This document shows, piece by piece, positions 1-64,000 of a stretch of DNA of 64,000 nt. A program made the position numbers and the translations under genes. The stretch is taken from the NCBI GenBank assembly GCA_945288535.1, contig CALYQQ010000002.1, positions 124,001-188,000 of the forward strand. Direction: 5' to 3'. Numbering within the stretch: position 1 is the stretch's first letter; the number at the start of each line of letters is the position of its first letter. The notes under the pieces are model-generated. The model searched no databases. It worked only from the letters and a program-made list of their open reading frames with translations, and was not told the DNA's origin. The stretch comes from an uncultured Enterobacterales bacterium. GTDB taxonomy: Bacteria > Pseudomonadota > Gammaproteobacteria > Enterobacterales > CALYQQ01.

Positions 1-809
1 ATGCGACTAATATTGTTGATGCAGACATTTCGATAGTAACAACCATAGCACTTGATCATACTGATTGGTTGGGCTCTGATCGTGAGAGTATTGGTAGAGA
101 AAAAGCAGGTATATTTAGATGTCGCCATCCAGCAATTGTTGGTGAGCAGGATATGCCCAAGAGTATTTCTACTTATGCAGATAATATTGGTGCATTATTA
201 AAACAAGTAGGTAAGGACTGGTATTATCAAATTAATGATAGCAGTTGGCAATGGTCTGGAAATAATCGTATTTATTATGATTTACCTATGCCACAGGTTC
301 CGTTAGCGAATGCCGCTACTGCACTGGCGGCGTTAAGTTATTCTTCCTTGGTTGTTAGCGAGAATGCAATAAAACAAGGCATTGCACAAGCCGCGTTGCC
401 AGGAAGATTTCAAATAATAAGCGATCATCCCAAAGTTATTTTTGATGTTGCACATAATCCCCATGCTTCTGCTCATTTAGCACTAAAATTAGAAAAAAAC
501 TCGTTTTCTATGGGTAAAGTAAGAGCAGTTGTAGCAATGTTAGCCGATAAAGATATTCAGGGAACGTTAAACAATATGTATTCTGTTGTCGATGAATGGT
601 ATTGTGCTCCTTTAGATGGTGCTCGAGGCACAAGCGTAGAACAGATTGCGTGTTATTTATCAAAACCTAAAATATTTAATAGTGTCGAAGAAGCGTGGCA
701 TAAAGCTTATATAGATGCAGATAAAAACGATACAATTATTGTCTTTGGTTCATTTCACACAGTAGCTAAAGTCATGGCAGTTATAAAGATGGAGAAAACA
801 GGTGACTAA
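1..809 (+). CDS. folC: Bifunctional folylpolyglutamate synthase/dihydrofolate synthase, C-terminal part
   Basis: FolC adds glutamate to dihydropteroate and folates in the cytoplasm. The reading frame is already open at base 3, so the N-terminal part and its P-loop lie outside the window. About 268 residues remain. They begin with the conserved block ATNIVDADISIVTTIALDHT, followed by TDWLG, then GREKAGIF, and later DVAHNPHASAHL, all typical of the Mur-ligase-like central and C-terminal domains. The TTG at 69 and later ATGs are internal codons, not starts. The stop overlaps the dedD start by 8 bases, as in the enterobacterial folC-dedD-cvpA order. Confidence 0.95.
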   Translation, partial: ATNIVDADISIVTTIALDHTDWLGSDRESIGREKAGIFRCRHPAIVGEQDMPKSISTYADNIGALLKQVGKDWYYQINDSSWQWSGNNRIYYDLPMPQVPLANAATALAALSYSSLVVSENAIKQGIAQAALPGRFQIISDHPKVIFDVAHNPHASAHLALKLEKNSFSMGKVRAVVAMLADKDIQGTLNNMYSVVDEWYCAPLDGARGTSVEQIACYLSKPKIFNSVEEAWHKAYIDADKNDTIIVFGSFHTVAKVMAVIKMEKTGD

Positions 810-1461
810 TCAGTTCAAGTATCGCATTGTAGGATCCATAATTGTAATTGCTTTAGGTGTCATTATTTTGCCTAATATTCTTGATGGTAAAAAAAAATAT
901 TATAAAGATCAACATGTCGCTATTCCATTGATGCCGGATAATACGCCATCTGAAACAGATGGCTTGCTTCCACCTGTGACAAGTTTGTTATCAGAAGATA
1001 ATCAAAATAATCAACCCCAATATAATAGAGAGTCTAATCCAGTTCTCAGCTCTTCTGATGAAACACAAAAAGCAGTAAGCTCAGCATCTACGCCCAAACC
1101 TGATAAAAATTTACCAAACGCACCGTCAACATCAATAACAACTAATAGTACTAGCATTGGAAGAGTGCCAAAAGAAACCAAAAGTGCCAAAGTAGACGCG
1201 ATGTCTGTTCCAATAGGTGAAGCCTGGGTTATTCAATTAGCGGCATTAAACAATGTTGATAAAGTTAATAAATTGATAGCGATACTAACCATGGCTGATT
1301 ATCAAGTTTATACACAACCTAAAATACTAGCACCAGGAAAAGTAACACGTATTTTTGTTGGACCTAATGTATCTAAACAAAAATTAGAACAAGATTTAGT
1401 CGAGTTAAAAAAATTAACAGGATTAGATGGCATTGTAATAAAATACACTATAGCAAGATAA
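802..1461 (+). CDS. dedD: Cell division protein DedD, SPOR domain
   Basis: This is a single-pass inner-membrane protein whose periplasmic SPOR domain binds denuded septal peptidoglycan. An N-terminal membrane segment (about residues 8-26) is followed by a long Ser/Thr/Asn/Pro-rich linker (about 45-130) and a SPOR domain from about 139 to the end, starting AWVIQLAALNN and including RIFVGPN. The start is GTG at 802, preceded by GGAG at 791-794 and overlapping the folC stop, which suggests translational coupling. Its length of 219 residues is close to the E. coli protein. Placement after folC supports the assignment. Confidence 0.93.
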   Translation: MTNQFKYRIVGSIIVIALGVIILPNILDGKKKYYKDQHVAIPLMPDNTPSETDGLLPPVTSLLSEDNQNNQPQYNRESNPVLSSSDETQKAVSSASTPKPDKNLPNAPSTSITTNSTSIGRVPKETKSAKVDAMSVPIGEAWVIQLAALNNVDKVNKLIAILTMADYQVYTQPKILAPGKVTRIFVGPNVSKQKLEQDLVELKKLTGLDGIVIKYTIAR

Positions 1462-1543
1462 TATTATTAAGCTTATTGTAGTTATGTTAAAGTGAGCAGA
1501 TGGTAGTATATTACGCTATTATTTAAATCAGTTGATTTATAGC

Positions 1544-1567
1544 TATGTTAAATCACAATTTAACATA
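1544..1567. promoter_or_regulatory. Perfect 10-bp inverted repeat upstream of cvpA
   Basis: The arms TATGTTAAAT (1544-1553) and ATTTAACATA (1558-1567) are perfect reverse complements separated by CACA. They lie about 47 bases before the cvpA start in the 153-base dedD-cvpA gap. The sequence does not resemble the PurR operator expected for an E. coli-like cvpA-purF unit. It may be an operator for another regulator or an RNA hairpin between dedD and cvpA. The function is unknown. Confidence 0.45.
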
Positions 1568-1614
1568 TTATATTAAGTATTACTTATTATTTTCACTATA
1601 GAGAGCGAGTTATT

Positions 1615-2118
1615 TTGGTCGATTGTATAATTTTGGCGGTTATTCTTCTTTCAGCGCTAATTAGCCTGATGAGGGGCTTTACTCGTGAGGTGCTATCTTT
1701 AGTCGTGTGGTTTTGCGCCTATTTTATTTCGAGTCATTTTTATGCTGAATTAACCAATTATTTTACATCAATTGATGATATAACACTTCGCAATGGTATC
1801 GCTATTGCAATCCTTTTTATCGCCACCTTAATTGTTGGTGGTGTCATTAATTACGTAATATGTTCATTTATTAAAGGCACAGGATTATCAAGCATAGATA
1901 GAATGTTAGGATTCTTTTTGGGCGCAGTGAGAGGGATATTAGTTGTTGTTGCTTTGCTATTTGTTCTCGACTCATTTACCGCTCTTCCACAAGAGAAGTT
2001 ATGGAAAGAGTCCCAGCTAATCCCTCATTTTCAGTATATAATTGAGTGGTTCTATGATTATTTACAAAATAATACAACTATACTAACACCGATAACAACG
2101 TCTTCTATCTCGCAATAA
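1615..2118 (+). CDS. cvpA: Colicin V production/purine-operon membrane protein CvpA
   Basis: CvpA is an inner-membrane protein with four hydrophobic segments, needed for colicin V export and envelope homeostasis in enterobacteria. The 167 residues match the family along the whole length, including LISLMRGFTREVLSLVVW, RNGIAIAILFIATLIVGG, GLSSIDRMLGFFLGAVRG and SQLIPHFQYIIEWFYDYLQ. The start used is TTG at 1615, with GAGAGCGAG upstream at 1601-1609; no ATG is available near the expected N-terminus. In E. coli cvpA is followed by purF and ubiX. Neither is present here, and the next gene is yfcH on the other strand. Confidence 0.92.
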   Translation: MVDCIILAVILLSALISLMRGFTREVLSLVVWFCAYFISSHFYAELTNYFTSIDDITLRNGIAIAILFIATLIVGGVINYVICSFIKGTGLSSIDRMLGFFLGAVRGILVVVALLFVLDSFTALPQEKLWKESQLIPHFQYIIEWFYDYLQNNTTILTPITTSSISQ

Positions 2119-2469
2119 AGTTATTATTGTCTGATAAATAATTTTAATAAGAGTGTTGATATAGGACTAACATATTAAATTTGTTGCTTAATAGGGTTAA
2201 TAGTATATTAACATTGGTATAAATGACGACTTGCCTTATATAAAGTAGGTTTATATTTATCTTGCATATATTTACTATGCTGGTAATAGAATGAATTATA
2301 GCCATTACATTTATTATCACTATAATACTCACAACTAGTGTTAATGCTCAAATGACTAATTGCTTATAAAATCGGGTTGCAATTAACTTTGAGCATAAGC
2401 TTTTTTCAATATCGGTGATAAAGTAATCTTCCATAATATATGATCTTTGTCATTTCATGAAACATTCAT
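2119..2469. other. Gap between cvpA and yfcH, no gene found
   Basis: This is 351 bases of AT-rich sequence. I see no open frame with a plausible start and no purF-like remnant. A 7-bp inverted repeat, GTTAATA (2196-2202) and TATTAAC (2206-2212), lies about 80 bases beyond the cvpA stop and could help end transcription, but it has no T-run. Confidence 0.6.
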
Positions 2470-3369
2470 TCAATTATAACAAATAGCTTGAAGTGCTTGG
2501 TAAATAAGCGGATAGCTAAATGAAAAATTTGCTTGTTGTAAATTTGCAGGAATAGCGCGTTGGCTATCTGTTACGAGCGAAGCACTTTCGCCCATAATGA
2601 GTCTTAATGTCCATGCCGGAATAGGAAAAACACAAGGTTTATGCAATATATCGGCTAACGTCTTACTAAATTCACTGTTAGTTACAGGATGTGGAGCGCA
2701 TAAATTAAATGGGCCATGTAATGTTGGCTGGGTTAATAAAAAATAGATTGCCTCAACAATATCATCAAGATGGATCCATGCCATATATTGTTGACCACCT
2801 GCAATAATTCCACCTAAACCACAACGAAATAAAGGTAATAATTTTGCTATTACACCACCGTGTCCAGCTAGAACAATGCTTGTACGAATACAACACACGC
2901 GTGTTTGTGTTGATTCCGCCTGTTTTGCAAGTTGTTCCCATTGAACACATAAGTCATGCGTAAAACCAGGATGCGGTAATGTTTGTTCGGTAATAACTTC
3001 ACTACCTTGTGAACCATAATAACCTATTGCGGATCCAGAAATTAATACTTCAGGAGGTTGGCGAGCTAATTTTATCCACTGACAAAGTTGTTCTGTAATT
3101 GTCCAACGGCTGAGACAAAGTTTCTGTTTTTGTTGTGTTGTCCAACGTTTATTTGCAATAGATTCGCCAGCGAGATTAATAATACCGTGAAATCGTATTT
3201 GATGATCTATATCTTGTAATGATTGATAACTTGTTACTTGATGAGAAAATATATCATCTGCGTGAGCTTTATTTCTAGTTAATATAGAAACAGAATAACC
3301 TTCTTTTAATAATTTTTTAGTTAATTTTTTACCAATGAGGCCGGTTGCCCCAGTAATTAAAATGTGCAT
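2470..3369 (-). CDS. yfcH: NAD-dependent epimerase/dehydratase family protein YfcH (SDR39U1-like)
   Basis: This is an extended short-chain dehydrogenase-type protein of 299 residues. The Rossmann dinucleotide motif GATGLIG is at residues 7-13, followed by the family-typical GIINLAGESIANKRW and SGSAIGYYGSQG. The C-terminal domain (DUF1731 type) contains FNLCAPHPVTN and the GE(S)ASLVTDSQRAIP block, which is highly characteristic of YfcH. The substrate is not established in the family. The gene is convergent with cvpA and divergent from yfcE, with 126 bases between the two starts. In E. coli yfcH is also near yfcD/yfcE. Confidence 0.93.
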   Translation of the reverse strand: MHILITGATGLIGKKLTKKLLKEGYSVSILTRNKAHADDIFSHQVTSYQSLQDIDHQIRFHGIINLAGESIANKRWTTQQKQKLCLSRWTITEQLCQWIKLARQPPEVLISGSAIGYYGSQGSEVITEQTLPHPGFTHDLCVQWEQLAKQAESTQTRVCCIRTSIVLAGHGGVIAKLLPLFRCGLGGIIAGGQQYMAWIHLDDIVEAIYFLLTQPTLHGPFNLCAPHPVTNSEFSKTLADILHKPCVFPIPAWTLRLIMGESASLVTDSQRAIPANLQQANFSFSYPLIYQALQAICYN

Positions 3370-3495
3370 AGTTTACCACCAAAGAGGAAATTATCAATTA
3401 AGCCGTTTAACTTCATATATCATATAATGTAAAATCAACTACTAAGAGTCTGGCATATGATTCAGATAAATTGAAATTATTGGGAGAAAATTGCC

Positions 3496-4041
3496 ATGAA
3501 GTTATTTTTTGCCAGTGATATACATGGATCCTTAATAGCAACTCAAAAAATAATCAAACAGTTTAAAGCGTCAAATGCTGATTGGATTATTTTATTAGGT
3601 GATATTCTTTATCATGGACCGCGTAATCCGTTACCCGAAAACTACGATCCAAAACAAGTCGCTGAATATTTAAATCAATATGCAGATAAAATTATTGCAG
3701 TGAGAGGGAATTGTGACAGTGAAGTTGATCAAATGATGTTAAAGTTTCCATTGATGGCTAATTGGCAACAAATTCTACTTTCTAAACGACGCTTATTTTT
3801 AACTCATGGTCATCACTATAGTGTTGAAAATCTACCCCCAATAGCGATTGATGATGTGTTTGTTTATGGACATACACATTTACCTCAAGCAGAAAAAGTA
3901 GCAGATATTTATTGTTTTAATCCTGGCTCAGCTAGTTTACCTAAAGGAGGTTACCCAGCAAGTTTCGGTGTAATGTCAAAAGACATGTTACAAGTATTGA
4001 CATTAGATGATGCACAACCAATGATTCAAATTAATTTCTAA
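3496..4041 (+). CDS. yfcE: Metallophosphodiesterase YfcE
   Basis: This is a cytoplasmic calcineurin-like metallophosphoesterase of 181 residues, near the usual 184. All metal-ligand blocks are visible: SDIHGS at 7-12, LLGD at 33-36, RGNCDSEVD at about 75-83, THGHHY and GHTHLPQ. The E. coli enzyme hydrolyses artificial phosphodiesters, and its natural substrate is not settled. The ATG is preceded by GGGAG at 3481-3485. It is followed after 14 bases by yfcD, so the two probably form one transcript. Confidence 0.93.
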
Positions 4042-4055
4042 AAGGGCATAACTTA

Positions 4056-4589
4056 ATGACGGAACAAAAGTACCAACAGGATAATGAGAACATAGTAGAG
4101 TGGGTTGATATTGTTAATGAAAATAATGAAGTCGTCGCCCAAGCAACTCGTCAGGATATGCGTCGAAAAGTCTTACGACATAGAGCAACTTATATTGTTG
4201 TCCATGATGGTATGGGAAAAATTTTGGTACAAAAACGTACAAGTGACAAAGATTTTTATCCAAATTGGATGGATGTTACCGCCGGTGGTGTCGTAAAACA
4301 GGGTGAAAATATACTAGTATCTGCTCGCCGAGAAGCTGAGGAAGAATTAGGAATTGCAGATGTTCCTTTTGCGGAACATGGTACCTTTTATTTTGAATCT
4401 GATCAGTGTTGTGTTTGGGGAACATTATTGAGTTGTGTATGCCATGGTCCCTTTGCATTACAAGAAAATGAAATAGCAGCAGTTGAATGGCTTAGTGAGG
4501 AAGAGATCACTGAGCGGAAAAAAGAATTTACACCAGATTCGCTGTATGCTTTTTCATTATGGTTGAATCGAAGTAATCACTATAATTAA
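4056..4589 (+). CDS. yfcD: Nudix hydrolase YfcD
   Basis: This is a cytoplasmic Nudix-fold hydrolase of 177 residues, related to isopentenyl-diphosphate isomerase. The Nudix box is complete: GGVVKQGEN leads into [11 protein letters not shown], giving GX5E and REUXEEXG. Upstream, [20 protein letters not shown] and ATYIVVHD are typical of the YfcD group. The physiological substrate is unknown. It follows yfcE by 14 bases, consistent with a two-gene operon ending at the strong hairpin at 4640-4680. Confidence 0.92.
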
Positions 4590-4639
4590 CATAGAAATAT
4601 GATAACAAGATAAAAAATTATCACCTGTTCTTTCAGAAA

Positions 4640-4680
4640 GAATTTACGCAGCGATTCACTATTAGAGTCTGCGTAAATTC
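4640..4680. terminator. Bidirectional terminator between yfcD and gpmA
   Basis: A perfect 12-bp stem, GAATTTACGCAG (4640-4651) with CTGCGTAAATTC (4669-4680), and a 17-base loop lies between the convergent yfcD and gpmA stops. T-rich or A-rich flanks are short, so it may serve both directions with modest efficiency. Confidence 0.7.
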
Positions 4681-4691
4681 ATTTAACTAGA

Positions 4692-5447
4692 TTACTTAGT
4701 TGCTGCCCCTTGATTGGCAACAGCGGCAGCTTTCGCTGCAATCTCATCAGCATTTCCTAAATAGTAATGTTTAATAACATTCATATTTTCATCAAATTCA
4801 TACACTAAGGGCACCCCGGTAGGAATATTTAATTCTAGAATGGCATCTTCTGTCATATTATCTAAATATTTTACTAGTGCTCTCAGTGAGTTGCCATGTG
4901 CGGCAATAATAATTTTTTCTCCTTTATTCACTCGTGGTTTAATCACCGCATTCCAATAAGGTATAACCCGTTCAATCGTGAGTGCCAAACTTTCTGTTAA
5001 AGGTAATTCGGCATCTGTTAATCTTGCATAACGTGGATCACGACCAGGATAACGTTCATCATCTTTTGTAAGAGGTGGAGGGGTAATAGCAAAAGCACGA
5101 CGCCATAATTTTACTTGTTCATCACCATACTTTTTAGCAGTTTCTGATTTATTCAATCCTTGCAACGCACCATAATGACGTTCATTTAATTTCCATGATT
5201 TTTCAACCGGTAACCATTGTAGATCCATTTGGTCAAGAACACCCCATAACGTATGAATAGCACGTTTTAATACAGAAGTATAAGCAAAATCAAATGTAAA
5301 TCCTTCTTTTTTCAATAGCTGTCCCGCTGATTTTGCTTCATTACGACCTTTATCAGATAAATCTACATCGGTCCAACCTGTGAAACGGTTTTCTTTATTC
5401 CATTCACTTTCACCGTGCCTAATGAGTACTAACTTTGTAACTGCCAT
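4692..5447 (-). CDS. gpmA: 2,3-bisphosphoglycerate-dependent phosphoglycerate mutase
   Basis: GpmA interconverts 3- and 2-phosphoglycerate in glycolysis and gluconeogenesis. The phosphohistidine motif [10 protein letters not shown] is at about 8-17, followed by [23 protein letters not shown] and the second catalytic histidine in [16 protein letters not shown] are present. The length of 251 residues matches the enterobacterial enzyme of 250. The start has a GAGG ribosome site (reverse complement of 5455-5458), and a Fur-box-like sequence lies about 20 bases upstream. In E. coli galMKTE lies between gpmA and modF. Here that interval is an 870-base gap plus a small unrelated gene. Confidence 0.97.
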
Positions 5448-5467
5448 AATTGAACCTCGGTTTAAAA

Positions 5468-5486
5468 AATAATGAAAATCATTCTA
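5468..5486. promoter_or_regulatory. Fur-box-like operator upstream of gpmA
   Basis: AATAATGAAAATCATTCTA agrees with the 19-bp Fur consensus GATAATGATAATCATTATC at 15 of 19 positions and keeps its dyad core. It lies 21 bases upstream of the gpmA start. Iron-responsive, Fur-linked control of gpmA has been reported in E. coli (from memory), so a conserved function is plausible. Confidence 0.55.
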
Positions 5487-6322
5487 ATTTAAATTAGAAG
5501 TGAATACCAATTTGTTTTGTATCGTATTGAATCATTAATATCAATTTATTATTAGCTTTATCATTAGTAAGTAACTGACTATAATTGTGTACGTTGGTAG
5601 TAAATATTATCTGATGCTATAACGTAGTTTATAAATAATAAACAAGTTGTAATAGAATTAATTTAATTGACGATAAAGAACTAATAAGTTTATTTATAAA
5701 TAAATATAGTTTATTTATTTACATAGTTATCATTTAATCAATACTATTTTTAGTTAGCAAAAACGAAATATAGTTAATTTATCAAAAATGTCTTTTTATC
5801 AATATGATAAATAAGTCGAATTCAGCTTATTTATCGTATTAATTGTATGAGAATAAATTCTTTTTTATATAATTTAAATAAAATGAATTATAGTAAATAA
5901 AATGTATCTTTTTAATTAATAGAGTAAATAATCACTTTATTTATATACAAATATGTTATGATCATCGTGTAGATTTCTTAATTCATGATAAAATAACACG
6001 ATAATTCTTATAAAAATAAATTTATCATTCAGACGGCACTTTTTTAGTTGATAAAGGTATCTAGCTATTAACAAATATGATTATATAGTCTTATTGATGT
6101 AATTTTACTAATGACTTATCTTAGTGGGGGTAATATAGACCAATATTACTAATGAGGATTAGCATCTAAATAAAAGTTTAATAGATGAAAATGATAATAG
6201 TATTTACCGTACTATCACCTAGTAATAATGACTTATTGCTAGCAAGAAACCATAAGTCATCTTAGTTGAAAACTTTGCCATTTATGCTTTGCTTTTATAA
6301 AACACGTTATTAATGTTTATGG
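5487..6322. other. AT-rich gap where E. coli carries the gal operon; no gene found
   Basis: About 836 bases with stops in all frames and no convincing galMKTE remnant. Several short inverted repeats cluster near the right end: GTAATAT/ATATTAC (6130-6136 and 6143-6149), and CTAGTAATAA/TTATTGCTAG (6219-6228 and 6233-6242, one G-T pair). They may act as terminators for the minus-strand gene ending at 6323. Confidence 0.5.
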
Positions 6323-6814
6323 TTATCGATATAACCAGCCAACATATTTTATAGGTAATAGACTGTTTAAGCGGCGTGGCGGAGGCTCGAAAAAATAATT
6401 TATTTCTTTTATTGCGAGTAGTTGATAACTCTCAATTTTAATACGATCAATTTTGTGATCATTCATACCATATGCCACACTTTCAAAATAGGCAGTTTGC
6501 ATGCCATTATTGATAATCCAGTAGTGTGGATACCAATCAATTTTGGGTGCTAAAAAAGTGTAATGGCCGTTTTCTATCTGCATTTGAGTTGGTATTAAAA
6601 GATAGTATTTTTTCCATTGATTATTATCAGTAATGATATAAACATTATCTGTTACAAAAAATCGAATAGAAATCACAAATAATAACAATAAAGATAACGT
6701 AATTCGTCGTGATTTTTTAATTATTGGAAAAACCATTTCTACTATGAAGAGTATAAGGCACATTGCAGCAGCTATTCCAGCTAAGGATAAATATAACGCT
6801 GACTCTGATAGCAT
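6323..6814 (-). CDS. Small membrane protein of unknown function
   Basis: I do not recognise this 163-residue protein. Two hydrophobic segments are visible, at about residues 5-30 (LSLAGIAAAMCLILFIVEMVF) and about 38-55 (ITLSLLLLFVISIRFFV), separated by a basic loop KKSRR. The remaining roughly 105 residues form a polar, aromatic-rich domain, probably outside the cytoplasm, with a PPPRRLNSLLPIKYVGW tail. It lies downstream of modF on the same strand, 106 bases away, and could be co-transcribed, but nothing links it to molybdate uptake. The ribosome site is weak and the start is uncertain. Confidence 0.6.
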   Translation of the reverse strand: MLSESALYLSLAGIAAAMCLILFIVEMVFPIIKKSRRITLSLLLLFVISIRFFVTDNVYIITDNNQWKKYYLLIPTQMQIENGHYTFLAPKIDWYPHYWIINNGMQTAYFESVAYGMNDHKIDRIKIESYQLLAIKEINYFFEPPPRRLNSLLPIKYVGWLYR

Positions 6815-6920
6815 AGTAAATTAAAACCTCAAATTTTATAGATTATAGGGTAAATGTAATTAAATAAATTATAGTTAAGCTTGTAAGCAGATAAATAATT
6901 CTTGCTGATTGTCCATCTGT

Positions 6921-8411
6921 TTAATGTAGTTTTTCTATTTCATAGCGATAGCTTTCACCATAAGGAATAAAACTTAATCGATGAGTAATACAATCTGGAG
7001 CATCTTCGGCATAATGTGAAACAAATAGTAGTTGTGTATTGCCTTCGCGAATAAGTAAATTTATCCAATGTTTAACAAGTTGACGATTTATTGTGTCGAG
7101 TCCTTGTAATGGTTCGTCAAGAATTAATAGGGTAGGATGTTTAACAAGTGCTCGAGCGATGAGTACTAAACGTTGTTGCCCCCATGATAACGAACGAAAA
7201 GGCGTATCAGCTAAATGAGAAAATCCAAGTAAATTCAACCATTGCTGTGTTAAAAAGATTTGCCGATCAGAAACGGGTTGATAAACACCAATAGAATCAA
7301 AATAACCCGATAGTATGACTTGTTTTATATTGATATTGACCCGGTAATTTAAATGAAAATCACTACTCACATAGCCTATATGTTGTTTAATTTGCCAGAT
7401 AGTTTCTCCACTTCCGCGTTTACGACCAAATAAGGTTAAATCATTACTATAACCTTGTGGGTGATCGCCAGTGATTAAATTTATTAAAGTCGATTTACCC
7501 GCGCCATTTGGTCCAATAATTTGCCAATGCTCACCTGGCATAACATGCCAATTTAATCCATTAATAATAGGACGATTATTATAATGAACATAACCTTCTC
7601 GTAAGGAAATACGTGGCTGATCAATAGGTAATATTAATTGTGAATTACTTGTATCACATTGTGGTAATGATCTTTTTTGTTGCTGCTCAGCATAAGCTAT
7701 TTGCGCAATGAGTGTATCAGACATAATTTGTTGACGTACACCAGAACAAACTAAATGACACTCACTAAGTATCCCTACGTAGTCAACAAAATCAGGGAGT
7801 TCATCAAATCGATTTATGACAAGAATTAATGTAATATTATTTATTTTAATTAAATCTGCGAGTAATAAGGTAAGCTGTTGTCGCGATTTTATGTCTAATC
7901 CATCAAATGGTTCATCAAGAATGAGTAAATCGGGTTTGAGCATAAGGGTTCTACATAGCATCACTTTACGCGTTTCACCCGTTGAGAGGTATTTAAAATG
8001 TCGTTGCAATAGTGGTATGATACCAAATTGGTCAGCTAACTGTTTACAGTAATCATAATTTTGTTTATTTAATGGTAGCGATCCTAAAATGATTTGTTCT
8101 GTTGTTTTACCGATATCAGACTCATCTTTGCTTAATAAATCTGTGTTATTTCGTTGCCATTCTTTGGTAATTAATTGTAGTAATTGTTCAAATGACAATC
8201 GCGCAACCTTATTAAAGTTATTTGTATAACAACCCTCTAATTGAATAATATCATCAGAAAGAATTCGAGTGAGTGCTGATTTTCCACTACCATTACTACC
8301 TACAAATGCCCAGCTTTGTTTTTGCGCAATTTGAAGCGTTGGTATAGATAAAACATGATGATCACTTAATTTGAAGACACCATTTGTGATTACAAGTTTT
8401 TTCATTCTCAT
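6921..8411 (-). CDS. modF: Molybdate-associated double ABC ATPase ModF
   Basis: ModF is a cytoplasmic protein with two fused ABC ATPase domains, encoded next to modE in enterobacteria; its exact role is unresolved. Domain 1 has Walker A GSNGSGKS at 38-45, signature LSTGE and Walker B LLILDEPFDGLD. Domain 2 has GPNGAGKS, GDHPQGYSNDLTLFGR, signature LSWGQQ and LLILDEPLQGLD. The length of 496 residues is close to E. coli (490). The gene follows modE in the same direction with a 138-base spacer. The start may be M1 or M3. Confidence 0.95.
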   Translation of the reverse strand: MRMKKLVITNGVFKLSDHHVLSIPTLQIAQKQSWAFVGSNGSGKSALTRILSDDIIQLEGCYTNNFNKVARLSFEQLLQLITKEWQRNNTDLLSKDESDIGKTTEQIILGSLPLNKQNYDYCKQLADQFGIIPLLQRHFKYLSTGETRKVMLCRTLMLKPDLLILDEPFDGLDIKSRQQLTLLLADLIKINNITLILVINRFDELPDFVDYVGILSECHLVCSGVRQQIMSDTLIAQIAYAEQQQKRSLPQCDTSNSQLILPIDQPRISLREGYVHYNNRPIINGLNWHVMPGEHWQIIGPNGAGKSTLINLITGDHPQGYSNDLTLFGRKRGSGETIWQIKQHIGYVSSDFHLNYRVNINIKQVILSGYFDSIGVYQPVSDRQIFLTQQWLNLLGFSHLADTPFRSLSWGQQRLVLIARALVKHPTLLILDEPLQGLDTINRQLVKHWINLLIREGNTQLLFVSHYAEDAPDCITHRLSFIPYGESYRYEIEKLH

Positions 8412-8549
8412 TCCTTTTAGGTTTTATCATTCACTATTATTATCGGTTATGATAATACTGATATCTTATGTCCTTCTAAAAGTTATAATCTATTATTAAA
8501 CCATTAGTCATTATATGTTCATGAATATAAAAGGTGATAATGCCATATT

Positions 8550-9335
8550 TTATGCTAATGTAGCAATAATAATACTTTTTGCGGAAAAGTGAGCATAAAC
8601 TTTCTGAGCTAACTTCATGGGGGATTTTTGGTAAATATTTGTTGGAATAATAGAACATAATACTTGATCATTACCAATATTGATTAATAATTCCGTATCT
8701 TGGCTATTTTGCTGAATAGACTGGATTGTACCAAGCAGCTGATTTTCTGAATTAGCCATAGGATAAAGACTCAAATGGAGCCAAGGCGCTTTAATTAGGG
8801 CAATAACCTCTTTTCCTTCATGAAGTTGCAAACGTTTAGTGCTTTGTTGGGTTAATATTGCCGTTAAACATGTCTTTTGATCATTTAGCCGTAGATGCAA
8901 TACAACATTTATATTGTCTTGTTCAATATGGTCTATTTTTGCGAATAATTGATTGCGCGCACTAGTTTGAAGAGAGACGTGTGAAATAGCACCAAGTAAG
9001 CTCTCTAATGGTATACTTTCATCTTGTAAGATATGAAAAGCATTTTGTTGGAATTGCACTAATAAGTCATAAACTTTGATTAATCTTAAACTGTAAGGTG
9101 TCAATAATGCTCCACCACCGCCTTTACCGCCAACCATGGATTCAATTAAGGGTTGCTCTGCAATTTTATTCATTTCATTAATTGCATCCCATGCTGTTTT
9201 GTAACTAATTCCTATTCGTTTAGCAGCTTGTCTAATAGATCCTGTCGCAAAAATATTTTTTAGCAAAGCGATCCGACGTTCATCCGCAAATATACGATTG
9301 ACACATTTTAATGTTAAAAGAATTTCTGTGTTCAT
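8550..9335 (-). CDS. modE: Molybdate-responsive transcriptional regulator ModE
   Basis: ModE is a dimeric regulator that binds molybdate and represses modABC while activating some molybdoenzyme genes. The winged helix-turn-helix at about residues 20-80 contains GSIRQAAKRIGISYKTAWDAI and the glycine-rich VGGKGGGGALLT. Two C-terminal molybdate-binding Mop domains follow, each with the family pattern (TSARNQLFAKIDHI and LHEGKEVIALIKAPW; later a second copy to about 250). The length of 261 matches E. coli (262). It is divergent from modA, and a matching palindrome lies before modA. Confidence 0.96.
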   Translation of the reverse strand: MNTEILLTLKCVNRIFADERRIALLKNIFATGSIRQAAKRIGISYKTAWDAINEMNKIAEQPLIESMVGGKGGGGALLTPYSLRLIKVYDLLVQFQQNAFHILQDESIPLESLLGAISHVSLQTSARNQLFAKIDHIEQDNINVVLHLRLNDQKTCLTAILTQQSTKRLQLHEGKEVIALIKAPWLHLSLYPMANSENQLLGTIQSIQQNSQDTELLINIGNDQVLCSIIPTNIYQKSPMKLAQKVYAHFSAKSIIIATLA

Positions 9336-9710
9336 TATTTGATTGATTTATATTAGATATATATTTAGGTAGCTTTACCGGGATTAATTTTTATATATAA
9401 AACCTATAATAAGCTTATAACGTTAGATATATTAATTTATGACTAAAACATATAACGATCATTTTATTAATAAATACCACTACTTATTTCTAATAGTGTT
9501 ACTTAACAATATTTATTCGTATTAATGTCTCTATGTCGTGAGATGTAGAGATAAAGTAAGCCATAAATACAGGCTTAAGTATAATATTAATCAAATGATT
9601 AAAGAAATTTTAACCTTATATCTTGGGAGTATTTTTAATAAATAGTATTGATGTTTGCTAATGAAGCGTTATATCATTTTGTATATAACGATAGAAATTA
9701 GGAAACCGTC
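9336..9710. other. modE-modA divergent regulatory region
   Basis: This 375-base AT-rich spacer holds the promoters of modE and modABC and the ModE palindrome at 9667-9690. Further ModE-like half sites (TATAACG at 9415-9421 and 9451-9457) lie nearer modE. The small membrane gene acrZ, found here in E. coli, is not visible. Confidence 0.6.
9667..9690. promoter_or_regulatory. ModE-binding palindrome before modA
   Basis: CGTTATAT (9667-9674) and ATATAACG (9683-9690) are perfect inverted half sites with an 8-base spacer, followed by AT to give the TATATAACGAT half site of the known ModE operator. It ends 20 bases upstream of the modA start, where bound ModE-molybdate would block transcription or initiation of modABC. 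Confidence 0.85.
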
Positions 9711-10469
9711 ATGCGTTTATTAATTAATTTATTGGGTTTTATTGCTATTTTTTTATCCACAGCAGCACAAAGTGAACAAATTACTGTATTCGCTGCCGCT
9801 TCATTAACTAATGCGATTAATGATATAAGTAAAGAATATCAACAACAGTATAACCATCAGATTATCAGTTCTTTTGCGTCATCCTCTGTATTAGCACGTC
9901 AAATAGAGCAGGGGGCACCTGCAGATATTTTTATCTCAGCTGATCAGCAATGGATGGATTATTTACAAAACAAGCAATTAATTGATAATGAAAGTCGTAA
10001 AACATTATTAGGAAATATCTTAGTTGTTATTACGTCACAGAAGAGTAAACAGGCTAACTTTGCTATTAATGAAAAAACTAACTGGGCAACCTTATTACAC
10101 AATAATCGATTAGCGATAGGCGATCCTGATCATGTTCCTGCAGGTATTTACGCAAAACAAGCTTTTACTACTTTAGGTAGTTGGGAGCAAGTTGAACATA
10201 AACTTGCTCGTACGGATAATGTACGCTCAGCATTATTATTAGTTGAGCGTCAGGAAGCGCCTTTAGGTATTGTCTACAAATCTGATAGCATAGTATCAGA
10301 TAAAGTACGTGTTATTGCTATATTTCCATCGAGTAGCCATCCGCCTATTGAATACCCCATAGCCATTATGAGTAAGCATGATACGCCTATTGTTGCGTCA
10401 TTTTATCACTTTTTACAAAGTGATAAAGCAAAAGCCATTTTTAGTAAATATGGTTTTATTACACAATAG
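9711..10469 (+). CDS. modA: Molybdate ABC transporter, periplasmic binding protein
   Basis: ModA captures molybdate (and tungstate) in the periplasm and delivers it to ModBC. An N-terminal signal peptide (about residues 1-21, LLINLLGFIAIFLSTAAQS) precedes the family start ITVFAAASLTNAINDI, with the oxyanion-contacting serines in AAASL and FASSSVLARQIEQGAPADIFISAD. Later blocks GDPDHVPAGIYAKQAF and DNVRSALLLVERQEAPLGIVY are also typical. The length is 252 residues. The start at 9711 is preceded by AGGAAA at 9699-9704. It is the first gene of modABC, with modB following after 16 bases. Confidence 0.96.
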   Translation: MRLLINLLGFIAIFLSTAAQSEQITVFAAASLTNAINDISKEYQQQYNHQIISSFASSSVLARQIEQGAPADIFISADQQWMDYLQNKQLIDNESRKTLLGNILVVITSQKSKQANFAINEKTNWATLLHNNRLAIGDPDHVPAGIYAKQAFTTLGSWEQVEHKLARTDNVRSALLLVERQEAPLGIVYKSDSIVSDKVRVIAIFPSSSHPPIEYPIAIMSKHDTPIVASFYHFLQSDKAKAIFSKYGFITQ

Positions 10470-10485
10470 GTATTGATGAAAAATC

Positions 10486-11172
10486 ATGTTATCGGAATAT
10501 GAGTGGCAAGTCGTTTTACTTAGTTTAAAGGTGGCAGGGGTGGCAGTAATGTCTAGCTTGCCATTTGGCATTCTTGTTGCGTGGTTATTAGTACGCTGTC
10601 AATTTAGAGGTAAAACGTTATTGCATGCTTTTGTCCATTTATCACTAGTATTACCTCCTGTTGTTGTTGGTTATTTATTACTTTTATTGTTAGGTCGTAG
10701 AGGCTATATTGGCCGATGGCTGTCTGAGTGGTTCGATTTCTCTTTTATGTTTAATTGGTTAGGGGCAGCATTGGCTGCTGCTGTTGTCGCCTTTCCACTT
10801 ATGGTTCGCTCTATTCGTTTAGCTTTAGAAAATATTGATATTCGTCTTGAACAAGCAGCAAAAACATTAGGGGCGAGTGTTTGGCGTATTTTCTTTACGA
10901 TAACATTACCTTTATCATTTTCAGGCATATTATCTGGTATTGTTTTAGCTTTTGCACGTTCACTAGGTGAGTTTGGTGCAACTATTACTTTTGTTTCAAA
11001 TATTCCAGGACAAACAAATATTTTGCCTATTGCAATTTATTCTCTTATACAGATCCCTGGTTCCGAGCATGCCGCATTTCGTTTATGTATTTTTTCAATT
11101 TTGTTATCTTTAATTTCATTATTACTATCAGAATGGTTGCTACAATATAGTCAACGAAGGTTGAAAAAATAA
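10486..11172 (+). CDS. modB: Molybdate ABC transporter permease
   Basis: This is the inner-membrane permease of the molybdate importer, 228 residues with five or six hydrophobic segments. The N-terminus MLSEYEWQVVLLSLKVAGVAV is typical, and the permease-ATPase coupling motif EQAAKTLGASVWRIFFTITLP (the EAA loop) is near residues 124-145. The stretch SLGEFGATITFVSNIPGQT is strongly diagnostic for ModB. The stop codon overlaps the modC start by one base, indicating translational coupling. Confidence 0.96.
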   Translation: MLSEYEWQVVLLSLKVAGVAVMSSLPFGILVAWLLVRCQFRGKTLLHAFVHLSLVLPPVVVGYLLLLLLGRRGYIGRWLSEWFDFSFMFNWLGAALAAAVVAFPLMVRSIRLALENIDIRLEQAAKTLGASVWRIFFTITLPLSFSGILSGIVLAFARSLGEFGATITFVSNIPGQTNILPIAIYSLIQIPGSEHAAFRLCIFSILLSLISLLLSEWLLQYSQRRLKK

Positions 11173-12242
11173 TGTTGGAATTACACTTTAAACAGCGACT
11201 CGGTCAATTTTCGCTAAATATTGATACAATCATTCCAGCTAAAGGTATTACGGCTATTTTAGGGATATCCGGTGCAGGGAAAACATCATTAATTAATGTC
11301 ATTAGTGGATTAACTCATCCCGATGATGGGCGTATATGCTTAAATGGGCACATATTAGTTGATGTAGCAAAAGGGATTTTTGTTGTACCACAAAAAAGGC
11401 ATATAGGTTATGTCTTTCAAGAAGCCCGATTATTTCCTCATTATACGGTAAAAGGCAATCTCACTTATGGTATGCCTAAAAATATGTTATCTGAATTTGA
11501 TACAATCGTTAATTTATTGGGGATCACACATTTACTTAAACGTTATCCGTCCACACTATCTGGTGGAGAAAAACAGCGTGTTGCCATTGGGCGTGCTTTA
11601 TTAACTAATCCTTCCTTATTATTAATGGATGAGCCTTTGGCCTCTTTAGATTTACCTCGCAAAAAAGAAGTTCTTCCCTATTTACAACAATTAAGTCGTC
11701 AAATAAACATACCTATTGTTTATGTTACACATAGCCTTGATGAAATCATACAACTTGCAGATACATTATTGCTCCTGGAGCAAGGTAAAGTCACTCATGC
11801 TGATAAATTGGAAAGCATCTGGGCTAGTGGTTTGCTCTATCCGTGGTTAAAGACAGATGTGCCTTCAACGTTATTACGTTTACCTTTAGCTAAACACCAT
11901 TCTCATTATGCCATGAGCGCACTTGTGTTAGCTGGACACTTTTTATGGTTAGAACAATTAACAGGTGCACTAGGTAGCCAATATCTTATAAAGATAGCAG
12001 CAGATGACATTAGTTTAGTTACCTGTATTCCACATAAAAGCAGTCAATTTAATTACCTTCCTGTTATTATTCAATCCTTACATGCTGTTAGCGTCAGTGG
12101 ATACATCGATATAAAATTACAGGTAACAGAAAAGATCATATTGTGGTCAAGAGTTTCTCCCTGGACTAAGGATAAACTTCAATTAATACCGAATAAAAAA
12201 GTATTTGCCATTATTCAGCGTGTTACAGTTATTAATCGTTAG
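11172..12242 (+). CDS. modC: Molybdate ABC transporter ATPase
   Basis: ModC powers molybdate uptake through ModB. The ABC domain has Walker A GISGAGKTS at about 33-41, the Q-loop in VFQEARLFPHYTVKGNL, signature LSGGEKQR, Walker B LLLMDEPLASLD and the switch histidine in VTHSLDE. After about residue 290 a C-terminal Mop-like domain follows, which in the family binds oxyanion for feedback control. The length of 356 residues matches E. coli (352). The gene overlaps modB by one base and ends 3 bases before a rho-independent terminator. Confidence 0.96.
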   Translation: MLELHFKQRLGQFSLNIDTIIPAKGITAILGISGAGKTSLINVISGLTHPDDGRICLNGHILVDVAKGIFVVPQKRHIGYVFQEARLFPHYTVKGNLTYGMPKNMLSEFDTIVNLLGITHLLKRYPSTLSGGEKQRVAIGRALLTNPSLLLMDEPLASLDLPRKKEVLPYLQQLSRQINIPIVYVTHSLDEIIQLADTLLLLEQGKVTHADKLESIWASGLLYPWLKTDVPSTLLRLPLAKHHSHYAMSALVLAGHFLWLEQLTGALGSQYLIKIAADDISLVTCIPHKSSQFNYLPVIIQSLHAVSVSGYIDIKLQVTEKIILWSRVSPWTKDKLQLIPNKKVFAIIQRVTVINR

Positions 12243-12244
12243 TT

Positions 12245-12279
12245 AAAGGTGATAGTTTAAATAGCGAGCTCACCTTTTT
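12245..12279 (+). terminator. Terminator of the modABC operon
   Basis: AAAGGTGA (12245-12252) pairs with TCACCTTT (12270-12277), and the right arm runs into a short T-tract. It begins 3 bases after the modC stop. The gene to the right (ybhA) is convergent, so it may also protect that unit. Confidence 0.65.
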
Positions 12280-12321
12280 AAGTGGTTATCAAACGCTAGA
12301 AATAATAACAAAAAGAGAACA

Positions 12322-13140
12322 TTATTTAAGTACATATTGATTAATAACATTGGCAATAGCGGGTGACTCATTATCTGTGGTAATTAAATCCGCTTTTACT
12401 TTAATATCATTAGTGCTGTTACCCATAGCAACCCCCATACCAGCCATCTCAAGCATACTTAAATCATTAAAATTATCACCAAAGGCAATTACGTTTTCCA
12501 TGTTAAACCCTTGCGAATCAACCCATTTTTTTAATAATTGTCCTTTGCTATTTCCTTGTTGTATGATATCCATCTGATTATGCCAGGAAATATCATATAC
12601 CAGATTCATTTCAGCTTCTATCTTCTTTGAAAATTTATATAATTCAGCTTCTGGTGCTAAAATAACAAATTTCCAAATTGCTTCTGCTTGCTCAATCGCA
12701 TCTTCATAACGCGTAACTTGATAGATATCAGGACGAAATTTTTCTGGTAATTGTTGACTCCATTTATGCCAACGATCCATAACATCATTCGCATTTTCAT
12801 AGAGCATGGCATCTTGAATATAAAGTAGACTATGTAATTGATGGTGACGAATCAACTCCAATAACTGTAATGCTTGATCTTTTTTTAATGCATTTCCTTC
12901 TAAAATTTTCCCTGCATGAAAATCATAACTATAAGTGCCATTACAACATAATGCAGGCGTATCTAAATCGAGCATATGATAAAACGGTTTAATTGCAACA
13001 TGATGACGACCTGTAACAATAATCACTTTGGCACCTTGTTGTCTTGCTTTTGATAATGCTGCCAAGGATGTGGGTAAAATAGCTTTTTTCGAGGTTAATA
13101 AGGTGCCATCAAGATCAAGAGCAATAATTTGGTAAGTCAT
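12322..13140 (-). CDS. ybhA: HAD-type phosphatase YbhA (pyridoxal phosphate phosphatase)
   Basis: This is a cytoplasmic haloacid dehalogenase (Cof subfamily, IIB) phosphatase of 272 residues, the same length as E. coli YbhA, which acts on pyridoxal phosphate and sugar phosphates. Motif I is LDLDGTLLTSKK at about 8-19 with the nucleophile and acid/base aspartates, motif II is IVTGRHHVAIKPF, and motif IV is FGDNFNDLSMLEMAGMGVAMGNS with the metal-binding aspartates. The gene is convergent with modC, as in E. coli, which supports the name. Confidence 0.92.
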   Translation of the reverse strand: MTYQIIALDLDGTLLTSKKAILPTSLAALSKARQQGAKVIIVTGRHHVAIKPFYHMLDLDTPALCCNGTYSYDFHAGKILEGNALKKDQALQLLELIRHHQLHSLLYIQDAMLYENANDVMDRWHKWSQQLPEKFRPDIYQVTRYEDAIEQAEAIWKFVILAPEAELYKFSKKIEAEMNLVYDISWHNQMDIIQQGNSKGQLLKKWVDSQGFNMENVIAFGDNFNDLSMLEMAGMGVAMGNSTNDIKVKADLITTDNESPAIANVINQYVLK

Positions 13141-14338
13141 AATATATTAACGAATGTAATTGTAATTTTAAAATTAGCCTGATAATACACTGTTATAATG
13201 GGAAGTAAAATAGCCATTATTGGATGATCTTATAATATTGTTAAACACTATAATAAAGCGAGAATAAGAATTTGATTAATGATAATAAAAGAATCTAGAC
13301 ATTATCAGCATAATTATCTAAAAAAAGATACCAGCACTAGCATGTTTATATTTTTAGTTTAAATCGATAATAATGATTGTATTATCTGTTTTTGCAAATA
13401 ATAAAGAAAGTATTACATTCACATAATAATTTGAAATTAATAGAACAAGAAAATAATAACGATTATTAATAGACGATTTAGTTTTATAAAATAACACACA
13501 TAGTTAGTTATCGTTTATTAAAGTAATTGTCTCGAGGTGTTACTAATATAAAAACAGCTTAGCAAATTGAAGCATTGCTAATATTGCGCCGGTTATTCAA
13601 ATTAACATCACAAAAAATTTGGTGGTCAAATTGTTTGCCTATAGTGAAAACCTGGTTGTGTTAAAATTAATTCGCTTTTAATGCAGCAGAAACATTACAG
13701 TGAATATTTGCTTAGGATGTGCATCTATAAATACGCCAAAATGCGTGGCGGATAATGTATTGTTTTTAGCACATTCAATACGTAAAAATGATTGATGATC
13801 ATCAATACTATTGGGCCTAATTATTTTGTACTAGCCAGTTACTATACGGCAAAAAATTGGAACAAAATACACAAGATAATAGTAGTAAAAATAAAGATAT
13901 AAAGTATTTTGTTAGTAGATATTACCTCAAGTTACTTTTTGGATAGTACAATTAATAACACTAAAATTAGTTATGAGAAACGTAATAAATTTGCTATAAC
14001 ACCTTCTCAATATTTTCTTTACTTACTTTAGTAAGATGATGAAATCTATTTTAAAATATATTTGGGTTTTTATAATTAAATTAGAGAGATACTGACACAT
14101 TATATTCATTTGTTGTGGTGTACGACGTGATAATAATGAGTTATTACTTTTTTTAATATTTATATGCTATAAAAGGTAGTTAAGAAATTTGTATGCTAAT
14201 ATGCGATTTCTCAGTTCAACGTATTATCTCTGTTAAAATAGTAAAATTTTTCAATGTTTTTAGTCAATTTGTGGAATAATATTCTACTTATGATGTGATC
14301 GTCATAAGTGAGTTTCCTGTTTTTATACCACTTATTAG

Positions 14339-14361
14339 TTATCCACTAAACCTGTGGATAA
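14339..14361. promoter_or_regulatory. Facing pair of DnaA-box-like sequences upstream of uvrB
   Basis: TTATCCAC (14339-14346) and GTGGATAA (14354-14361) are perfect inverted repeats with a 7-base spacer. Including the next base, the right one is the full 9-mer DnaA box TTATCCACA on the minus strand and the left one matches 8 of 9. They lie about 430 bases before uvrB. DnaA-binding sequences have been described upstream of E. coli uvrB (from memory). Confidence 0.5.
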
Positions 14362-14679
14362 CCTTGTGAATTAAATAGGGAGAACTAGGCAGATTTCAGA
14401 ATCTATGCGGGTTAGCTACAAGTTGACTGTATTCTCACCAAAATAATTAATATTGTTTATAATCAACATTTTAAATAATTTCAAGCATAAATGCGTTTTA
14501 AATTTCACTTGCAAAAATGCTATTATTTGCTTAGTTGATCAATTTATAAAAGTCAATAAAATCTGGGGATAAATTTTTATTGACATTATTTTTCCTTAAG
14601 TCTTACACATTTTATGTAAAGATAAATAAGAGAAGGGCATAAAATGTAGTTATTGGCTAAAAAGAGTTAATGACTATTA

Positions 14680-14699
14680 TACTGGATTAATATCCAGTA
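14680..14699. promoter_or_regulatory. LexA (SOS) box upstream of uvrB
   Basis: TACTGGATTAATATCCAGTA fits the SOS-box pattern CTG-N10-CAG with the flanking TA. The dyad extends further to CTATTATACTGGAT facing ATCCAGTATAATAG, about 14 bases per arm. It ends 94 bases before uvrB. The E. coli uvrB promoter is LexA-regulated, so SOS control is probably conserved. Confidence 0.85.
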
Positions 14700-14793
14700 T
14701 AATAGTAAGGCGACATTTATATCATGTCAAAAAATTAGCCATTGTATTCTTACTATGTATAACCATTTTAAAATGACCTAGGGGTAATATAAC

Positions 14794-16803
14794 ATGAGTA
14801 AGTTATTTAAACTTCATGCACCTTTTAAACCCTCGGGTGATCAGCCCCAAGCGATCCAACAATTAGAGGAAGGATTGTGTGACGGATTAGCACACCAAAT
14901 CTTATTAGGAGTAACAGGATCAGGTAAGACATTTACTATTGCTAATGTGATCGCCGATTTAAATAGGCCAACGATGATGTTAGCGCCAAATAAAACATTA
15001 GCAGCCCAGCTTTATGGTGAAATGAAGGCATTTTTTCCTGAAAATGCTGTAGAGTATTTCGTATCATATTATGATTATTATCAACCAGAAGCTTATGTAC
15101 CTAGTTCAGATACATTTATCGAAAAAGATGCATCAATAAATGAACATATTGAGCAAATGCGGCTATCTGCAACTAAAGCTTTATTAGAAAGACGTGATGT
15201 TATTGTCGTAGCTTCGGTTTCCGCGATCTATGGGTTGGGAGAGCCAGAAGCATATTTAAATATGATGCTGCATTTAACGCGTGGTATGATTATTGATCAA
15301 AGAGCAATTCTACGTCGTTTAGCAGAGTTGCAATACACACGAAATGATCAAGCTTTTCAGCGAGGGACATTTCGTGTGCGTGGCGAAGTCATTGATATTT
15401 TTCCTGCAGAGTCAGATAACCAGGCATTGCGTGTTGAATTATTTGATGAAGAGGTTGAAAAACTTTCATTATTTGATCCACTAACGGGACAAATTTCTCA
15501 CGTTATTCCGCGTTTTACCGTTTATCCAAAGACACATTATGTAACTCCTAGAGAACGTATTTTAGAGGCAATCGAGGGAATTAAAATCGAATTAGCTGAT
15601 CGTCGACAAGTATTACTGGCAAATAATAAATTGCTAGAAGAACAACGGATCACACAACGAACACAGTTTGATTTAGAAATGTTATATGAGCTTGGGTATT
15701 GTTCTGGAATCGAAAATTATTCTCGATTCTTATCGGGAGCAAAACCTGGTGATCCACCACCAACGTTATTTGATTATTTACCTGCTGATGGCCTACTGGT
15801 AATAGATGAATCTCATGTAACAATCCCACAGATTGGTGGGATGTATAGAGGGGATAGGGCTCGTAAAGAAACGCTTGTCGAATACGGTTTCCGTTTACCG
15901 TCAGCCTTAGATAATAGGCCACTCCGTTTTGAAGAATTTGAGCAAATTGTTCCTCAGACAATTTATGTATCCGCAACACCTGGAAATTATGAAATCGAAA
16001 AATCGGGGTCAGATATTATTGATCAAGTAGTTCGTCCTACTGGCTTACTGGATCCCGAAATTGAAGTAAGACCTGTTTCGACACAAGTTGATGATCTTCT
16101 TTCTGAAATAAAAATTAGAGTAGCCAAAAATGAACGTATTTTAGTGACAACATTAACGAAAAAAATGGCAGAAGATTTAACTAGCTATTTAGATGAACAT
16201 GATGTACGTGTACGTTATTTACACTCTGATATTGAAACGGTTGAACGTGTTGAAATTATCAGAGATCTTCGTTTAGGTAAATTTGATGTGTTAGTGGGCA
16301 TTAACTTGTTGCGTGAAGGGTTAGATATGCCAGAAGTCTCACTAGTTGCCATACTTGATGCTGATAAAGAAGGCTTTTTACGTTCAGAGCGCTCATTGAT
16401 TCAGACGATAGGGCGTGCCGCGCGTAATTTACATGGTAAAGCTATTTTATATGGTGACACTATTACGCGTTCTATGGCAAAAGCAATTGAAGAAACGGAA
16501 CGAAGACGTAATAAACAGCATAAATATAATATCGAACATGGTATTGTTCCTCAGGCATTAAATAAGCGAGTAAGTGATATTCTTGAATTAGGTCAAACGA
16601 ATACAAAAACTAAAGGTAAAAAACGATTAACAGCACAAGAACAAGCAGATTATCGCGCATTATCGCCGCAAATGCTGGAGAAAAAAATACGTGAACTGGA
16701 AGAAAAAATGCATAAGCATGCACAAAATCTGGAGTTTGAGGATGCAGCACGTTTACGTGATGAAATAGAAATATTGCGTGAACAATTTATTATTTCTTCA
16801 TAG
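14794..16803 (+). CDS. uvrB: Excinuclease ABC subunit B
   Basis: UvrB is the damage-verification helicase-like subunit of nucleotide excision repair, loaded by UvrA2 and then binding UvrC. The protein has 669 residues (E. coli 673). Walker A GVTGSGKT is at about 39-46. The beta-hairpin region has [21 protein letters not shown]. Walker B is in [13 protein letters not shown], and helicase motifs include SATPGNYE and [19 protein letters not shown]. The C-terminal UVR domain (from about 630) is [18 protein letters not shown] and beyond. The ribosome site AGGGGT lies at 14780-14785. The LexA box upstream suggests SOS induction. Confidence 0.98.
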
Positions 16804-17254
16804 TTAATAATTTTATTGGATAAGTGTATTTAAAAATTTAAACGTGATTCAAATGTTAGAGGTACAATAAACATTAATATAACGCTTTTTCTTTTTTTTA
16901 TTGCAGTAGTCATTTATTTATCTTGCGATAACTTATATCCGTACAATAACTTGCCAGATAATAAGATTTTATTAATAATGAGATAATATCAAATAGATAG
17001 AGAACTGTTCTTCATGAAATTTATTACCGTATCTCGATTTCATTAAGGATTATCTATGGATATCTATTACTTTTAAATTTGCGTCATTTTGATTAGAGCA
17101 ATAAATCAATGAGCTAACGCAATAGTGGAGAAAATAATCTTTTCTACTGTTCGTAATATATTCATTAATACGCGTTTTATATTAAGAAGCTAGCACCTTA
17201 TCTCAATAAAAGTTAAATAATAACAAAAGCTGTTGTAAACTAGCACATAAATAA
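16804..17254. other. Gap downstream of uvrB, no gene found
   Basis: About 450 bases with no supported open frame. In E. coli ybhK (YvcK-like) lies between uvrB and moaA on the opposite strand, and no trace of it is recognisable here. The right end runs into the structured moaA leader. Confidence 0.5.
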
Positions 17255-17364
17255 TAAAACTCTTAGCGGTTTATCCTACGTCCTTAAGATATGGATTTAT
17301 CGCCGTGGTAATTAGCCACCAAGGTATCAGGTAGAAATGCCTATATCTCCCGAATTTGGAAAGG
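17255..17364 (+). ncRNA. Probable molybdenum-cofactor (Moco) riboswitch in the moaA leader
   Basis: The roughly 110 bases before moaA form a compact GC-richer structured leader in otherwise AT-rich DNA. A closing stem AGATATGG (17287-17294) pairs with CTATATCT (17341-17348, one G-U). Inside it are GTGG (17305-17308) with CCAC (17316-17319), and GGTA (17323-17326) with TGCC (17338-17341, sharing one base with the closing stem). The ribosome site GGAAAGG (17358-17364) follows directly. In E. coli the Moco RNA motif occupies this place and represses moaABCDE when cofactor is plentiful. The assignment rests on position and fold, not on a model search. Confidence 0.6.
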
Positions 17365-17370
17365 TGTTTG

Positions 17371-18354
17371 ATGCAATCACAATTCGTTGATACATATAAT
17401 CGCAAATTTTATTATTTGCGATTATCTGTGACAGATGTATGTAATTTTCGTTGCCGTTACTGTTTACCTGATGGTTATAAAAGGCTTTCTCGTGATCATT
17501 TTTTATCCGTAGATGAAATTCGTCGATTAATTCGTGCATTCAGTCAGGCAGGGTGTCAGAAAATTCGAGTAACTGGGGGTGAACCAACATTACGTTCTGA
17601 TTTTATTGACATTATTAGTGCAATACGACAGGATGCTCGAGTTAAAATAGTCGCATTGACAACCAATGGTTACCGAATGGCTCGCGATGTAAAACGTTGG
17701 TATGATGCAGGTCTAACATCGATTAATGTAAGCGTTGATAGTCTGGATGTACACCAATTTTATCAAATAACTGGGCAAAATAAGCTAAAACAAATTATAT
17801 CAGGCATTGATGCTGCGTTTGATGCTGGTTTTAAGCAAATAAAGGTTAATGCGGTATTGATGCGTAATATCAATTCAGCTTCTCTACCTTTATTTTTAGC
17901 ATGGATTAAAGATAAACCGATTCAATTACGATTCATTGAATTGATGGAAATCGGTAAAAGTAAAGAATTTTTTCGTAAATATCATTTATCTGGTAATGAA
18001 ATTAAGCAACAATTAATAGCTACAGGATGGTGTCTAAAACCAAAAACGTTGACTGATGGACCTGCACAGGTGTTTACCCACGCAGACTATCGAGGTGAGA
18101 TAGGCTTAGTAATGCCTTATGAACAAGGTTTTTGTTCATCGTGTAATAGATTAAGGGTCTCTGCACAAGGAAAATTACATTTGTGTCTTTTTGGGGAGCG
18201 TCATATTGATTTGCGCGATTTATTAGTTAATGATGGACAAATTAATGAATTACAACAACGTATTCGAAGTAGTTTAACTTTAAAAAGAGAAACGCATTTC
18301 TTACATCAGAGTAACAGTGGGATGACACAAAATTTATCAATCATCGGTGGCTGA
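17371..18354 (+). CDS. moaA: GTP 3',8-cyclase MoaA
   Basis: MoaA is a radical-SAM enzyme with two 4Fe-4S clusters. It converts GTP to the cyclic intermediate that MoaC turns into cyclic pyranopterin monophosphate, the first step of molybdopterin synthesis. The N-terminal cluster motif is CNFRCRYC at about 23-30, the SAM site is in VTGGEPTLR, and the C-terminal cluster is FCSSCNRLR with the third cysteine in HLCLFG. The protein ends in the functional Gly-Gly (IIGG). I place the start at the ATG at 17371, since GGAAAGG lies 6 bases before it, giving 327 residues (E. coli 329). A TTG at 17356 would overlap the ribosome site. Confidence 0.97.
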
Positions 18355-18408
18355 AACATTTTGTTATTGCCTGCATAGCAAGCCATTTTATCATATTGAG
18401 GTATAATT

Positions 18409-18936
18409 ATGGCACGACATGAAGTGAGTGAATTTTTACCTTTGTCAATTGCGTTATTGACAATATCTAATTCAAGAGGTGAAGAAGAAGATACCTCAGG
18501 TCACTATTTAGCAAAAGTAGCTAAAGAGGCAGGTCATCATATTTTCATCAAGAAAATAGTTAAAGAGAATATTTATCAAATCCGTGCCATCTGTTCTAAC
18601 TGGATTGCAGATGCATCAATTAACGTGATCTTGATTAATGGAGGTACAGGTTTTTCTACAAAGAATATTACTCCAGAAGCTATTTCAGTATTATTTGATA
18701 GAGAAATAGAAGGTTTTGGTGAATTATTTCGCATGTTTTCTTATGAAGAGATTGGCACGTCTACACTTCAATCAAGAGCACTTGCTGGAATAGCTAATCA
18801 AACTATATTATTCGCTATTCCAGGATCTACCTCCGCCTGTCGAACAGCATGGCAAAAAATTATTTGTGAGCAATTAGATTCACGGTATCAGCCTTGTAAT
18901 TTTACTTCTCATTTGAAAATGAATACCTGCAATTGA
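18409..18936 (+). CDS. moaB: Molybdopterin adenylyltransferase-like protein MoaB
   Basis: MoaB belongs to the MoaB/Mog fold family, which adenylylates molybdopterin before metal insertion in many organisms; in E. coli Mog does this and MoaB is of uncertain need. Of the 175 residues, the N-terminus has LPLSIALLTISNSRGEEEDTSG, the substrate loop is INGGTGFSTKNITPEAI, and SYEEIGTSTLQSRALAG and LFAIPGSTSACRTAW follow. GAGG at 18398-18401 is the ribosome site. It lies 54 bases after moaA and 24 before moaC within the moa operon. Confidence 0.95.
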   Translation: MARHEVSEFLPLSIALLTISNSRGEEEDTSGHYLAKVAKEAGHHIFIKKIVKENIYQIRAICSNWIADASINVILINGGTGFSTKNITPEAISVLFDREIEGFGELFRMFSYEEIGTSTLQSRALAGIANQTILFAIPGSTSACRTAWQKIICEQLDSRYQPCNFTSHLKMNTCN

Positions 18937-18960
18937 TAAATTGATAATATATAAAATATT

Positions 18961-19440
18961 ATGACACACTTAACTCATATTAAGGCTAATGGTGAAGCGC
19001 ATATGGTTGACGTATCAACTAAACAGGATACCGTACGCGAAGCGCGAGCTGAAGCTTATATTGAAATGAATAAAGATACATTACAAATGATTATTGATGG
19101 ACATCATGATAAAGGCGATGTATTTGCTACGGCACGTATTGCTGGTATACAGGCAGCAAAACGTTGCTGGGAATTAATTCCACTATGCCATCCTTTATTA
19201 CTAAGTAAAATTGATGTTTGCTTATATGCTCAACCAGAGTTTAATCGTGTGCGAATTGAGTCATGTTGTCGTTTATCAGGTAAAACGGGCGTAGAAATGG
19301 AAGCATTAACAGCAGTTTCTGTTGCGGCATTAACAATATATGATATGTGTAAAGCAATACAGAAAGATATGGTGATTAGTTCTATAAGACTATTAGCAAA
19401 ATCAGGTGGTAAATCAGGTAATTTTTCAATAATAGAATAA
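18961..19440 (+). CDS. moaC: Cyclic pyranopterin monophosphate synthase MoaC
   Basis: MoaC rearranges the product of MoaA to cyclic pyranopterin monophosphate in the cytoplasm, acting as a hexamer. The 159 residues (E. coli 161) carry the family hallmarks [70 protein letters not shown] and the catalytic lysine region [10 protein letters not shown]. No strong ribosome site is visible before 18961. The order moaB-moaC-moaD matches E. coli. Confidence 0.97.
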
Positions 19441-19520
19441 ATAATATTAAGGCCGTCTATTTTAGTGTATTTAGTCTAGGCTTAGATTCATTCATAATAA
19501 GTAAGATCATGAAGGTTTTT

Positions 19521-19766
19521 ATGATAAAAGTTGTTTTTTTTGCTCAAATTAGAGAATTAGTGGGTGTTGAGCAAATGAGTATTAATGAACCTTATGCAAC
19601 AGTAAATGATTTACGTCAGATGTTATGTCAACAAGGTAATAAATGGCAGCTAGCACTTGATCCGGAAAATTTGCTTATGGCAGTTAATTATACTTTGGTA
19701 AATGGAGAGCATCCATTACAAGATGGTGATGAAGTTGCTTTTTTCCCACCTGTAACCGGTGGTTAA
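19521..19766 (+). CDS. moaD: Molybdopterin synthase sulfur-carrier subunit MoaD
   Basis: MoaD is a ubiquitin-fold sulfur carrier. MoeB adenylylates its C-terminal glycine, it receives sulfur as a thiocarboxylate, and it donates this to MoaE. The chain starts MIKVVFFAQIRELVG and ends DEVAFFPPVTGG with the essential terminal Gly-Gly. I choose the ATG at 19521, which has AAGG nine bases upstream and gives 81 residues as in E. coli. An in-frame ATG at 19509 would add four residues. Confidence 0.95.
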   Translation: MIKVVFFAQIRELVGVEQMSINEPYATVNDLRQMLCQQGNKWQLALDPENLLMAVNYTLVNGEHPLQDGDEVAFFPPVTGG

Positions 19767-19767
19767 G

Positions 19768-20229
19768 ATGAAAAAAACACGTATTATTGTAAGTCACGTA
19801 CCTTTTAATATGAGTGAAGAATATCAATGGTTATCATCAAGTCAAAGTGATGGTGCAGTCGTTGTCTTTACGGGAAAGGTTCGTAATCATAATCAAGGTG
19901 ATGCTGTTTGTGCTTTAACGTTAGAGCATTATCCGGGTATGGTAGAAAAACGATTAAATGATATTGTTGAAGACGCAAGACGTCATTGGCATTTACAACG
20001 CATTACCATTATACATCGTGTAGGAAAATTATTACCTGGTGATGAAATCGTTCTGGTCGGTGTAACTAGCTCCCATCGTAAGGCAGCTTTTACAGCCGCC
20101 GAATATATTATGGATTTATTAAAAACTAATGTCCCATTTTGGAAGCGAGAAACTGTTGACGATGGCTCGCAACGTTGGGTTAAACCACGAGATATCGATA
20201 AACAAGCTGTGAAGCGCTGGATAAAATAA
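19768..20229 (+). CDS. moaE: Molybdopterin synthase catalytic subunit MoaE
   Basis: MoaE dimerises and, with two MoaD subunits, inserts the dithiolene sulfurs into cyclic pyranopterin monophosphate. Visible family blocks are DGAVVVFTGKVRNHNQGD, LTLEHYPGMVEKRL, IIHRVGKLLPGDEIVLVGV, the catalytic lysine region LLKTNVPFWKRE, and the C-terminal KRWIK. The ATG at 19768, one base after the moaD stop, gives 153 residues; a GTG at 19759 overlapping moaD is possible but adds nothing conserved. It is the last gene of moaABCDE. Confidence 0.96.
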   Translation: MKKTRIIVSHVPFNMSEEYQWLSSSQSDGAVVVFTGKVRNHNQGDAVCALTLEHYPGMVEKRLNDIVEDARRHWHLQRITIIHRVGKLLPGDEIVLVGVTSSHRKAAFTAAEYIMDLLKTNVPFWKRETVDDGSQRWVKPRDIDKQAVKRWIK

Positions 20230-20276
20230 TATATTGTTAACTGTAAATAAAATAAATTAGTAAATTATAGGCATTT

Positions 20277-21176
20277 ATGGGAATTTTTTCTCGGTTATTT
20301 GGATATTCTAATAAAATAATAAGTCAGCAAGCTAAAATATCAGCATCAAAAAATGAGCAGATAATAGCGAACTCTCAGTTAATTGATCATTTAGTTTTTA
20401 GTATTTTATATAATGAGTCTTCTTATTTTGATGTTTACAAGTTTTCTAATGTGCTACAAGATCAATTAGCAAAATTGGTTGAGTGCCACATTTCTGTTTT
20501 ACCTATGCTTGATAGTAAGCAATTATTGATAGGCTGGGGACAGCATGTTATTGAGTTAACCTATCTAACAGAACGTATTAGTCAAGAAACCTTAGCCATT
20601 TGTGTTGAGCCGGCAGCATATTCGCAAGATGAAAAATTGTTAGCTTATAAACATTCTGGTTATATTAGACTTCGTTATGTAGGTTATGAAGTAAATGCAT
20701 TACAACAATATATTGCATTAACATGTGTGGCTATTGCATTAGATGAATTAAAAGCAACGACTATAATTAATGAACGCGCACATACTTCATTACCTATTGC
20801 ACACTTTTTAAATATTGCTGAGATACAACGATTAGATTATATTCATTCATTACCAGTACTCATGTTATTTTGCGGTTTTATTAAATATCAACTCCCTGAA
20901 AATGGTTGTTATTGGTTGCGCACATATGGAGCAAGTCGTATTGAATTACCTGATTTTGCCGTACAAATGGATCCTGTAAAGGAAGTTTCATTTTATTACA
21001 ATACTTTTTTAGTGGTATATCGATATATTTCAGAAACGCAAATACAATTTAATGTCGGCGATAACATTCATCTTAATGAAGATGATACTATTTATTTGAG
21101 ATCGGCAACATCAGATGAATTTTTTCTTGAAAATGAAGGACTATTACTCGTGATGGAGTTTAATAAATCAAAATAG
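20277..21176 (+). CDS. Uncharacterised cytoplasmic protein, 299 residues
   Basis: I do not recognise this protein with confidence; a DUF4261-like relation is possible but unproven. It has no signal peptide or clear membrane segment. Features are a basic N-terminal tail (GIFSRLFGYSNKII), a central region with CVEPAAYSQDEKLLAYKHSGYIRLRY, TCVAIALDEL and NERAHTSLPIAHFLNIAEI, and an acidic C-terminal region (about 210-299) containing LRTYGASRIELPDFAVQMDP and GDNIHLNEDDTIYLRS. It sits 47 bases after moaE, between it and ybhL, which are neighbours in E. coli, so it looks like an insertion relative to that order. Confidence 0.75.
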   Translation: MGIFSRLFGYSNKIISQQAKISASKNEQIIANSQLIDHLVFSILYNESSYFDVYKFSNVLQDQLAKLVECHISVLPMLDSKQLLIGWGQHVIELTYLTERISQETLAICVEPAAYSQDEKLLAYKHSGYIRLRYVGYEVNALQQYIALTCVAIALDELKATTIINERAHTSLPIAHFLNIAEIQRLDYIHSLPVLMLFCGFIKYQLPENGCYWLRTYGASRIELPDFAVQMDPVKEVSFYYNTFLVVYRYISETQIQFNVGDNIHLNEDDTIYLRSATSDEFFLENEGLLLVMEFNKSK

Positions 21177-21659
21177 GTTTTATTTTATTGCTACATATTT
21201 AAGATAATATTCCATTATTTAGCAAATAAACAAACTATTATTTTTTAAATATGGATTATATGATTTATATTATAATATTATACTTATTTTAATAAGTAGC
21301 CATAAATTATTAAGGTAAAATTGGGTTATATTAATTATATAATACTATAGATTAAGTAGTCCTATGGTTAATTTAGTATTAAATTTAATATTGACGATTG
21401 ATCTGAATTATTAAAATTGATAATTTTACAATTACTCTAATAATAAGTGGATTAATAACTATTAAGAAGAGCAAAATTTAACTAAGCAACTTATTAACAT
21501 CTTAATTTAATGATTAATCAACGTTATTAGTTAGATAAACAGTATCTATTAGATAAATTTATTATAAAAAAGCTAAATATAGCGTGAATTATATTGCTTT
21601 AATTTAATCAATATTTATACTTACTAGTAATTATTTATGACAATGATAAGGGTATTTCA
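21177..21659. other. AT-rich gap before ybhL, no gene found
   Basis: This is 483 bases, extremely rich in A and T, with stops in all frames. It presumably contains the ybhL promoter. I see no RNA gene or clear operator. Confidence 0.5.
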
Positions 21660-22370
21660 ATGAACGGAAATAATCGATTACTTGTTCAAGGCTCTGAAGC
21701 CGGTGCCATACAAGAATTTATGGCAAGTATATATGGTTGGATGACCATCGGTTTACTGATAACCGCTTTTGTTGCTTGGTATGCAACAAGTAACGAAAAT
21801 ATAGCTTATGCTATTTTAACTTCTCCATTATTGTTTTTGGGAATTGTCGTAGGGCAATTTGCAGCTGTTATTAGTTTATCTTGGTTACTTAATCGTATTA
21901 ATGCACAAGCTGCAACAGCATTATTTATACTTTATTCTGTACTGACAGGCTTATTTTTATCAATGGTTTTAGTCCGTTATACAACTGTATCCATAACAAG
22001 CTCATTGTTTGTTACTGCTGGTACTTTTGCCGTAACAACAATATTTGGCTACACAACCAAACGTGATTTATCAAGTATGGGTAGCTTCTTATATATGGGA
22101 TTATTTGGTATTATATTAGCATCCATTGTTAATTTTTTCTTAAGTAGTCCGGCGATATATTGGGTCGTTACTTATGCTTCAGTAGGTATTTTTATCGGAT
22201 TAACTATATATGATACGCATAAATTAAAAGCTATGGGTGAGGAGTTAGAAGCTAGAGGTTGTCATCCTGAAGAAATGCGAAAATTTGCGATTTTTGGCGC
22301 ATTAGAGTTATATCTTGATTTTATTAACTTATTTATTTCCTTACTTCGTATAATAGGCGATCGTCGCTAA
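21660..22370 (+). CDS. ybhL: BAX inhibitor-1 family membrane protein YbhL
   Basis: This is an inner-membrane protein of the BI-1/TMBIM (UPF0005) family, with seven predicted membrane segments and 236 residues (E. coli YbhL 234). Family blocks include FMASIYGWMTIGLLITAFVAWY near the N-terminus, TTIFGYTTKRDLSSMG, and the C-terminal IGLTIYDTHKLK with the pore-associated aspartate, then FGALELYLDFINLFISLLRI. Members conduct protons or calcium in some systems; the role in bacteria is not settled. AAGGG at 21647-21651 is the ribosome site, and a terminator follows at 22402. Confidence 0.93.
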   Translation: MNGNNRLLVQGSEAGAIQEFMASIYGWMTIGLLITAFVAWYATSNENIAYAILTSPLLFLGIVVGQFAAVISLSWLLNRINAQAATALFILYSVLTGLFLSMVLVRYTTVSITSSLFVTAGTFAVTTIFGYTTKRDLSSMGSFLYMGLFGIILASIVNFFLSSPAIYWVVTYASVGIFIGLTIYDTHKLKAMGEELEARGCHPEEMRKFAIFGALELYLDFINLFISLLRIIGDRR

Positions 22371-22401
22371 TTATTAATAACTATTAAATTTACATCAATT
22401 A

Positions 22402-22434
22402 AAAAGCGCAATTTTATAAACTGCGCTTTTCTCT
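22402..22434 (+). terminator. Rho-independent terminator after ybhL
   Basis: AAAAGCGCA (22402-22410) pairs with TGCGCTTTT (22422-22430) around an 11-base loop, followed by CTCTT. It starts 31 bases after the ybhL stop. Confidence 0.8.
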
Positions 22435-24027
22435 TATGGGCATTCTAAAAATAGGGTAAATAAATCGTTTTATCAAGTAATCCTACAATGAATAGAATAA
22501 ACCAATAAAATCATTTATTAGTTAATTTATTTTATGATTAACCATGTTAATTAATTAATTTACTTAGATTAGTAAAAATAATGATTCAAATTAAATGATA
22601 TATTATTTTTAGTTGAAATGATGATGTTAAGTAAAGTGAAATCTATTAGTAGTAATGTAAAAAGTATTTATAAACTATTTTTCTTATTTTTTTAACTTAT
22701 TTTCTAAATAATACTAAAAATAGCTTTTTATATTGTAACGCAAATTTTAGTTAGTCTATTTCTGATCCATCTATAATTATTGATTAACATCAATCACTTT
22801 TATTGACAAAATTTTACTCTTTATATTTTTTTTTATTGTTGTAATACAAATAGGACTTGCTCTAATTATAGATAACATATTATTTTTGTGGATTATTATT
22901 TATACATAGGCATTATAATGACACTTTTATGTATTATTTTATTTTAAACCATTAGATTGATTCATGTAGATAAAAATAGATAATAGTTGTTTTGTTTTTT
23001 TTAATTACTTTTTCTTAGTTATATCATGTGGATATTGAGTGTAATTCTGGCAGCATTTTTGAAGATAAGCGTACTAAGAAAAGAATATAGAAATATCATT
23101 ATAAACGAGATATTGTATACAATATTCTTCATTTAAGAAATCAGTTATCACCTAATGAAACGCCTTATTATCAGTTATTAACTGATAATGAGTTCCTCTT
23201 CAATATTAATAATAGTCACGCGTTTTTATTAATTTGCATTGTAAAGAATAAATGCATAAAAATCTTATATCATATTAAATTTAATCAAAATAAACTTTAA
23301 TAAATATAATGTTGAGTAGTATTGTAATATAAAGAATAGGTTAATTGAATTAAATTAATGCACTGCATCAATCTAATTGTTTATTCGAAGTAAAAGCTCT
23401 TGAAGCTTTTGATGACTACATCGATATATCAGAAAATGTGTACTGCATTGATAGAGTATCATAATAAAATAGAGACTCATTATGACTTTGCTTGGTTATT
23501 GCATAAAGTGGAATAAATAGCACAAGCTTGTGACATATTAAACAAGATTAAATTTTATATTATAGATATTCACGCATTATTAAAGATTGAATAAATTTTG
23601 GTTAAAAAATGGTTGAAATACTAAATTGACTATCTCAATAGCAATTACTCCTAGTAAGAAAATAATTACTAAAATAAAATTTACTACGTTTAATATAATA
23701 AAATATGCAGACTAATATTGAATTAATTATTTTTTCCTACTTAAAAGGCCTTTTTCTTGTAATATATTACTTAAAAAATTTTATTATCTCATTCTTTGAT
23801 ATGTAAAAATATGAGTAGTTATTAAAATTAAATTATTAAAGAAATCAAGATGATAACTATTTCATTCTTGATATAATGTCATTTACATTATGAAAGCGTA
23901 CTCGAATAAAATCATTCACTAAAGTGAAATTTAAATAGAGTAGTGGTAAAAATTACTAAGTAGAAAATATCAATACTGTCCTAATGAATTAAAACATATT
24001 AAATAAAATAAGAGGTAAAGGGATCGC
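22435..24027. other. 1.6-kb non-coding gap upstream of putP, where E. coli carries putA
   Basis: No intact gene is visible. In E. coli putA is divergent from putP; no PutA remnant can be recognised here. Inverted repeats are present: ATTATCAGTTA/TAACTGATAAT (23167-23189), ATAATGT/ACATTAT (23873-23879 and 23885-23891), and ATCAAGA/TCTTGAT just upstream of the latter. The last two lie about 140 bases before putP. Confidence 0.5.
23167..23189. repeat. Perfect 11-bp inverted repeat in the ybhL-putP gap
   Basis: ATTATCAGTTA (23167-23177) and TAACTGATAAT (23179-23189) are perfect complements around a single T. The symmetry is too long for chance to be the easiest explanation even in AT-rich DNA. 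It could be a protein-binding dyad or the stem of a lost gene's terminator, but no T-tract follows. Confidence 0.5.
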
Positions 24028-25515
24028 ATGAATGCCGGCATACCAATGATAGTAACGTTTATTGTTTATATTTTAGGTGTAATGGTTATTGGACTATTAG
24101 CCTGGCGAGCAACTAAAAATTTTGATGATTTTATATTAGGAGGTCGACGTTTAGGTAGCTTAGTAACAGCTTTATCTGCAGGGGCTTCAGATATGAGTGG
24201 TTGGTTATTGATGGGATTACCGGGTGCTATTTTTGTTTACGGTATCTCCAAAAGCTGGATCGCTATTGGTTTGATTATTGGTGCTTATATCAATTGGTTA
24301 TTAGTTGCTGGAAGATTAAGAGTTCATACAGAAGTTAATAATAATGCGTTGACTATTCCTGATTATTTTACACAGCGGTTTGAAGATAAAAGTAATGTAT
24401 TAAAAGTTTTATCAGCTTTCATTATTTTATTATTTTTCACTATTTATTGTGCGTCAGGAATCGTTGCTGGGGCGCAATTATTTGAAAGTACATTCCAAAT
24501 TGATTATTCAATCGCATTATGGTTAGGCGCTGCCGCAACAATTCTTTATACTGCTATTGGTGGATTCTTAGCTGTCAGCTGGATCGATACTATACAAGCA
24601 ACACTTATGATTTTTGCCCTCATTTTAACGCCAATATTTGTTATTCTGAATTTAGGTGGAATTCATGTCTCTCTTGAGCGAATTGTTCTAGAAAACCCAG
24701 ATAACATTAATATGATGAAAAATGTGAGTTGTATTGCTGTAATATCGAGTTTAGGGTGGGGATTAGGCTATTTTGGACAACCCCATATTCTAGCACGATT
24801 TATGGCAGCGGATTCTCATCGCGTTATGCGTAATGCTCGTCGAATCAGTATGACCTGGATGATACTTTGCTTGGTGGGTGCAATAGCTGTTGGTTTTTTT
24901 GGTATAGCCTATTTTGCAAATAACTCATCTCAGGCAACAGAGGTGCAAGCGAATAATGAAGTAATTTTTATTGCGTTAGCTAAACTTTTATTTAATCCTT
25001 GGCTTGCGGGTATTTTGTTATCGGCCATTTTGGCTGCAATTATGAGTACATTAAGTTGCCAGTTGTTAGTTTGTGCAAGTGCTATTACAGAGGATTTTTA
25101 TAAACCTTTTTTTCGTCCTAGAGCAAGTCAAAAAGAATTAGTTTGGATTGGACGCGCTATGGTTATTTTAATATCACTTATTGCTATTTTTATTGCTTAT
25201 GATCCAAATAGCCGTGTACTCTCATTAGTAAGTTATGCTTGGGCGGGGTTTGGTGCAGCATTTGGTCCAGTGATCTTACTATCTGTATTGTGGCGAAACG
25301 TTACTCGTAATGGTGTTATAGCAGGTATGCTAGTTGGTGCCGGTACTGTATTAGTTTGGATCAATTATGCCTGGTTTAATTTATATGAAATTATTCCTGG
25401 ATTCTTGTTTGCTACAATAACTATTATTTTAGTTAGTTTGTTGGAGAAGCCATCTGAATCTATGCTTACGCGCTTTAAACAAGCTGAAGAAGAACTTTCA
25501 TCTGCAGACGAATAA
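24028..25515 (+). CDS. putP: Sodium/proline symporter PutP
   Basis: PutP imports proline with Na+ across the inner membrane (solute:sodium symporter family). The 495 residues (E. coli 502) have about 13 membrane segments. Diagnostic blocks are FILGGRRLGSLVTALSAGASDMSGWLLMGLPGA (about 37-69, written here across the Na+/proline-binding region), WINWLLV-like YINWLLVAGRLR, and FGQPHILARFMA. GAGG at 24011-24014 with AAAGGGA after it is the ribosome site. The catabolic partner putA is missing from its usual place, so uptake here may serve protein synthesis or osmoprotection; that is inference. Confidence 0.95.
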   Translation: MNAGIPMIVTFIVYILGVMVIGLLAWRATKNFDDFILGGRRLGSLVTALSAGASDMSGWLLMGLPGAIFVYGISKSWIAIGLIIGAYINWLLVAGRLRVHTEVNNNALTIPDYFTQRFEDKSNVLKVLSAFIILLFFTIYCASGIVAGAQLFESTFQIDYSIALWLGAAATILYTAIGGFLAVSWIDTIQATLMIFALILTPIFVILNLGGIHVSLERIVLENPDNINMMKNVSCIAVISSLGWGLGYFGQPHILARFMAADSHRVMRNARRISMTWMILCLVGAIAVGFFGIAYFANNSSQATEVQANNEVIFIALAKLLFNPWLAGILLSAILAAIMSTLSCQLLVCASAITEDFYKPFFRPRASQKELVWIGRAMVILISLIAIFIAYDPNSRVLSLVSYAWAGFGAAFGPVILLSVLWRNVTRNGVIAGMLVGAGTVLVWINYAWFNLYEIIPGFLFATITIILVSLLEKPSESMLTRFKQAEEELSSADE

Positions 25516-25531
25516 TTAATTTATGCTGTAT

Positions 25532-25567
25532 ACGCTTTGTTCAGATTATAAAAGAAGAACAAAGCGT
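25532..25567. terminator. Hairpin after putP
   Basis: ACGCTTTGTTC (25532-25542) pairs perfectly with GAACAAAGCGT (25557-25567), 17 bases after the putP stop. The flanking T-tract is poor, so it may be an RNA-stabilising hairpin or a weak terminator. Confidence 0.6.
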
Positions 25568-25776
25568 TATCATAATATATAATTTTTAACATCTTTGTAT
25601 TAATACGATATAAGTTTATTTTATTTCTATTCTCATTTTGTTTTATATATTATTTTTTACGCTTTTAATTATCCCTAACTATTTGTTTAATAATACGATA
25701 TATCTCTGACTAGTAGTTATTAACTCGTGTACTACACTTATAGTGAAGTTAATAATCATCTTATGAGGATATTTTC

Positions 25777-26466
25777 ATGGCTCGTAGTCTCAAAAGTACA
25801 ACTGCCAATTCGACAACGACTAAAGCAGCGGTTAGTAAATCAACAACTGCAAAATCAGCAGCAACCAAATCAGCAGCAGCAAAAGTAGATGTAGCACCAG
25901 AGAAAGATGTTAATAAGCAAAAAAGCGCAGTTAAAGCAATTAGTTCTAATGCTAAAAGTTTAAGAAATGCGCCATTAGCTACGCCAACAGATTTATCTAA
26001 AGATGCTACAAAAAATATAAGTGCAGTAATGAACAGTGTATTGGCAGATATCTTTGCGTTATATTTAAAAACAAAGAATTTTCATTGGCATCTTAGTGGT
26101 CCACACTTTCGTGATTATCATTTAATGTTTGACGAACAAGGTAGTCAATTGTTTGCGATGACAGATGTCATTGCAGAGCGTGTTCGTAAAGTGGGTGGAA
26201 GAACTTTAAAATCAATTGGTCAAATAGCTGCAATGCAAACAGTTATGGACAATGATGCTGATTATGTAGAACCCCTTGATATGCTCGCAGAGCTTTGTGA
26301 AGATAATAAAAATTTAAATGCTAAATTACGTAGAGCACATGAAGTATGTGACGAATTTAATGATGTTGCTACTGCTAGCTTGCTGGAAAATTGGATTGAT
26401 GAGACAGAACGTCGTACCTGGTTTTTATTTGAAGCTAATCGTAGAGCAATGACGACGGGTCACTAG
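25777..26466 (+). CDS. dps: Dps-family ferritin-like protein with a long basic N-terminal tail
   Basis: Dps proteins form 12-subunit shells that store iron, consume peroxide and often bind DNA. The ferritin-like domain covers about residues 70-229. The ferroxidase ligands are in KNFHWHLSGPHFRDYHLMFDEQG, with MTDVIAERVRKVGG and NWIDETERRTWFLFEA after it. The first 65 or so residues are a low-complexity, Lys/Ala/Ser/Thr-rich tail with repeated KSTTAKSAATKSAAAK-like units, resembling histone H1 tails. The total of 229 residues compares with 167 in E. coli. The tail probably binds DNA. GAGG at 25763-25766 supports the start. Confidence 0.92.
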   Translation: MARSLKSTTANSTTTKAAVSKSTTAKSAATKSAAAKVDVAPEKDVNKQKSAVKAISSNAKSLRNAPLATPTDLSKDATKNISAVMNSVLADIFALYLKTKNFHWHLSGPHFRDYHLMFDEQGSQLFAMTDVIAERVRKVGGRTLKSIGQIAAMQTVMDNDADYVEPLDMLAELCEDNKNLNAKLRRAHEVCDEFNDVATASLLENWIDETERRTWFLFEANRRAMTTGH

Positions 26467-26479
26467 CAGAATATACTTA

Positions 26480-26516
26480 CCTGTTATATGTTTTATAAAC
26501 ATGTAACGGGTATTTT
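26480..26516 (+). terminator. Rho-independent terminator after dps
   Basis: CCTGTTATATGTTT (26480-26493) pairs with AAACATGTAACGGG (26497-26510) with only G-U exceptions and a three-base loop, followed by TATTTT. Confidence 0.8.
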
Positions 26517-26762
26517 CTTATATCGCGTAAAAATCACTGTCCTCCTTTCTAACTATGAAAGGATATTAAATACTGCATTGTTATTTCTATAATCAACTAT
26601 TGTATAGTTAAATAAAAATTCTATTAATAATATAATTTATAAATATCTATTATTAACAAGCTCATCCACTGTAAAAAAAGCATTTTATTGCTGATTGCAA
26701 CTCGTTACATATAATATATGTGTTTATTTTTATATTTTCATTAATATCATCGTAGAAAAAAG

Positions 26763-27695
26763 TTATTTTGTTATTAACAGAGCTAATAACTGCTGATAGC
26801 TATTTGCTGTTCTTACTTTACCAAAAAGCGTAGACGCTTCGTCGTACTCTTTACGTAGATAATTCAACCACTGCTTGATTCGCGCAACATGATAAAAACC
26901 AGAATCATAACTATTTTCCATGTAAACATAACGTTGCAATAAAGCGAATACTTCAGCCCATGGCATTTTTTGGGCTTGTTTTGTAATAACAGAAGCTAAA
27001 TTTGGGATAGTTAATGCGCCACGTCCGACCATTAATGCCTGGCATCCCGATATTGTTAAGCATGCTTGCGCATCTTGTTTATTCCATATTTCTCCATTTG
27101 CTATTACAGGAATTGATAATTTTTGGCGAATTTCGCCAATCGATTGCCAATTAATACGGTCTTTTTTATAGCCATCTTCTTTTGTCCTACCATGAATAAC
27201 AATTTCATCGGCACCGCCTTGTTGAACAGCATCAGCTATTTCAAAACGTGGCTCAATTGAATCCCAACCTAAACGCACCTTTACGGATAAAGTTTGTTGA
27301 CAAGGTATTGCTTTGCGAACAGTACGCGTGATCTGATAAATTAATTCCGGATTTTTTAGCAAACTTGCACCGCCTTCACTGCCCGTAACTTTTTTAGCTG
27401 GACAACCACAATTTATGTCAATGCCTTGTGAACCAAGCTCGATTGCCCTTATGGCATTCTCTGCCATCCAATTAGGGCAACTACCTAATAGCTGAACACG
27501 TACGGGTGTGCCCGATTGAGTCAGTCCGTTATTCAGGAGTTCTGGACAAAGCCGGTAAAACGTCTTTTTAGGGAGGCGTGTATTAACTACTCGAATAAAT
27601 TCAGTAACACATAAATTATAATTGTTAATTTCAGTAAGTAACTGGCGCACCAAAGGATCGAGTACACCTTCCATCGGTGCTAATAATATACGCAT
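26763..27695 (-). CDS. dusC: tRNA-dihydrouridine(16) synthase DusC
   Basis: This is an FMN-dependent enzyme that reduces uridine in tRNA (position 16 for DusC). The protein has 310 residues (E. coli 315) and starts [20 protein letters not shown]. The catalytic cysteine lies in [23 protein letters not shown]; phosphate and FMN contacts are in [19 protein letters not shown] and ALMVGRGAL. The C-terminal helical domain has [13 protein letters not shown], which fits the DusC rather than DusA or DusB type. In E. coli dusC neighbours yohJ-yohK, which are also nearby here. Confidence 0.93.
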
Positions 27696-27781
27696 GCTTA
27701 GGAGATCTATCTATAAATATATGCTATAAATGTTATCAAATACCCAATGGATTAATGTAGAGTTAATAAATATTGCACTAA

Positions 27782-28534
27782 CTAATGACTACATATTGGG
27801 CAATTTGGATTTCGCTTTAACTTTATTTCTTTAAATTGCATTGTCATCGTATCAACTAGTAATAAACGACCTAAAGCAACATGGCCAAAGTGTGTTAGGA
27901 TTTTAATCGCTTCCATTGCTTGCAGGCTACCTATGATGCCAACTAAAGGTGCCATAACACCTGATTCGCTACAGGTTACATCATGTGATCCAAGTAATTG
28001 ACTAAAGCAATGATAACAAGGTTCATCATGTTGATAGGTAAATACCATAATTTGCCCTTCCATACGGATAGCGGCACCGGATATTAATGGAATGCGATGA
28101 AAATAACAAATCTGATTAAGTTGATTACGGGTTGTAATATTATCTGTGCAATCAACAACGAGATCTACTTGAGTAATAAGCTCATCTAAATTTACATTCT
28201 GAGTCGCTTTATTTAGGCAGACAATATTACAATGAGGATTAATTTTCGATAAGGTTAACCGTGCTGATTCGACTTTAGCCATACCTATATTGTCATCATA
28301 GTGAAGAACCTGTCGTTGTAAATTGGATAATGTAACCGTATCAAAATCTAATAACATTAATAAACCAACGCCAGCAGAAGCTAAGTATTGTGAAACTGCA
28401 CAACCTAAACCACCTAGTCCAACAATTAATACGCGCGCTTGTTTTAATTTTTCTTGGCCATCAAAATCAAAACCTTGTAAAACAATTTGCCGATTATAAC
28501 GAAGCATCTCTTCACGGCTAAGTTGAATTGTCAT
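27782..28534 (-). CDS. moeB: Molybdopterin-synthase adenylyltransferase MoeB
   Basis: MoeB activates the MoaD C-terminus with ATP so that it can accept sulfur. The E1-like Rossmann fold has VGLGGLGCAVSQYLASAGVG at about 37-57, and the downstream acidic and asparagine blocks LLDFDTVTLSNLQRQVLH and DCTDN. The structural zinc site is CYHCF together with the C-terminal CPIC. The length is 250 residues (E. coli 249). The start is 2 bases after the moeA stop, so moeAB form one coupled operon, as in E. coli. Confidence 0.96.
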   Translation of the reverse strand: MTIQLSREEMLRYNRQIVLQGFDFDGQEKLKQARVLIVGLGGLGCAVSQYLASAGVGLLMLLDFDTVTLSNLQRQVLHYDDNIGMAKVESARLTLSKINPHCNIVCLNKATQNVNLDELITQVDLVVDCTDNITTRNQLNQICYFHRIPLISGAAIRMEGQIMVFTYQHDEPCYHCFSQLLGSHDVTCSESGVMAPLVGIIGSLQAMEAIKILTHFGHVALGRLLLVDTMTMQFKEIKLKRNPNCPICSH

Positions 28535-28536
28535 TA

Positions 28537-29778
28537 TTATTCCTTAAGCAATGCATTAAAGGGTTCTACCGTCACCCATTCATTTATATCTACTGAACCA
28601 CGTTCACGTTCTAAAACGATAAAACAATCACTCAAGTTAAATGCACTAAAAATATGAGAACCTTGTTGGCCTGTACTACTAACTTGCCACTCACCATGTT
28701 GATTAATACTAAGTTTACCGCGTTGAAAATCTGTTCTACCTGGCACTTTTTTTAAAGGTGTTATTGCTTTAGCCTTAAATTGTTTTGGTCGCTGCCATTG
28801 ACTATTTCCTGATAACTTCATCAAAAAGGGTTGAACTAATTGATAAAAAGTCACTGCAGCTGACACAGGATTACCGGGTAATCCACAAAACCATGCACGT
28901 TCTAATTTACCAAAAGCAAATGGTTTACCTGGTTTCATGGCTATTTTCCAAAAGTAGACTTGCCCCTGTTCTGATAAAATTTTCTTCGTATAATCAGCAT
29001 CGCCAACAGATACGCCACCACTACTAATAATAACGTCTGCTTGTTGATCTGCACGTTGCAATGTTTGACGGATTACTTCCTCATTATCTGGCACAATACC
29101 CAAATCAATGACCTGACATCCTAATTTTTCTAACATCAATTTAATGGTGAAGCGATTTGTGTCATAAAGTTGGCCATTACCTAACGCTGAGCCAACAGAA
29201 ACTAATTCGTCACCTGTAGAAAAAATTGCGACTTTTAAGCGTCGATAAACAGTAACTTTATCAATCCCAAGTGATGCAAGAATAGGTAATTGTGTTATGC
29301 CAAGTTGACAACCCTCTGCCAATACTTGTTTTCCTTGTTGAATATCTTCACCAGCGAGACGGATATGTTGTCCTTTTTTTATGGGTTGATTAATGACGAT
29401 ACGATTATCAATCAGATCAACATATTCCTGCATAATAATAGTATCAACGCCCTCAGGAATCGCTGCACCCGTCATAATACGAATACTTTGTTGTGTAGAT
29501 AAAGGCTGTTTATAAGGTTGACCGGCCAAAGCACAGCCAGCTACTATAAAAGATTGATTTTTTAGCCAGTCATCAAAACGGATACCATAACCGTCCATAG
29601 CCGCGTTGTCAAAAGGCGGTACATTGATTGGTGAATAGACCGATTCAGCTAAAATACGTGTATTAGCATTAACTAAACTAATAATTTCCTTTGGTAATAG
29701 AGTCGACGTGGCTAACAGAATATTATTCAGGGCCTGTTCGAAGGATAAAAGAGGTTGAGACATTGAATAACACGTCAT
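28537..29778 (-). CDS. moeA: Molybdopterin molybdenumtransferase MoeA
   Basis: MoeA inserts molybdate into adenylylated molybdopterin to give Moco. The protein has 413 residues (E. coli 411). The N-terminal domain has VPPFDNAAMDGYGIRF and IMTGAAIPEGVDTIIMQE. The MoaB/Mog-like domain has STGDELVSVG, QLYDTNRF and ISSGGVSVGDADY. The C-terminal domain has KPGKPFAFG and WFCGLPGNPVSAAVTF. M1 and M6 are both possible starts. It is the promoter-proximal gene of moeAB and diverges from folE. Confidence 0.96.
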   Translation of the reverse strand: MTCYSMSQPLLSFEQALNNILLATSTLLPKEIISLVNANTRILAESVYSPINVPPFDNAAMDGYGIRFDDWLKNQSFIVAGCALAGQPYKQPLSTQQSIRIMTGAAIPEGVDTIIMQEYVDLIDNRIVINQPIKKGQHIRLAGEDIQQGKQVLAEGCQLGITQLPILASLGIDKVTVYRRLKVAIFSTGDELVSVGSALGNGQLYDTNRFTIKLMLEKLGCQVIDLGIVPDNEEVIRQTLQRADQQADVIISSGGVSVGDADYTKKILSEQGQVYFWKIAMKPGKPFAFGKLERAWFCGLPGNPVSAAVTFYQLVQPFLMKLSGNSQWQRPKQFKAKAITPLKKVPGRTDFQRGKLSINQHGEWQVSSTGQQGSHIFSAFNLSDCFIVLERERGSVDINEWVTVEPFNALLKE

Positions 29779-30090
29779 ATTTTACTCCACAACAAAGACA
29801 AAAAACTATATTGGCATTTTACCATAATAGAAACGTATAGTGTAAAAAGTGGTGAGATCATGCTTTGACTATATGCATTATTACTATATTCGGATAGTAA
29901 TAAATGAAAAATGATCATTATTGTCACTGGATTAAAACAATTAACTCATTTAGAGTGTGTTTATTTAGCCATTCCTTTACTTTATAACTGTTATAGCTCT
30001 ATTGCATAATTGGATCATATCAACAAGGTTGCTTTAGTGTGTTATAAAATGAAGTTATATAATAACAATCTATTAACGGAGTGAGATGTA
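29779..30090. other. Divergent moeA-folE regulatory region
   Basis: This 312-base spacer has no gene. It must carry the promoters of both moeAB and folE. Its main feature is a perfect inverted repeat TTATTACTAT/ATAGTAATAA at 29878-29903. Confidence 0.55.
29878..29903. promoter_or_regulatory. Perfect 10-bp inverted repeat between moeA and folE
   Basis: TTATTACTAT (29878-29887) and ATAGTAATAA (29894-29903) are separated by ATTCGG. It lies 100 bases from the moeA start and 187 from folE. The sequence does not match the ModE operator. It could be an operator or a hairpin; function unknown. Confidence 0.45.
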
Positions 30091-30753
30091 ATGCAGTCCA
30101 TTAGTAAAGAGGCATCATTGGTTCGTGCCGCACTATTGCAAAGAGGGCTTGAAACCTCTTTAACCACTCAAACATTATCTTCTGAAGAACGAAAACTGAA
30201 AATCGAACAACATATGCGAGCTATTATGCAACTGCTTAATTTAGATTTAGTTGATGATAGTTTAATAGAAACGCCACACCGTGTAGCAAAAATGTATGTT
30301 GACGAAATTTTTTCTGGGTTAGATTATCAGAATTTCCCCAAAATAACGCTGATTGAAAATAAAATGCATGTTGATGAAATGGTCACGGTAAAAAATATTA
30401 CAATGACTAGCACTTGTGAACATCATTTTGTTACTATTGATGGTAAAGCCACGGTGGCTTATATTCCTCAAGATTCAGTGATTGGCTTATCTAAAATAAA
30501 CCGAATAGTGCAATTTTTTGCTCGCCGACCGCAAGTACAAGAGCGTTTAACTCAACAAATACTCACTGCTTTGCAAACACTGCTTAATACTAAAAATGTT
30601 GCCGTATCTATAGAAGCATTACATCATTGTGTAAAATCGCGTGGTATCTGTGATGCAAATAGCGTTACATGTACAACATCATTAGGTGGATTGTTTAAAA
30701 CAAATGCAAGTACACGTCAAGAATTTTTGCGTTTAATTCAGTCAACAACATAA
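30091..30753 (+). CDS. folE: GTP cyclohydrolase I
   Basis: FolE converts GTP to 7,8-dihydroneopterin triphosphate, the entry step of folate synthesis. The 220 residues (E. coli 222) show [18 protein letters not shown], the zinc-binding and catalytic [42 protein letters not shown] and HHCVKSRGI with the second zinc cysteine. GGAG at 30079-30082 is the ribosome site. A strong terminator follows at 30772. Its distance from sanA recalls the E. coli 48-minute neighbourhood. Confidence 0.97.
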
Positions 30754-30771
30754 TCATCGTAACCATATATT

Positions 30772-30838
30772 AAGAATGATTGAAATGACCTATATAAAAA
30801 ATAAGTCGTGTTTTAATCATTCTTTTTTATTTTTTTAT
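30772..30838 (+). terminator. Rho-independent terminator after folE
   Basis: AAGAATGATT (30772-30781) pairs with AATCATTCTT (30815-30824), with a long AT-rich loop that contains additional possible pairs, and the right arm continues into TTTTATTTTTTT. Confidence 0.75.
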
Positions 30839-30942
30839 GATAAATAGGATGCGTTAGATCGACCTACAGTGACTATGGCCATTTATTATGATAGCTCATC
30901 GTCTTTATCATTATTTATATATTATTACCTGCAAAAGCAGAT

Positions 30943-32462
<1,520 letters not shown>

Positions 32463-32515
32463 AAGTATAGCCTTATTAATGAATATAAGAGATTAGAAAT
32501 TGCCAATCATAACAA

Positions 32516-32887
32516 CTATGTTTCATGACGATATATCCAATTAGCAAAATAACCAATAACAACTAAAGTAATAAAACTACTGATTAGCGTGGATGCTACA
32601 ATAGCGCCAAATTGATTGATAAGGGTATCATAATACAACATGACCCCGACACTAATTGGAATAAATAATAATGTCATGTAACGAATGAGCAATTCACAGC
32701 CAGGTTGGACACTCGTATCAGGAATAATATTAAAGGCTAATAATAAAAACAGTATTAACATACCGATAATACTGCCAGGGAAAGTAAAGGGAAGTAAACC
32801 GGCAATGATATTACCACTATATAGGCAAAGATAAATGAGTGTAAACGCTATAATATAATGCGCAAAGGCGGTAATTATCTTATACAT
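32516..32887 (-). CDS. yohJ: LrgA/CidA holin-like protein YohJ
   Basis: This is a small inner-membrane protein with four hydrophobic segments and 123 residues (E. coli 132). The LrgA signature is FTFPGSIIGMLILFLLLAFN, followed by IRYMTLLFIPISVGVMLYYD. LrgA proteins partner with LrgB (YohK), whose gene follows directly. The pair is probably co-transcribed from a promoter in the 410-base gap shared with the divergent permease unit. Confidence 0.93.
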   Translation of the reverse strand: MYKIITAFAHYIIAFTLIYLCLYSGNIIAGLLPFTFPGSIIGMLILFLLLAFNIIPDTSVQPGCELLIRYMTLLFIPISVGVMLYYDTLINQFGAIVASTLISSFITLVVIGYFANWIYRHET

Positions 32888-33297
32888 ATGTAAATCCTTA
32901 GTTTTAGATTTAACTATCTCATAATAAAGAACGGGAGGTTAACATTGTTTTCGTCAACAATAAATTGTTAATTAATAATGAATAACTGTAAGGTATTACT
33001 TAACTATTTTATATTAGTCAGAAACGTTTTTTAATTGATGATACACTTAATTTTAACTAAATGATTTTATATTATTTATATTTTAAAAATATTGCTTATA
33101 ACTATTGTATCTTTTATTAAACCGTGCAAAATGAGTTTACCTAGCGAACAGGTGAAGTAGGAAAAGCAACATGACAAATCATAAATTAGTGTCAATTTGA
33201 TCATGCTAGATTATGGACAACATCAATTGGTTAAACGATAAAGCGAAGTATTTTATACTATCAATTAACGGCATAATAACTGTTAGAGGATAATTTA
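32888..33297. other. Divergent gap between yohJ and the permease leader
   Basis: This 410-base AT-rich spacer has no gene. It should hold the promoters of yohJK (minus) and of the permease unit (plus). A ribosome-binding sequence AGAGGA occurs at its right end (33285-33290), serving the small frame at 33298. Confidence 0.5.
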
Positions 33298-33468
33298 ATG
33301 GAAGATGTGCTCCGTCAGCTCCTTGTAGACTATTATGTTAATGATGCTTATATAGCATATGATACTCCGTTAATAATTAAAATTTATTTTATCTATTCTA
33401 ATGGATCACGTTGTCATTATAGGATTACTCTACCAATCTTCCCCAATTATACCACTAATAATCAATAA
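33298..33468 (+). CDS. Possible 56-residue leader ORF upstream of the putrescine permease
   Basis: An ATG at 33298 with a very good ribosome site (AGAGGA, 7-base spacer) opens a 56-codon frame ending at 33468, 25 bases before the permease start. The product begins [20 protein letters not shown] and is rich in Tyr and Ile. It resembles no protein I know. Position and ribosome site suggest a regulatory upstream ORF, in the manner of polyamine-sensing leaders in E. coli, or a small independent gene. The function is inference only. Confidence 0.35.
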
Positions 33469-33493
33469 GTTAGATAATGGGGAACGCATAGCT

Positions 33494-34873
33494 ATGATAA
33501 ATAATAATTCAATACAACAAGCGTCCACAGTTCAATTAAAAAAAACGCTTAAATTAAGACATGTTATCGTGATTGGACTTGCTTATTTAACGCCGATGAC
33601 GGTGTTTGACTCATTTATCATTGTTTCTGAAAAGTCAAAAGGCCATGTTCCTAGTGCATATATTTTAGCATTATTAGCTATCCTCTTTACGGCAATTAGT
33701 TATGGTAAATTAGTACAACGTTTTCCTGAAGCGGGTTCTGCTTATACCTATGCTCAAAAAGCAATTAATTCACATGTTGGTTTTCTTGTCGGTTGGCTAT
33801 CATTGTTAGACTATTTGTTTCTTCCCATGATAAATGTGTTATTAGTTAAAATTTACTTATCTGCTTTATTTCCTGACGTTGCATCTTGGCTATGGGTTAT
33901 TCTTACTGTTGCAACTGTGACCGTCTGTAATTTGCGTAGTGTAACTTGGGTAGCAAATCTTAATATGTTTTTGGTCTTTATTCAGATCATGATTTTGATT
34001 ACTTTTATCTATTTAGCTTATAGAGGTATTACTCAAGGCGAAGGGCTAGGAACAGTATTGAGCTTACGACCTTTTTTTTCTATGCAAGCTGAAATAATTC
34101 CGATTATCACAGGGGCAACTGTCTTATGCTTTTCCTTTTTAGGTTTTGATGCTGTTACGACGTTGTCCGAAGAAACAACCAATGCGCGTATTGTTATTCC
34201 TAAGGCAATATTTTTGATAGCGCTTTATGGGGGAATTATTTTTGTTATTACTTCTTACTTTATTCAGATCTACTTTCCTGATTTAAGCCGTATAAACAAT
34301 CCTGATAATGCATTACCAGATATAGCATTAGCAGTTGGCGGTCATATTTTTATGGTTATTTTAAGCTGTTGTGCTGCCATTGGTGCTTTAGCATCCGGAT
34401 TAGCATCACAAGCAAGTGTTGCTCGATTATTATATGTCATGGGGCGAGATCATGTTTTTTCAGAAAAGATTTTTGGCTATATTCATCCTACCTGGCATAC
34501 GCCTGCAGTAAATATATTAGTTGTTGGTAGCCTATCGCTTTTAGCTATCTTATTTGATTTAGAAAGTGCTATGGCATTGATTAACTTTGGTGCATTAGTA
34601 GCATTTACCTTTGTAAATATTGCCGTTATTTCCTATTTTTTTATTAAAGAAAAGCGTAATCAGTCCACAAAAGATATTTTAAATTATCTACTACAACCAT
34701 TAATTGGCATGGCACTTATTAGTATTTTATGGCTTCACCTTGCGAATACATCTCTTATACTTGGCGTTCTTTGGGGAACAATCGGTTTTATTTATCTGGC
34801 ATATTTGACGAAAGGATTTAGAAGACCACCACCACGTATGGAGCACATTCAACAAATAGTAACAAGTGAATAA
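33494..34873 (+). CDS. plaP: APC-family putrescine importer (PlaP/PuuP type)
   Basis: This is an amino acid/polyamine permease with about 12 membrane segments. The N-terminal [18 protein letters not shown], then [49 protein letters not shown] and [14 protein letters not shown] place it in the putrescine importer group. The N-terminal half is closest to PuuP and the C-terminal end ([20 protein letters not shown]) to PlaP. Proximity to sbcB and his, as for E. coli plaP, favours that name. I start at the ATG at 33494, 10 bases after GGGGA, giving 459 residues; upstream in-frame codons to 33401 overlap the small ORF. Confidence 0.85.
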
Positions 34874-34893
34874 TTATATTATCGTTTATTACT

Positions 34894-34915
34894 CAGGCTG
34901 TGTATAAACAGCCTG
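34894..34915. terminator. Hairpin between the permease and sbcB stops
   Basis: CAGGCTGT (34894-34901) pairs with ACAGCCTG (34908-34915) around a 6-base loop between convergent genes. The T-tract is weak on both sides, so the efficiency is uncertain. Confidence 0.55.
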
Positions 34916-34930
34916 TAAAATAGCAGCATA

Positions 34931-36358
34931 TCATGCGGTTATATTTTTTAAATATGAGACCAATGTAAGAAGTAAGTTAGTTTTTTTATCATCTCCCTGA
35001 TATTGCTGAAAAAGATTTTCAATAGTAAGTAAATAATGCGTTAATCGTTCTTCAGTAAAACGTGATCTACGATGAGCCAACCAACGTTGTTGTTCATGAT
35101 CATTAAGTGTAGTAGGGTAATTTCTTGCTCGATAACGAAATAATAATTCCTTTAATCGTTTATCAACAAAGTTTAACGCTAATGCAGGTAAGTTAGAAGG
35201 TAATGTATTGCGAATAATTTCCATCGCAGCACGATCAGCATCAGAAAAAAAACCATTATAAAGTTGGCCATCAACATCATCAATGGTGGAAGAACGATTA
35301 GGCTCATCAAAGATGGCAATGATAGTTTCTCTAATATGTGGATTATTTTTTAAGAGTTGTAAATTCTTCAAACAATGCCGGCGATCAATACCTAAACGCT
35401 GACTATTTTCTTCTGTCAAACTTTTTGCTGGTGCTAATACGGGGCATTTATTGATGTGGACAAGCTTTAACGGTATCGCTTTTTGATTTAAAGGTAAATT
35501 TTCTGTACGCGTATAAAGGTACTCACGTAATGTATTACTATCTAAATCAAGTAAAGGCGTTATATCTCCCGCCAAATCACAAACAATAACAGCATTATTA
35601 TTTTGAGGATGCCAACCCAGAGGGACAATCCAACTCGTATTTCCTCGTTTACTACCCAACATACCTGATACATGTATTAGTGGTGTCATGCCGGCAATAT
35701 CAATAAGTGCTTTTACTTTATTTTTATTACGTAATTGATAAAGATAACTAAATAATCTAGGTTGAGCTTGTTTTATTAATTTTGCTATAGAAATCGTTGC
35801 ATAAACGTCAGACATTGCATCATGGGCTTGCAAATGTTCAATATTATTTGCTTTTGTTAAGTGTTCTAATTTAAAACTGGGTAAACCTTCATCATTTATG
35901 GGCCAATTGATACCATCAGGACGTAATGCGTAACATGCACGTACTACATCGATAAGATCCCAACGTGAATTACCTTCTTTCCAACTATAAGCATAGGGGT
36001 CATAAAAATTGCGATAAAAAATATTACGCGTAACTTCATCATCAAAGCGTATATTGTTATAACCCATTATACATGTGGCGGGTCGACTAAATGCATTATG
36101 AATTTGATGACTGAATTCCGCCTCATTAACGCCTTTCTGTAATGCACATTGTGGCGTTATTCCTGTAATGAGTATAGCTTCAGGATCAGGTAAATAATCA
36201 TCAGCAGGTTTACAATAAATGACAATCGGATCTTCAATAATATTAAATTCGCTATCAGTTCGTACTCCCGCAAATTGTGCAGGCCTATCATAAGCTGGAT
36301 TAATGCCAAAAGTTTCATAGTCATGAATATAAAATGTATTTTCTATCTGAATTGCCAC
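34931..36358 (-). CDS. sbcB: Exodeoxyribonuclease I
   Basis: SbcB degrades single-stranded DNA 3' to 5' and acts in recombination and mismatch repair. The 475 residues equal the E. coli length. The DnaQ-like exonuclease motifs are visible: FYIHDYETFGINP (Exo I), GYNNIRFDDEVTRNIFYRNF (Exo II) and HDAMSDVYATISIAKL (Exo III). The downstream SH3-like and helical domains have TSWIVPLGWHP and LLFRYRARNYP. It starts at 36358 with an unremarkable ribosome site. In E. coli sbcB also lies near plaP and the his operon. Confidence 0.97.
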   Translation of the reverse strand: MAIQIENTFYIHDYETFGINPAYDRPAQFAGVRTDSEFNIIEDPIVIYCKPADDYLPDPEAILITGITPQCALQKGVNEAEFSHQIHNAFSRPATCIMGYNNIRFDDEVTRNIFYRNFYDPYAYSWKEGNSRWDLIDVVRACYALRPDGINWPINDEGLPSFKLEHLTKANNIEHLQAHDAMSDVYATISIAKLIKQAQPRLFSYLYQLRNKNKVKALIDIAGMTPLIHVSGMLGSKRGNTSWIVPLGWHPQNNNAVIVCDLAGDITPLLDLDSNTLREYLYTRTENLPLNQKAIPLKLVHINKCPVLAPAKSLTEENSQRLGIDRRHCLKNLQLLKNNPHIRETIIAIFDEPNRSSTIDDVDGQLYNGFFSDADRAAMEIIRNTLPSNLPALALNFVDKRLKELLFRYRARNYPTTLNDHEQQRWLAHRRSRFTEERLTHYLLTIENLFQQYQGDDKKTNLLLTLVSYLKNITA

Positions 36359-36682
36359 TAGGTAAGTTCTCTTCTAATGTACAAGGCTGAATAGCTAGTT
36401 ATTGTAGTTATCTATTTGTGAATTTGTAATAGCTATTAATTGAATAATGTTAATTATTATTACTAGCACAAAACGGTAATGTAATAAGTCAATATCAATA
36501 TTAATTTAACCCCTGACTCACATTTTTACGTAATGCGTAGTTAGGCAATTTTGAGCAATTATAAAGTATCGCATTATAAGGTGGAATGCATAACTAACAG
36601 AATATATCTCAAGGATCTTATTGAAGTAGCTAAATTATCTATACTCAAATAAGTTATTTATTTTTACAGGAAAGGAAAAACT
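36359..36682. other. Divergent sbcB / HdeD-like gap, no gene found
   Basis: This 324-base AT-rich spacer contains the promoters of both neighbours. No repeat or RNA gene stands out. AGGAAAGG at 36669-36676 is the ribosome site of the gene to the right. Confidence 0.5.
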
Positions 36683-37252
36683 ATGGTAAATATTAAAATA
36701 AATGAAGCAATTGATGATGCTTTTAATAACTTAAGAATACAATGGAAATGGTTTGTTGTTATTGGCATTTTACTCTTAGTCATAGGTATTCTTGCATTAG
36801 CAAATGTATTAATTGCTACAGTAGCATCAATGTATTTTGTGGGGGTTGCTATTATTACTTCGGGTATACTCCAAATTATTCATGCATTTCAATTACGAGA
36901 TCGATCATATGTATTATTCTGGGGAGGATGTGGTCTTATTTATACTATTGCAGGTATTGCTGTAATAGCGGATCCTGTAATGGCATCATCTGCACTTACG
37001 TTATTATTAGCTATTACATTATTTTGTTTAGGTATTATTCGTATTTGGCAAGGTGCTCGTAGCTGGCACTATGCAGGAAATGGTTGGATCATTTTTTCCG
37101 GTATTTTATCACTATTACTCGGTATATTAATTATGAGTGGCTGGCCTTTAAATAGTTTATGGATCATTGGACTACTTTTAGGTATTGATCTGTTATTTCA
37201 GGGATGGCTTTATTTATTATTTGGTATTGCTATCCGACCTAAAAATACATAG
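36683..37252 (+). CDS. HdeD-family (DUF308) membrane protein
   Basis: This inner-membrane protein of 189 residues has six hydrophobic segments in three similar pairs, typical of the HdeD/DUF308 family. Blocks such as VIGILLLVIGILALANVLIATVAS and ALTLLLAITLFCLGIIRIWQG are characteristic. E. coli HdeD is an acid-resistance membrane protein, but many homologues are uncharacterised, so no specific role is claimed. The ribosome site AGGAAAGG is strong. It stands alone between sbcB and the convergent his operon. Confidence 0.85.
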   Translation: MVNIKINEAIDDAFNNLRIQWKWFVVIGILLLVIGILALANVLIATVASMYFVGVAIITSGILQIIHAFQLRDRSYVLFWGGCGLIYTIAGIAVIADPVMASSALTLLLAITLFCLGIIRIWQGARSWHYAGNGWIIFSGILSLLLGILIMSGWPLNSLWIIGLLLGIDLLFQGWLYLLFGIAIRPKNT

Positions 37253-37335
37253 TAAGCTAGATCAACTGCGCTATTTTTTAAAATTAGATGATTATTTTTA
37301 ATCATTAAATATTAATCCAAAATAATATAACGTTA

Positions 37336-37368
37336 TTGAGATAGGCTATATAATATAGTCTATCTCAA
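37336..37368. terminator. Bidirectional terminator between the HdeD-like gene and the his operon
   Basis: TTGAGATAGGCTATA (37336-37350) pairs with TATAGTCTATCTCAA (37354-37368) with one G-U pair and a 3-base loop. It lies between the convergent stops at 37252 and 37414. Confidence 0.75.
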
Positions 37369-37413
37369 TTTGAATTAACGGTATATCAAATTCATTGAAT
37401 TGTTTTTTATAGA

Positions 37414-38030
37414 TTACTTCATATTGGTTTGGTGCCGTTTTCTCAAAACATTAATAAGATCATTAAAATTTACTTGTTGATCCTGTAGCAACACAAGTAG
37501 ATGATATATTAAATCAGCTGATTCATTTTTAATCTCTTCTCGATCATGAACCATTGCTGCTAATGCAGTCTCAATAGCTTCTTCTCCTACTTTTTGAGCG
37601 ATTCGCTTTGTACCACTAGCATATAATCGAGCGGTGTAAGAATCCTCGGGCATGGCATTTTTTCGGCTTGCTACCAATTGTTCTAATTGCCATAAAAAGC
37701 TCCAATCACTACCGTTGGAAAAAAAACAACTTCTTGTCCCTGTATGGCAAGTTGGTCCAATTGGATGGACTAGGATTAATAGGCTATCATTATCACAGTC
37801 AGTGCTAATGTTGACTACATTTAAATAATTACCTGAAGTTTCACCTTTTGTCCAAAGCGTTTGTCGACGACGTGAATAAAATGTAACTTTGCCTGTTTGC
37901 TCTGTTATTGTTAACGATTCTGACGTCATATAACCTAGCATTAATACTTCACCAGACATAGCATGTTGTATGATAGTGGGTAATACGCCTCCCATTTTTT
38001 GCCAATCTAATTGATCTTTTTGTTGTTGTG

Positions 38031-38037
<7 letters not shown>
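37414..38037 (-). CDS. hisI: Phosphoribosyl-AMP cyclohydrolase / phosphoribosyl-ATP pyrophosphatase HisIE
   Basis: This bifunctional enzyme carries out steps 2 and 3 of histidine synthesis. The HisI domain (about 1-115) has [31 protein letters not shown] and the zinc-binding cysteines in [10 protein letters not shown] and [12 protein letters not shown]. The HisE domain (about 120-207) has [25 protein letters not shown] and [14 protein letters not shown]. The length is 207 residues. It overlaps hisF by 7 bases and is the last gene of the operon, as in E. coli. Confidence 0.97.
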
Positions 38038-40118
<2,081 letters not shown>

Positions 40119-40119
<1 letters not shown>

Positions 40120-41186
40120 TACAATACTCCTTTCGAACTGGGAAGTGTATTGCCTCCAATCTTAATTGCTTGACGTAATGCCTGACCAAATACCTTAAAT
40201 AAGGCTTCTACTCGATGATGGTCATTTTTGCCTTTTGTTTTAAGATGTAAAGTACAATTCATTGCATTGGAAAGAGAACGAAAAAAATGTTCTACCATTT
40301 CAGTACTCATATCACCAACACGTTGATACTTAAATTTAGCTTTATATTTTAGATAGGGACGACCACTAATATCGAGTGCACAGAGTGCCAAACATTCATC
40401 CATAGGTAATGTGAAACCAAATCGATTGATGCCAAGTTTGTCACCTAATGCAACTTTTAGTGCCTCACCTAACGCTAAAGCAGTATCTTCAATGGTGTGA
40501 TGATCATCAATATGCAAATCACCGTCAACTTTAATATTCATACGAAAATCGCCATGTGTAGCAATCTGATGAAGCATATGATCAAAAAAGCCAATATGCG
40601 TATTAATTTGGCTTGCTCCTTGTCGATCTAACCAGACATCTACCGTAATAGAAGTTTCTTTTGTTGTTCGTTCAATGTGAGCATAGCGATCTCCCTCCGT
40701 TAGTTTTTTAGTGATTTGTGTCCAATTAAGGGTTTTGGGATGATAAAGTAAACCATTAATTTGCATGTTTTCAGCAAGTTGCATATCAGTTTGTCGATCG
40801 CCTATGACATAACTATTACGATAATCTATGGTAGAATTTTGTAAATATTGGGTAACCAATGCTGTTTTTGGCTTACGACAAAAACAATTTTCTTGAGGTA
40901 AATGGGGGCAAATATGGACGTCCTCAAAATTTATTCCTTGGGAAGAAAAAATTTGCATCATGAGCTGATGTGGCCCATCAAAGTCAGCTTGTGGAAAATG
41001 CGCCGTACCTAATCCATCTTGATTAGTGATCATAACAAGCTTATAACCATATTGTTGCAACGTGAGTAAAGCTGGAATAACATCAGGCTCCAGTCTCAAC
41101 TTGTCAAATTGATCTACTTGATAATTATCTTGAGGTTCACTAATTAATGTACCATCACGATCGAGAAATAAATATTTTTGATCCAT
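40119..41186 (-). CDS. hisB: Histidinol-phosphatase / imidazoleglycerol-phosphate dehydratase HisB
   Basis: This bifunctional enzyme carries out steps 6 and 8. The N-terminal HAD phosphatase (about 1-165) has FLDRDGTL, the zinc-binding [15 protein letters not shown] and [13 protein letters not shown]. The dehydratase domain (about 168-355) has the metal-binding [33 protein letters not shown] and the C-terminal [20 protein letters not shown]. The length of 355 equals that of E. coli. The fused form is typical of Enterobacterales and relatives. Confidence 0.97.
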
Positions 41187-41200
41187 AATTATGCCTTATA

Positions 41201-42262
41201 TTATCGAGTAAGGGTCGCTAAATAGGTAATAATTCGCTGACATTCCTTTTGTGTACCCACAGTGATGCGAATACAGTCAGATAGCCCATATTGTTTATCT
41301 TGGTTTCTGACAATAATGCCGTTACGCCATAATTTATCGAAAACGTTATTTGCATGATTAACTTTAATTAATACATAGTTACTTTGACTCTCATAAACCT
41401 CTTCGATACAAGAACATTGTTTTAGTGATTGTACAAATTTTGATCTCAATGCGTTAAGTTCAGAAACACGTGATTTCATTAAAGTTATACTTTTTGTGGA
41501 TAATGCTTGAATAGCAATATCAGTCACTGGAGTTGGTATTGGGTAAGGGGCAATGACTTTTAATAAGAGTGATGTGATTTCTGGATGAGATAAGATAAAA
41601 CCACAACGCAAACCCGCTAGTGCAAAAGCTTTTGATAAGGTACGTAATATGACTAAGTTAGGATATTTTTCTAGCCAACTTACGATACTTTGTTCGGGGC
41701 AAAATTCAATGTAGGCTTCGTCGATAACGACTAAACTCGTATTTTTTGTGATCGAAAGTAACTGGTGAAGGGTATCTGGATTAATGATGTTACCCGTTGG
41801 GTTATTAGGATTACTTAAATAAATTAATTTTACATTATCTAATGCAGCTTTAATAGCCGTTAAATTAAGTTGCCAATTGGATAATGTTGGGATCGCGCGG
41901 TAGTTTATTCCTAATATTTCAGCAGTCACGCGATACATTCCGTAAGTGGGAGGGCAATAAAGAATCAGATCGTTGCTAGGCTCACAAAAAGTTTTCATTA
42001 ATAGTTCAATACCTTCATCTGCACCACGCGTCATTACTATTTGATTTGTATTCAAATTAACATAATCAGCATAAAGGGAAATAACTTGTTTAGGTTGACA
42101 TTCTGGATAGCGATTTAATGTAGTCATTTTTATTTCAATAGGGGATGCAATAGGATATTCATTTGCATTTAGCCATATGTCCCCTGATCCACCAATACGT
42201 CGCGCTGAAAGATAAGGTGTTAATTGTCTGACATTATTCCGGGCTAATTTATCAATGTTCAT
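41201..42262 (-). CDS. hisC: Histidinol-phosphate aminotransferase
   Basis: HisC is a PLP-dependent aminotransferase for step 7. The 353 residues show LNANEYP near the N-terminus, TRGADEGIELL, YLSNPNNPTGN, VIDEAYIEF with the PLP-contacting aspartate, and the Schiff-base lysine in RTLSKAFALAGLRCGF. The gene lies 14 bases upstream of hisB and 11 downstream of hisD. Confidence 0.97.
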   Translation of the reverse strand: MNIDKLARNNVRQLTPYLSARRIGGSGDIWLNANEYPIASPIEIKMTTLNRYPECQPKQVISLYADYVNLNTNQIVMTRGADEGIELLMKTFCEPSNDLILYCPPTYGMYRVTAEILGINYRAIPTLSNWQLNLTAIKAALDNVKLIYLSNPNNPTGNIINPDTLHQLLSITKNTSLVVIDEAYIEFCPEQSIVSWLEKYPNLVILRTLSKAFALAGLRCGFILSHPEITSLLLKVIAPYPIPTPVTDIAIQALSTKSITLMKSRVSELNALRSKFVQSLKQCSCIEEVYESQSNYVLIKVNHANNVFDKLWRNGIIVRNQDKQYGLSDCIRITVGTQKECQRIITYLATLTR

Positions 42263-42273
42263 AATTTTTCCTT

Positions 42274-43563
42274 TTACGAATTTAATGCATTAACACGTAA
42301 GGAGACTGCACGTTTATGTGCTGTAAGCTGCTCAGCCTCCGCCATAATTTCAATAACAGGTGCCAGATTTAATAACCCTGCAGGCGTTAATTGTTGAATA
42401 GTCATTCTTTTTTGAAAATCAGCTAATCCAAGACTAGAATAAGTAGCCGCATAGCCATAAGTTGGTAAAACATGATTGGTGCCTGAGGCATAATCACCTG
42501 CAGATTCGGGAGACCAATCACCTAAAAAAACAGAACCTGCTGTTGTTATTTTATGTATGAGGTCGGCCGGTTGACGTGTTTGAATAATAAGATGCTCAGG
42601 GCCATAGTAATTACTGATCTCAATGCACTGCTCAAGGTTTTCCGTTACAATAAGTCGGCTTGATTTTAACGCCTGTTTAGCTATCTCAGCCCGAGAAAGG
42701 AGGCGAAGCTGAGTTTTAATCTGGGATGCAACTGCTTGAGCAATATTACTATCTGGTGTGACTAAAATAACTTGAGAATCAGGCCCGTGTTCAGCTTGTG
42801 AAAGCAGGTCTGCAGCAATAAATTCAGGAGTGGCACCACTATCAGCAATAATTAATATCTCAGAGGGACCCGCTGGCATATCTATTGCAGCACTATTGCG
42901 ATATTGACTTACCTGTCGTTTAGCTTCGGTTACATAGGCATTTCCTGGTCCAAAAATTTTATCAACCTTTGTAATCGTTTGTGTGCCAAACGCCATGGCA
43001 GCAATTGCTTGTGCACCACCAATTTGATAAATATCCGTAATACCACAGAGATGTGTAGCATAAAGAATTTCATCGGCGATCGGTGGTGGTGAGCATAAAA
43101 TAATTTTATTACAACCGGCAATTTTGGCAGGAATACCTAACATAAGTACCGTCGATAAAAGTGGGGCAGATCCACCTGGAATATAAAGTCCAACGGATTT
43201 AATGGGAAGGCTGATTTGTTGGCAGATTACGCCTGGTTGTGTTTCGACCTTTATAATTTGGGGTAACTGTGCTTGATGAAACTTTTCAATATTTTGTGCA
43301 GCTATATTCATGGCATTTTTAATGTCATTATTTAACCTATTTATTGCATAAGAAATAGTTGCTTTATCGAGCCGAATATTGCTAATCGAGATATTATCAA
43401 ATTGTTGACTAAAGAATTTTAATGCTTTATCTCCGTCACGTTTTACCTGTTGAATGATAGTATTTACGGCGTGATGAGTATTATTTGCTACAGTTATAGC
43501 CGGCCGAGTCAGTAATCGATTGCGTTCATTGTAGGAACAATTTTTCCAATAAGTTAATTGCAT
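42274..43563 (-). CDS. hisD: Histidinol dehydrogenase
   Basis: HisD is the zinc- and NAD-dependent enzyme that oxidises histidinol to histidine in the last two steps. The 429 residues show [35 protein letters not shown], the metal/substrate region [25 protein letters not shown], and [19 protein letters not shown]. It begins 4 bases after hisG. Confidence 0.97.
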
Positions 43564-43567
43564 TGTT

Positions 43568-44464
43568 TTACTCCATCATTTTTTCAATGGGCAAGACAAG
43601 AATAGAGCTTGCACCTAACGCCTTAAGATTTTCCATCGTCTCCCAGAATAGGGTTTCGCTACTTACCATATGCATAGCAACTCGGTTTTGCTCTCCGGCT
43701 AATGGTAATATCGTTGGTTTCTCGGCGCCGGGTAGTAATGCAATAATTTCCTCGAGTCGATTACTTGGTGCATGTAACATGATATATTTTGATTCTCGAG
43801 CTTGTATAACCCCTTGGATCCGGGTCATAAGTTTATCAATTAGTTGCTGTTTATATAGTTGCATAGCACCGCTACGCTGAATAAGGCACGCTTTAGAACG
43901 ATAAATCACTTCGACTTCACGTAACCCATTAGCCTCTAATGTGGCACCTGTTGAGACCAGGTCACAAATGGCATCAGCTAATCCTGCTCGTGGAGCAACT
44001 TCAACAGATCCGTTTAATAAACATGTTTTTATTTGAATTTGATGGGTATCAAAATATTGTTTAAGTAAATGAGGATAAGAAGTAGCAATTCTGGCCTCTG
44101 CTAATTCTTGTAGACCTTTGTATTCATATCCAATGGGTAAAGCTAATGATAGTCGACAACGACCAAAATCGAGTCGACGTAGCATAATATACTGGTGATC
44201 TTCTCCCTTTGCTTGACGATCTAACAGTGTTTCCTCAAGAACATTTTCACCAACAATACCTAAATCAACTACATTATCAATGACTAAACCAGGAATATCA
44301 TCATCGCGAACACGCAAAATATCAATGGGCATATTTTCAGCATAAGCAATAAGGCATTGTTGTTGTAGATTGATTTTTATACCACAAAGGGTTAAAAGCT
44401 CTTGTGATTCCGAACTCAATCGTCCTGATTTTTGTATAGCAATACGTAATCGTTGTTCAGTCAT
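43568..44464 (-). CDS. hisG: ATP phosphoribosyltransferase
   Basis: HisG catalyses the first, feedback-inhibited step of histidine synthesis. I start at the ATG at 44464 ([16 protein letters not shown]), giving 298 residues, one short of the E. coli 299; the longer frame would run back into the attenuator hairpin. Blocks include [23 protein letters not shown], the PRPP-binding [22 protein letters not shown], and a C-terminal regulatory ACT-like domain typical of the long form. GGGAA at 44471-44475 (complement) is the ribosome site. Confidence 0.97.
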
Positions 44465-44514
44465 AGTATTTCCCTTCTCAAGATGGCCATTAACTTGCAT
44501 TATTTTTAACCAAT

Positions 44515-44542
44515 AAAAAACCCCCGGAAGATCTTCCGGGGG
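44515..44542 (-). terminator. his operon attenuator terminator
   Basis: On the minus strand CCCCCGGAAG pairs with CTTCCGGGGG (44521-44542), followed by six Ts (44515-44520). It stands between hisL and hisG. The competing upstream stem CTGGAAG/CTTCCAG (44563-44587) shares the GGAAG core, so ribosome stalling at the His codons can favour an antiterminator, as in the classic his attenuator. Confidence 0.92.
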
Positions 44543-44609
44543 TTTTTTCACGTCCTATACCACTGGAAGATCTTATCAGCCTTCCAGCACACAACGCCTG
44601 AAAGACTAA

Positions 44610-44651
44610 TCAGGTGTGGTGGTGGTGATGATTAATTAGAACGTAATACAT
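44610..44651 (-). CDS. hisL: his operon leader peptide
   Basis: A 13-residue frame MYYVLINHHHHHT contains five consecutive His codons. It precedes the attenuator hairpins and hisG, as hisL does in E. coli. Stalling at these codons when charged tRNA-His is scarce would allow transcription into hisGDCBHAFI. The peptide differs from the E. coli leader outside the His run and has two fewer His codons by my recollection. Confidence 0.93.
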   Translation of the reverse strand: MYYVLINHHHHHT

Positions 44652-44763
44652 GATTTTTTCACTTTAAGCTTGAAGGAATATTATTAAACTATCACGTAAC
44701 TATGAAATTGCAACTTTTTTGTTCAATAAGCTTATAGCTTGATGCAAGAATAATAAATTAATA

Positions 44764-45432
44764 TTAGCGTTTTTCAAATGCTAATGCTTTATGTTCAATA
44801 TAGCGCATTAATAATGTTAATAACCCATTGATGCAAAGATAAATAAAACCAGCGTTCACTAAAGCCATTAAATCATAATTCTTTGCTATCGTTTTATACG
44901 CGTATCCCATAATATCCATTAATGTAATTGTATAAGCTAAGGACGTACCTTTAAATACTAAAATAACTTCATTGGAATACGATGAAATTGCCCGTTTAAA
45001 CGCATAAGGAAACAAAATCGCAAACGTCTGATATTTTGACATACCCAATGCAGAACATGATTGCCATTGTCCTATAGGTATTGCATTTATTGCTCCCTTC
45101 AATAATAAAATGGTATATGCAGCACTATTTAGGGTCAATGCAATGATAGCACAAAACCAGGGACTTGATAGAATATGCCATAATAAAGGTAAATTTTCAC
45201 GGATAAAAGGAAATTGGCCCGGGCCGTAATTAATAATGAAAATTTGTATTAAAAGTGGCGTACCAGTGAAAATAGTGACATAAAATCTAATCAGTGGTGA
45301 AATAAAAGGGACTTTTAATGTCAAGCATAGAGTAAATAATACCGCTAATACAAACGCCATAAATAAAGAACATACCGTAAGTATCAAGCTGGTGCTAAGC
45401 CCCTGTAATAGCTCCGGGATATAGGTAAACAT
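44764..45432 (-). CDS. artM: Arginine ABC transporter permease ArtM
   Basis: This inner-membrane permease of the arginine importer has 222 residues, as in E. coli. It starts [20 protein letters not shown] and has five hydrophobic segments. The permease coupling loop is IPIGQWQSCSALGMSKYQTFAILFPYAFKRAI, and SNEVILVFKGTSLAYTITLMDIMG is typical of ArtM. It overlaps the artQ stop by one base and is the last gene of artPIQM. Confidence 0.95.
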   Translation of the reverse strand: MFTYIPELLQGLSTSLILTVCSLFMAFVLAVLFTLCLTLKVPFISPLIRFYVTIFTGTPLLIQIFIINYGPGQFPFIRENLPLLWHILSSPWFCAIIALTLNSAAYTILLLKGAINAIPIGQWQSCSALGMSKYQTFAILFPYAFKRAISSYSNEVILVFKGTSLAYTITLMDIMGYAYKTIAKNYDLMALVNAGFIYLCINGLLTLLMRYIEHKALAFEKR

Positions 45433-46169
45433 TAGTTCTCGCTCCTTATATATCGTGTTGTCCTATTCTCAATTTTCTTTAAAATAAATTGACTAACCAT
45501 AGAGATAGCAAGATAAATAAGCGCTGTTATCATATACCACGTAAAAGGTGTATGCGTAAGATTAATGATACTTTTTGTTTGCATACTTAAGTCATTTACA
45601 CTAATTAGTGAAACTAATGCAGTATCTTTTAATAAAACTAGCCATTGATTACCTAGCCCAGGTAAAGCATGTCGCCACATTTGTGGCATAATTAAACGAA
45701 AAAAAATAGCTTGACGAGTTAAACCAAGTGCATAACCAGCTTCCCATTGCCCTATTGGAATTGCTTTAATGGCTCCTCGAATAGTTTGTGATGCGTAGGC
45801 AGCATAAAGCAAACTCAAAGCAATAACACCGCAAACAAAAGAATTCGCTGTAATTTCTATTTGTACAGGAATTTCAATCAAACCGAGATTAAGTGTTATA
45901 CCATCAGCAATTAATGAAAATAAGATAATTAAGCCGAAATAGACAAACATTACGATCAATATTTCGGGTAAACTCCGTAATATTGTAATAAATATTGTAC
46001 CGATATAAGCGATGGGTTTAAATTTAATCGATTCCCACATAGTAAATAATAGGGCTAATATTAGCCCTATTATGAGTGAATAGCATGCGAGTTCAAGTGT
46101 TGTTCCGGTCGCTTTTAATAAATTAACCAATAAAGGGTTTAAGTTTATAAAAGTAGAAAAGTCATTCAT
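45432..46169 (-). CDS. artQ: Arginine ABC transporter permease ArtQ
   Basis: This is the second permease of the arginine importer, 245 residues (E. coli 238). The hydrophobic segments surround [17 protein letters not shown] and the coupling loop [27 protein letters not shown], then [21 protein letters not shown], matching ArtQ. It lies 3 bases after artI and overlaps artM by one base. Confidence 0.95.
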
Positions 46170-46172
46170 AAC

Positions 46173-46922
46173 TTATTTATTTGTACTGAACCATTTATCA
46201 TAAATAGCTTGATACTTACCATTATCTTTAATGGTTTGCATGGCTTGATTTATTTTTGTCATTAATTCGATATTATTTTTACGTACAGCAATGGCCATAC
46301 CTGTACCAAAATAATCCGGGTCTGTAATATTGCTACCAACTGTGGTCAATGTGTTATCGCTTTTCAGCCATTCAGTAGACACGGCTGTATCTCCAAACAC
46401 TGCATCAAGACGGCCACTTTTCAGGTCTAAAATAGCATTTTGATAACTACTATAAGCAACAATATTGGTTTCAGGATATTTATCTGCTAAATATTTTTGA
46501 TGGGTAGTACCATTTTGAACACCAATTTTTTTATTTTTGAAATCAGTAAAATTAGATGCCGCTTCTTTGGTGGCGATAAAAAGCGCGGAATTTTTATAAT
46601 AAATATCACTAAATAAGACTTGTTTTTGTCTTTCTGGCGTTATATCAATTGCAGCAATAAGTGCATCAAAACGGCGGAATTTAAGGCTCGGGATCAAACT
46701 ATCAAAATCTTGGTAAGTAAATGAGCAATCAGCAGGGATCGCCTGACAAATTGCTTTAGCTAAGTCAATATCGAAGCCCTGGATTTCATTGTTAGCATCA
46801 ATGTATTCGAAGGGAGGATATCCGGCTTCAGTAGCAAAGCGGATAGTAGCCTCTTTCGCAAGCGAAATAGTTGAAAAACCCAAACAAACTAATGCTATTA
46901 ATATTTTTGATTTCATTTTCAT
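46173..46922 (-). CDS. artI: Periplasmic arginine-binding protein ArtI/ArtJ
   Basis: This periplasmic solute-binding protein has 249 residues and a signal peptide of about 22 residues (KILIALVCLGFSTISLAKEA). The mature part has IRFATEAGYPPFEYID, GFDIDLAKAICQAI, DALIAAIDITPERQKQVLFSD and GVQNGTTHQKYL, which match the cationic amino acid-binding group. Its place between artP and artQ corresponds to artI; the separate artJ of E. coli is not in this window. Confidence 0.94.
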   Translation of the reverse strand: MKMKSKILIALVCLGFSTISLAKEATIRFATEAGYPPFEYIDANNEIQGFDIDLAKAICQAIPADCSFTYQDFDSLIPSLKFRRFDALIAAIDITPERQKQVLFSDIYYKNSALFIATKEAASNFTDFKNKKIGVQNGTTHQKYLADKYPETNIVAYSSYQNAILDLKSGRLDAVFGDTAVSTEWLKSDNTLTTVGSNITDPDYFGTGMAIAVRKNNIELMTKINQAMQTIKDNGKYQAIYDKWFSTNK

Positions 46923-46933
46923 AATAAAGCTCG

Positions 46934-47662
46934 TTAGTGGGAAAGATAAGCCGCAAATTTTTCAGTTTGTGGCCGTTCAAAGTGGCTGGCGTCACCCTGT
47001 TCAATAATGACACCTTGCTCCATATATACAATATGATTAGCCGTTTTTTTGGCAAACTCTACTTCATGTGTAACGATTATTTGAGTAATGCCTGTTTCTG
47101 CTAATTCATTAATTATGGCAACAATTTGAGCCGTAATTTCCGGATCAAGTGCAGCTGTAGGTTCGTCAAAGAGCAAAACTTTAGGTTCCATCATAAGTGC
47201 TCTAGCAATAGCAACTCGTTGTTGTTGTCCACCGGAAAGATGCAATGGAAACCGATTTATAAAGGGCATTAATTGTAATCTTTCCAAAAGTTGTTTAGCT
47301 CGAATAATTGCATCAGTTCGATCCATATGTAAAACACGGCAAGGCGCTTCAATAAGATTCTGCAACACGGTTAAATGCGGCCACAAATTATACTGTTGAA
47401 AAACCATACCTACGTTTTGACGTAATTGGCGAATAGCTTCTTCTGTCACAGGTTTAGTAAAATCAAAACGATTATTTAAAATTTCCAGTTGACCAGAACT
47501 TGGCATCTGGAGCAAATTAAATACGCGTAAAAGAGAACTTTTACCTGCGCCACTTGGCCCAAGTAATATAACCGTTTCTCCTTTATTACAGCTAAAATTG
47601 ATGTCAAATAAGGCCTGCTGTGCGCCATAAAAACAATTTATGTTAGTAAGTCGAATATCCAT
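46934..47662 (-). CDS. artP: Arginine ABC transporter ATPase ArtP
   Basis: This is the ATPase of the arginine importer. The start at 47662 ([20 protein letters not shown]) matches E. coli and gives 242 residues; a longer frame to 47722 is not conserved. Walker A is [18 protein letters not shown], the Q-loop [17 protein letters not shown], signature [17 protein letters not shown], Walker [14 protein letters not shown] and the switch histidine [10 protein letters not shown]. It is the first gene of artPIQM. Confidence 0.96.
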
Positions 47663-47970
47663 GCGAAATAAATGAATAGTAATCAATGAAACAATGTTAG
47701 CGTTATGCGTTTTATTATGCAATTATATTGGTATAAAATTTTGTATCATGACTTTTTTCAGAAAATAAAATTGGAAGTTTTTTGATTATCTTATTGTTTT
47801 TTAATCAAATTTTATAATGTGAGATTTTTAACCAACGAATGCTAATGTTGTTACATTGACATAGCGGGGTTAATTCATATTTTATTCAAAAATAACGCTC
47901 TATTTCACAACTTATCAACCTGATAGTAAGATAAAGGTTACATAGAGCCTTTTTAGATCATGTAACTATC
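47663..47970. other. Gap between artP and the RCC1-repeat gene
   Basis: This 308-base AT-rich spacer carries the art promoter region and the terminator of the upstream RCC1 gene (47886-47950). A TGAAT-like half site of an ARG box occurs at about 47673, but a full operator is not convincing. Confidence 0.5.
47886..47950 (-). terminator. Terminator after the RCC1-repeat gene
   Basis: GCTCTAT (47898-47904 region) pairs with ATAGAGC (47942-47948). On the minus strand the stem is followed by GTTATTTTTG, and on the plus strand by CTTTTT, so it may act in both directions. The loop is long, which lowers confidence. Confidence 0.5.
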
Positions 47971-49275
47971 TTATTGATTAAATTGTTGATAATAGATTTG
48001 CGAGCCAGGCCAATAAATAAATTTAGAATTTATCGGCACGATTTGATAATGGCTATTATTACCAACGCCAAATAGATCACCATATTCATTTATATAGTAA
48101 ATGTATTCACGACCAACAGCGATATCGACAATATGTTTGCCTATAGTTTCTTGTTTTGTGGGTCTTACACCGTATATATGTTGAGGATAATTCATGTGTG
48201 GTGATGTTAACCCCCACGTAAAGAGTTCACCTTTTGAGGATAAGGCAACAACACCTCGATAACGAGCATATAATTTTTCAATTTTAGCACCAATATTGAT
48301 TTTCTCGGGAGTTATTATAAATTCAGTGTTTCTATACTCAATTTTTTCAGAAGGTGATGTGTTATAAAGAACTCCCTTGCCTAGTGAGGCTGTATTTCCC
48401 CAACCAACTACCGAACCATCATTAAGCAATGCTGTCGCCCAACCCCAACCACCGCCAATATAAGTAATGTCTTTTGCAATCGACTCTAATGCATTGAAAC
48501 GAATAGGTTTAATGTGGTATCTTACTCCAGGGAATCCCATAACACCATCATAATTTCCTCCCCATACCCATACTTTATTTGATTGAGTAATTGCAAATCC
48601 GCCTTGCTGATGGTTACCAATTAACCTTACTTTTTCACCAGAAAAATCAACCCGTGTAGGAATTGGGTCGGGGTCACCTGAAATGCTAACACTTCTTCCA
48701 AGTTGGCCAAAACGACTATCTCCCCATGTCCAAACATCACCGTTTTTATCTAATGCAATGGAGAAACCATCAGCGGTAATAATTTGCTTTATATTACTTA
48801 TTACTTTACAAGGAATATAAGCATTTTCATTTTGATAACCAGATGACATGTTACCCGAATAACATCCAGCTTCATTAAAATATTGTTCTCCCCATCCCCA
48901 AACAGTACCATTAACATCTAGTACTAACATACTCGAGACTGCGCCACCAATATCTACAATTTGGGGTAAATTTTCAACCATTGTTGGTGGTGAAGAAATA
49001 TCCTCAACTGTATTATTACCTGTTTGCCCTTTGCGCCGCCAACCCCAAACCCATATTTTCCCATTAACAGCAATAATTCCTGTATTCGTTAATGAACTAT
49101 GAGCACCTATTATATTAAAAGAGGACATTAATTTAGCTTGTGGAATATAATCTCGTTTTATTTCAGCTTTTAATGTAGTACTAAAAAAAATAAGTAACAA
49201 AGCAATGTAGCTACTATAAGATGTGGTTTTTTTACTTTTAAATGTGCACTGAAATAGTTTTATTAAGATAGACAT
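47971..49275 (-). CDS. Predicted exported RCC1-repeat (beta-propeller) protein
   Basis: The 434 residues begin with a basic N-terminus and a hydrophobic stretch (about 20-36, SYIALLLIFFSTTLKA) ending in an Ala-type signal-peptidase site. The rest consists of RCC1-like repeats: GKIWVWGWRRKGQTGNN, GTVWGWGEQYFNEAGC, GDVWTWGDSRFGQLG, NKVWVWGGNYDGVMG, GSVVGWGN, GELFTWG and GDLFGVGNNSHYQI, about seven blades, which would form a propeller. No catalytic motif is visible. The function is unknown. Bacterial RCC1-type proteins include secreted ones and some acting on host targets. It stands alone next to the Tad pilus locus. Confidence 0.8.
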   Translation of the reverse strand: MSILIKLFQCTFKSKKTTSYSSYIALLLIFFSTTLKAEIKRDYIPQAKLMSSFNIIGAHSSLTNTGIIAVNGKIWVWGWRRKGQTGNNTVEDISSPPTMVENLPQIVDIGGAVSSMLVLDVNGTVWGWGEQYFNEAGCYSGNMSSGYQNENAYIPCKVISNIKQIITADGFSIALDKNGDVWTWGDSRFGQLGRSVSISGDPDPIPTRVDFSGEKVRLIGNHQQGGFAITQSNKVWVWGGNYDGVMGFPGVRYHIKPIRFNALESIAKDITYIGGGWGWATALLNDGSVVGWGNTASLGKGVLYNTSPSEKIEYRNTEFIITPEKINIGAKIEKLYARYRGVVALSSKGELFTWGLTSPHMNYPQHIYGVRPTKQETIGKHIVDIAVGREYIYYINEYGDLFGVGNNSHYQIVPINSKFIYWPGSQIYYQQFNQ

Positions 49276-50648
49276 CGTATTAATTAATCTCCTTAGCCAC
49301 TGCTTAAATATATAGTCTATTTATGATATGACCTTATAAATATAGATGTTAATACCAATGGATTGTTCTAATAGAAAAGTGCTCATTAATGAAAAGTTAT
49401 GCATTTTATGCATCACATAGCATTGTAAAAATAGTTATAACTTATAAAGTTAGAATTCTAGTAAGTTTATAATTATATGCTCTGGCCTGATATAACATAA
49501 AAGTAATTAATATAGCGTTCTATTTTATATTGAATATAAATAGATAGTAGACTCTTTATTTTCTTTTTCTACCAATTAATAACCTATTTATTTAAAATTT
49601 AATAAAATTAATTAAATCAATTAAAAAGTTAACTATATAGCTATTATTATGATCAATAGCGGTAAATGTGAAATTTTGATTTAAATATCGCTTATTTTAT
49701 TTAATTTCTTTTTATCTTTATTCATAAAGCTCTTAAGTTTTATAGTTAGTTATAAAGCTTACATGTCTATTATTATTAATAAAATCAATCATTATTGTAA
49801 AATAATGAACAAGATATATAGAAACGGATATATATATAAATGTATTTTATGATAAGTAAGTGTATCACAATAAGAAGGCATCATTAGGTTATCTCTATTT
49901 TATTTGGAAACATATAGCAAAATGTGGCCCCCTCTGTTTTTAAACATAACTTCATAGAAAAAATAAAAGTTAAGTTATATTCTTTATACTTTTTTATTAT
50001 ATAAAATTTAAAAAACTATAATTATATTATAAAAAAAAAACAGATAAGCCAATTATTAAGCTTTTATAAATATATTGCTTAATTAATTTTAATATAAATC
50101 AATATGATATTTACTTATTATATTAATAGAATATAAAATTAATCTTATGATATTCAACTTAATGTTAATTTTTTTTATTAAAATGTTAATTTTGTTGGTT
50201 AATTGATTGTTTTTGATATATATGTATACAAAAGATTTTTTTATAATAAAATCCAGACAAAAAATTATTATTCAGAATTTTAGTTATGCACTTTAAGTGA
50301 AGTTATGTGAAATAAATGTGTACACAATGTGTTTTTTCTGATTTTTCAAATAGTTTTTAAAGTTGCAATATTTAAATAAAGTAAAAAATCAATTGAGTAA
50401 ATATTTATTCATTGTGAATTTTTATTAAATTTAATTTTTTTGTTTTGGTGTGTTTTATGAATAATAAATTTCGTAGATTTATATGAAAATTTAGGTAAAA
50501 TACACGACAGATTCAGCGAAGAGTTCTTTTAAATGTATTCAGCTGAATAATCAGAAGATCTTAACTAAAGTTAGTTAAGTAATCTAACTAATTTAAGATT
50601 GATTAATTTAAATATTAAATGTCTATATCTATATAAGGAAGTTTAACC
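49276..50648. other. 1.37-kb AT-rich gap upstream of flp, no gene found
   Basis: The divergent interval between the RCC1 gene and flp has A/T runs throughout and no supported frame. The palindrome TGTGTACACA lies at 50317-50326, about 320 bases before flp. The composition suggests nucleoid-protein (H-NS-like) silencing of the pilus locus, which is inference. The flp promoter cannot be placed with confidence. Confidence 0.5.
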
Positions 50649-50888
50649 ATGTCTATTATCCAAAGTATCAAAAATAAAGTATTAGCCGGTTGTGTTGCTG
50701 TTGCTGAATTTAAAAATAACAACAAAGGTGTAACTGCAGTAGAATACGCAGTAGTAGTAGCAGGTGTAACTGCAATCGTTTTAGTAATCTTCAAAAACGA
50801 CGGTATAGTTGCTAACATGTTAACTGCTATCTTTAGTAAGATCGAAACTAGCGTATTAAGTGGTATTACAAATCAAGTTAATAACTAA
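50649..50888 (+). CDS. flp: Flp-family type IVb major pilin
   Basis: This 79-residue prepilin is the main subunit of the Tad pilus. The leader ends at Gly27 and is followed by VTAVEYAVVVAGVTAIVLVI, with the essential Glu at +5 and Tyr at +6 of the Flp motif. The mature form is about 52 residues with a hydrophobic core and a polar C-terminus. AAGGAAG at 50635-50641 gives strong translation. It is the first gene of the locus and is followed by a hairpin (50951) that would keep its transcript more abundant than the machine genes. Confidence 0.95.
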   Translation: MSIIQSIKNKVLAGCVAVAEFKNNNKGVTAVEYAVVVAGVTAIVLVIFKNDGIVANMLTAIFSKIETSVLSGITNQVNN

Positions 50889-51257
50889 TGAATAATATTG
50901 TTACACTAATTAAAAATTAGTGCTTATTATTTAAGTATACAGGCTTTATATTAACCCGTACAAAGTACGGGTTAATTATGTTCTTACTTCTCACTTCATT
51001 GCAAATTAAATTCATATAAAAATATGTAACGTATGAGTTTTATCTAAAAAAGTATATTATTAACAGATTTTAATAATAATTATTTCTTTATTATTGCCTG
51101 TTGAAATAATAACTAATACTATACAATACTACATGTTTAATTTTAGCTTCCTGTATAATGATTAATTAGGTTATTATATTTAAGCTTCACTTTATTTATG
51201 TTGTCATATTTTATGTGCTTTATTAAGTTCATCAGGAAGTATAGGAAAATTAATTAA
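50889..51257. other. flp-rcpC gap with terminator-like hairpin
   Basis: This 369-base AT-rich spacer contains the hairpin at 50951-50975 and otherwise no gene. A second promoter for rcpC onward may lie here but cannot be fixed. Confidence 0.5.
50951..50975 (+). terminator. Perfect hairpin after flp
   Basis: TTAACCCGTAC (50951-50961) and GTACGGGTTAA (50965-50975) form an 11-bp stem with an AAA loop, 62 bases after the flp stop. The following TTATGTTCTT is only moderately T-rich, so partial readthrough into rcpC is plausible. Confidence 0.7.
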
Positions 51258-52100
51258 ATGAAAAATTTTATTTCAATTGCATTAATTTTAGTAGGATTAA
51301 TTGGTATATTTATGCTGTACCAAAAACAGGATAATACTCCATCACAGGTTGTTAGTGCTCCCGTTATTAATAAAGATCCTGAAATTAAAGAAATGGTTAT
51401 TAGCGTAGCTATAGCTAAAGAAGACCTAACAGAAAAAATGATACTTACATCAGATGATTTTCAATTGGGAACCATTAAAGTATTGGAAAATTCTCAAGAG
51501 AAAAGAATATATGATTTAAATACAAATACATCAATAATAGGTTATGCGCTTAATGCACCTATTGCAAAAAACGCATTTATTCCTGTTACCGCACTTGTAG
51601 AGCCTGGTAGTCATGAATACGTCGATTTATTTAAACAACCAGGAACAATTATTTATACATTTAATTTACAAAAAGGTGATCAATATTTAGTTGATAATTT
51701 AAAATCAGGTGAATATGTTGATATATTTTTAGCGTATGAACGCAATCATTTATCAGGAGGTATTAATGAATATATTTCTCCTGGTGGAAGGAATAATGTT
51801 AATGATGTTTATTTAAAACCTGTTATGATGCATAAACGTGTTTTATCATTAAAAAAATTCCCTGGTATTGGCAATGAAAGTAATGGAAATGTACAGTTAA
51901 TTGTTGAAATTTCAGATATTGATATGAAAATAATAAAAGCATTAGAAGGCCGTTCTAAATTTGTGTTATTCCCATCATTACCTGATGATGTGGAAATTGA
52001 TATTAAATCTTCTTTACCTGAGAAGGAAGAAAATTGGCCTGTATCTGATGCAACAATTTTTAATACAGGTATAGGTGGTATTAGAGAAATACGAGGTTAA
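51258..52100 (+). CDS. rcpC: Tad pilus assembly protein RcpC/CpaB
   Basis: RcpC is a periplasmic SAF-domain protein that supports the secretin in Tad machines. The 280 residues start with a membrane/signal segment (ISIALILVGLIGIFMLY). The SAF domain at about 50-115 has SVAIAKEDLTEKMILTSDDFQ and IGYALNAPIAKNAFI, and the following RcpC-type domain has LKSGEYVDIFLAYER and NGNVQLIVEIS. The family link is by domain order and position before rcpA; overall sequence divergence is large. Confidence 0.85.
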   Translation: MKNFISIALILVGLIGIFMLYQKQDNTPSQVVSAPVINKDPEIKEMVISVAIAKEDLTEKMILTSDDFQLGTIKVLENSQEKRIYDLNTNTSIIGYALNAPIAKNAFIPVTALVEPGSHEYVDLFKQPGTIIYTFNLQKGDQYLVDNLKSGEYVDIFLAYERNHLSGGINEYISPGGRNNVNDVYLKPVMMHKRVLSLKKFPGIGNESNGNVQLIVEISDIDMKIIKALEGRSKFVLFPSLPDDVEIDIKSSLPEKEENWPVSDATIFNTGIGGIREIRG

Positions 52101-52328
52101 CAATAATTTAATAGATATTTTAAAATTATTTCATATTTTTATAGTTAATAATGTTTTTCTCTAAGATGTATATTTAGTTTATATTCTGAATTATTTTGTT
52201 AGATTATTCAGAATGATTATATAATAAATGAGTTTTAAGTATAATAAATACTTAATATAGTTGTATTTTATAACTACTTATAACTTAAAATAATATCTAT
52301 TTTAAATGGAATGAGAGGGACTGCAAAG

Positions 52329-53813
52329 ATGATGCAGATAATTACTAGCATTGGACAATCAAATATGCGTCATCGCATGCTAAATCTGTTAATTATCATC
52401 AATACTTTATTGCTTTTATTATTTTTAGCACCTTCAGCAATGGCCAATTATATATATTTAAAACCAGGCCAATCTAAAACAATTGACAGTAATGCATCTA
52501 TAGATACTGTATTTGTGTCAAATCCTGCTGTGGCTGATTATAAAATTCTTAGCGAAAAAAGAGTTGTTATTTATGCTAAAACGAATGGCCTTTCTGAAAT
52601 AACCTTATATGGAAATGATACAAAAGTTTTAGCTAAAGTAACTGTTGATGTTGATCCTATTATTAGTGACTTAACTTATCGCATAAAGAGTGCTTTTCCT
52701 AATACGGATGTAAGGATTCAGCGTTTAACTCAAACTACTACTAATGGAAAATCAGTTTATCTATTAACAGGTCAGATACCAGATGAAGAAACGGGCGATC
52801 TTATTTATTCAATTGTCGGCGAAACAGTTGGTACTGAAAAAAAAGAAATAGAGCTTAAACTTTATACTCCAGATGGTGGTACGAATGAAATACCGCTAGA
52901 ACATATGACTAAATATGTTTATCGAAACATTATAAAAAGATTTACCTTACCACGTCAAAAAGCTAACCAAGTTAATGTACAAATGGTAATTGTGGAAGTA
53001 AGTAAGGAGTTTACGGATGCAATTGGTGTTGAATGGTCTCAAATTGCTTTAGATCCTAATGGTAGTGCCTCTACGTTCGGTAGCCAAGGACATTTCCAAT
53101 TAATTAACTTTCACGGCTTTGATGCGCAACGTTTAGTTCATACTGTTAATGCTTTGAAGAATGAAAATTTAGCTAAAGTATTAGCTAATCCTAATTTAAC
53201 CGTATTATCTGGAGAAGTAGCTGAGTTTTTAGTCGGAGGTGAAGTACCTATCACTATTCGTGACTCAACAAACAATTCAGTCAGTACTAGCTATAAAGCG
53301 CATGGTATTATGTTAAGTATTGCGCCTAAGGTACTTCAAGATAATAAAATTAAATTAACATTAACAAGTGAATTAAGTAGTGCTTCAGATGTTAGTGCTT
53401 CAGATACATCATCACCTACATTTAAAACTCGTCGTTCAACGTCTACAATAGAATTAGCTAATGGGCAAAGCTTTGTGATGGGTGGCTTGTTAAAAGAAGA
53501 AGATATTGAAATACTAGATAAAATACCTATTCTTGGTGATATCCCTATTTTAGGCGCTTTAGCAAGAAATGCTAAAACAAAAAGACAAAAAACAGAATTA
53601 GTTCTCTTTGTAACTGTTAATTTAGTTAGCCCAGTAGATTCGCTATCAGAAATTGATATTCCTTCTACCGGTAATAAAACAAGTAGTACCAAATTACTTT
53701 TTAATGTTGGCATAAATAATGCTGCACGTGAAAATCGCTTACTGGGTAGTAAAAATAAGCAAATAGATTCTAAAACAGTTAGTTTCTTAGATCGTGGCGG
53801 ATTCGATAAATAG
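52329..53813 (+). CDS. rcpA: Tad pilus secretin RcpA/CpaC
   Basis: RcpA is the outer-membrane secretin through which the Flp pilus exits. A signal peptide (LLIIINTLLLLLFLAPSAMA, about residues 20-39) is followed by the N-terminal pilus-secretin domain with KPGQSKTIDSNASIDTVFVS, a BON-like part, and the secretin domain from about 275 with LSGEVAEFLVGGEVPI, GIMLSIAPKVL and the end DKIPILGDIPILGALARN. I prefer the ATG at 52329, 8 bases after GAGAGGGA, giving 494 residues, over 52311, which overlaps that ribosome site. Confidence 0.92.
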   Translation: MMQIITSIGQSNMRHRMLNLLIIINTLLLLLFLAPSAMANYIYLKPGQSKTIDSNASIDTVFVSNPAVADYKILSEKRVVIYAKTNGLSEITLYGNDTKVLAKVTVDVDPIISDLTYRIKSAFPNTDVRIQRLTQTTTNGKSVYLLTGQIPDEETGDLIYSIVGETVGTEKKEIELKLYTPDGGTNEIPLEHMTKYVYRNIIKRFTLPRQKANQVNVQMVIVEVSKEFTDAIGVEWSQIALDPNGSASTFGSQGHFQLINFHGFDAQRLVHTVNALKNENLAKVLANPNLTVLSGEVAEFLVGGEVPITIRDSTNNSVSTSYKAHGIMLSIAPKVLQDNKIKLTLTSELSSASDVSASDTSSPTFKTRRSTSTIELANGQSFVMGGLLKEEDIEILDKIPILGDIPILGALARNAKTKRQKTELVLFVTVNLVSPVDSLSEIDIPSTGNKTSSTKLLFNVGINNAARENRLLGSKNKQIDSKTVSFLDRGGFDK

Positions 53814-53854
53814 TGGTAATAGATATATAAGTATAATAATAGAGGTTTTTACAC

Positions 53855-55006
53855 ATGAATTTATTTTCTGAAACAAAAATATCTGCTACACCAGAAAAAG
53901 CTAACGATGAAATAGATAATAGCCAATGTCATATTGTTGTTGTTTCATTGAGGAAAAAGCTATTAAATGATATAGCAAGCATACTGAGTATGCACAATAT
54001 GAATTCATTTAAAATTGAACAACAAAGCTTTTTTTTATTGCAAGATGATTCAATTACTCAGAATGCTAATGTCATTATATTAGATATTGCTGATACAACA
54101 GATGTAAATATCATTACAGAAAAAATGGGATTTATTGTCCCTATGTATGCTAAATGTATATTTGTTGGTGATACTGATTCTATTGCATTCTCTCAAGAAA
54201 TAGCGAGACGTGGAGCTGCATATTTGCATATAGCGACGCAATTATGGGAATTGGCTGATGTTATCGTAAGTTTGAATAGTAATGTTAGCTATAATGAGCG
54301 TAGTGCAGTAAAAATTAGCGTACTTGGATGTAAAGGTGGGGTCGGTACATCATTAATTAGCTATCAATTACTAGAACAGTTTGGTCAGCTTACTTCGGTA
54401 CCTACTTTATTAGTTCAAGGTGCTACAGGTAGTGCAGATCTTGATTTAATCATGGATAAATCTTTTATACAAAAAGATGGACAAATTCATTCTATAAATG
54501 AATCACTCAATGTGAAAATGGAAGCCAGAGATAGTGTTATTCGCTATGATGATTCCCAATATAAATTATTTAATATTATTTTAGTTGATCACCAGGTTCA
54601 TACATTATCACGTGAAAAATTAGAAATTATATTTAATAATTCACAAACACTTATTTTAGTTATTTCACATGAATTAGCCTCACTTCGTATAGCTAAAATC
54701 GTTCTTGAAGAAATTAAACGTGGAAGTGTTGCTGGTAATAGTGTAGTTCAACGTGTCTTTATTTGTTTAAATGAAAATAAATCAAATCCTGATAAGACAT
54801 TGACAGAAGCTGAAATTGCTGAATATCTTGGTCATAAAATTGATATAGTAAATCCTTTTCAAACAAAGAAAAACGGTAATATTAAAAAATTCACTAGCCC
54901 GCTATTTAGCCAATTCGCTGCTAAAGTATTGGGTAAATCTGGAGTGGAAAAAGAGTCATCAGTTCTAGTGAAAAAATTTAATATCCGCTCATTATTCAGT
55001 AAATAA
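53855..55006 (+). CDS. tadZ: Tad pilus localisation ATPase-like protein TadZ/CpaE
   Basis: TadZ is a MinD/ParA-like protein that places the Tad machine at the cell pole. The 383 residues have an N-terminal receiver-like domain (about 25-140, IVVVSLRKKLLND, VIILDIADTTD) and a P-loop domain from about 150. The P-loop is GCKGGVGTS, a family-typical deviant form lacking the usual second lysine. AGAGG at 53840-53844 is the ribosome site. An 11-bp tandem repeat follows before tadA. Confidence 0.88.
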   Translation: MNLFSETKISATPEKANDEIDNSQCHIVVVSLRKKLLNDIASILSMHNMNSFKIEQQSFFLLQDDSITQNANVIILDIADTTDVNIITEKMGFIVPMYAKCIFVGDTDSIAFSQEIARRGAAYLHIATQLWELADVIVSLNSNVSYNERSAVKISVLGCKGGVGTSLISYQLLEQFGQLTSVPTLLVQGATGSADLDLIMDKSFIQKDGQIHSINESLNVKMEARDSVIRYDDSQYKLFNIILVDHQVHTLSREKLEIIFNNSQTLILVISHELASLRIAKIVLEEIKRGSVAGNSVVQRVFICLNENKSNPDKTLTEAEIAEYLGHKIDIVNPFQTKKNGNIKKFTSPLFSQFAAKVLGKSGVEKESSVLVKKFNIRSLFSK

Positions 55007-55009
55007 TAT

Positions 55010-55053
55010 TAAATACAAATAAAATACAAATAAAATACAAATAAAATACAAAT
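55010..55053. repeat. Four tandem copies of an 11-bp unit between tadZ and tadA
   Basis: The unit AAAATACAAAT occurs at 55021-55031, 55032-55042 and 55043-55053, with a first copy TAAATACAAAT at 55010-55020 that differs at one base. It fills half of the 88-base tadZ-tadA spacer. The 11-base period is close to one helical turn. Copy number could vary by slippage and alter the spacing upstream of tadA. Confidence 0.85.
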
Positions 55054-55094
55054 TATATATTTATTAACGCTTAACTAATTAATAGTGACTCTAT

Positions 55095-56378
55095 ATGGAA
55101 TCCGAAAATTCAAGTAACTTACTCTTTTTTAGAGAACAAGTTTTAAAAAATATCGATTTAGAGCGCATTGAAAATCTTAAAGGTGATCGTAATTCATTAT
55201 TGCATGAAATTAATGAAATATTACAACGGATTATCAATAGTAGTGGTCGATATTTACAAAGTCAAAATCGGTTGTACCTTTCTGAATCTATTGTTGATGA
55301 AATTACTGGGTATGGTCCGCTACGCGAACTGATGGAAGATGACACAGTAAGTGATATTTTAGTTAATGGACCAGATAAAATTTTCGTTGAGCGTTTTGGT
55401 AAACTTGAACTTTCGAAAAAACGGTTTATTAATAATGACCAATTAACAGAAATAGCTCGTAGACTTGTTTCAAAAGTGGGTCGTCGTATTGACGATTCAC
55501 AACCACTAGTTGATGCGAGAATGCCTGATGGTAGCCGCCTTAATGTCGTAATTTCTCCAATTGCATTAGATGGTACATCAATTTCAATTCGTAAATTTGG
55601 TAAAGGTAAGAAAACGCTTGGTGATTTAATTGAATTCGGCAGTATGGACGAAATGATGGCTAACTTTTTAGTTATTGCTAGTCGTTGTCGTGCCAATATT
55701 ATTGTTTCAGGTGGTACCGGTTCTGGTAAAACAACATTATTAAATGCATTATCCCAGTATATCGCTGAAGATGAGCGTGTGGTTACCATGGAAGATGCTG
55801 CGGAATTACGTTTGGTTCAACCTCACGTTGTACGACTTGAAACGCGTATGGCTGGTGTGGAAGATAAAGGTAAAATTACCATGCGTAATTTATTGATTAA
55901 CTCATTACGTATGCGCCCAGATCGGATAATAGTGGGGGAGTGTCGTGGTGAAGAAGCATTTGAAATGTTGCAGGCTATGAATACCGGGCATGATGGCTCA
56001 ATGTCGACACTGCATGCAAACTCACCTCGTGATGCGGTTGCTCGTTTGGAAAGTATGGTGATGATGGCGAGTTCTTCTCTACCACTTATGGCTATCCGTC
56101 GTAATATCTCTTCGGCTATTAATATTATTATTCAGGCATCACGTTTACCTGATGGATCTCGTAAGGTGACGAATATTACTGAAGTTATGGGTATGGAAGG
56201 CGAAAATATGATTTTACAAGATATTTTTGCCTATGAAGCGTCAGCAGAGAGGGATACAAACGGGAGGATTCAAGGGCGTTTTGTTTCATATGGATTATTG
56301 CAACGATCAGCAGTATATAGAAATGCTATGTATCATGGTTTACTAGAGCCTCTTAAAAAACTATTTGGGAATAAGTAG
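55095..56378 (+). CDS. tadA: Tad pilus assembly/retraction ATPase TadA/CpaF
   Basis: TadA is the hexameric secretion-type ATPase that drives pilus polymerisation. The 427 residues include the N-terminal helical part, the PAS-like region with ITGYGPLRELMEDDTVSDILVNG, Walker A SGGTGSGKTTLLN at about 203-215, the Asp box VVTMEDAAEL, Walker B RPDRIIVGECRGEEA and the His box MSTLHANSPRDAVARLE. It is the most conserved gene of the locus. It is followed after 2 bases by tadB. The ribosome site is weak. Confidence 0.97.
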   Translation: MESENSSNLLFFREQVLKNIDLERIENLKGDRNSLLHEINEILQRIINSSGRYLQSQNRLYLSESIVDEITGYGPLRELMEDDTVSDILVNGPDKIFVERFGKLELSKKRFINNDQLTEIARRLVSKVGRRIDDSQPLVDARMPDGSRLNVVISPIALDGTSISIRKFGKGKKTLGDLIEFGSMDEMMANFLVIASRCRANIIVSGGTGSGKTTLLNALSQYIAEDERVVTMEDAAELRLVQPHVVRLETRMAGVEDKGKITMRNLLINSLRMRPDRIIVGECRGEEAFEMLQAMNTGHDGSMSTLHANSPRDAVARLESMVMMASSSLPLMAIRRNISSAINIIIQASRLPDGSRKVTNITEVMGMEGENMILQDIFAYEASAERDTNGRIQGRFVSYGLLQRSAVYRNAMYHGLLEPLKKLFGNK

Positions 56379-56380
56379 TT

Positions 56381-57301
56381 ATGGAAGCGATTCTTATTAT
56401 ATTTTTTATTATGATTATTTTAGGTGCTGTACAAATTTTAGCAGCACATAAACAAAAAACAAAAGCTAGAGAATTTTTAAAGATAATAAATAATCAGAAT
56501 CAAACAAAATCAACCATTGAAGATAAATTGTTAAAATATAATGTTGGTGTTGAAATCTTAGATTTAATAAATGATTTTATTTATCACCTCAAAGGCAATA
56601 ATAAAAAAGATGGAATGCGCAACCTTATTATCCTTTGTGTCATATTAGCTGTTTTTTATTACTTTAATGTCACGTCATTAAAATTACCTACTATACCGCT
56701 GTTAATTGTAGTTATGATTATTAGCTGTTACTTTCTTTACATAGCAGCTAAAAAAAGAGCACGTATAGAGTTCGAAACTACCTTTGCTGAGGCATTAAAC
56801 ATTATTGGAAGTGCAGTAAGTGTCGGAAATACTGTGTTATCAGGGATAGAGCAATGTGGTGATAAATTAAGTGGTTTTCATCTTGGTGAAGTTTTCAAAA
56901 AAGTTCATCAACGTATGGAAATTGGTGAAGATGTTGAAACTGTGTTGCTCGATACTTACTCTGAATTGCATTATCGCGAATATTATTTCTTTGCAATTGC
57001 TATCATCATAAACATGAAGGGCGGGGGGCAATTAAAAGAAATAATGTCCCGACTTGGTCAAATCATAACTAACGGTCGAGTGATGGAAAAGAAAAAACTA
57101 GCTAAAACATCAGAAGCTCGCATGTCTGTAAAAATACTTGCCATTATGCCTCTAGCGATGTTCTTTATTTTAAAATTTATTAGTCCACAGAACTATGAAG
57201 TACTTATAGAAACTAATGGGGGACATATTATACTTATTTACGTTGTTGGTAGTACATTATTAGGGTTAGCAATAACTTGGTCTATGATGAATAAGGTATG
57301 A
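56381..57301 (+). CDS. tadB: Tad pilus inner-membrane platform protein TadB
   Basis: TadB is a type II secretion F-domain platform protein, paired with TadC in the inner membrane. The 306 residues have an N-terminal membrane segment, two segments at about 85-130 and two near the C-terminus. The T2SSF domain has ARIEFETTFAEALNIIGSAVSVGNTVLSGIEQ-like sequence (about 126-157) and the typical INMKGGGQLKEIMSRLGQII with RMSVKILAIMP. It is closely coupled to tadA (2 bases) and tadC (7 bases). Confidence 0.93.
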   Translation: MEAILIIFFIMIILGAVQILAAHKQKTKAREFLKIINNQNQTKSTIEDKLLKYNVGVEILDLINDFIYHLKGNNKKDGMRNLIILCVILAVFYYFNVTSLKLPTIPLLIVVMIISCYFLYIAAKKRARIEFETTFAEALNIIGSAVSVGNTVLSGIEQCGDKLSGFHLGEVFKKVHQRMEIGEDVETVLLDTYSELHYREYYFFAIAIIINMKGGGQLKEIMSRLGQIITNGRVMEKKKLAKTSEARMSVKILAIMPLAMFFILKFISPQNYEVLIETNGGHIILIYVVGSTLLGLAITWSMMNKV

Positions 57302-57308
57302 TAAGATT

Positions 57309-58172
57309 ATGTATATTCTCTATCCATTATATATTGTACTTTTTTTAACGGGTCTCTATCTTTATTGGACAGGAAAGAAGCAACAACTTAACTTAAAAAA
57401 TATGTTAATGACGGATCAAGAAAAAGAGGAACTGAATTCGTCATCATTATTAACTGATAAAGAAGCGTCATCTGTTGAAAAAATTATGAGAAAATCTAAT
57501 AAAGTTATTATTTTTACATCTTTATTAGATAAAAACATTATGGTAAAAGCTATCTTTATTGGTGGTTTTTCAATAAGTCTTCTTATATTAAATGAAATTG
57601 GCATAATAAATATATCAGCTTCTATTTTATGTTTGATCATTATTCTGGTTATGATATTAACCATATTATTACCTGATCGACTTAAAAAAGGAGCCATTAA
57701 TGCGGGTATTAAACGAATATCCAATGATTTACCATTTATTATTGATATGATGGCAATTTGTATTCAGTCAGGCATGACAGTTGAGAAATCATTACGTTAC
57801 CTTGCCGATAATACGAGTAATATTAATAAAGATATTGCAGGATTATTAGATAGGACTATGTTGAAAGCTGATGTAAGTGGAATAGCTGCTGCGCTGGACT
57901 TATTATATGAAGAAGTACCTAGTGTTGAAATAAGGATGTTTTGTTCAACATTACAACAAAGTATAAAATATGGCTCTTCTATGTATGAGCAGCTTTTAGA
58001 ACTATCGAAAGAAATTCGTGAAATGCAATTATTAAAGGCTGAAGAGCATATATCAAGCCTTGCGGCAAAAATGACGATACCTATGATTGCTTTTATAATG
58101 TTGCCTATATTAGTAATGGTTGCTGGTCCTGGAATGATCAGACTTGGCGATTTATGGAGTCAATCACTGTGA
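57309..58172 (+). CDS. tadC: Tad pilus inner-membrane platform protein TadC
   Basis: This is the second platform protein, 287 residues with an N-terminal membrane segment, a pair at about 77-118 and a C-terminal one. The T2SSF domain has ISNDLPFIIDMMAICIQSGM, VEKSLRYLA and the closing SSLAAKMTIPMIAFIMLPIL, all typical of TadC. It overlaps the tadD start by 19 bases, implying coupled translation. Confidence 0.93.
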   Translation: MYILYPLYIVLFLTGLYLYWTGKKQQLNLKNMLMTDQEKEELNSSSLLTDKEASSVEKIMRKSNKVIIFTSLLDKNIMVKAIFIGGFSISLLILNEIGIINISASILCLIIILVMILTILLPDRLKKGAINAGIKRISNDLPFIIDMMAICIQSGMTVEKSLRYLADNTSNINKDIAGLLDRTMLKADVSGIAAALDLLYEEVPSVEIRMFCSTLQQSIKYGSSMYEQLLELSKEIREMQLLKAEEHISSLAAKMTIPMIAFIMLPILVMVAGPGMIRLGDLWSQSL

Positions 58173-59749
58173 GAAGGCCGCTAATCTTTTTTTTAAGTTT
58201 TACGTTAGCTGGTTGTGTTGGATTATTAGATCACTTACAAGATAAAGATTCTGACCATTTTCGTGAGAGCATTTTAATTAAAGCGAATAATTATCAAGGA
58301 TTATTACAACTTTACCGTGAACGCCTCAAAGAAAAAGATGATCCTGAAACACAATTAAAAGTTGCTGAATATTACTATTTATTATCGGATTATGAGGCAT
58401 CTCGTTATTTTTTAAAGCCATTACTCAATAATCCGAAATTATCAGAAAAAGCTTATTTATTACAAGCAAAAAATTTGCTTGATATAGGCGATAAACAAGG
58501 TGCATTGGATGCTGTAAATAAAGTTATTACTAAATTACCCATTGATGGAACAGCAAATAATATTAAGGGCATTATTCTCGCTGAACAGGGTGATTTTAAT
58601 GGGGCAATGAATGCTTTTAATATGGCAAGAAAGGATCTCATTGATGATGAAGTCGTCATGAATAATATGGCGATGATTTCTATATTGAGAGAAGATTATT
58701 CGCAAGCAATTGACTATTTATTGCCAATATATAGTAGAGGAATTAATTCGAAAAAAATTGTACATAATTTAATTTTTGCTTTGGTAAAAGATAAACGTTA
58801 CGAAGAAGCTGAAGCTATTTTAAAAAAAGAAAATATGACCGAAACGCTTGATGATTTAGTTGAATCATTGGAGCCTATTCGTTCAATGGTAACAGAGAAA
58901 CAAGATCCTTTTACTCTTGAAGAAAGAAAAGAATCCACTTTGAGCGATTTAACTGATCAAGAAAAAGAGTATTCAGCACGACCAGTTATGCCATTAATTG
59001 ATAATGCAAATCAACTAAATGGATATACTGAAGCTGCTAGAGGTAATGCTTTAGTAGAAACGAATAATACCCCTATAGATGAAACATACGATAATAATCA
59101 AAATGCTTATCAATCCCTACCAGAAGAGACAAATCAATTAAAAGAAACAGTCTCTACATTGAATGTATCTCCATTGGGTAGTGTTAATAATAGTGGTGTA
59201 ACATCTGTTTCTTCAGCTATAGAGACAGCTTCTATATTATCATCTCAGACTACGGCTAATTCACCTAAAGAGATGAGTACTTTTAATAATAATATAAATA
59301 CATTACCATTATTAGAGACGAATGATGTAACTAATAATAAAATAGAAACTCAAGAAATAATGCCAACGGAAAAAAATAACTTTACTAATAATAATGAAGA
59401 GTTAAAAGTAACCGTTACTGGTGTTAGAATTGGACAGCATAATAATGTTACGCGTTTAGTTATTGAGTCCGATAAACTTATTCGTTATAACCTTATGGAT
59501 AATCCAGCAAATAAAAGTTTAATTCTTGAGCTTAATCATGTTGAAATGAATGACATTGTTAGTAATACACGTTCCTATCTTAAACCTAACAATAAGATTA
59601 TTGACCGTTTAATGTTTAATACATCATCTGACGGTAAATTACAGCTTCTTTTTAATTTTAAAACTGCTATAAAAATTAATGCATTTAATTTACCGCCGGA
59701 TAATAATGCAAGGCATCGTTTGGTTTTAGATTTTATAAATAAAAAATAA
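58154..59749 (+). CDS. tadD: Tad lipoprotein TadD with TPR repeats and a C-terminal AMIN-like domain
   Basis: TadD is the TPR pilot-type lipoprotein of Tad systems. The signal peptide ends in the lipobox LAGC (about residues 18-21). TPR repeats cover about 35-220 (VAEYYYLLSDYEASRYFLKPL, AYLLQAKNLLDIGDKQGALDAV, NIKGIILAEQGDFNGAMNAF). An Asn/Thr/Ser-rich linker spans about 250-415. Residues 417-531 look like an AMIN domain: VTGVRIGQHNNVTRLVIES, LILELNHVEMND, LQLLFNFKTAIKINAFNLPP and RHRLVLDF follow the E. coli AmiC N-terminal domain block for block. Typical TadD is about half this length. The AMIN part probably binds peptidoglycan. Confidence 0.85.
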   Translation: MESITVRRPLIFFLSFTLAGCVGLLDHLQDKDSDHFRESILIKANNYQGLLQLYRERLKEKDDPETQLKVAEYYYLLSDYEASRYFLKPLLNNPKLSEKAYLLQAKNLLDIGDKQGALDAVNKVITKLPIDGTANNIKGIILAEQGDFNGAMNAFNMARKDLIDDEVVMNNMAMISILREDYSQAIDYLLPIYSRGINSKKIVHNLIFALVKDKRYEEAEAILKKENMTETLDDLVESLEPIRSMVTEKQDPFTLEERKESTLSDLTDQEKEYSARPVMPLIDNANQLNGYTEAARGNALVETNNTPIDETYDNNQNAYQSLPEETNQLKETVSTLNVSPLGSVNNSGVTSVSSAIETASILSSQTTANSPKEMSTFNNNINTLPLLETNDVTNNKIETQEIMPTEKNNFTNNNEELKVTVTGVRIGQHNNVTRLVIESDKLIRYNLMDNPANKSLILELNHVEMNDIVSNTRSYLKPNNKIIDRLMFNTSSDGKLQLLFNFKTAIKINAFNLPPDNNARHRLVLDFINKK

Positions 59750-60057
59750 GATCTATATATATAAAATAAAAGCCTGGAAATTATCTTTAATTAAATATAT
59801 AGTAAAGAAGATAGTCGATACTTGCAATTGACTGCTAAGTTTAAATAATTTAAATTTATTTAAATAGATAAAATTAAATATTTATTAAAAAAAAGAATAA
59901 ATCAATTTTAATCTTTATTGTTTTTTTATATATAATAAATCCTGTGTTAGTTCTGAACAATCTAATAAAGGAGACTTGCATAATTGCATTATTTGGATGG
60001 CTTATCCAGGTGAGTCATGCATGTTAAGGTTGATTATAAAAAAAACAGGGTTATATT
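59750..60057. other. tadD gap with a ribosome-site-like sequence and a very short frame
   Basis: This 308-base AT-rich spacer has an AAGGAG at 59968-59973 followed by a short frame that reads from TTG 59976 (or ATG 59997) to 60071, 24-31 residues, overlapping the next gene. It may be a leader peptide or a chance frame. A separate AGGG at 60047-60050 serves the gene at 60058. Confidence 0.4.
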
Positions 60058-60519
60058 ATGGTTACTTATGAGTATAAAGGGTTATTAGTTCGCGTACCAG
60101 ACAGTGTTAAATATATTGTAACAGGGTCAGATGGTGTTGTTCGTGGATATCCAAGTCGTCCTGACTTGAGTAATCCTGACTCCTTAATACAATCTCCAGA
60201 AGCTGTAAAAGTTATGGTAGTTAACTATTCAGATACACTAATAGAAGCTTCTGGATTGAAAAAATATGAACCAATAGTCGTCTACGAAACAGCTGTTCCA
60301 AACTCCAAGCCTTATGAGGCTGGTGATACCTTGACTTTACAAACTAGAATTGATGAGGAGAAAGCACGTATATCAGAAGTTCATGTTGTTGTTAACTGCT
60401 ATACGCCAGGGTTAAAACCGTGGACTCAGATTCTACAAGTAAAAGTCAATGGGCTATCTATAGATAATATCATTCTTACAACAGTTACTGACGTGTTGTT
60501 TGAATATCGTCCTTCTTAA
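60058..60519 (+). CDS. Unknown 153-residue protein within the Tad locus
   Basis: I do not recognise this protein. It has no signal peptide or membrane segment and is predicted to be beta-rich, with alternating hydrophobic stretches (VKVMVVNYSDTLIE, EPIVVYETAV, ARISEVHVVVNCY, TQILQVKVNG, NIILTTVTDVLFEY). The ribosome site AGGG lies 7 bases before the ATG. Its place between tadD and tadV, in the same direction, suggests a link to the pilus, but no Tad component of this type is known to me. An accessory or regulatory protein is possible. Confidence 0.75.
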   Translation: MVTYEYKGLLVRVPDSVKYIVTGSDGVVRGYPSRPDLSNPDSLIQSPEAVKVMVVNYSDTLIEASGLKKYEPIVVYETAVPNSKPYEAGDTLTLQTRIDEEKARISEVHVVVNCYTPGLKPWTQILQVKVNGLSIDNIILTTVTDVLFEYRPS

Positions 60520-60628
60520 TTCATTCTATTCCTTTGTTGATTTGCTATTAAATACAACAAAGGAATAATTCAGCTGTAACTAAATAATTTAAAAATTAGA
60601 ATAAAGTATCATTATATGAGGAAAATAA

Positions 60629-60976
60629 ATGGAACACATTGATGTGATCTCATTTTCTGCTAGACTAGTTCAAGCTGATATTATAAGTGGTTATATTCCA
60701 AATGAGCCTGTCATGGGAAATCGTGATGAGTTAATTAGTTTAAGATTAAATTTTTATGTTAACTTATTATTATCATTACGAAATGATTTGTGTGAAAAAC
60801 ATGATGATATAGATGAGATATTATTAGCTAAAAATTTAAAAACTGCAATAGAACTTGTTTCTGCAGAAATATCTTGTTTATATATATCATTAGCACCTGT
60901 TTTATATGATAGGGATGAGATGATTAGCGAACGAATAAATTATTATTTTCAACAATTGATAGTATTAGATTTATAA
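60629..60976 (+). CDS. Unknown 115-residue protein with an internal duplication, within the Tad locus
   Basis: I do not recognise this protein. It is acidic, probably helical and cytoplasmic, without signal peptide. Residues 27-50 and 90-113 are an internal repeat with a 63-residue period: PVM..RDELIS.RLNFY...LLSL and PVL..RDEMIS.RINYY...LIVL share the RDE-IS-R-N-Y core. This suggests an ancient tandem duplication, perhaps forming a symmetric helical bundle. GAGG at 60618-60621 is the ribosome site. It follows the previous unknown gene by 109 bases and precedes tadV by 67. Confidence 0.75.
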   Translation: MEHIDVISFSARLVQADIISGYIPNEPVMGNRDELISLRLNFYVNLLLSLRNDLCEKHDDIDEILLAKNLKTAIELVSAEISCLYISLAPVLYDRDEMISERINYYFQQLIVLDL

Positions 60977-61043
60977 AGATAACCCCACATTAATTTAGTT
61001 ATAATATGAATTATATATTTTATTTAATAATATAAGGTTATAC

Positions 61044-61481
61044 ATGAATTTATTACTTATTGGAATTATATTGTTAATGCTTTGTTATATCAGTTTTACC
61101 GATATGAAAAGGCGAGAAATTGATAATATACCGATAGTTATTATATTTTTACTTTCAATTTTTGTTGGAATATTTGTTACAGATTCAATAAGTATTTTGA
61201 TTCCTACTACTATATTAGTCGTTGGTATTATCCTAAGTAGTTTAAATTTGTTAGGTGGTGGAGACGTTAAATTATTATTTGCGTTAACAGTTGGTTTATC
61301 TAGTGAGATGATTTACCATCTATTTATTTTAACCTCTTTCGCTGGGATCCCTGTCGCGATAATAGCATGGGTCGTACATAAATTTAAAAAAAGCCAAGGT
61401 AGATGTGAAGTTCCGTATGGTTTAGCAATATCATTGGGATATATACTTACGTTATTAGCAAATGATATAAAATTATTTTAG
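61044..61481 (+). CDS. tadV: Tad prepilin peptidase TadV/CpaA
   Basis: TadV is the membrane aspartyl peptidase that cleaves the leader from Flp and the TadE/TadF pseudopilins. The 145 residues have about five membrane segments. The first catalytic aspartate lies in FTDMKRREIDN, and the second in the GXGD-type motif LGGGDVKLLFAL. It starts with AAGG at 61033-61036. In Aggregatibacter-type loci tadV follows flp; here it is placed near the end before tadE. Confidence 0.93.
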   Translation: MNLLLIGIILLMLCYISFTDMKRREIDNIPIVIIFLLSIFVGIFVTDSISILIPTTILVVGIILSSLNLLGGGDVKLLFALTVGLSSEMIYHLFILTSFAGIPVAIIAWVVHKFKKSQGRCEVPYGLAISLGYILTLLANDIKLF

Positions 61482-61550
61482 GTCTATTATTAATAAAGAT
61501 TGATATTTGATTACTATTAGTGAGTAAATATTACGTGAGAACATAAAATC

Positions 61551-62060
61551 ATGATGACCTCATTAAAGAAGAATATTCAATTAAAATTTATTTATAATAA
61601 TCTTATAGCTAGAAATAAAAAAGGTATTATAGCAATTGAGTTTTCACTGATAATAATACCTTTTTTATCCTTATTTTTACTTACTGCTGAAATATGCAGA
61701 ATGCTTTATGTAGCATCTGTAATTAATCTATCCTTAGCAGAGTCGTCACGTTATGCGGCTAATAATAAAGAAATTTCTTACAAAGTTGCTTTTATCGCTA
61801 ATTTGAAAAAGAATTTAAGTAATATTCCGTTAATAGCTAATAATAATCAGATATCTTTTAATGTTAGCTATTGTCAATCTATTGAAAGCATTATTGTTGA
61901 AAATTGTACAGAAAATAATGAAAATAATATGCCATTAGCAATATATCGTATTACTTATCATTACAAGCCAATATTTTTTATTTTACCTAATAACTATACT
62001 GAAAAAATGATATCAAAAAGTTTGGTTTATGTTCAGGAATATGAAAGAAATAATTACTAA
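61551..62060 (+). CDS. tadE: Tad minor pseudopilin TadE
   Basis: TadE is a minor pilin-like protein, processed by TadV and needed for pilus assembly. The 169 residues have a basic N-terminus and a processing site after Gly25, with IIAIEFSLIIIPFLSLFLLT following and Glu at +5. The C-terminal part is periplasmic with a cysteine pair (CQSIESIIVENC). It precedes tadF by 16 bases. Confidence 0.88.
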   Translation: MMTSLKKNIQLKFIYNNLIARNKKGIIAIEFSLIIIPFLSLFLLTAEICRMLYVASVINLSLAESSRYAANNKEISYKVAFIANLKKNLSNIPLIANNNQISFNVSYCQSIESIIVENCTENNENNMPLAIYRITYHYKPIFFILPNNYTEKMISKSLVYVQEYERNNY

Positions 62061-62076
62061 CTTGAATAGATAACAT

Positions 62077-62697
62077 ATGTATAAATTATTAACGGCTATT
62101 AAATATAAATTATCTAAATTTATTCATAATAAATCAGCAATCTTATCGATTGAATTTATTATGATTTTTTTGACTTCGGTATGCTTAATATTTATTGCGA
62201 TTGATTTTAGTCTTATGTTGTTACAACAAGGGAAAATAGAAAGAATAAATCACTCGCTTGCGTCAGTTTTAAGGGAAAGAAGTTCATTGTATAGCAATAA
62301 TGGTGCATTGAGTAGAGATACATTTGAATATGTAACACAACAAGATGTTGATCAATTAGCAAGGTTAGCTGTTAAATTATTAGGTCGTAACGATATCGCA
62401 TTAAAAGTTGAACAATTACATTTTGATGAAAATTCTCTTGAAAAAATTATTGATAAAAAAAGATCTAATCAAATAGATGCTAATGGTATGAATGGTCAAT
62501 GTAAGATTGATATGGCACCCTTTAAAACATTTGTAGACTATTCATCAAGAAGCCAACTTAATCGTTGGTTACCCCTTTATAGAGTTACATTATGTATTCC
62601 CGCAAAGCAAAGCATGTTAACAAAGATAATATCATTTATTAAGAATGATAAAGTTATTAATGAATTATCCGTTTCAAATTTGGTCGTGCCGAGATAA
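62077..62697 (+). CDS. tadF: Tad minor pseudopilin TadF
   Basis: This is a pseudopilin of the TadE/TadF family, 206 residues. The hydrophobic segment begins ILSIEFIMIFLTSVCLIFIAIDF with Glu26 at +5, but the residue before the predicted cleavage point is Ala21 rather than Gly, a mild departure from the usual site. The periplasmic part contains TFEYVTQQDVDQLARLAV and two cysteines (GQCKIDM, VTLCIPAK). It is followed by tadG after 48 bases. Confidence 0.85.
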   Translation: MYKLLTAIKYKLSKFIHNKSAILSIEFIMIFLTSVCLIFIAIDFSLMLLQQGKIERINHSLASVLRERSSLYSNNGALSRDTFEYVTQQDVDQLARLAVKLLGRNDIALKVEQLHFDENSLEKIIDKKRSNQIDANGMNGQCKIDMAPFKTFVDYSSRSQLNRWLPLYRVTLCIPAKQSMLTKIISFIKNDKVINELSVSNLVVPR

Positions 62698-62745
62698 TTA
62701 AAGCGTTATACCTAAAGCTTTTCTATAAACTATTAGGAATATAAG

Positions 62746-64000
62746 ATGAATTATCATGTGCTTTTTAAAGTCAAAGCTAAGTACATATTTAATAAAATAG
62801 TCGCTTATTTCCATATGAAAAAGGGCGTATTAGCCTTATCATTTGCAATTATGTTTCCTTTCTATATTGCTTTCCTCATGCTCGCTATTGACGGTTCAAT
62901 GTTACTAAATAAAAAAGCACGATTAGCCGATAGTATGAATGAGGCTGTTTTAGTTATTGCAGCTATTAATAACTACAATAAAACAGCTAGTGATTTACAA
63001 ACAAATTTAAAAGTTCTCGATCACTTTTTAAAGTTTTATTTGCCAAAATCTATATATTCTATGGATGACCTACAAATAAAAATTAAGCTAGTTGATGAAG
63101 GTAACGAGAATAAGCAAAACTATGTCGATTATCGTGCTGTTGCCAAAATATCGGTTAATACAATTTTACCTTTATTTAAGTTAGGATTACCTAGTTTTAA
63201 TTCTACTGTCACGGTAAGTAATTACAATACAAATAGTGGAAATGTTAGAAAGTATAATATTCCTAATGCTATAGATATGGTATTACTTGTTGATTTTTCT
63301 CGTTCTATGAATAAAGAAATGGCACTGGATTTGGACAAAAAAACACAGGCTAAACGTATTGATATTTTAAAAAAAGTTGTTAATAAAGTTATAGACGGTA
63401 TATTAAAAATTGAAGGATCAAAAATAGCGATTGTTCCTTTTGATATAGGTGTTCCTGTTATTAGTAAGCATAAAAATGAATTTAACCAATATGATTTGGA
63501 ATGTTCTGTATTATTTGTTCCAAAACAACAATATAAAATTAATTATAATTTTTGGGCAAATAAATTTGTGGATGCAAAACGAGATAGCCTTGATCCAGAT
63601 AAAGATGAGATTAAACTAAATGAAATTATTTATTATATGGATAATGCTAGGTATCAATATTATTTAAACATGTTTTTACCTATGCATCCAGAATTAGAAA
63701 ATGATATGAATAAGTTAGTTAATACGCCATTTTCTTTTTGTAAATTTAATACTAATGGAAGTATTATTAAAGGATATGCTAAATATAGTTGTGAATGGGA
63801 AGAGATAAATAGTATATTTAGAGAACCTAATCTAGAATTAATTAAAAATGAATATAATAAAGTTATTTTAAATCTTAGAACTATGCGATCACCAATAGAA
63901 ACAGCAAATGGGTTAGGTTATATATCCTTTGTTAATCATGAAACTGTTGATATAGAAAAAACAATAGAAGGGATGTTTGATAGTAATAATATTGTTAGCT
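62746..64000 (+). CDS. tadG: Tad assembly protein TadG with vWA domain, 3' end outside the window
   Basis: An open frame from the ATG at 62746 runs to the window edge, about 418 residues without a stop. The N-terminal segment is KKGVLALSFAIMFPFYIAFLMLAIDG (about 25-50, hydrophobic), followed by KKARLADSMNEAVLVIAA, typical of the TadE/TadG group. From about residue 178 a von Willebrand A domain begins (MVLLVDFSRSMNKEM) with the MIDAS motif DFSRS at D183. TadG is membrane-anchored with a large periplasmic part. TAAGAT upstream is a weak ribosome site. Confidence 0.88.
   Translation, partial: MNYHVLFKVKAKYIFNKIVAYFHMKKGVLALSFAIMFPFYIAFLMLAIDGSMLLNKKARLADSMNEAVLVIAAINNYNKTASDLQTNLKVLDHFLKFYLPKSIYSMDDLQIKIKLVDEGNENKQNYVDYRAVAKISVNTILPLFKLGLPSFNSTVTVSNYNTNSGNVRKYNIPNAIDMVLLVDFSRSMNKEMALDLDKKTQAKRIDILKKVVNKVIDGILKIEGSKIAIVPFDIGVPVISKHKNEFNQYDLECSVLFVPKQQYKINYNFWANKFVDAKRDSLDPDKDEIKLNEIIYYMDNARYQYYLNMFLPMHPELENDMNKLVNTPFSFCKFNTNGSIIKGYAKYSCEWEEINSIFREPNLELIKNEYNKVILNLRTMRSPIETANGLGYISFVNHETVDIEKTIEGMFDSNNIVS

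Follow-up and report, generated by a model that had tools for sequence, protein, structure and literature searches.

We consider it reasonably likely that the predicted exported, seven-bladed RCC1 propeller described here serves the Tad (type IVc) pilus as a binding module located at its tip or associated with it; on the evidence of related bacteria, the protein is probably part of the pilus's grip on a surface or host. The gene lies in the window, that is the whole stretch of DNA analysed (64,000 nucleotides from an uncultured Enterobacterales bacterium, genome G000), beside a Tad locus (Table 1). The link to the pilus is weaker for this copy than for its family, as the gene is divergent from flp, sits on a long branch and has two paralogues away from Tad genes.

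The window gene encodes a predicted exported RCC1 propeller

The open reading frame begins with ATG, 13 nt downstream of a ribosome-binding-like motif. Its product matched the Pfam families WD40_RLD/RCC1-like (9.2e-49), RCC1_2 (1.4e-19) and RCC1 (9e-15), each above the curated cut-off. At E≤1 no Pfam family beyond the RCC1 types was found; the PilY1 propeller family (PF05567) was not matched, nor was any TadE/Tad family, and with a Sec-like start the protein showed no class III signal or pilin N-terminus. An NCBIfam search yielded no name for the RCC1 proteins. Seven blade motifs of the form [VIL][FWYVI]x[WVMLIF]G start at residues 74, 125, 181, 235, 289, 351 and 401, with an eighth match, out of spacing, at residue 106. 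When the protein was shuffled 20,000 times, no shuffle reached eight matches (mean 0.99), which together with the Pfam matches above cut-off ruled out a chance repeat.

An AlphaFold2 model of residues 40-434 gave a pLDDT of 78.5 and a pTM of 0.82 with a 29-row alignment of distant rows. The 28 rows added to the query comprised 27 from 24 of 42 distant RCC1 loci on viral contigs, which served solely as alignment depth, and one from locus L006; they were picked by profile score and by eye, and the remaining viral-contig loci were omitted. A single-sequence run gave a pLDDT of 35 and was discarded. By sequence comparison, the PDB entries matched were UVR8, HERC2 and RCC1, while the best structural matches of the model were UVR8, HERC1/2 and RCC1. 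Foldseek aligned the model to UVR8 at 8e-28, and a second structure aligner returned Z scores of 39.1 for UVR8 and 36.5 for RCC1. BLIP-II (PDB 1jtd, 3qhy), likewise a bacterial RCC1-like propeller that binds a protein partner, scored 24.8; it differs in being a beta-lactamase inhibitor, and we know of no link between it and pili. By its repeats and its modelled fold, the window protein is thus a seven-bladed RCC1-type propeller. The first-pass annotation had read about seven blades behind a probable signal peptide and had named structure prediction as a check, which bore the fold out.

A signal-peptide-like start was also seen, as judged by a rough scripted rule of charge, hydrophobicity and cut site: the N-terminus has four net positive charges and a hydrophobic core at residues 24-33, and a possible cut after residue 37 would delimit a putative signal peptide. 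Cys138 and Cys156, which lie in one loop, may form a disulphide. Of 21 family rows, 13 have the two cysteines and 8 have neither, with no row showing just one; such retention or loss as a pair would be expected if an exported protein used them for a disulphide.

The fold alone is no proof of a Ran GEF role, and the predicted exported N-terminus speaks against one. A eukaryotic-style Ran effector was dropped as the main reading, having no support beyond the fold. That the protein had been called eukaryote-like says little, since exported bacterial RCC1 propellers are already in print (PMC4449606, PMC3447821, PMC12206443, all cited here from the excerpts available); two of these papers also concern the surfaces of host-associated bacteria (PMC3447821, PMC12206443).

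Table 1. Features in and around the RCC1 gene and the Tad locus (positions in the window).
Feature	Position	Strand	Evidence
RCC1 propeller gene, 434 aa	47971..49275	-	ORF, Pfam, model, PDB matches
probable signal peptide, residues 1-37 (cut between LKA and E)	49165..49275	-	rough rule on charge, hydrophobicity and cut site
seven-bladed RCC1 domain, about residues 55-425	48001..49113	-	blade motifs and model
AAGGAG ribosome-binding-like motif	49289..49294	-	read from sequence
long A+T-rich gap, RCC1/flp divergent	49276..50648	.	Rfam and promoter scan against shuffles
flp, Flp/Fap pilin	50649..50888	+	Pfam 1.2e-8
rcpC/cpaB-like	51258..52100	+	NCBIfam CpaB 0.0023, below cut-off; gene order as at L025
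rcpA/cpaC secretin	52311..53813	+	Pfam Secretin 1e-40
tadZ-like	53855..55006	+	no Pfam match; position and similarity to L025 counterpart
tadA ATPase	55095..56378	+	Pfam T2SSE 9.4e-69
tadB and tadC	56381..58172	+	Pfam T2SSF 2.9e-11 and 9.2e-15
tadD-like TPR protein	58154..59749	+	weak TPR matches; equivalent place in L025
tadV prepilin peptidase	61044..61481	+	Pfam Peptidase_A24 2.2e-11
tadE minor pilin	61551..62060	+	Pfam TadE 1.2e-5
tadF minor pilin	62077..62697	+	Pfam TadF 9.1e-25
tadG with vWA, running beyond the window end (L089:2747-4663, 638 aa)	62746..64000	+	VWA_2 1.7e-7; TadE 0.016, below cut-off

Genomic context and paralogues

The gene does adjoin Tad pilus genes, as had been claimed: flp, the first of them, begins 1373 bp from the RCC1 start codon on the other strand, followed on the same strand by cpaB-like, secretin, tadZ-like, tadA, tadB, tadC, tadD-like, two small ORFs, tadV, tadE, tadF and tadG. 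Besides its vWA domain, the window TadG contains a DFSRS stretch of MIDAS form (read from the translation). Genes resembling those for an amino-acid ABC transporter, as read from their translations, flank the RCC1 gene on the opposite side. As the window copy is divergent from flp, its layout is not one of co-transcription with the Tad genes. Rfam gave no match between positions 47700 and 51300, and promoter-like matches in the RCC1-flp gap were no commoner than in shuffles.

Some other features of the locus were noted in passing. A 12-bp terminator-like hairpin lies immediately 3' of flp (50950-50976) and could allow flp output in excess of that of the remaining locus. The small ORFs at 60629-60976 and 60058-60519 had no Pfam match; the product of the former is 40% identical over 103 aa to that of an ORF (L091:14991-15515) in the Tad locus of another genome, G772.

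Two further RCC1 paralogues are encoded in G000, one of 521 aa on contig C15 and one of 392 aa on contig C18; 19.0 kb was read around the former and 15.6 kb around the latter, and the queries used found no Tad gene in either stretch. The C15 paralogue (L023:8957-10522) has an Ig_VWA7-like domain, matched at 4e-7, and the gene adjoining it is one which we take to be glutathionylspermidine synthetase-like. Among 59 relatives searched there was no genome of the same family as G000, and G000 itself yielded no 16S sequence. Orphan tadE-tadF-tadG(vWA) sets were seen in G000 (contig C11, L136:7389-10767) and in G047 (L137:7572-10529), with other Tad genes not seen alongside. By analogy with the Kil system of Myxococcus, in which exchangeable tips are described on one machine (PMC12075869), they are possibly second tip cassettes on one pilus machine.

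Occurrence of RCC1 genes at Tad loci

A family neighbouring that of the window genome (f27) was represented by 44 genomes, five of them less than 90% complete. TadZ was present in 21, and in every one of these the Tad locus included an RCC1 gene, intact in 18 and broken in 3; this count, like those for the order and for family f18 below, is raw and uncorrected for kinship. The gene lies between tadG and tadV on the same strand in 19 of the 21, and in the remaining two (G404, G405) it is divergent and adjoins tadV, rather as in the window. It occurs in three tandem copies in G101, G220 has an extra copy 3' of tadV, and the RCC1 reading frame of G047 overlaps that of tadV. The first-pass annotation had described the gene as standing alone; this did not survive the comparison, since in other genomes the gene is a regular member of the Tad locus and G000 itself has the two paralogues described above.

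The three broken copies comprise two frame-shifted genes (G288, G179) and one fragment (G278), and TadG is full-length in all three genomes. Their Tad loci (L071, L072, L087) are otherwise full, with no homopolymer run suggesting phase switching. Among the 23 f27 genomes without TadZ, a single one (G397) had an RCC1 match at 1e-15; the protein matched is a distant one, and 20 kb of its surroundings showed no Tad gene. That 553-aa protein (L086:8594-10255) has no signal-peptide-like start and a weak N-terminal CBM_5_12 match (0.011), and is perhaps a phage-tail part.

In the order sample, 22 of 394 genomes matched RCC1 at 1e-20, four of them through distant kin (G088, G124, G150, G265), all without TadF. 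The Tad-linked type, assigned from the stretches read, was present in 18 genomes, all within the 68 of the 394 with TadF. This RCC1 type was absent at 1e-20 from 50 of these 68 (one of which, G278, keeps the fragment), so that Tad pili do not need RCC1 and the gene is confined to some lineages. In the class sample, the one match at 1e-25 among 369 genomes was the window's own. The description of the gene as rare in gammaproteobacteria is thus fair for this RCC1 subfamily. A sequence search of genome contigs gave one distant Bacteroidota locus as its sole match, and plasmids gave 39 matching records, all below 60% identity among the matches listed (20 of the 39). No housekeeping role turned up among the genomes examined.

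Fusions of RCC1 propellers to TadG-type pilin modules

In a further family (f18), RCC1 matches were found in 5 of 295 genomes, in four of the five at a Tad locus. Two of them (G772, G904) carry tadE, tadF, tadG and RCC1 consecutively, the RCC1 protein having a signal-peptide-like start; the vWA domain of TadG was scanned for in G772 alone. The Tad locus of G772 also includes a gene for a Ras/MglA-like small GTPase (L091:15980-16540, Pfam Ras 1.4e-6).

The other three genomes, each of a different genus (G377, G771, G927), encode between them four proteins in which a TadG-type pilin N-terminus is followed by RCC1 to the end of the protein. In G377 and G927, the latter with two tandem copies, the fusion (585-599 aa) comes directly after tadE-tadF, the place held by tadG in loci with a standalone RCC1 gene. 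The G771 fusion is 555 aa long, and the 17 kb read there includes no further Tad gene. A phmmer search with the TadG of the window genome found three of the four fusions at 2e-13, 2.5e-12 and 3e-11 among 797 ORFs, and a profile built from the N-termini of vWA-type TadG proteins matched all four, at 1.4e-13, 8.4e-9, 8.9e-6 and 1.9e-4. This profile also matched TadE, TadF and, weakly, Flp, and therefore recognises the pilin class and not TadG alone. Pfam found no vWA domain in any of the fusions (at E≤0.05 for G377 and at E≤1 for the others). As Pfam vWA matches to known TadG proteins are themselves weak, the argument that the domain is missing comes mostly from lack of room, RCC1 filling the whole part C-terminal of the pilin module.

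These fusions bear on two other roles. The standalone forms, with a signal-peptide-like start and no pilin N-terminus, and with their genes adjoining tadG and tadV, might be expected of an accessory that helps to assemble the Tad pilus from the periplasm or outer membrane and stays with the cell, such as a chaperone or a checkpoint acting on TadG or on the secretin. We regard this as unlikely, because natural fusion to a pilin module fits a part borne on the filament better, because 50 of the 68 TadF-positive genomes do without RCC1 at 1e-20, and because RCC1 diverges faster than the nine other Tad proteins compared (see below). An effector injected or secreted to act on host small GTPases would share its fold with RCC1, and RCC1-repeat effectors of Legionella have reportedly been described (PMC7157520); such a role is most improbable here given the Sec-type N-terminus, the position at the Tad locus, the pilin fusion, and a Pfam profile without any domain besides RCC1.

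Sequence divergence and phylogeny

Ten Tad-locus proteins were compared across ten loci of the group g43, namely 10 of the 14 g43 genomes with TadZ; those left out were G155 (a near-copy of G190) and G288, G179 and G278, with their broken RCC1 genes. Flp, TadA and TadB were not part of this comparison. RCC1 had the lowest mean pairwise identity of the ten, 49.6%, followed by TadE, TadF and TadG at 59.8-61.5% and by CpaB, TadC, TadV, TadD, TadZ and the secretin at 70.5-82.6%. An order in which RCC1 diverges most, then the tip pilins, then the machine, would be expected if RCC1 were a recognition part exposed at the surface. The same order could come from relaxed constraint, and the three broken RCC1 copies warn in that direction.

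In the unconstrained phylogenetic tree the branch of the window copy is long (1.64). Its group (support 100/99) is made up of the window copy and its two paralogues, the four TadG fusions and one non-Tad protein, from G371. A clade joining it to the 23 standalone Tad RCC1 proteins was not recovered and not rejected either (p 0.144), and a single clade of the three G000 copies was borderline (p 0.046). That the window copy descends vertically together with the divergent copies of G404 and G405 was rejected (AU test, p 4e-5). Of the two trees built, the second omits the five distant RCC1 proteins, and the broken copies are absent from both. The G371 protein (L056:6073-10254) has 1393 aa, with C-terminal RCC1 and a weak vWA-like stretch (VWA_2 0.011, below cut-off); no Tad genes were found in the 20 kb read around it.

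From this placement, the link to the pilus is strong for the RCC1 family and weaker for the window copy. The latter could be an independent secreted or surface RCC1 protein, next to flp incidentally and no part of a pilus, and its two paralogues away from Tad genes, its orientation divergent from the operon, its long branch and its grouping with those paralogues would all agree with this. We nevertheless think it rather improbable, as homologues lie at the Tad loci of all 21 TadZ-positive f27 genomes, two of them likewise divergent, and the same tree group contains the four TadG fusions.

A possible propeller at the Tad pilus tip

A role at the Tad tip is proposed because of several published models, again known from excerpts. 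TadE, TadF and TadG have been modelled as the Tad tip complex, the C-terminal domain of TadG being modular and variable (PMC12075869), and the pilin-vWA protein CpaL has been placed likewise at the tip (PMC12607857). PilY1 proteins are described as having both vWA and a seven-bladed propeller (PMC13190605), and PilX2, a minor pilin of Saccharibacteria type IV pili with an RCC1 propeller, is an adhesin candidate (PMC12206443). On this basis the window protein would be exported by the Sec route and fold in the periplasm, would join the minor pilins TadE, TadF and TadG in their complex, with TadG and its C-terminal vWA domain as the likeliest point of contact, and would be displayed at the pilus tip as a binding head for a surface or host ligand.

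PilX2 is the nearest precedent in print (PMC12206443). In Nanosynbacter lyticus TM7x it likewise sets an RCC1 seven-bladed propeller on a pilus of the type IV class, as a proposed T4P-2 adhesin; it differs in that the propeller there forms the C-terminal part of a minor pilin, type IVa-like and from Patescibacteria, whereas here it is a separate, predicted exported protein or a TadG-type fusion and accompanies a Tad pilus. PilY1/PilC of type IVa pili show that one tip protein can combine vWA and a seven-bladed propeller (PMC13190605, PMC12607857). The layout described here would resemble that of PilY1, with vWA and propeller on two genes or with the propeller replacing vWA; it differs in the separation of the two genes, and the Pfam PilY1 family is unmatched. 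TadG, KilN and CpaL, predicted at the Tad tip, join a pilin N-terminus to a C-terminal domain that is large and exchangeable (PMC12075869, PMC12607857). The fusions of G377, G771 and G927 share this build but carry RCC1 as the C-terminal domain, a kind unnamed in the excerpts of those papers, while the window protein has no pilin N-terminus. The LPxTG-anchored RCC1 proteins of bee-gut Bifidobacterium are likewise exported propellers of gut bacteria in tandem copies (PMC4449606, PMC3447821), but they are attached by sortase to a Gram-positive cell wall and carry a Flg_new domain, and the excerpts draw no link to a pilus. In open-licence PMC literature no paper was found that joins RCC1 and Tad pili.

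Against a tip module stand the position of the window copy outside the Tad operon, its long branch, its grouping with non-Tad paralogues as well as with TadG fusions, the many TadF-positive genomes that lack this RCC1, the breadth of the TadG N-terminal profile, the G771 fusion away from other Tad genes, and the broken RCC1 genes at 3 of 21 f27 Tad loci with intact TadG. The suggestion of a surface or host-interaction factor tied to an adhesion locus stands at the level of the family, through position, co-occurrence, TadG-type fusion and fast divergence, but is weakened for the window copy itself.

Tad pili are widespread, and to our knowledge few of their tip ligands have been identified. With an RCC1 gene conserved at the locus and naturally fused to TadG-type pilins in some genomes, there is a concrete candidate for the Tad tip. 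More tentatively, some Tad pili may have a PilY1-like tip in two pieces, a vWA TadG and a separate RCC1 propeller, and in certain enterobacterial lineages the propeller may have taken the place of vWA on TadG itself; RCC1 might then be a new class of exchangeable tip module, serving host or partner recognition by gut symbionts. If this is true, the tip solution of vWA plus propeller would have been reached with a propeller family other than that of PilY1.
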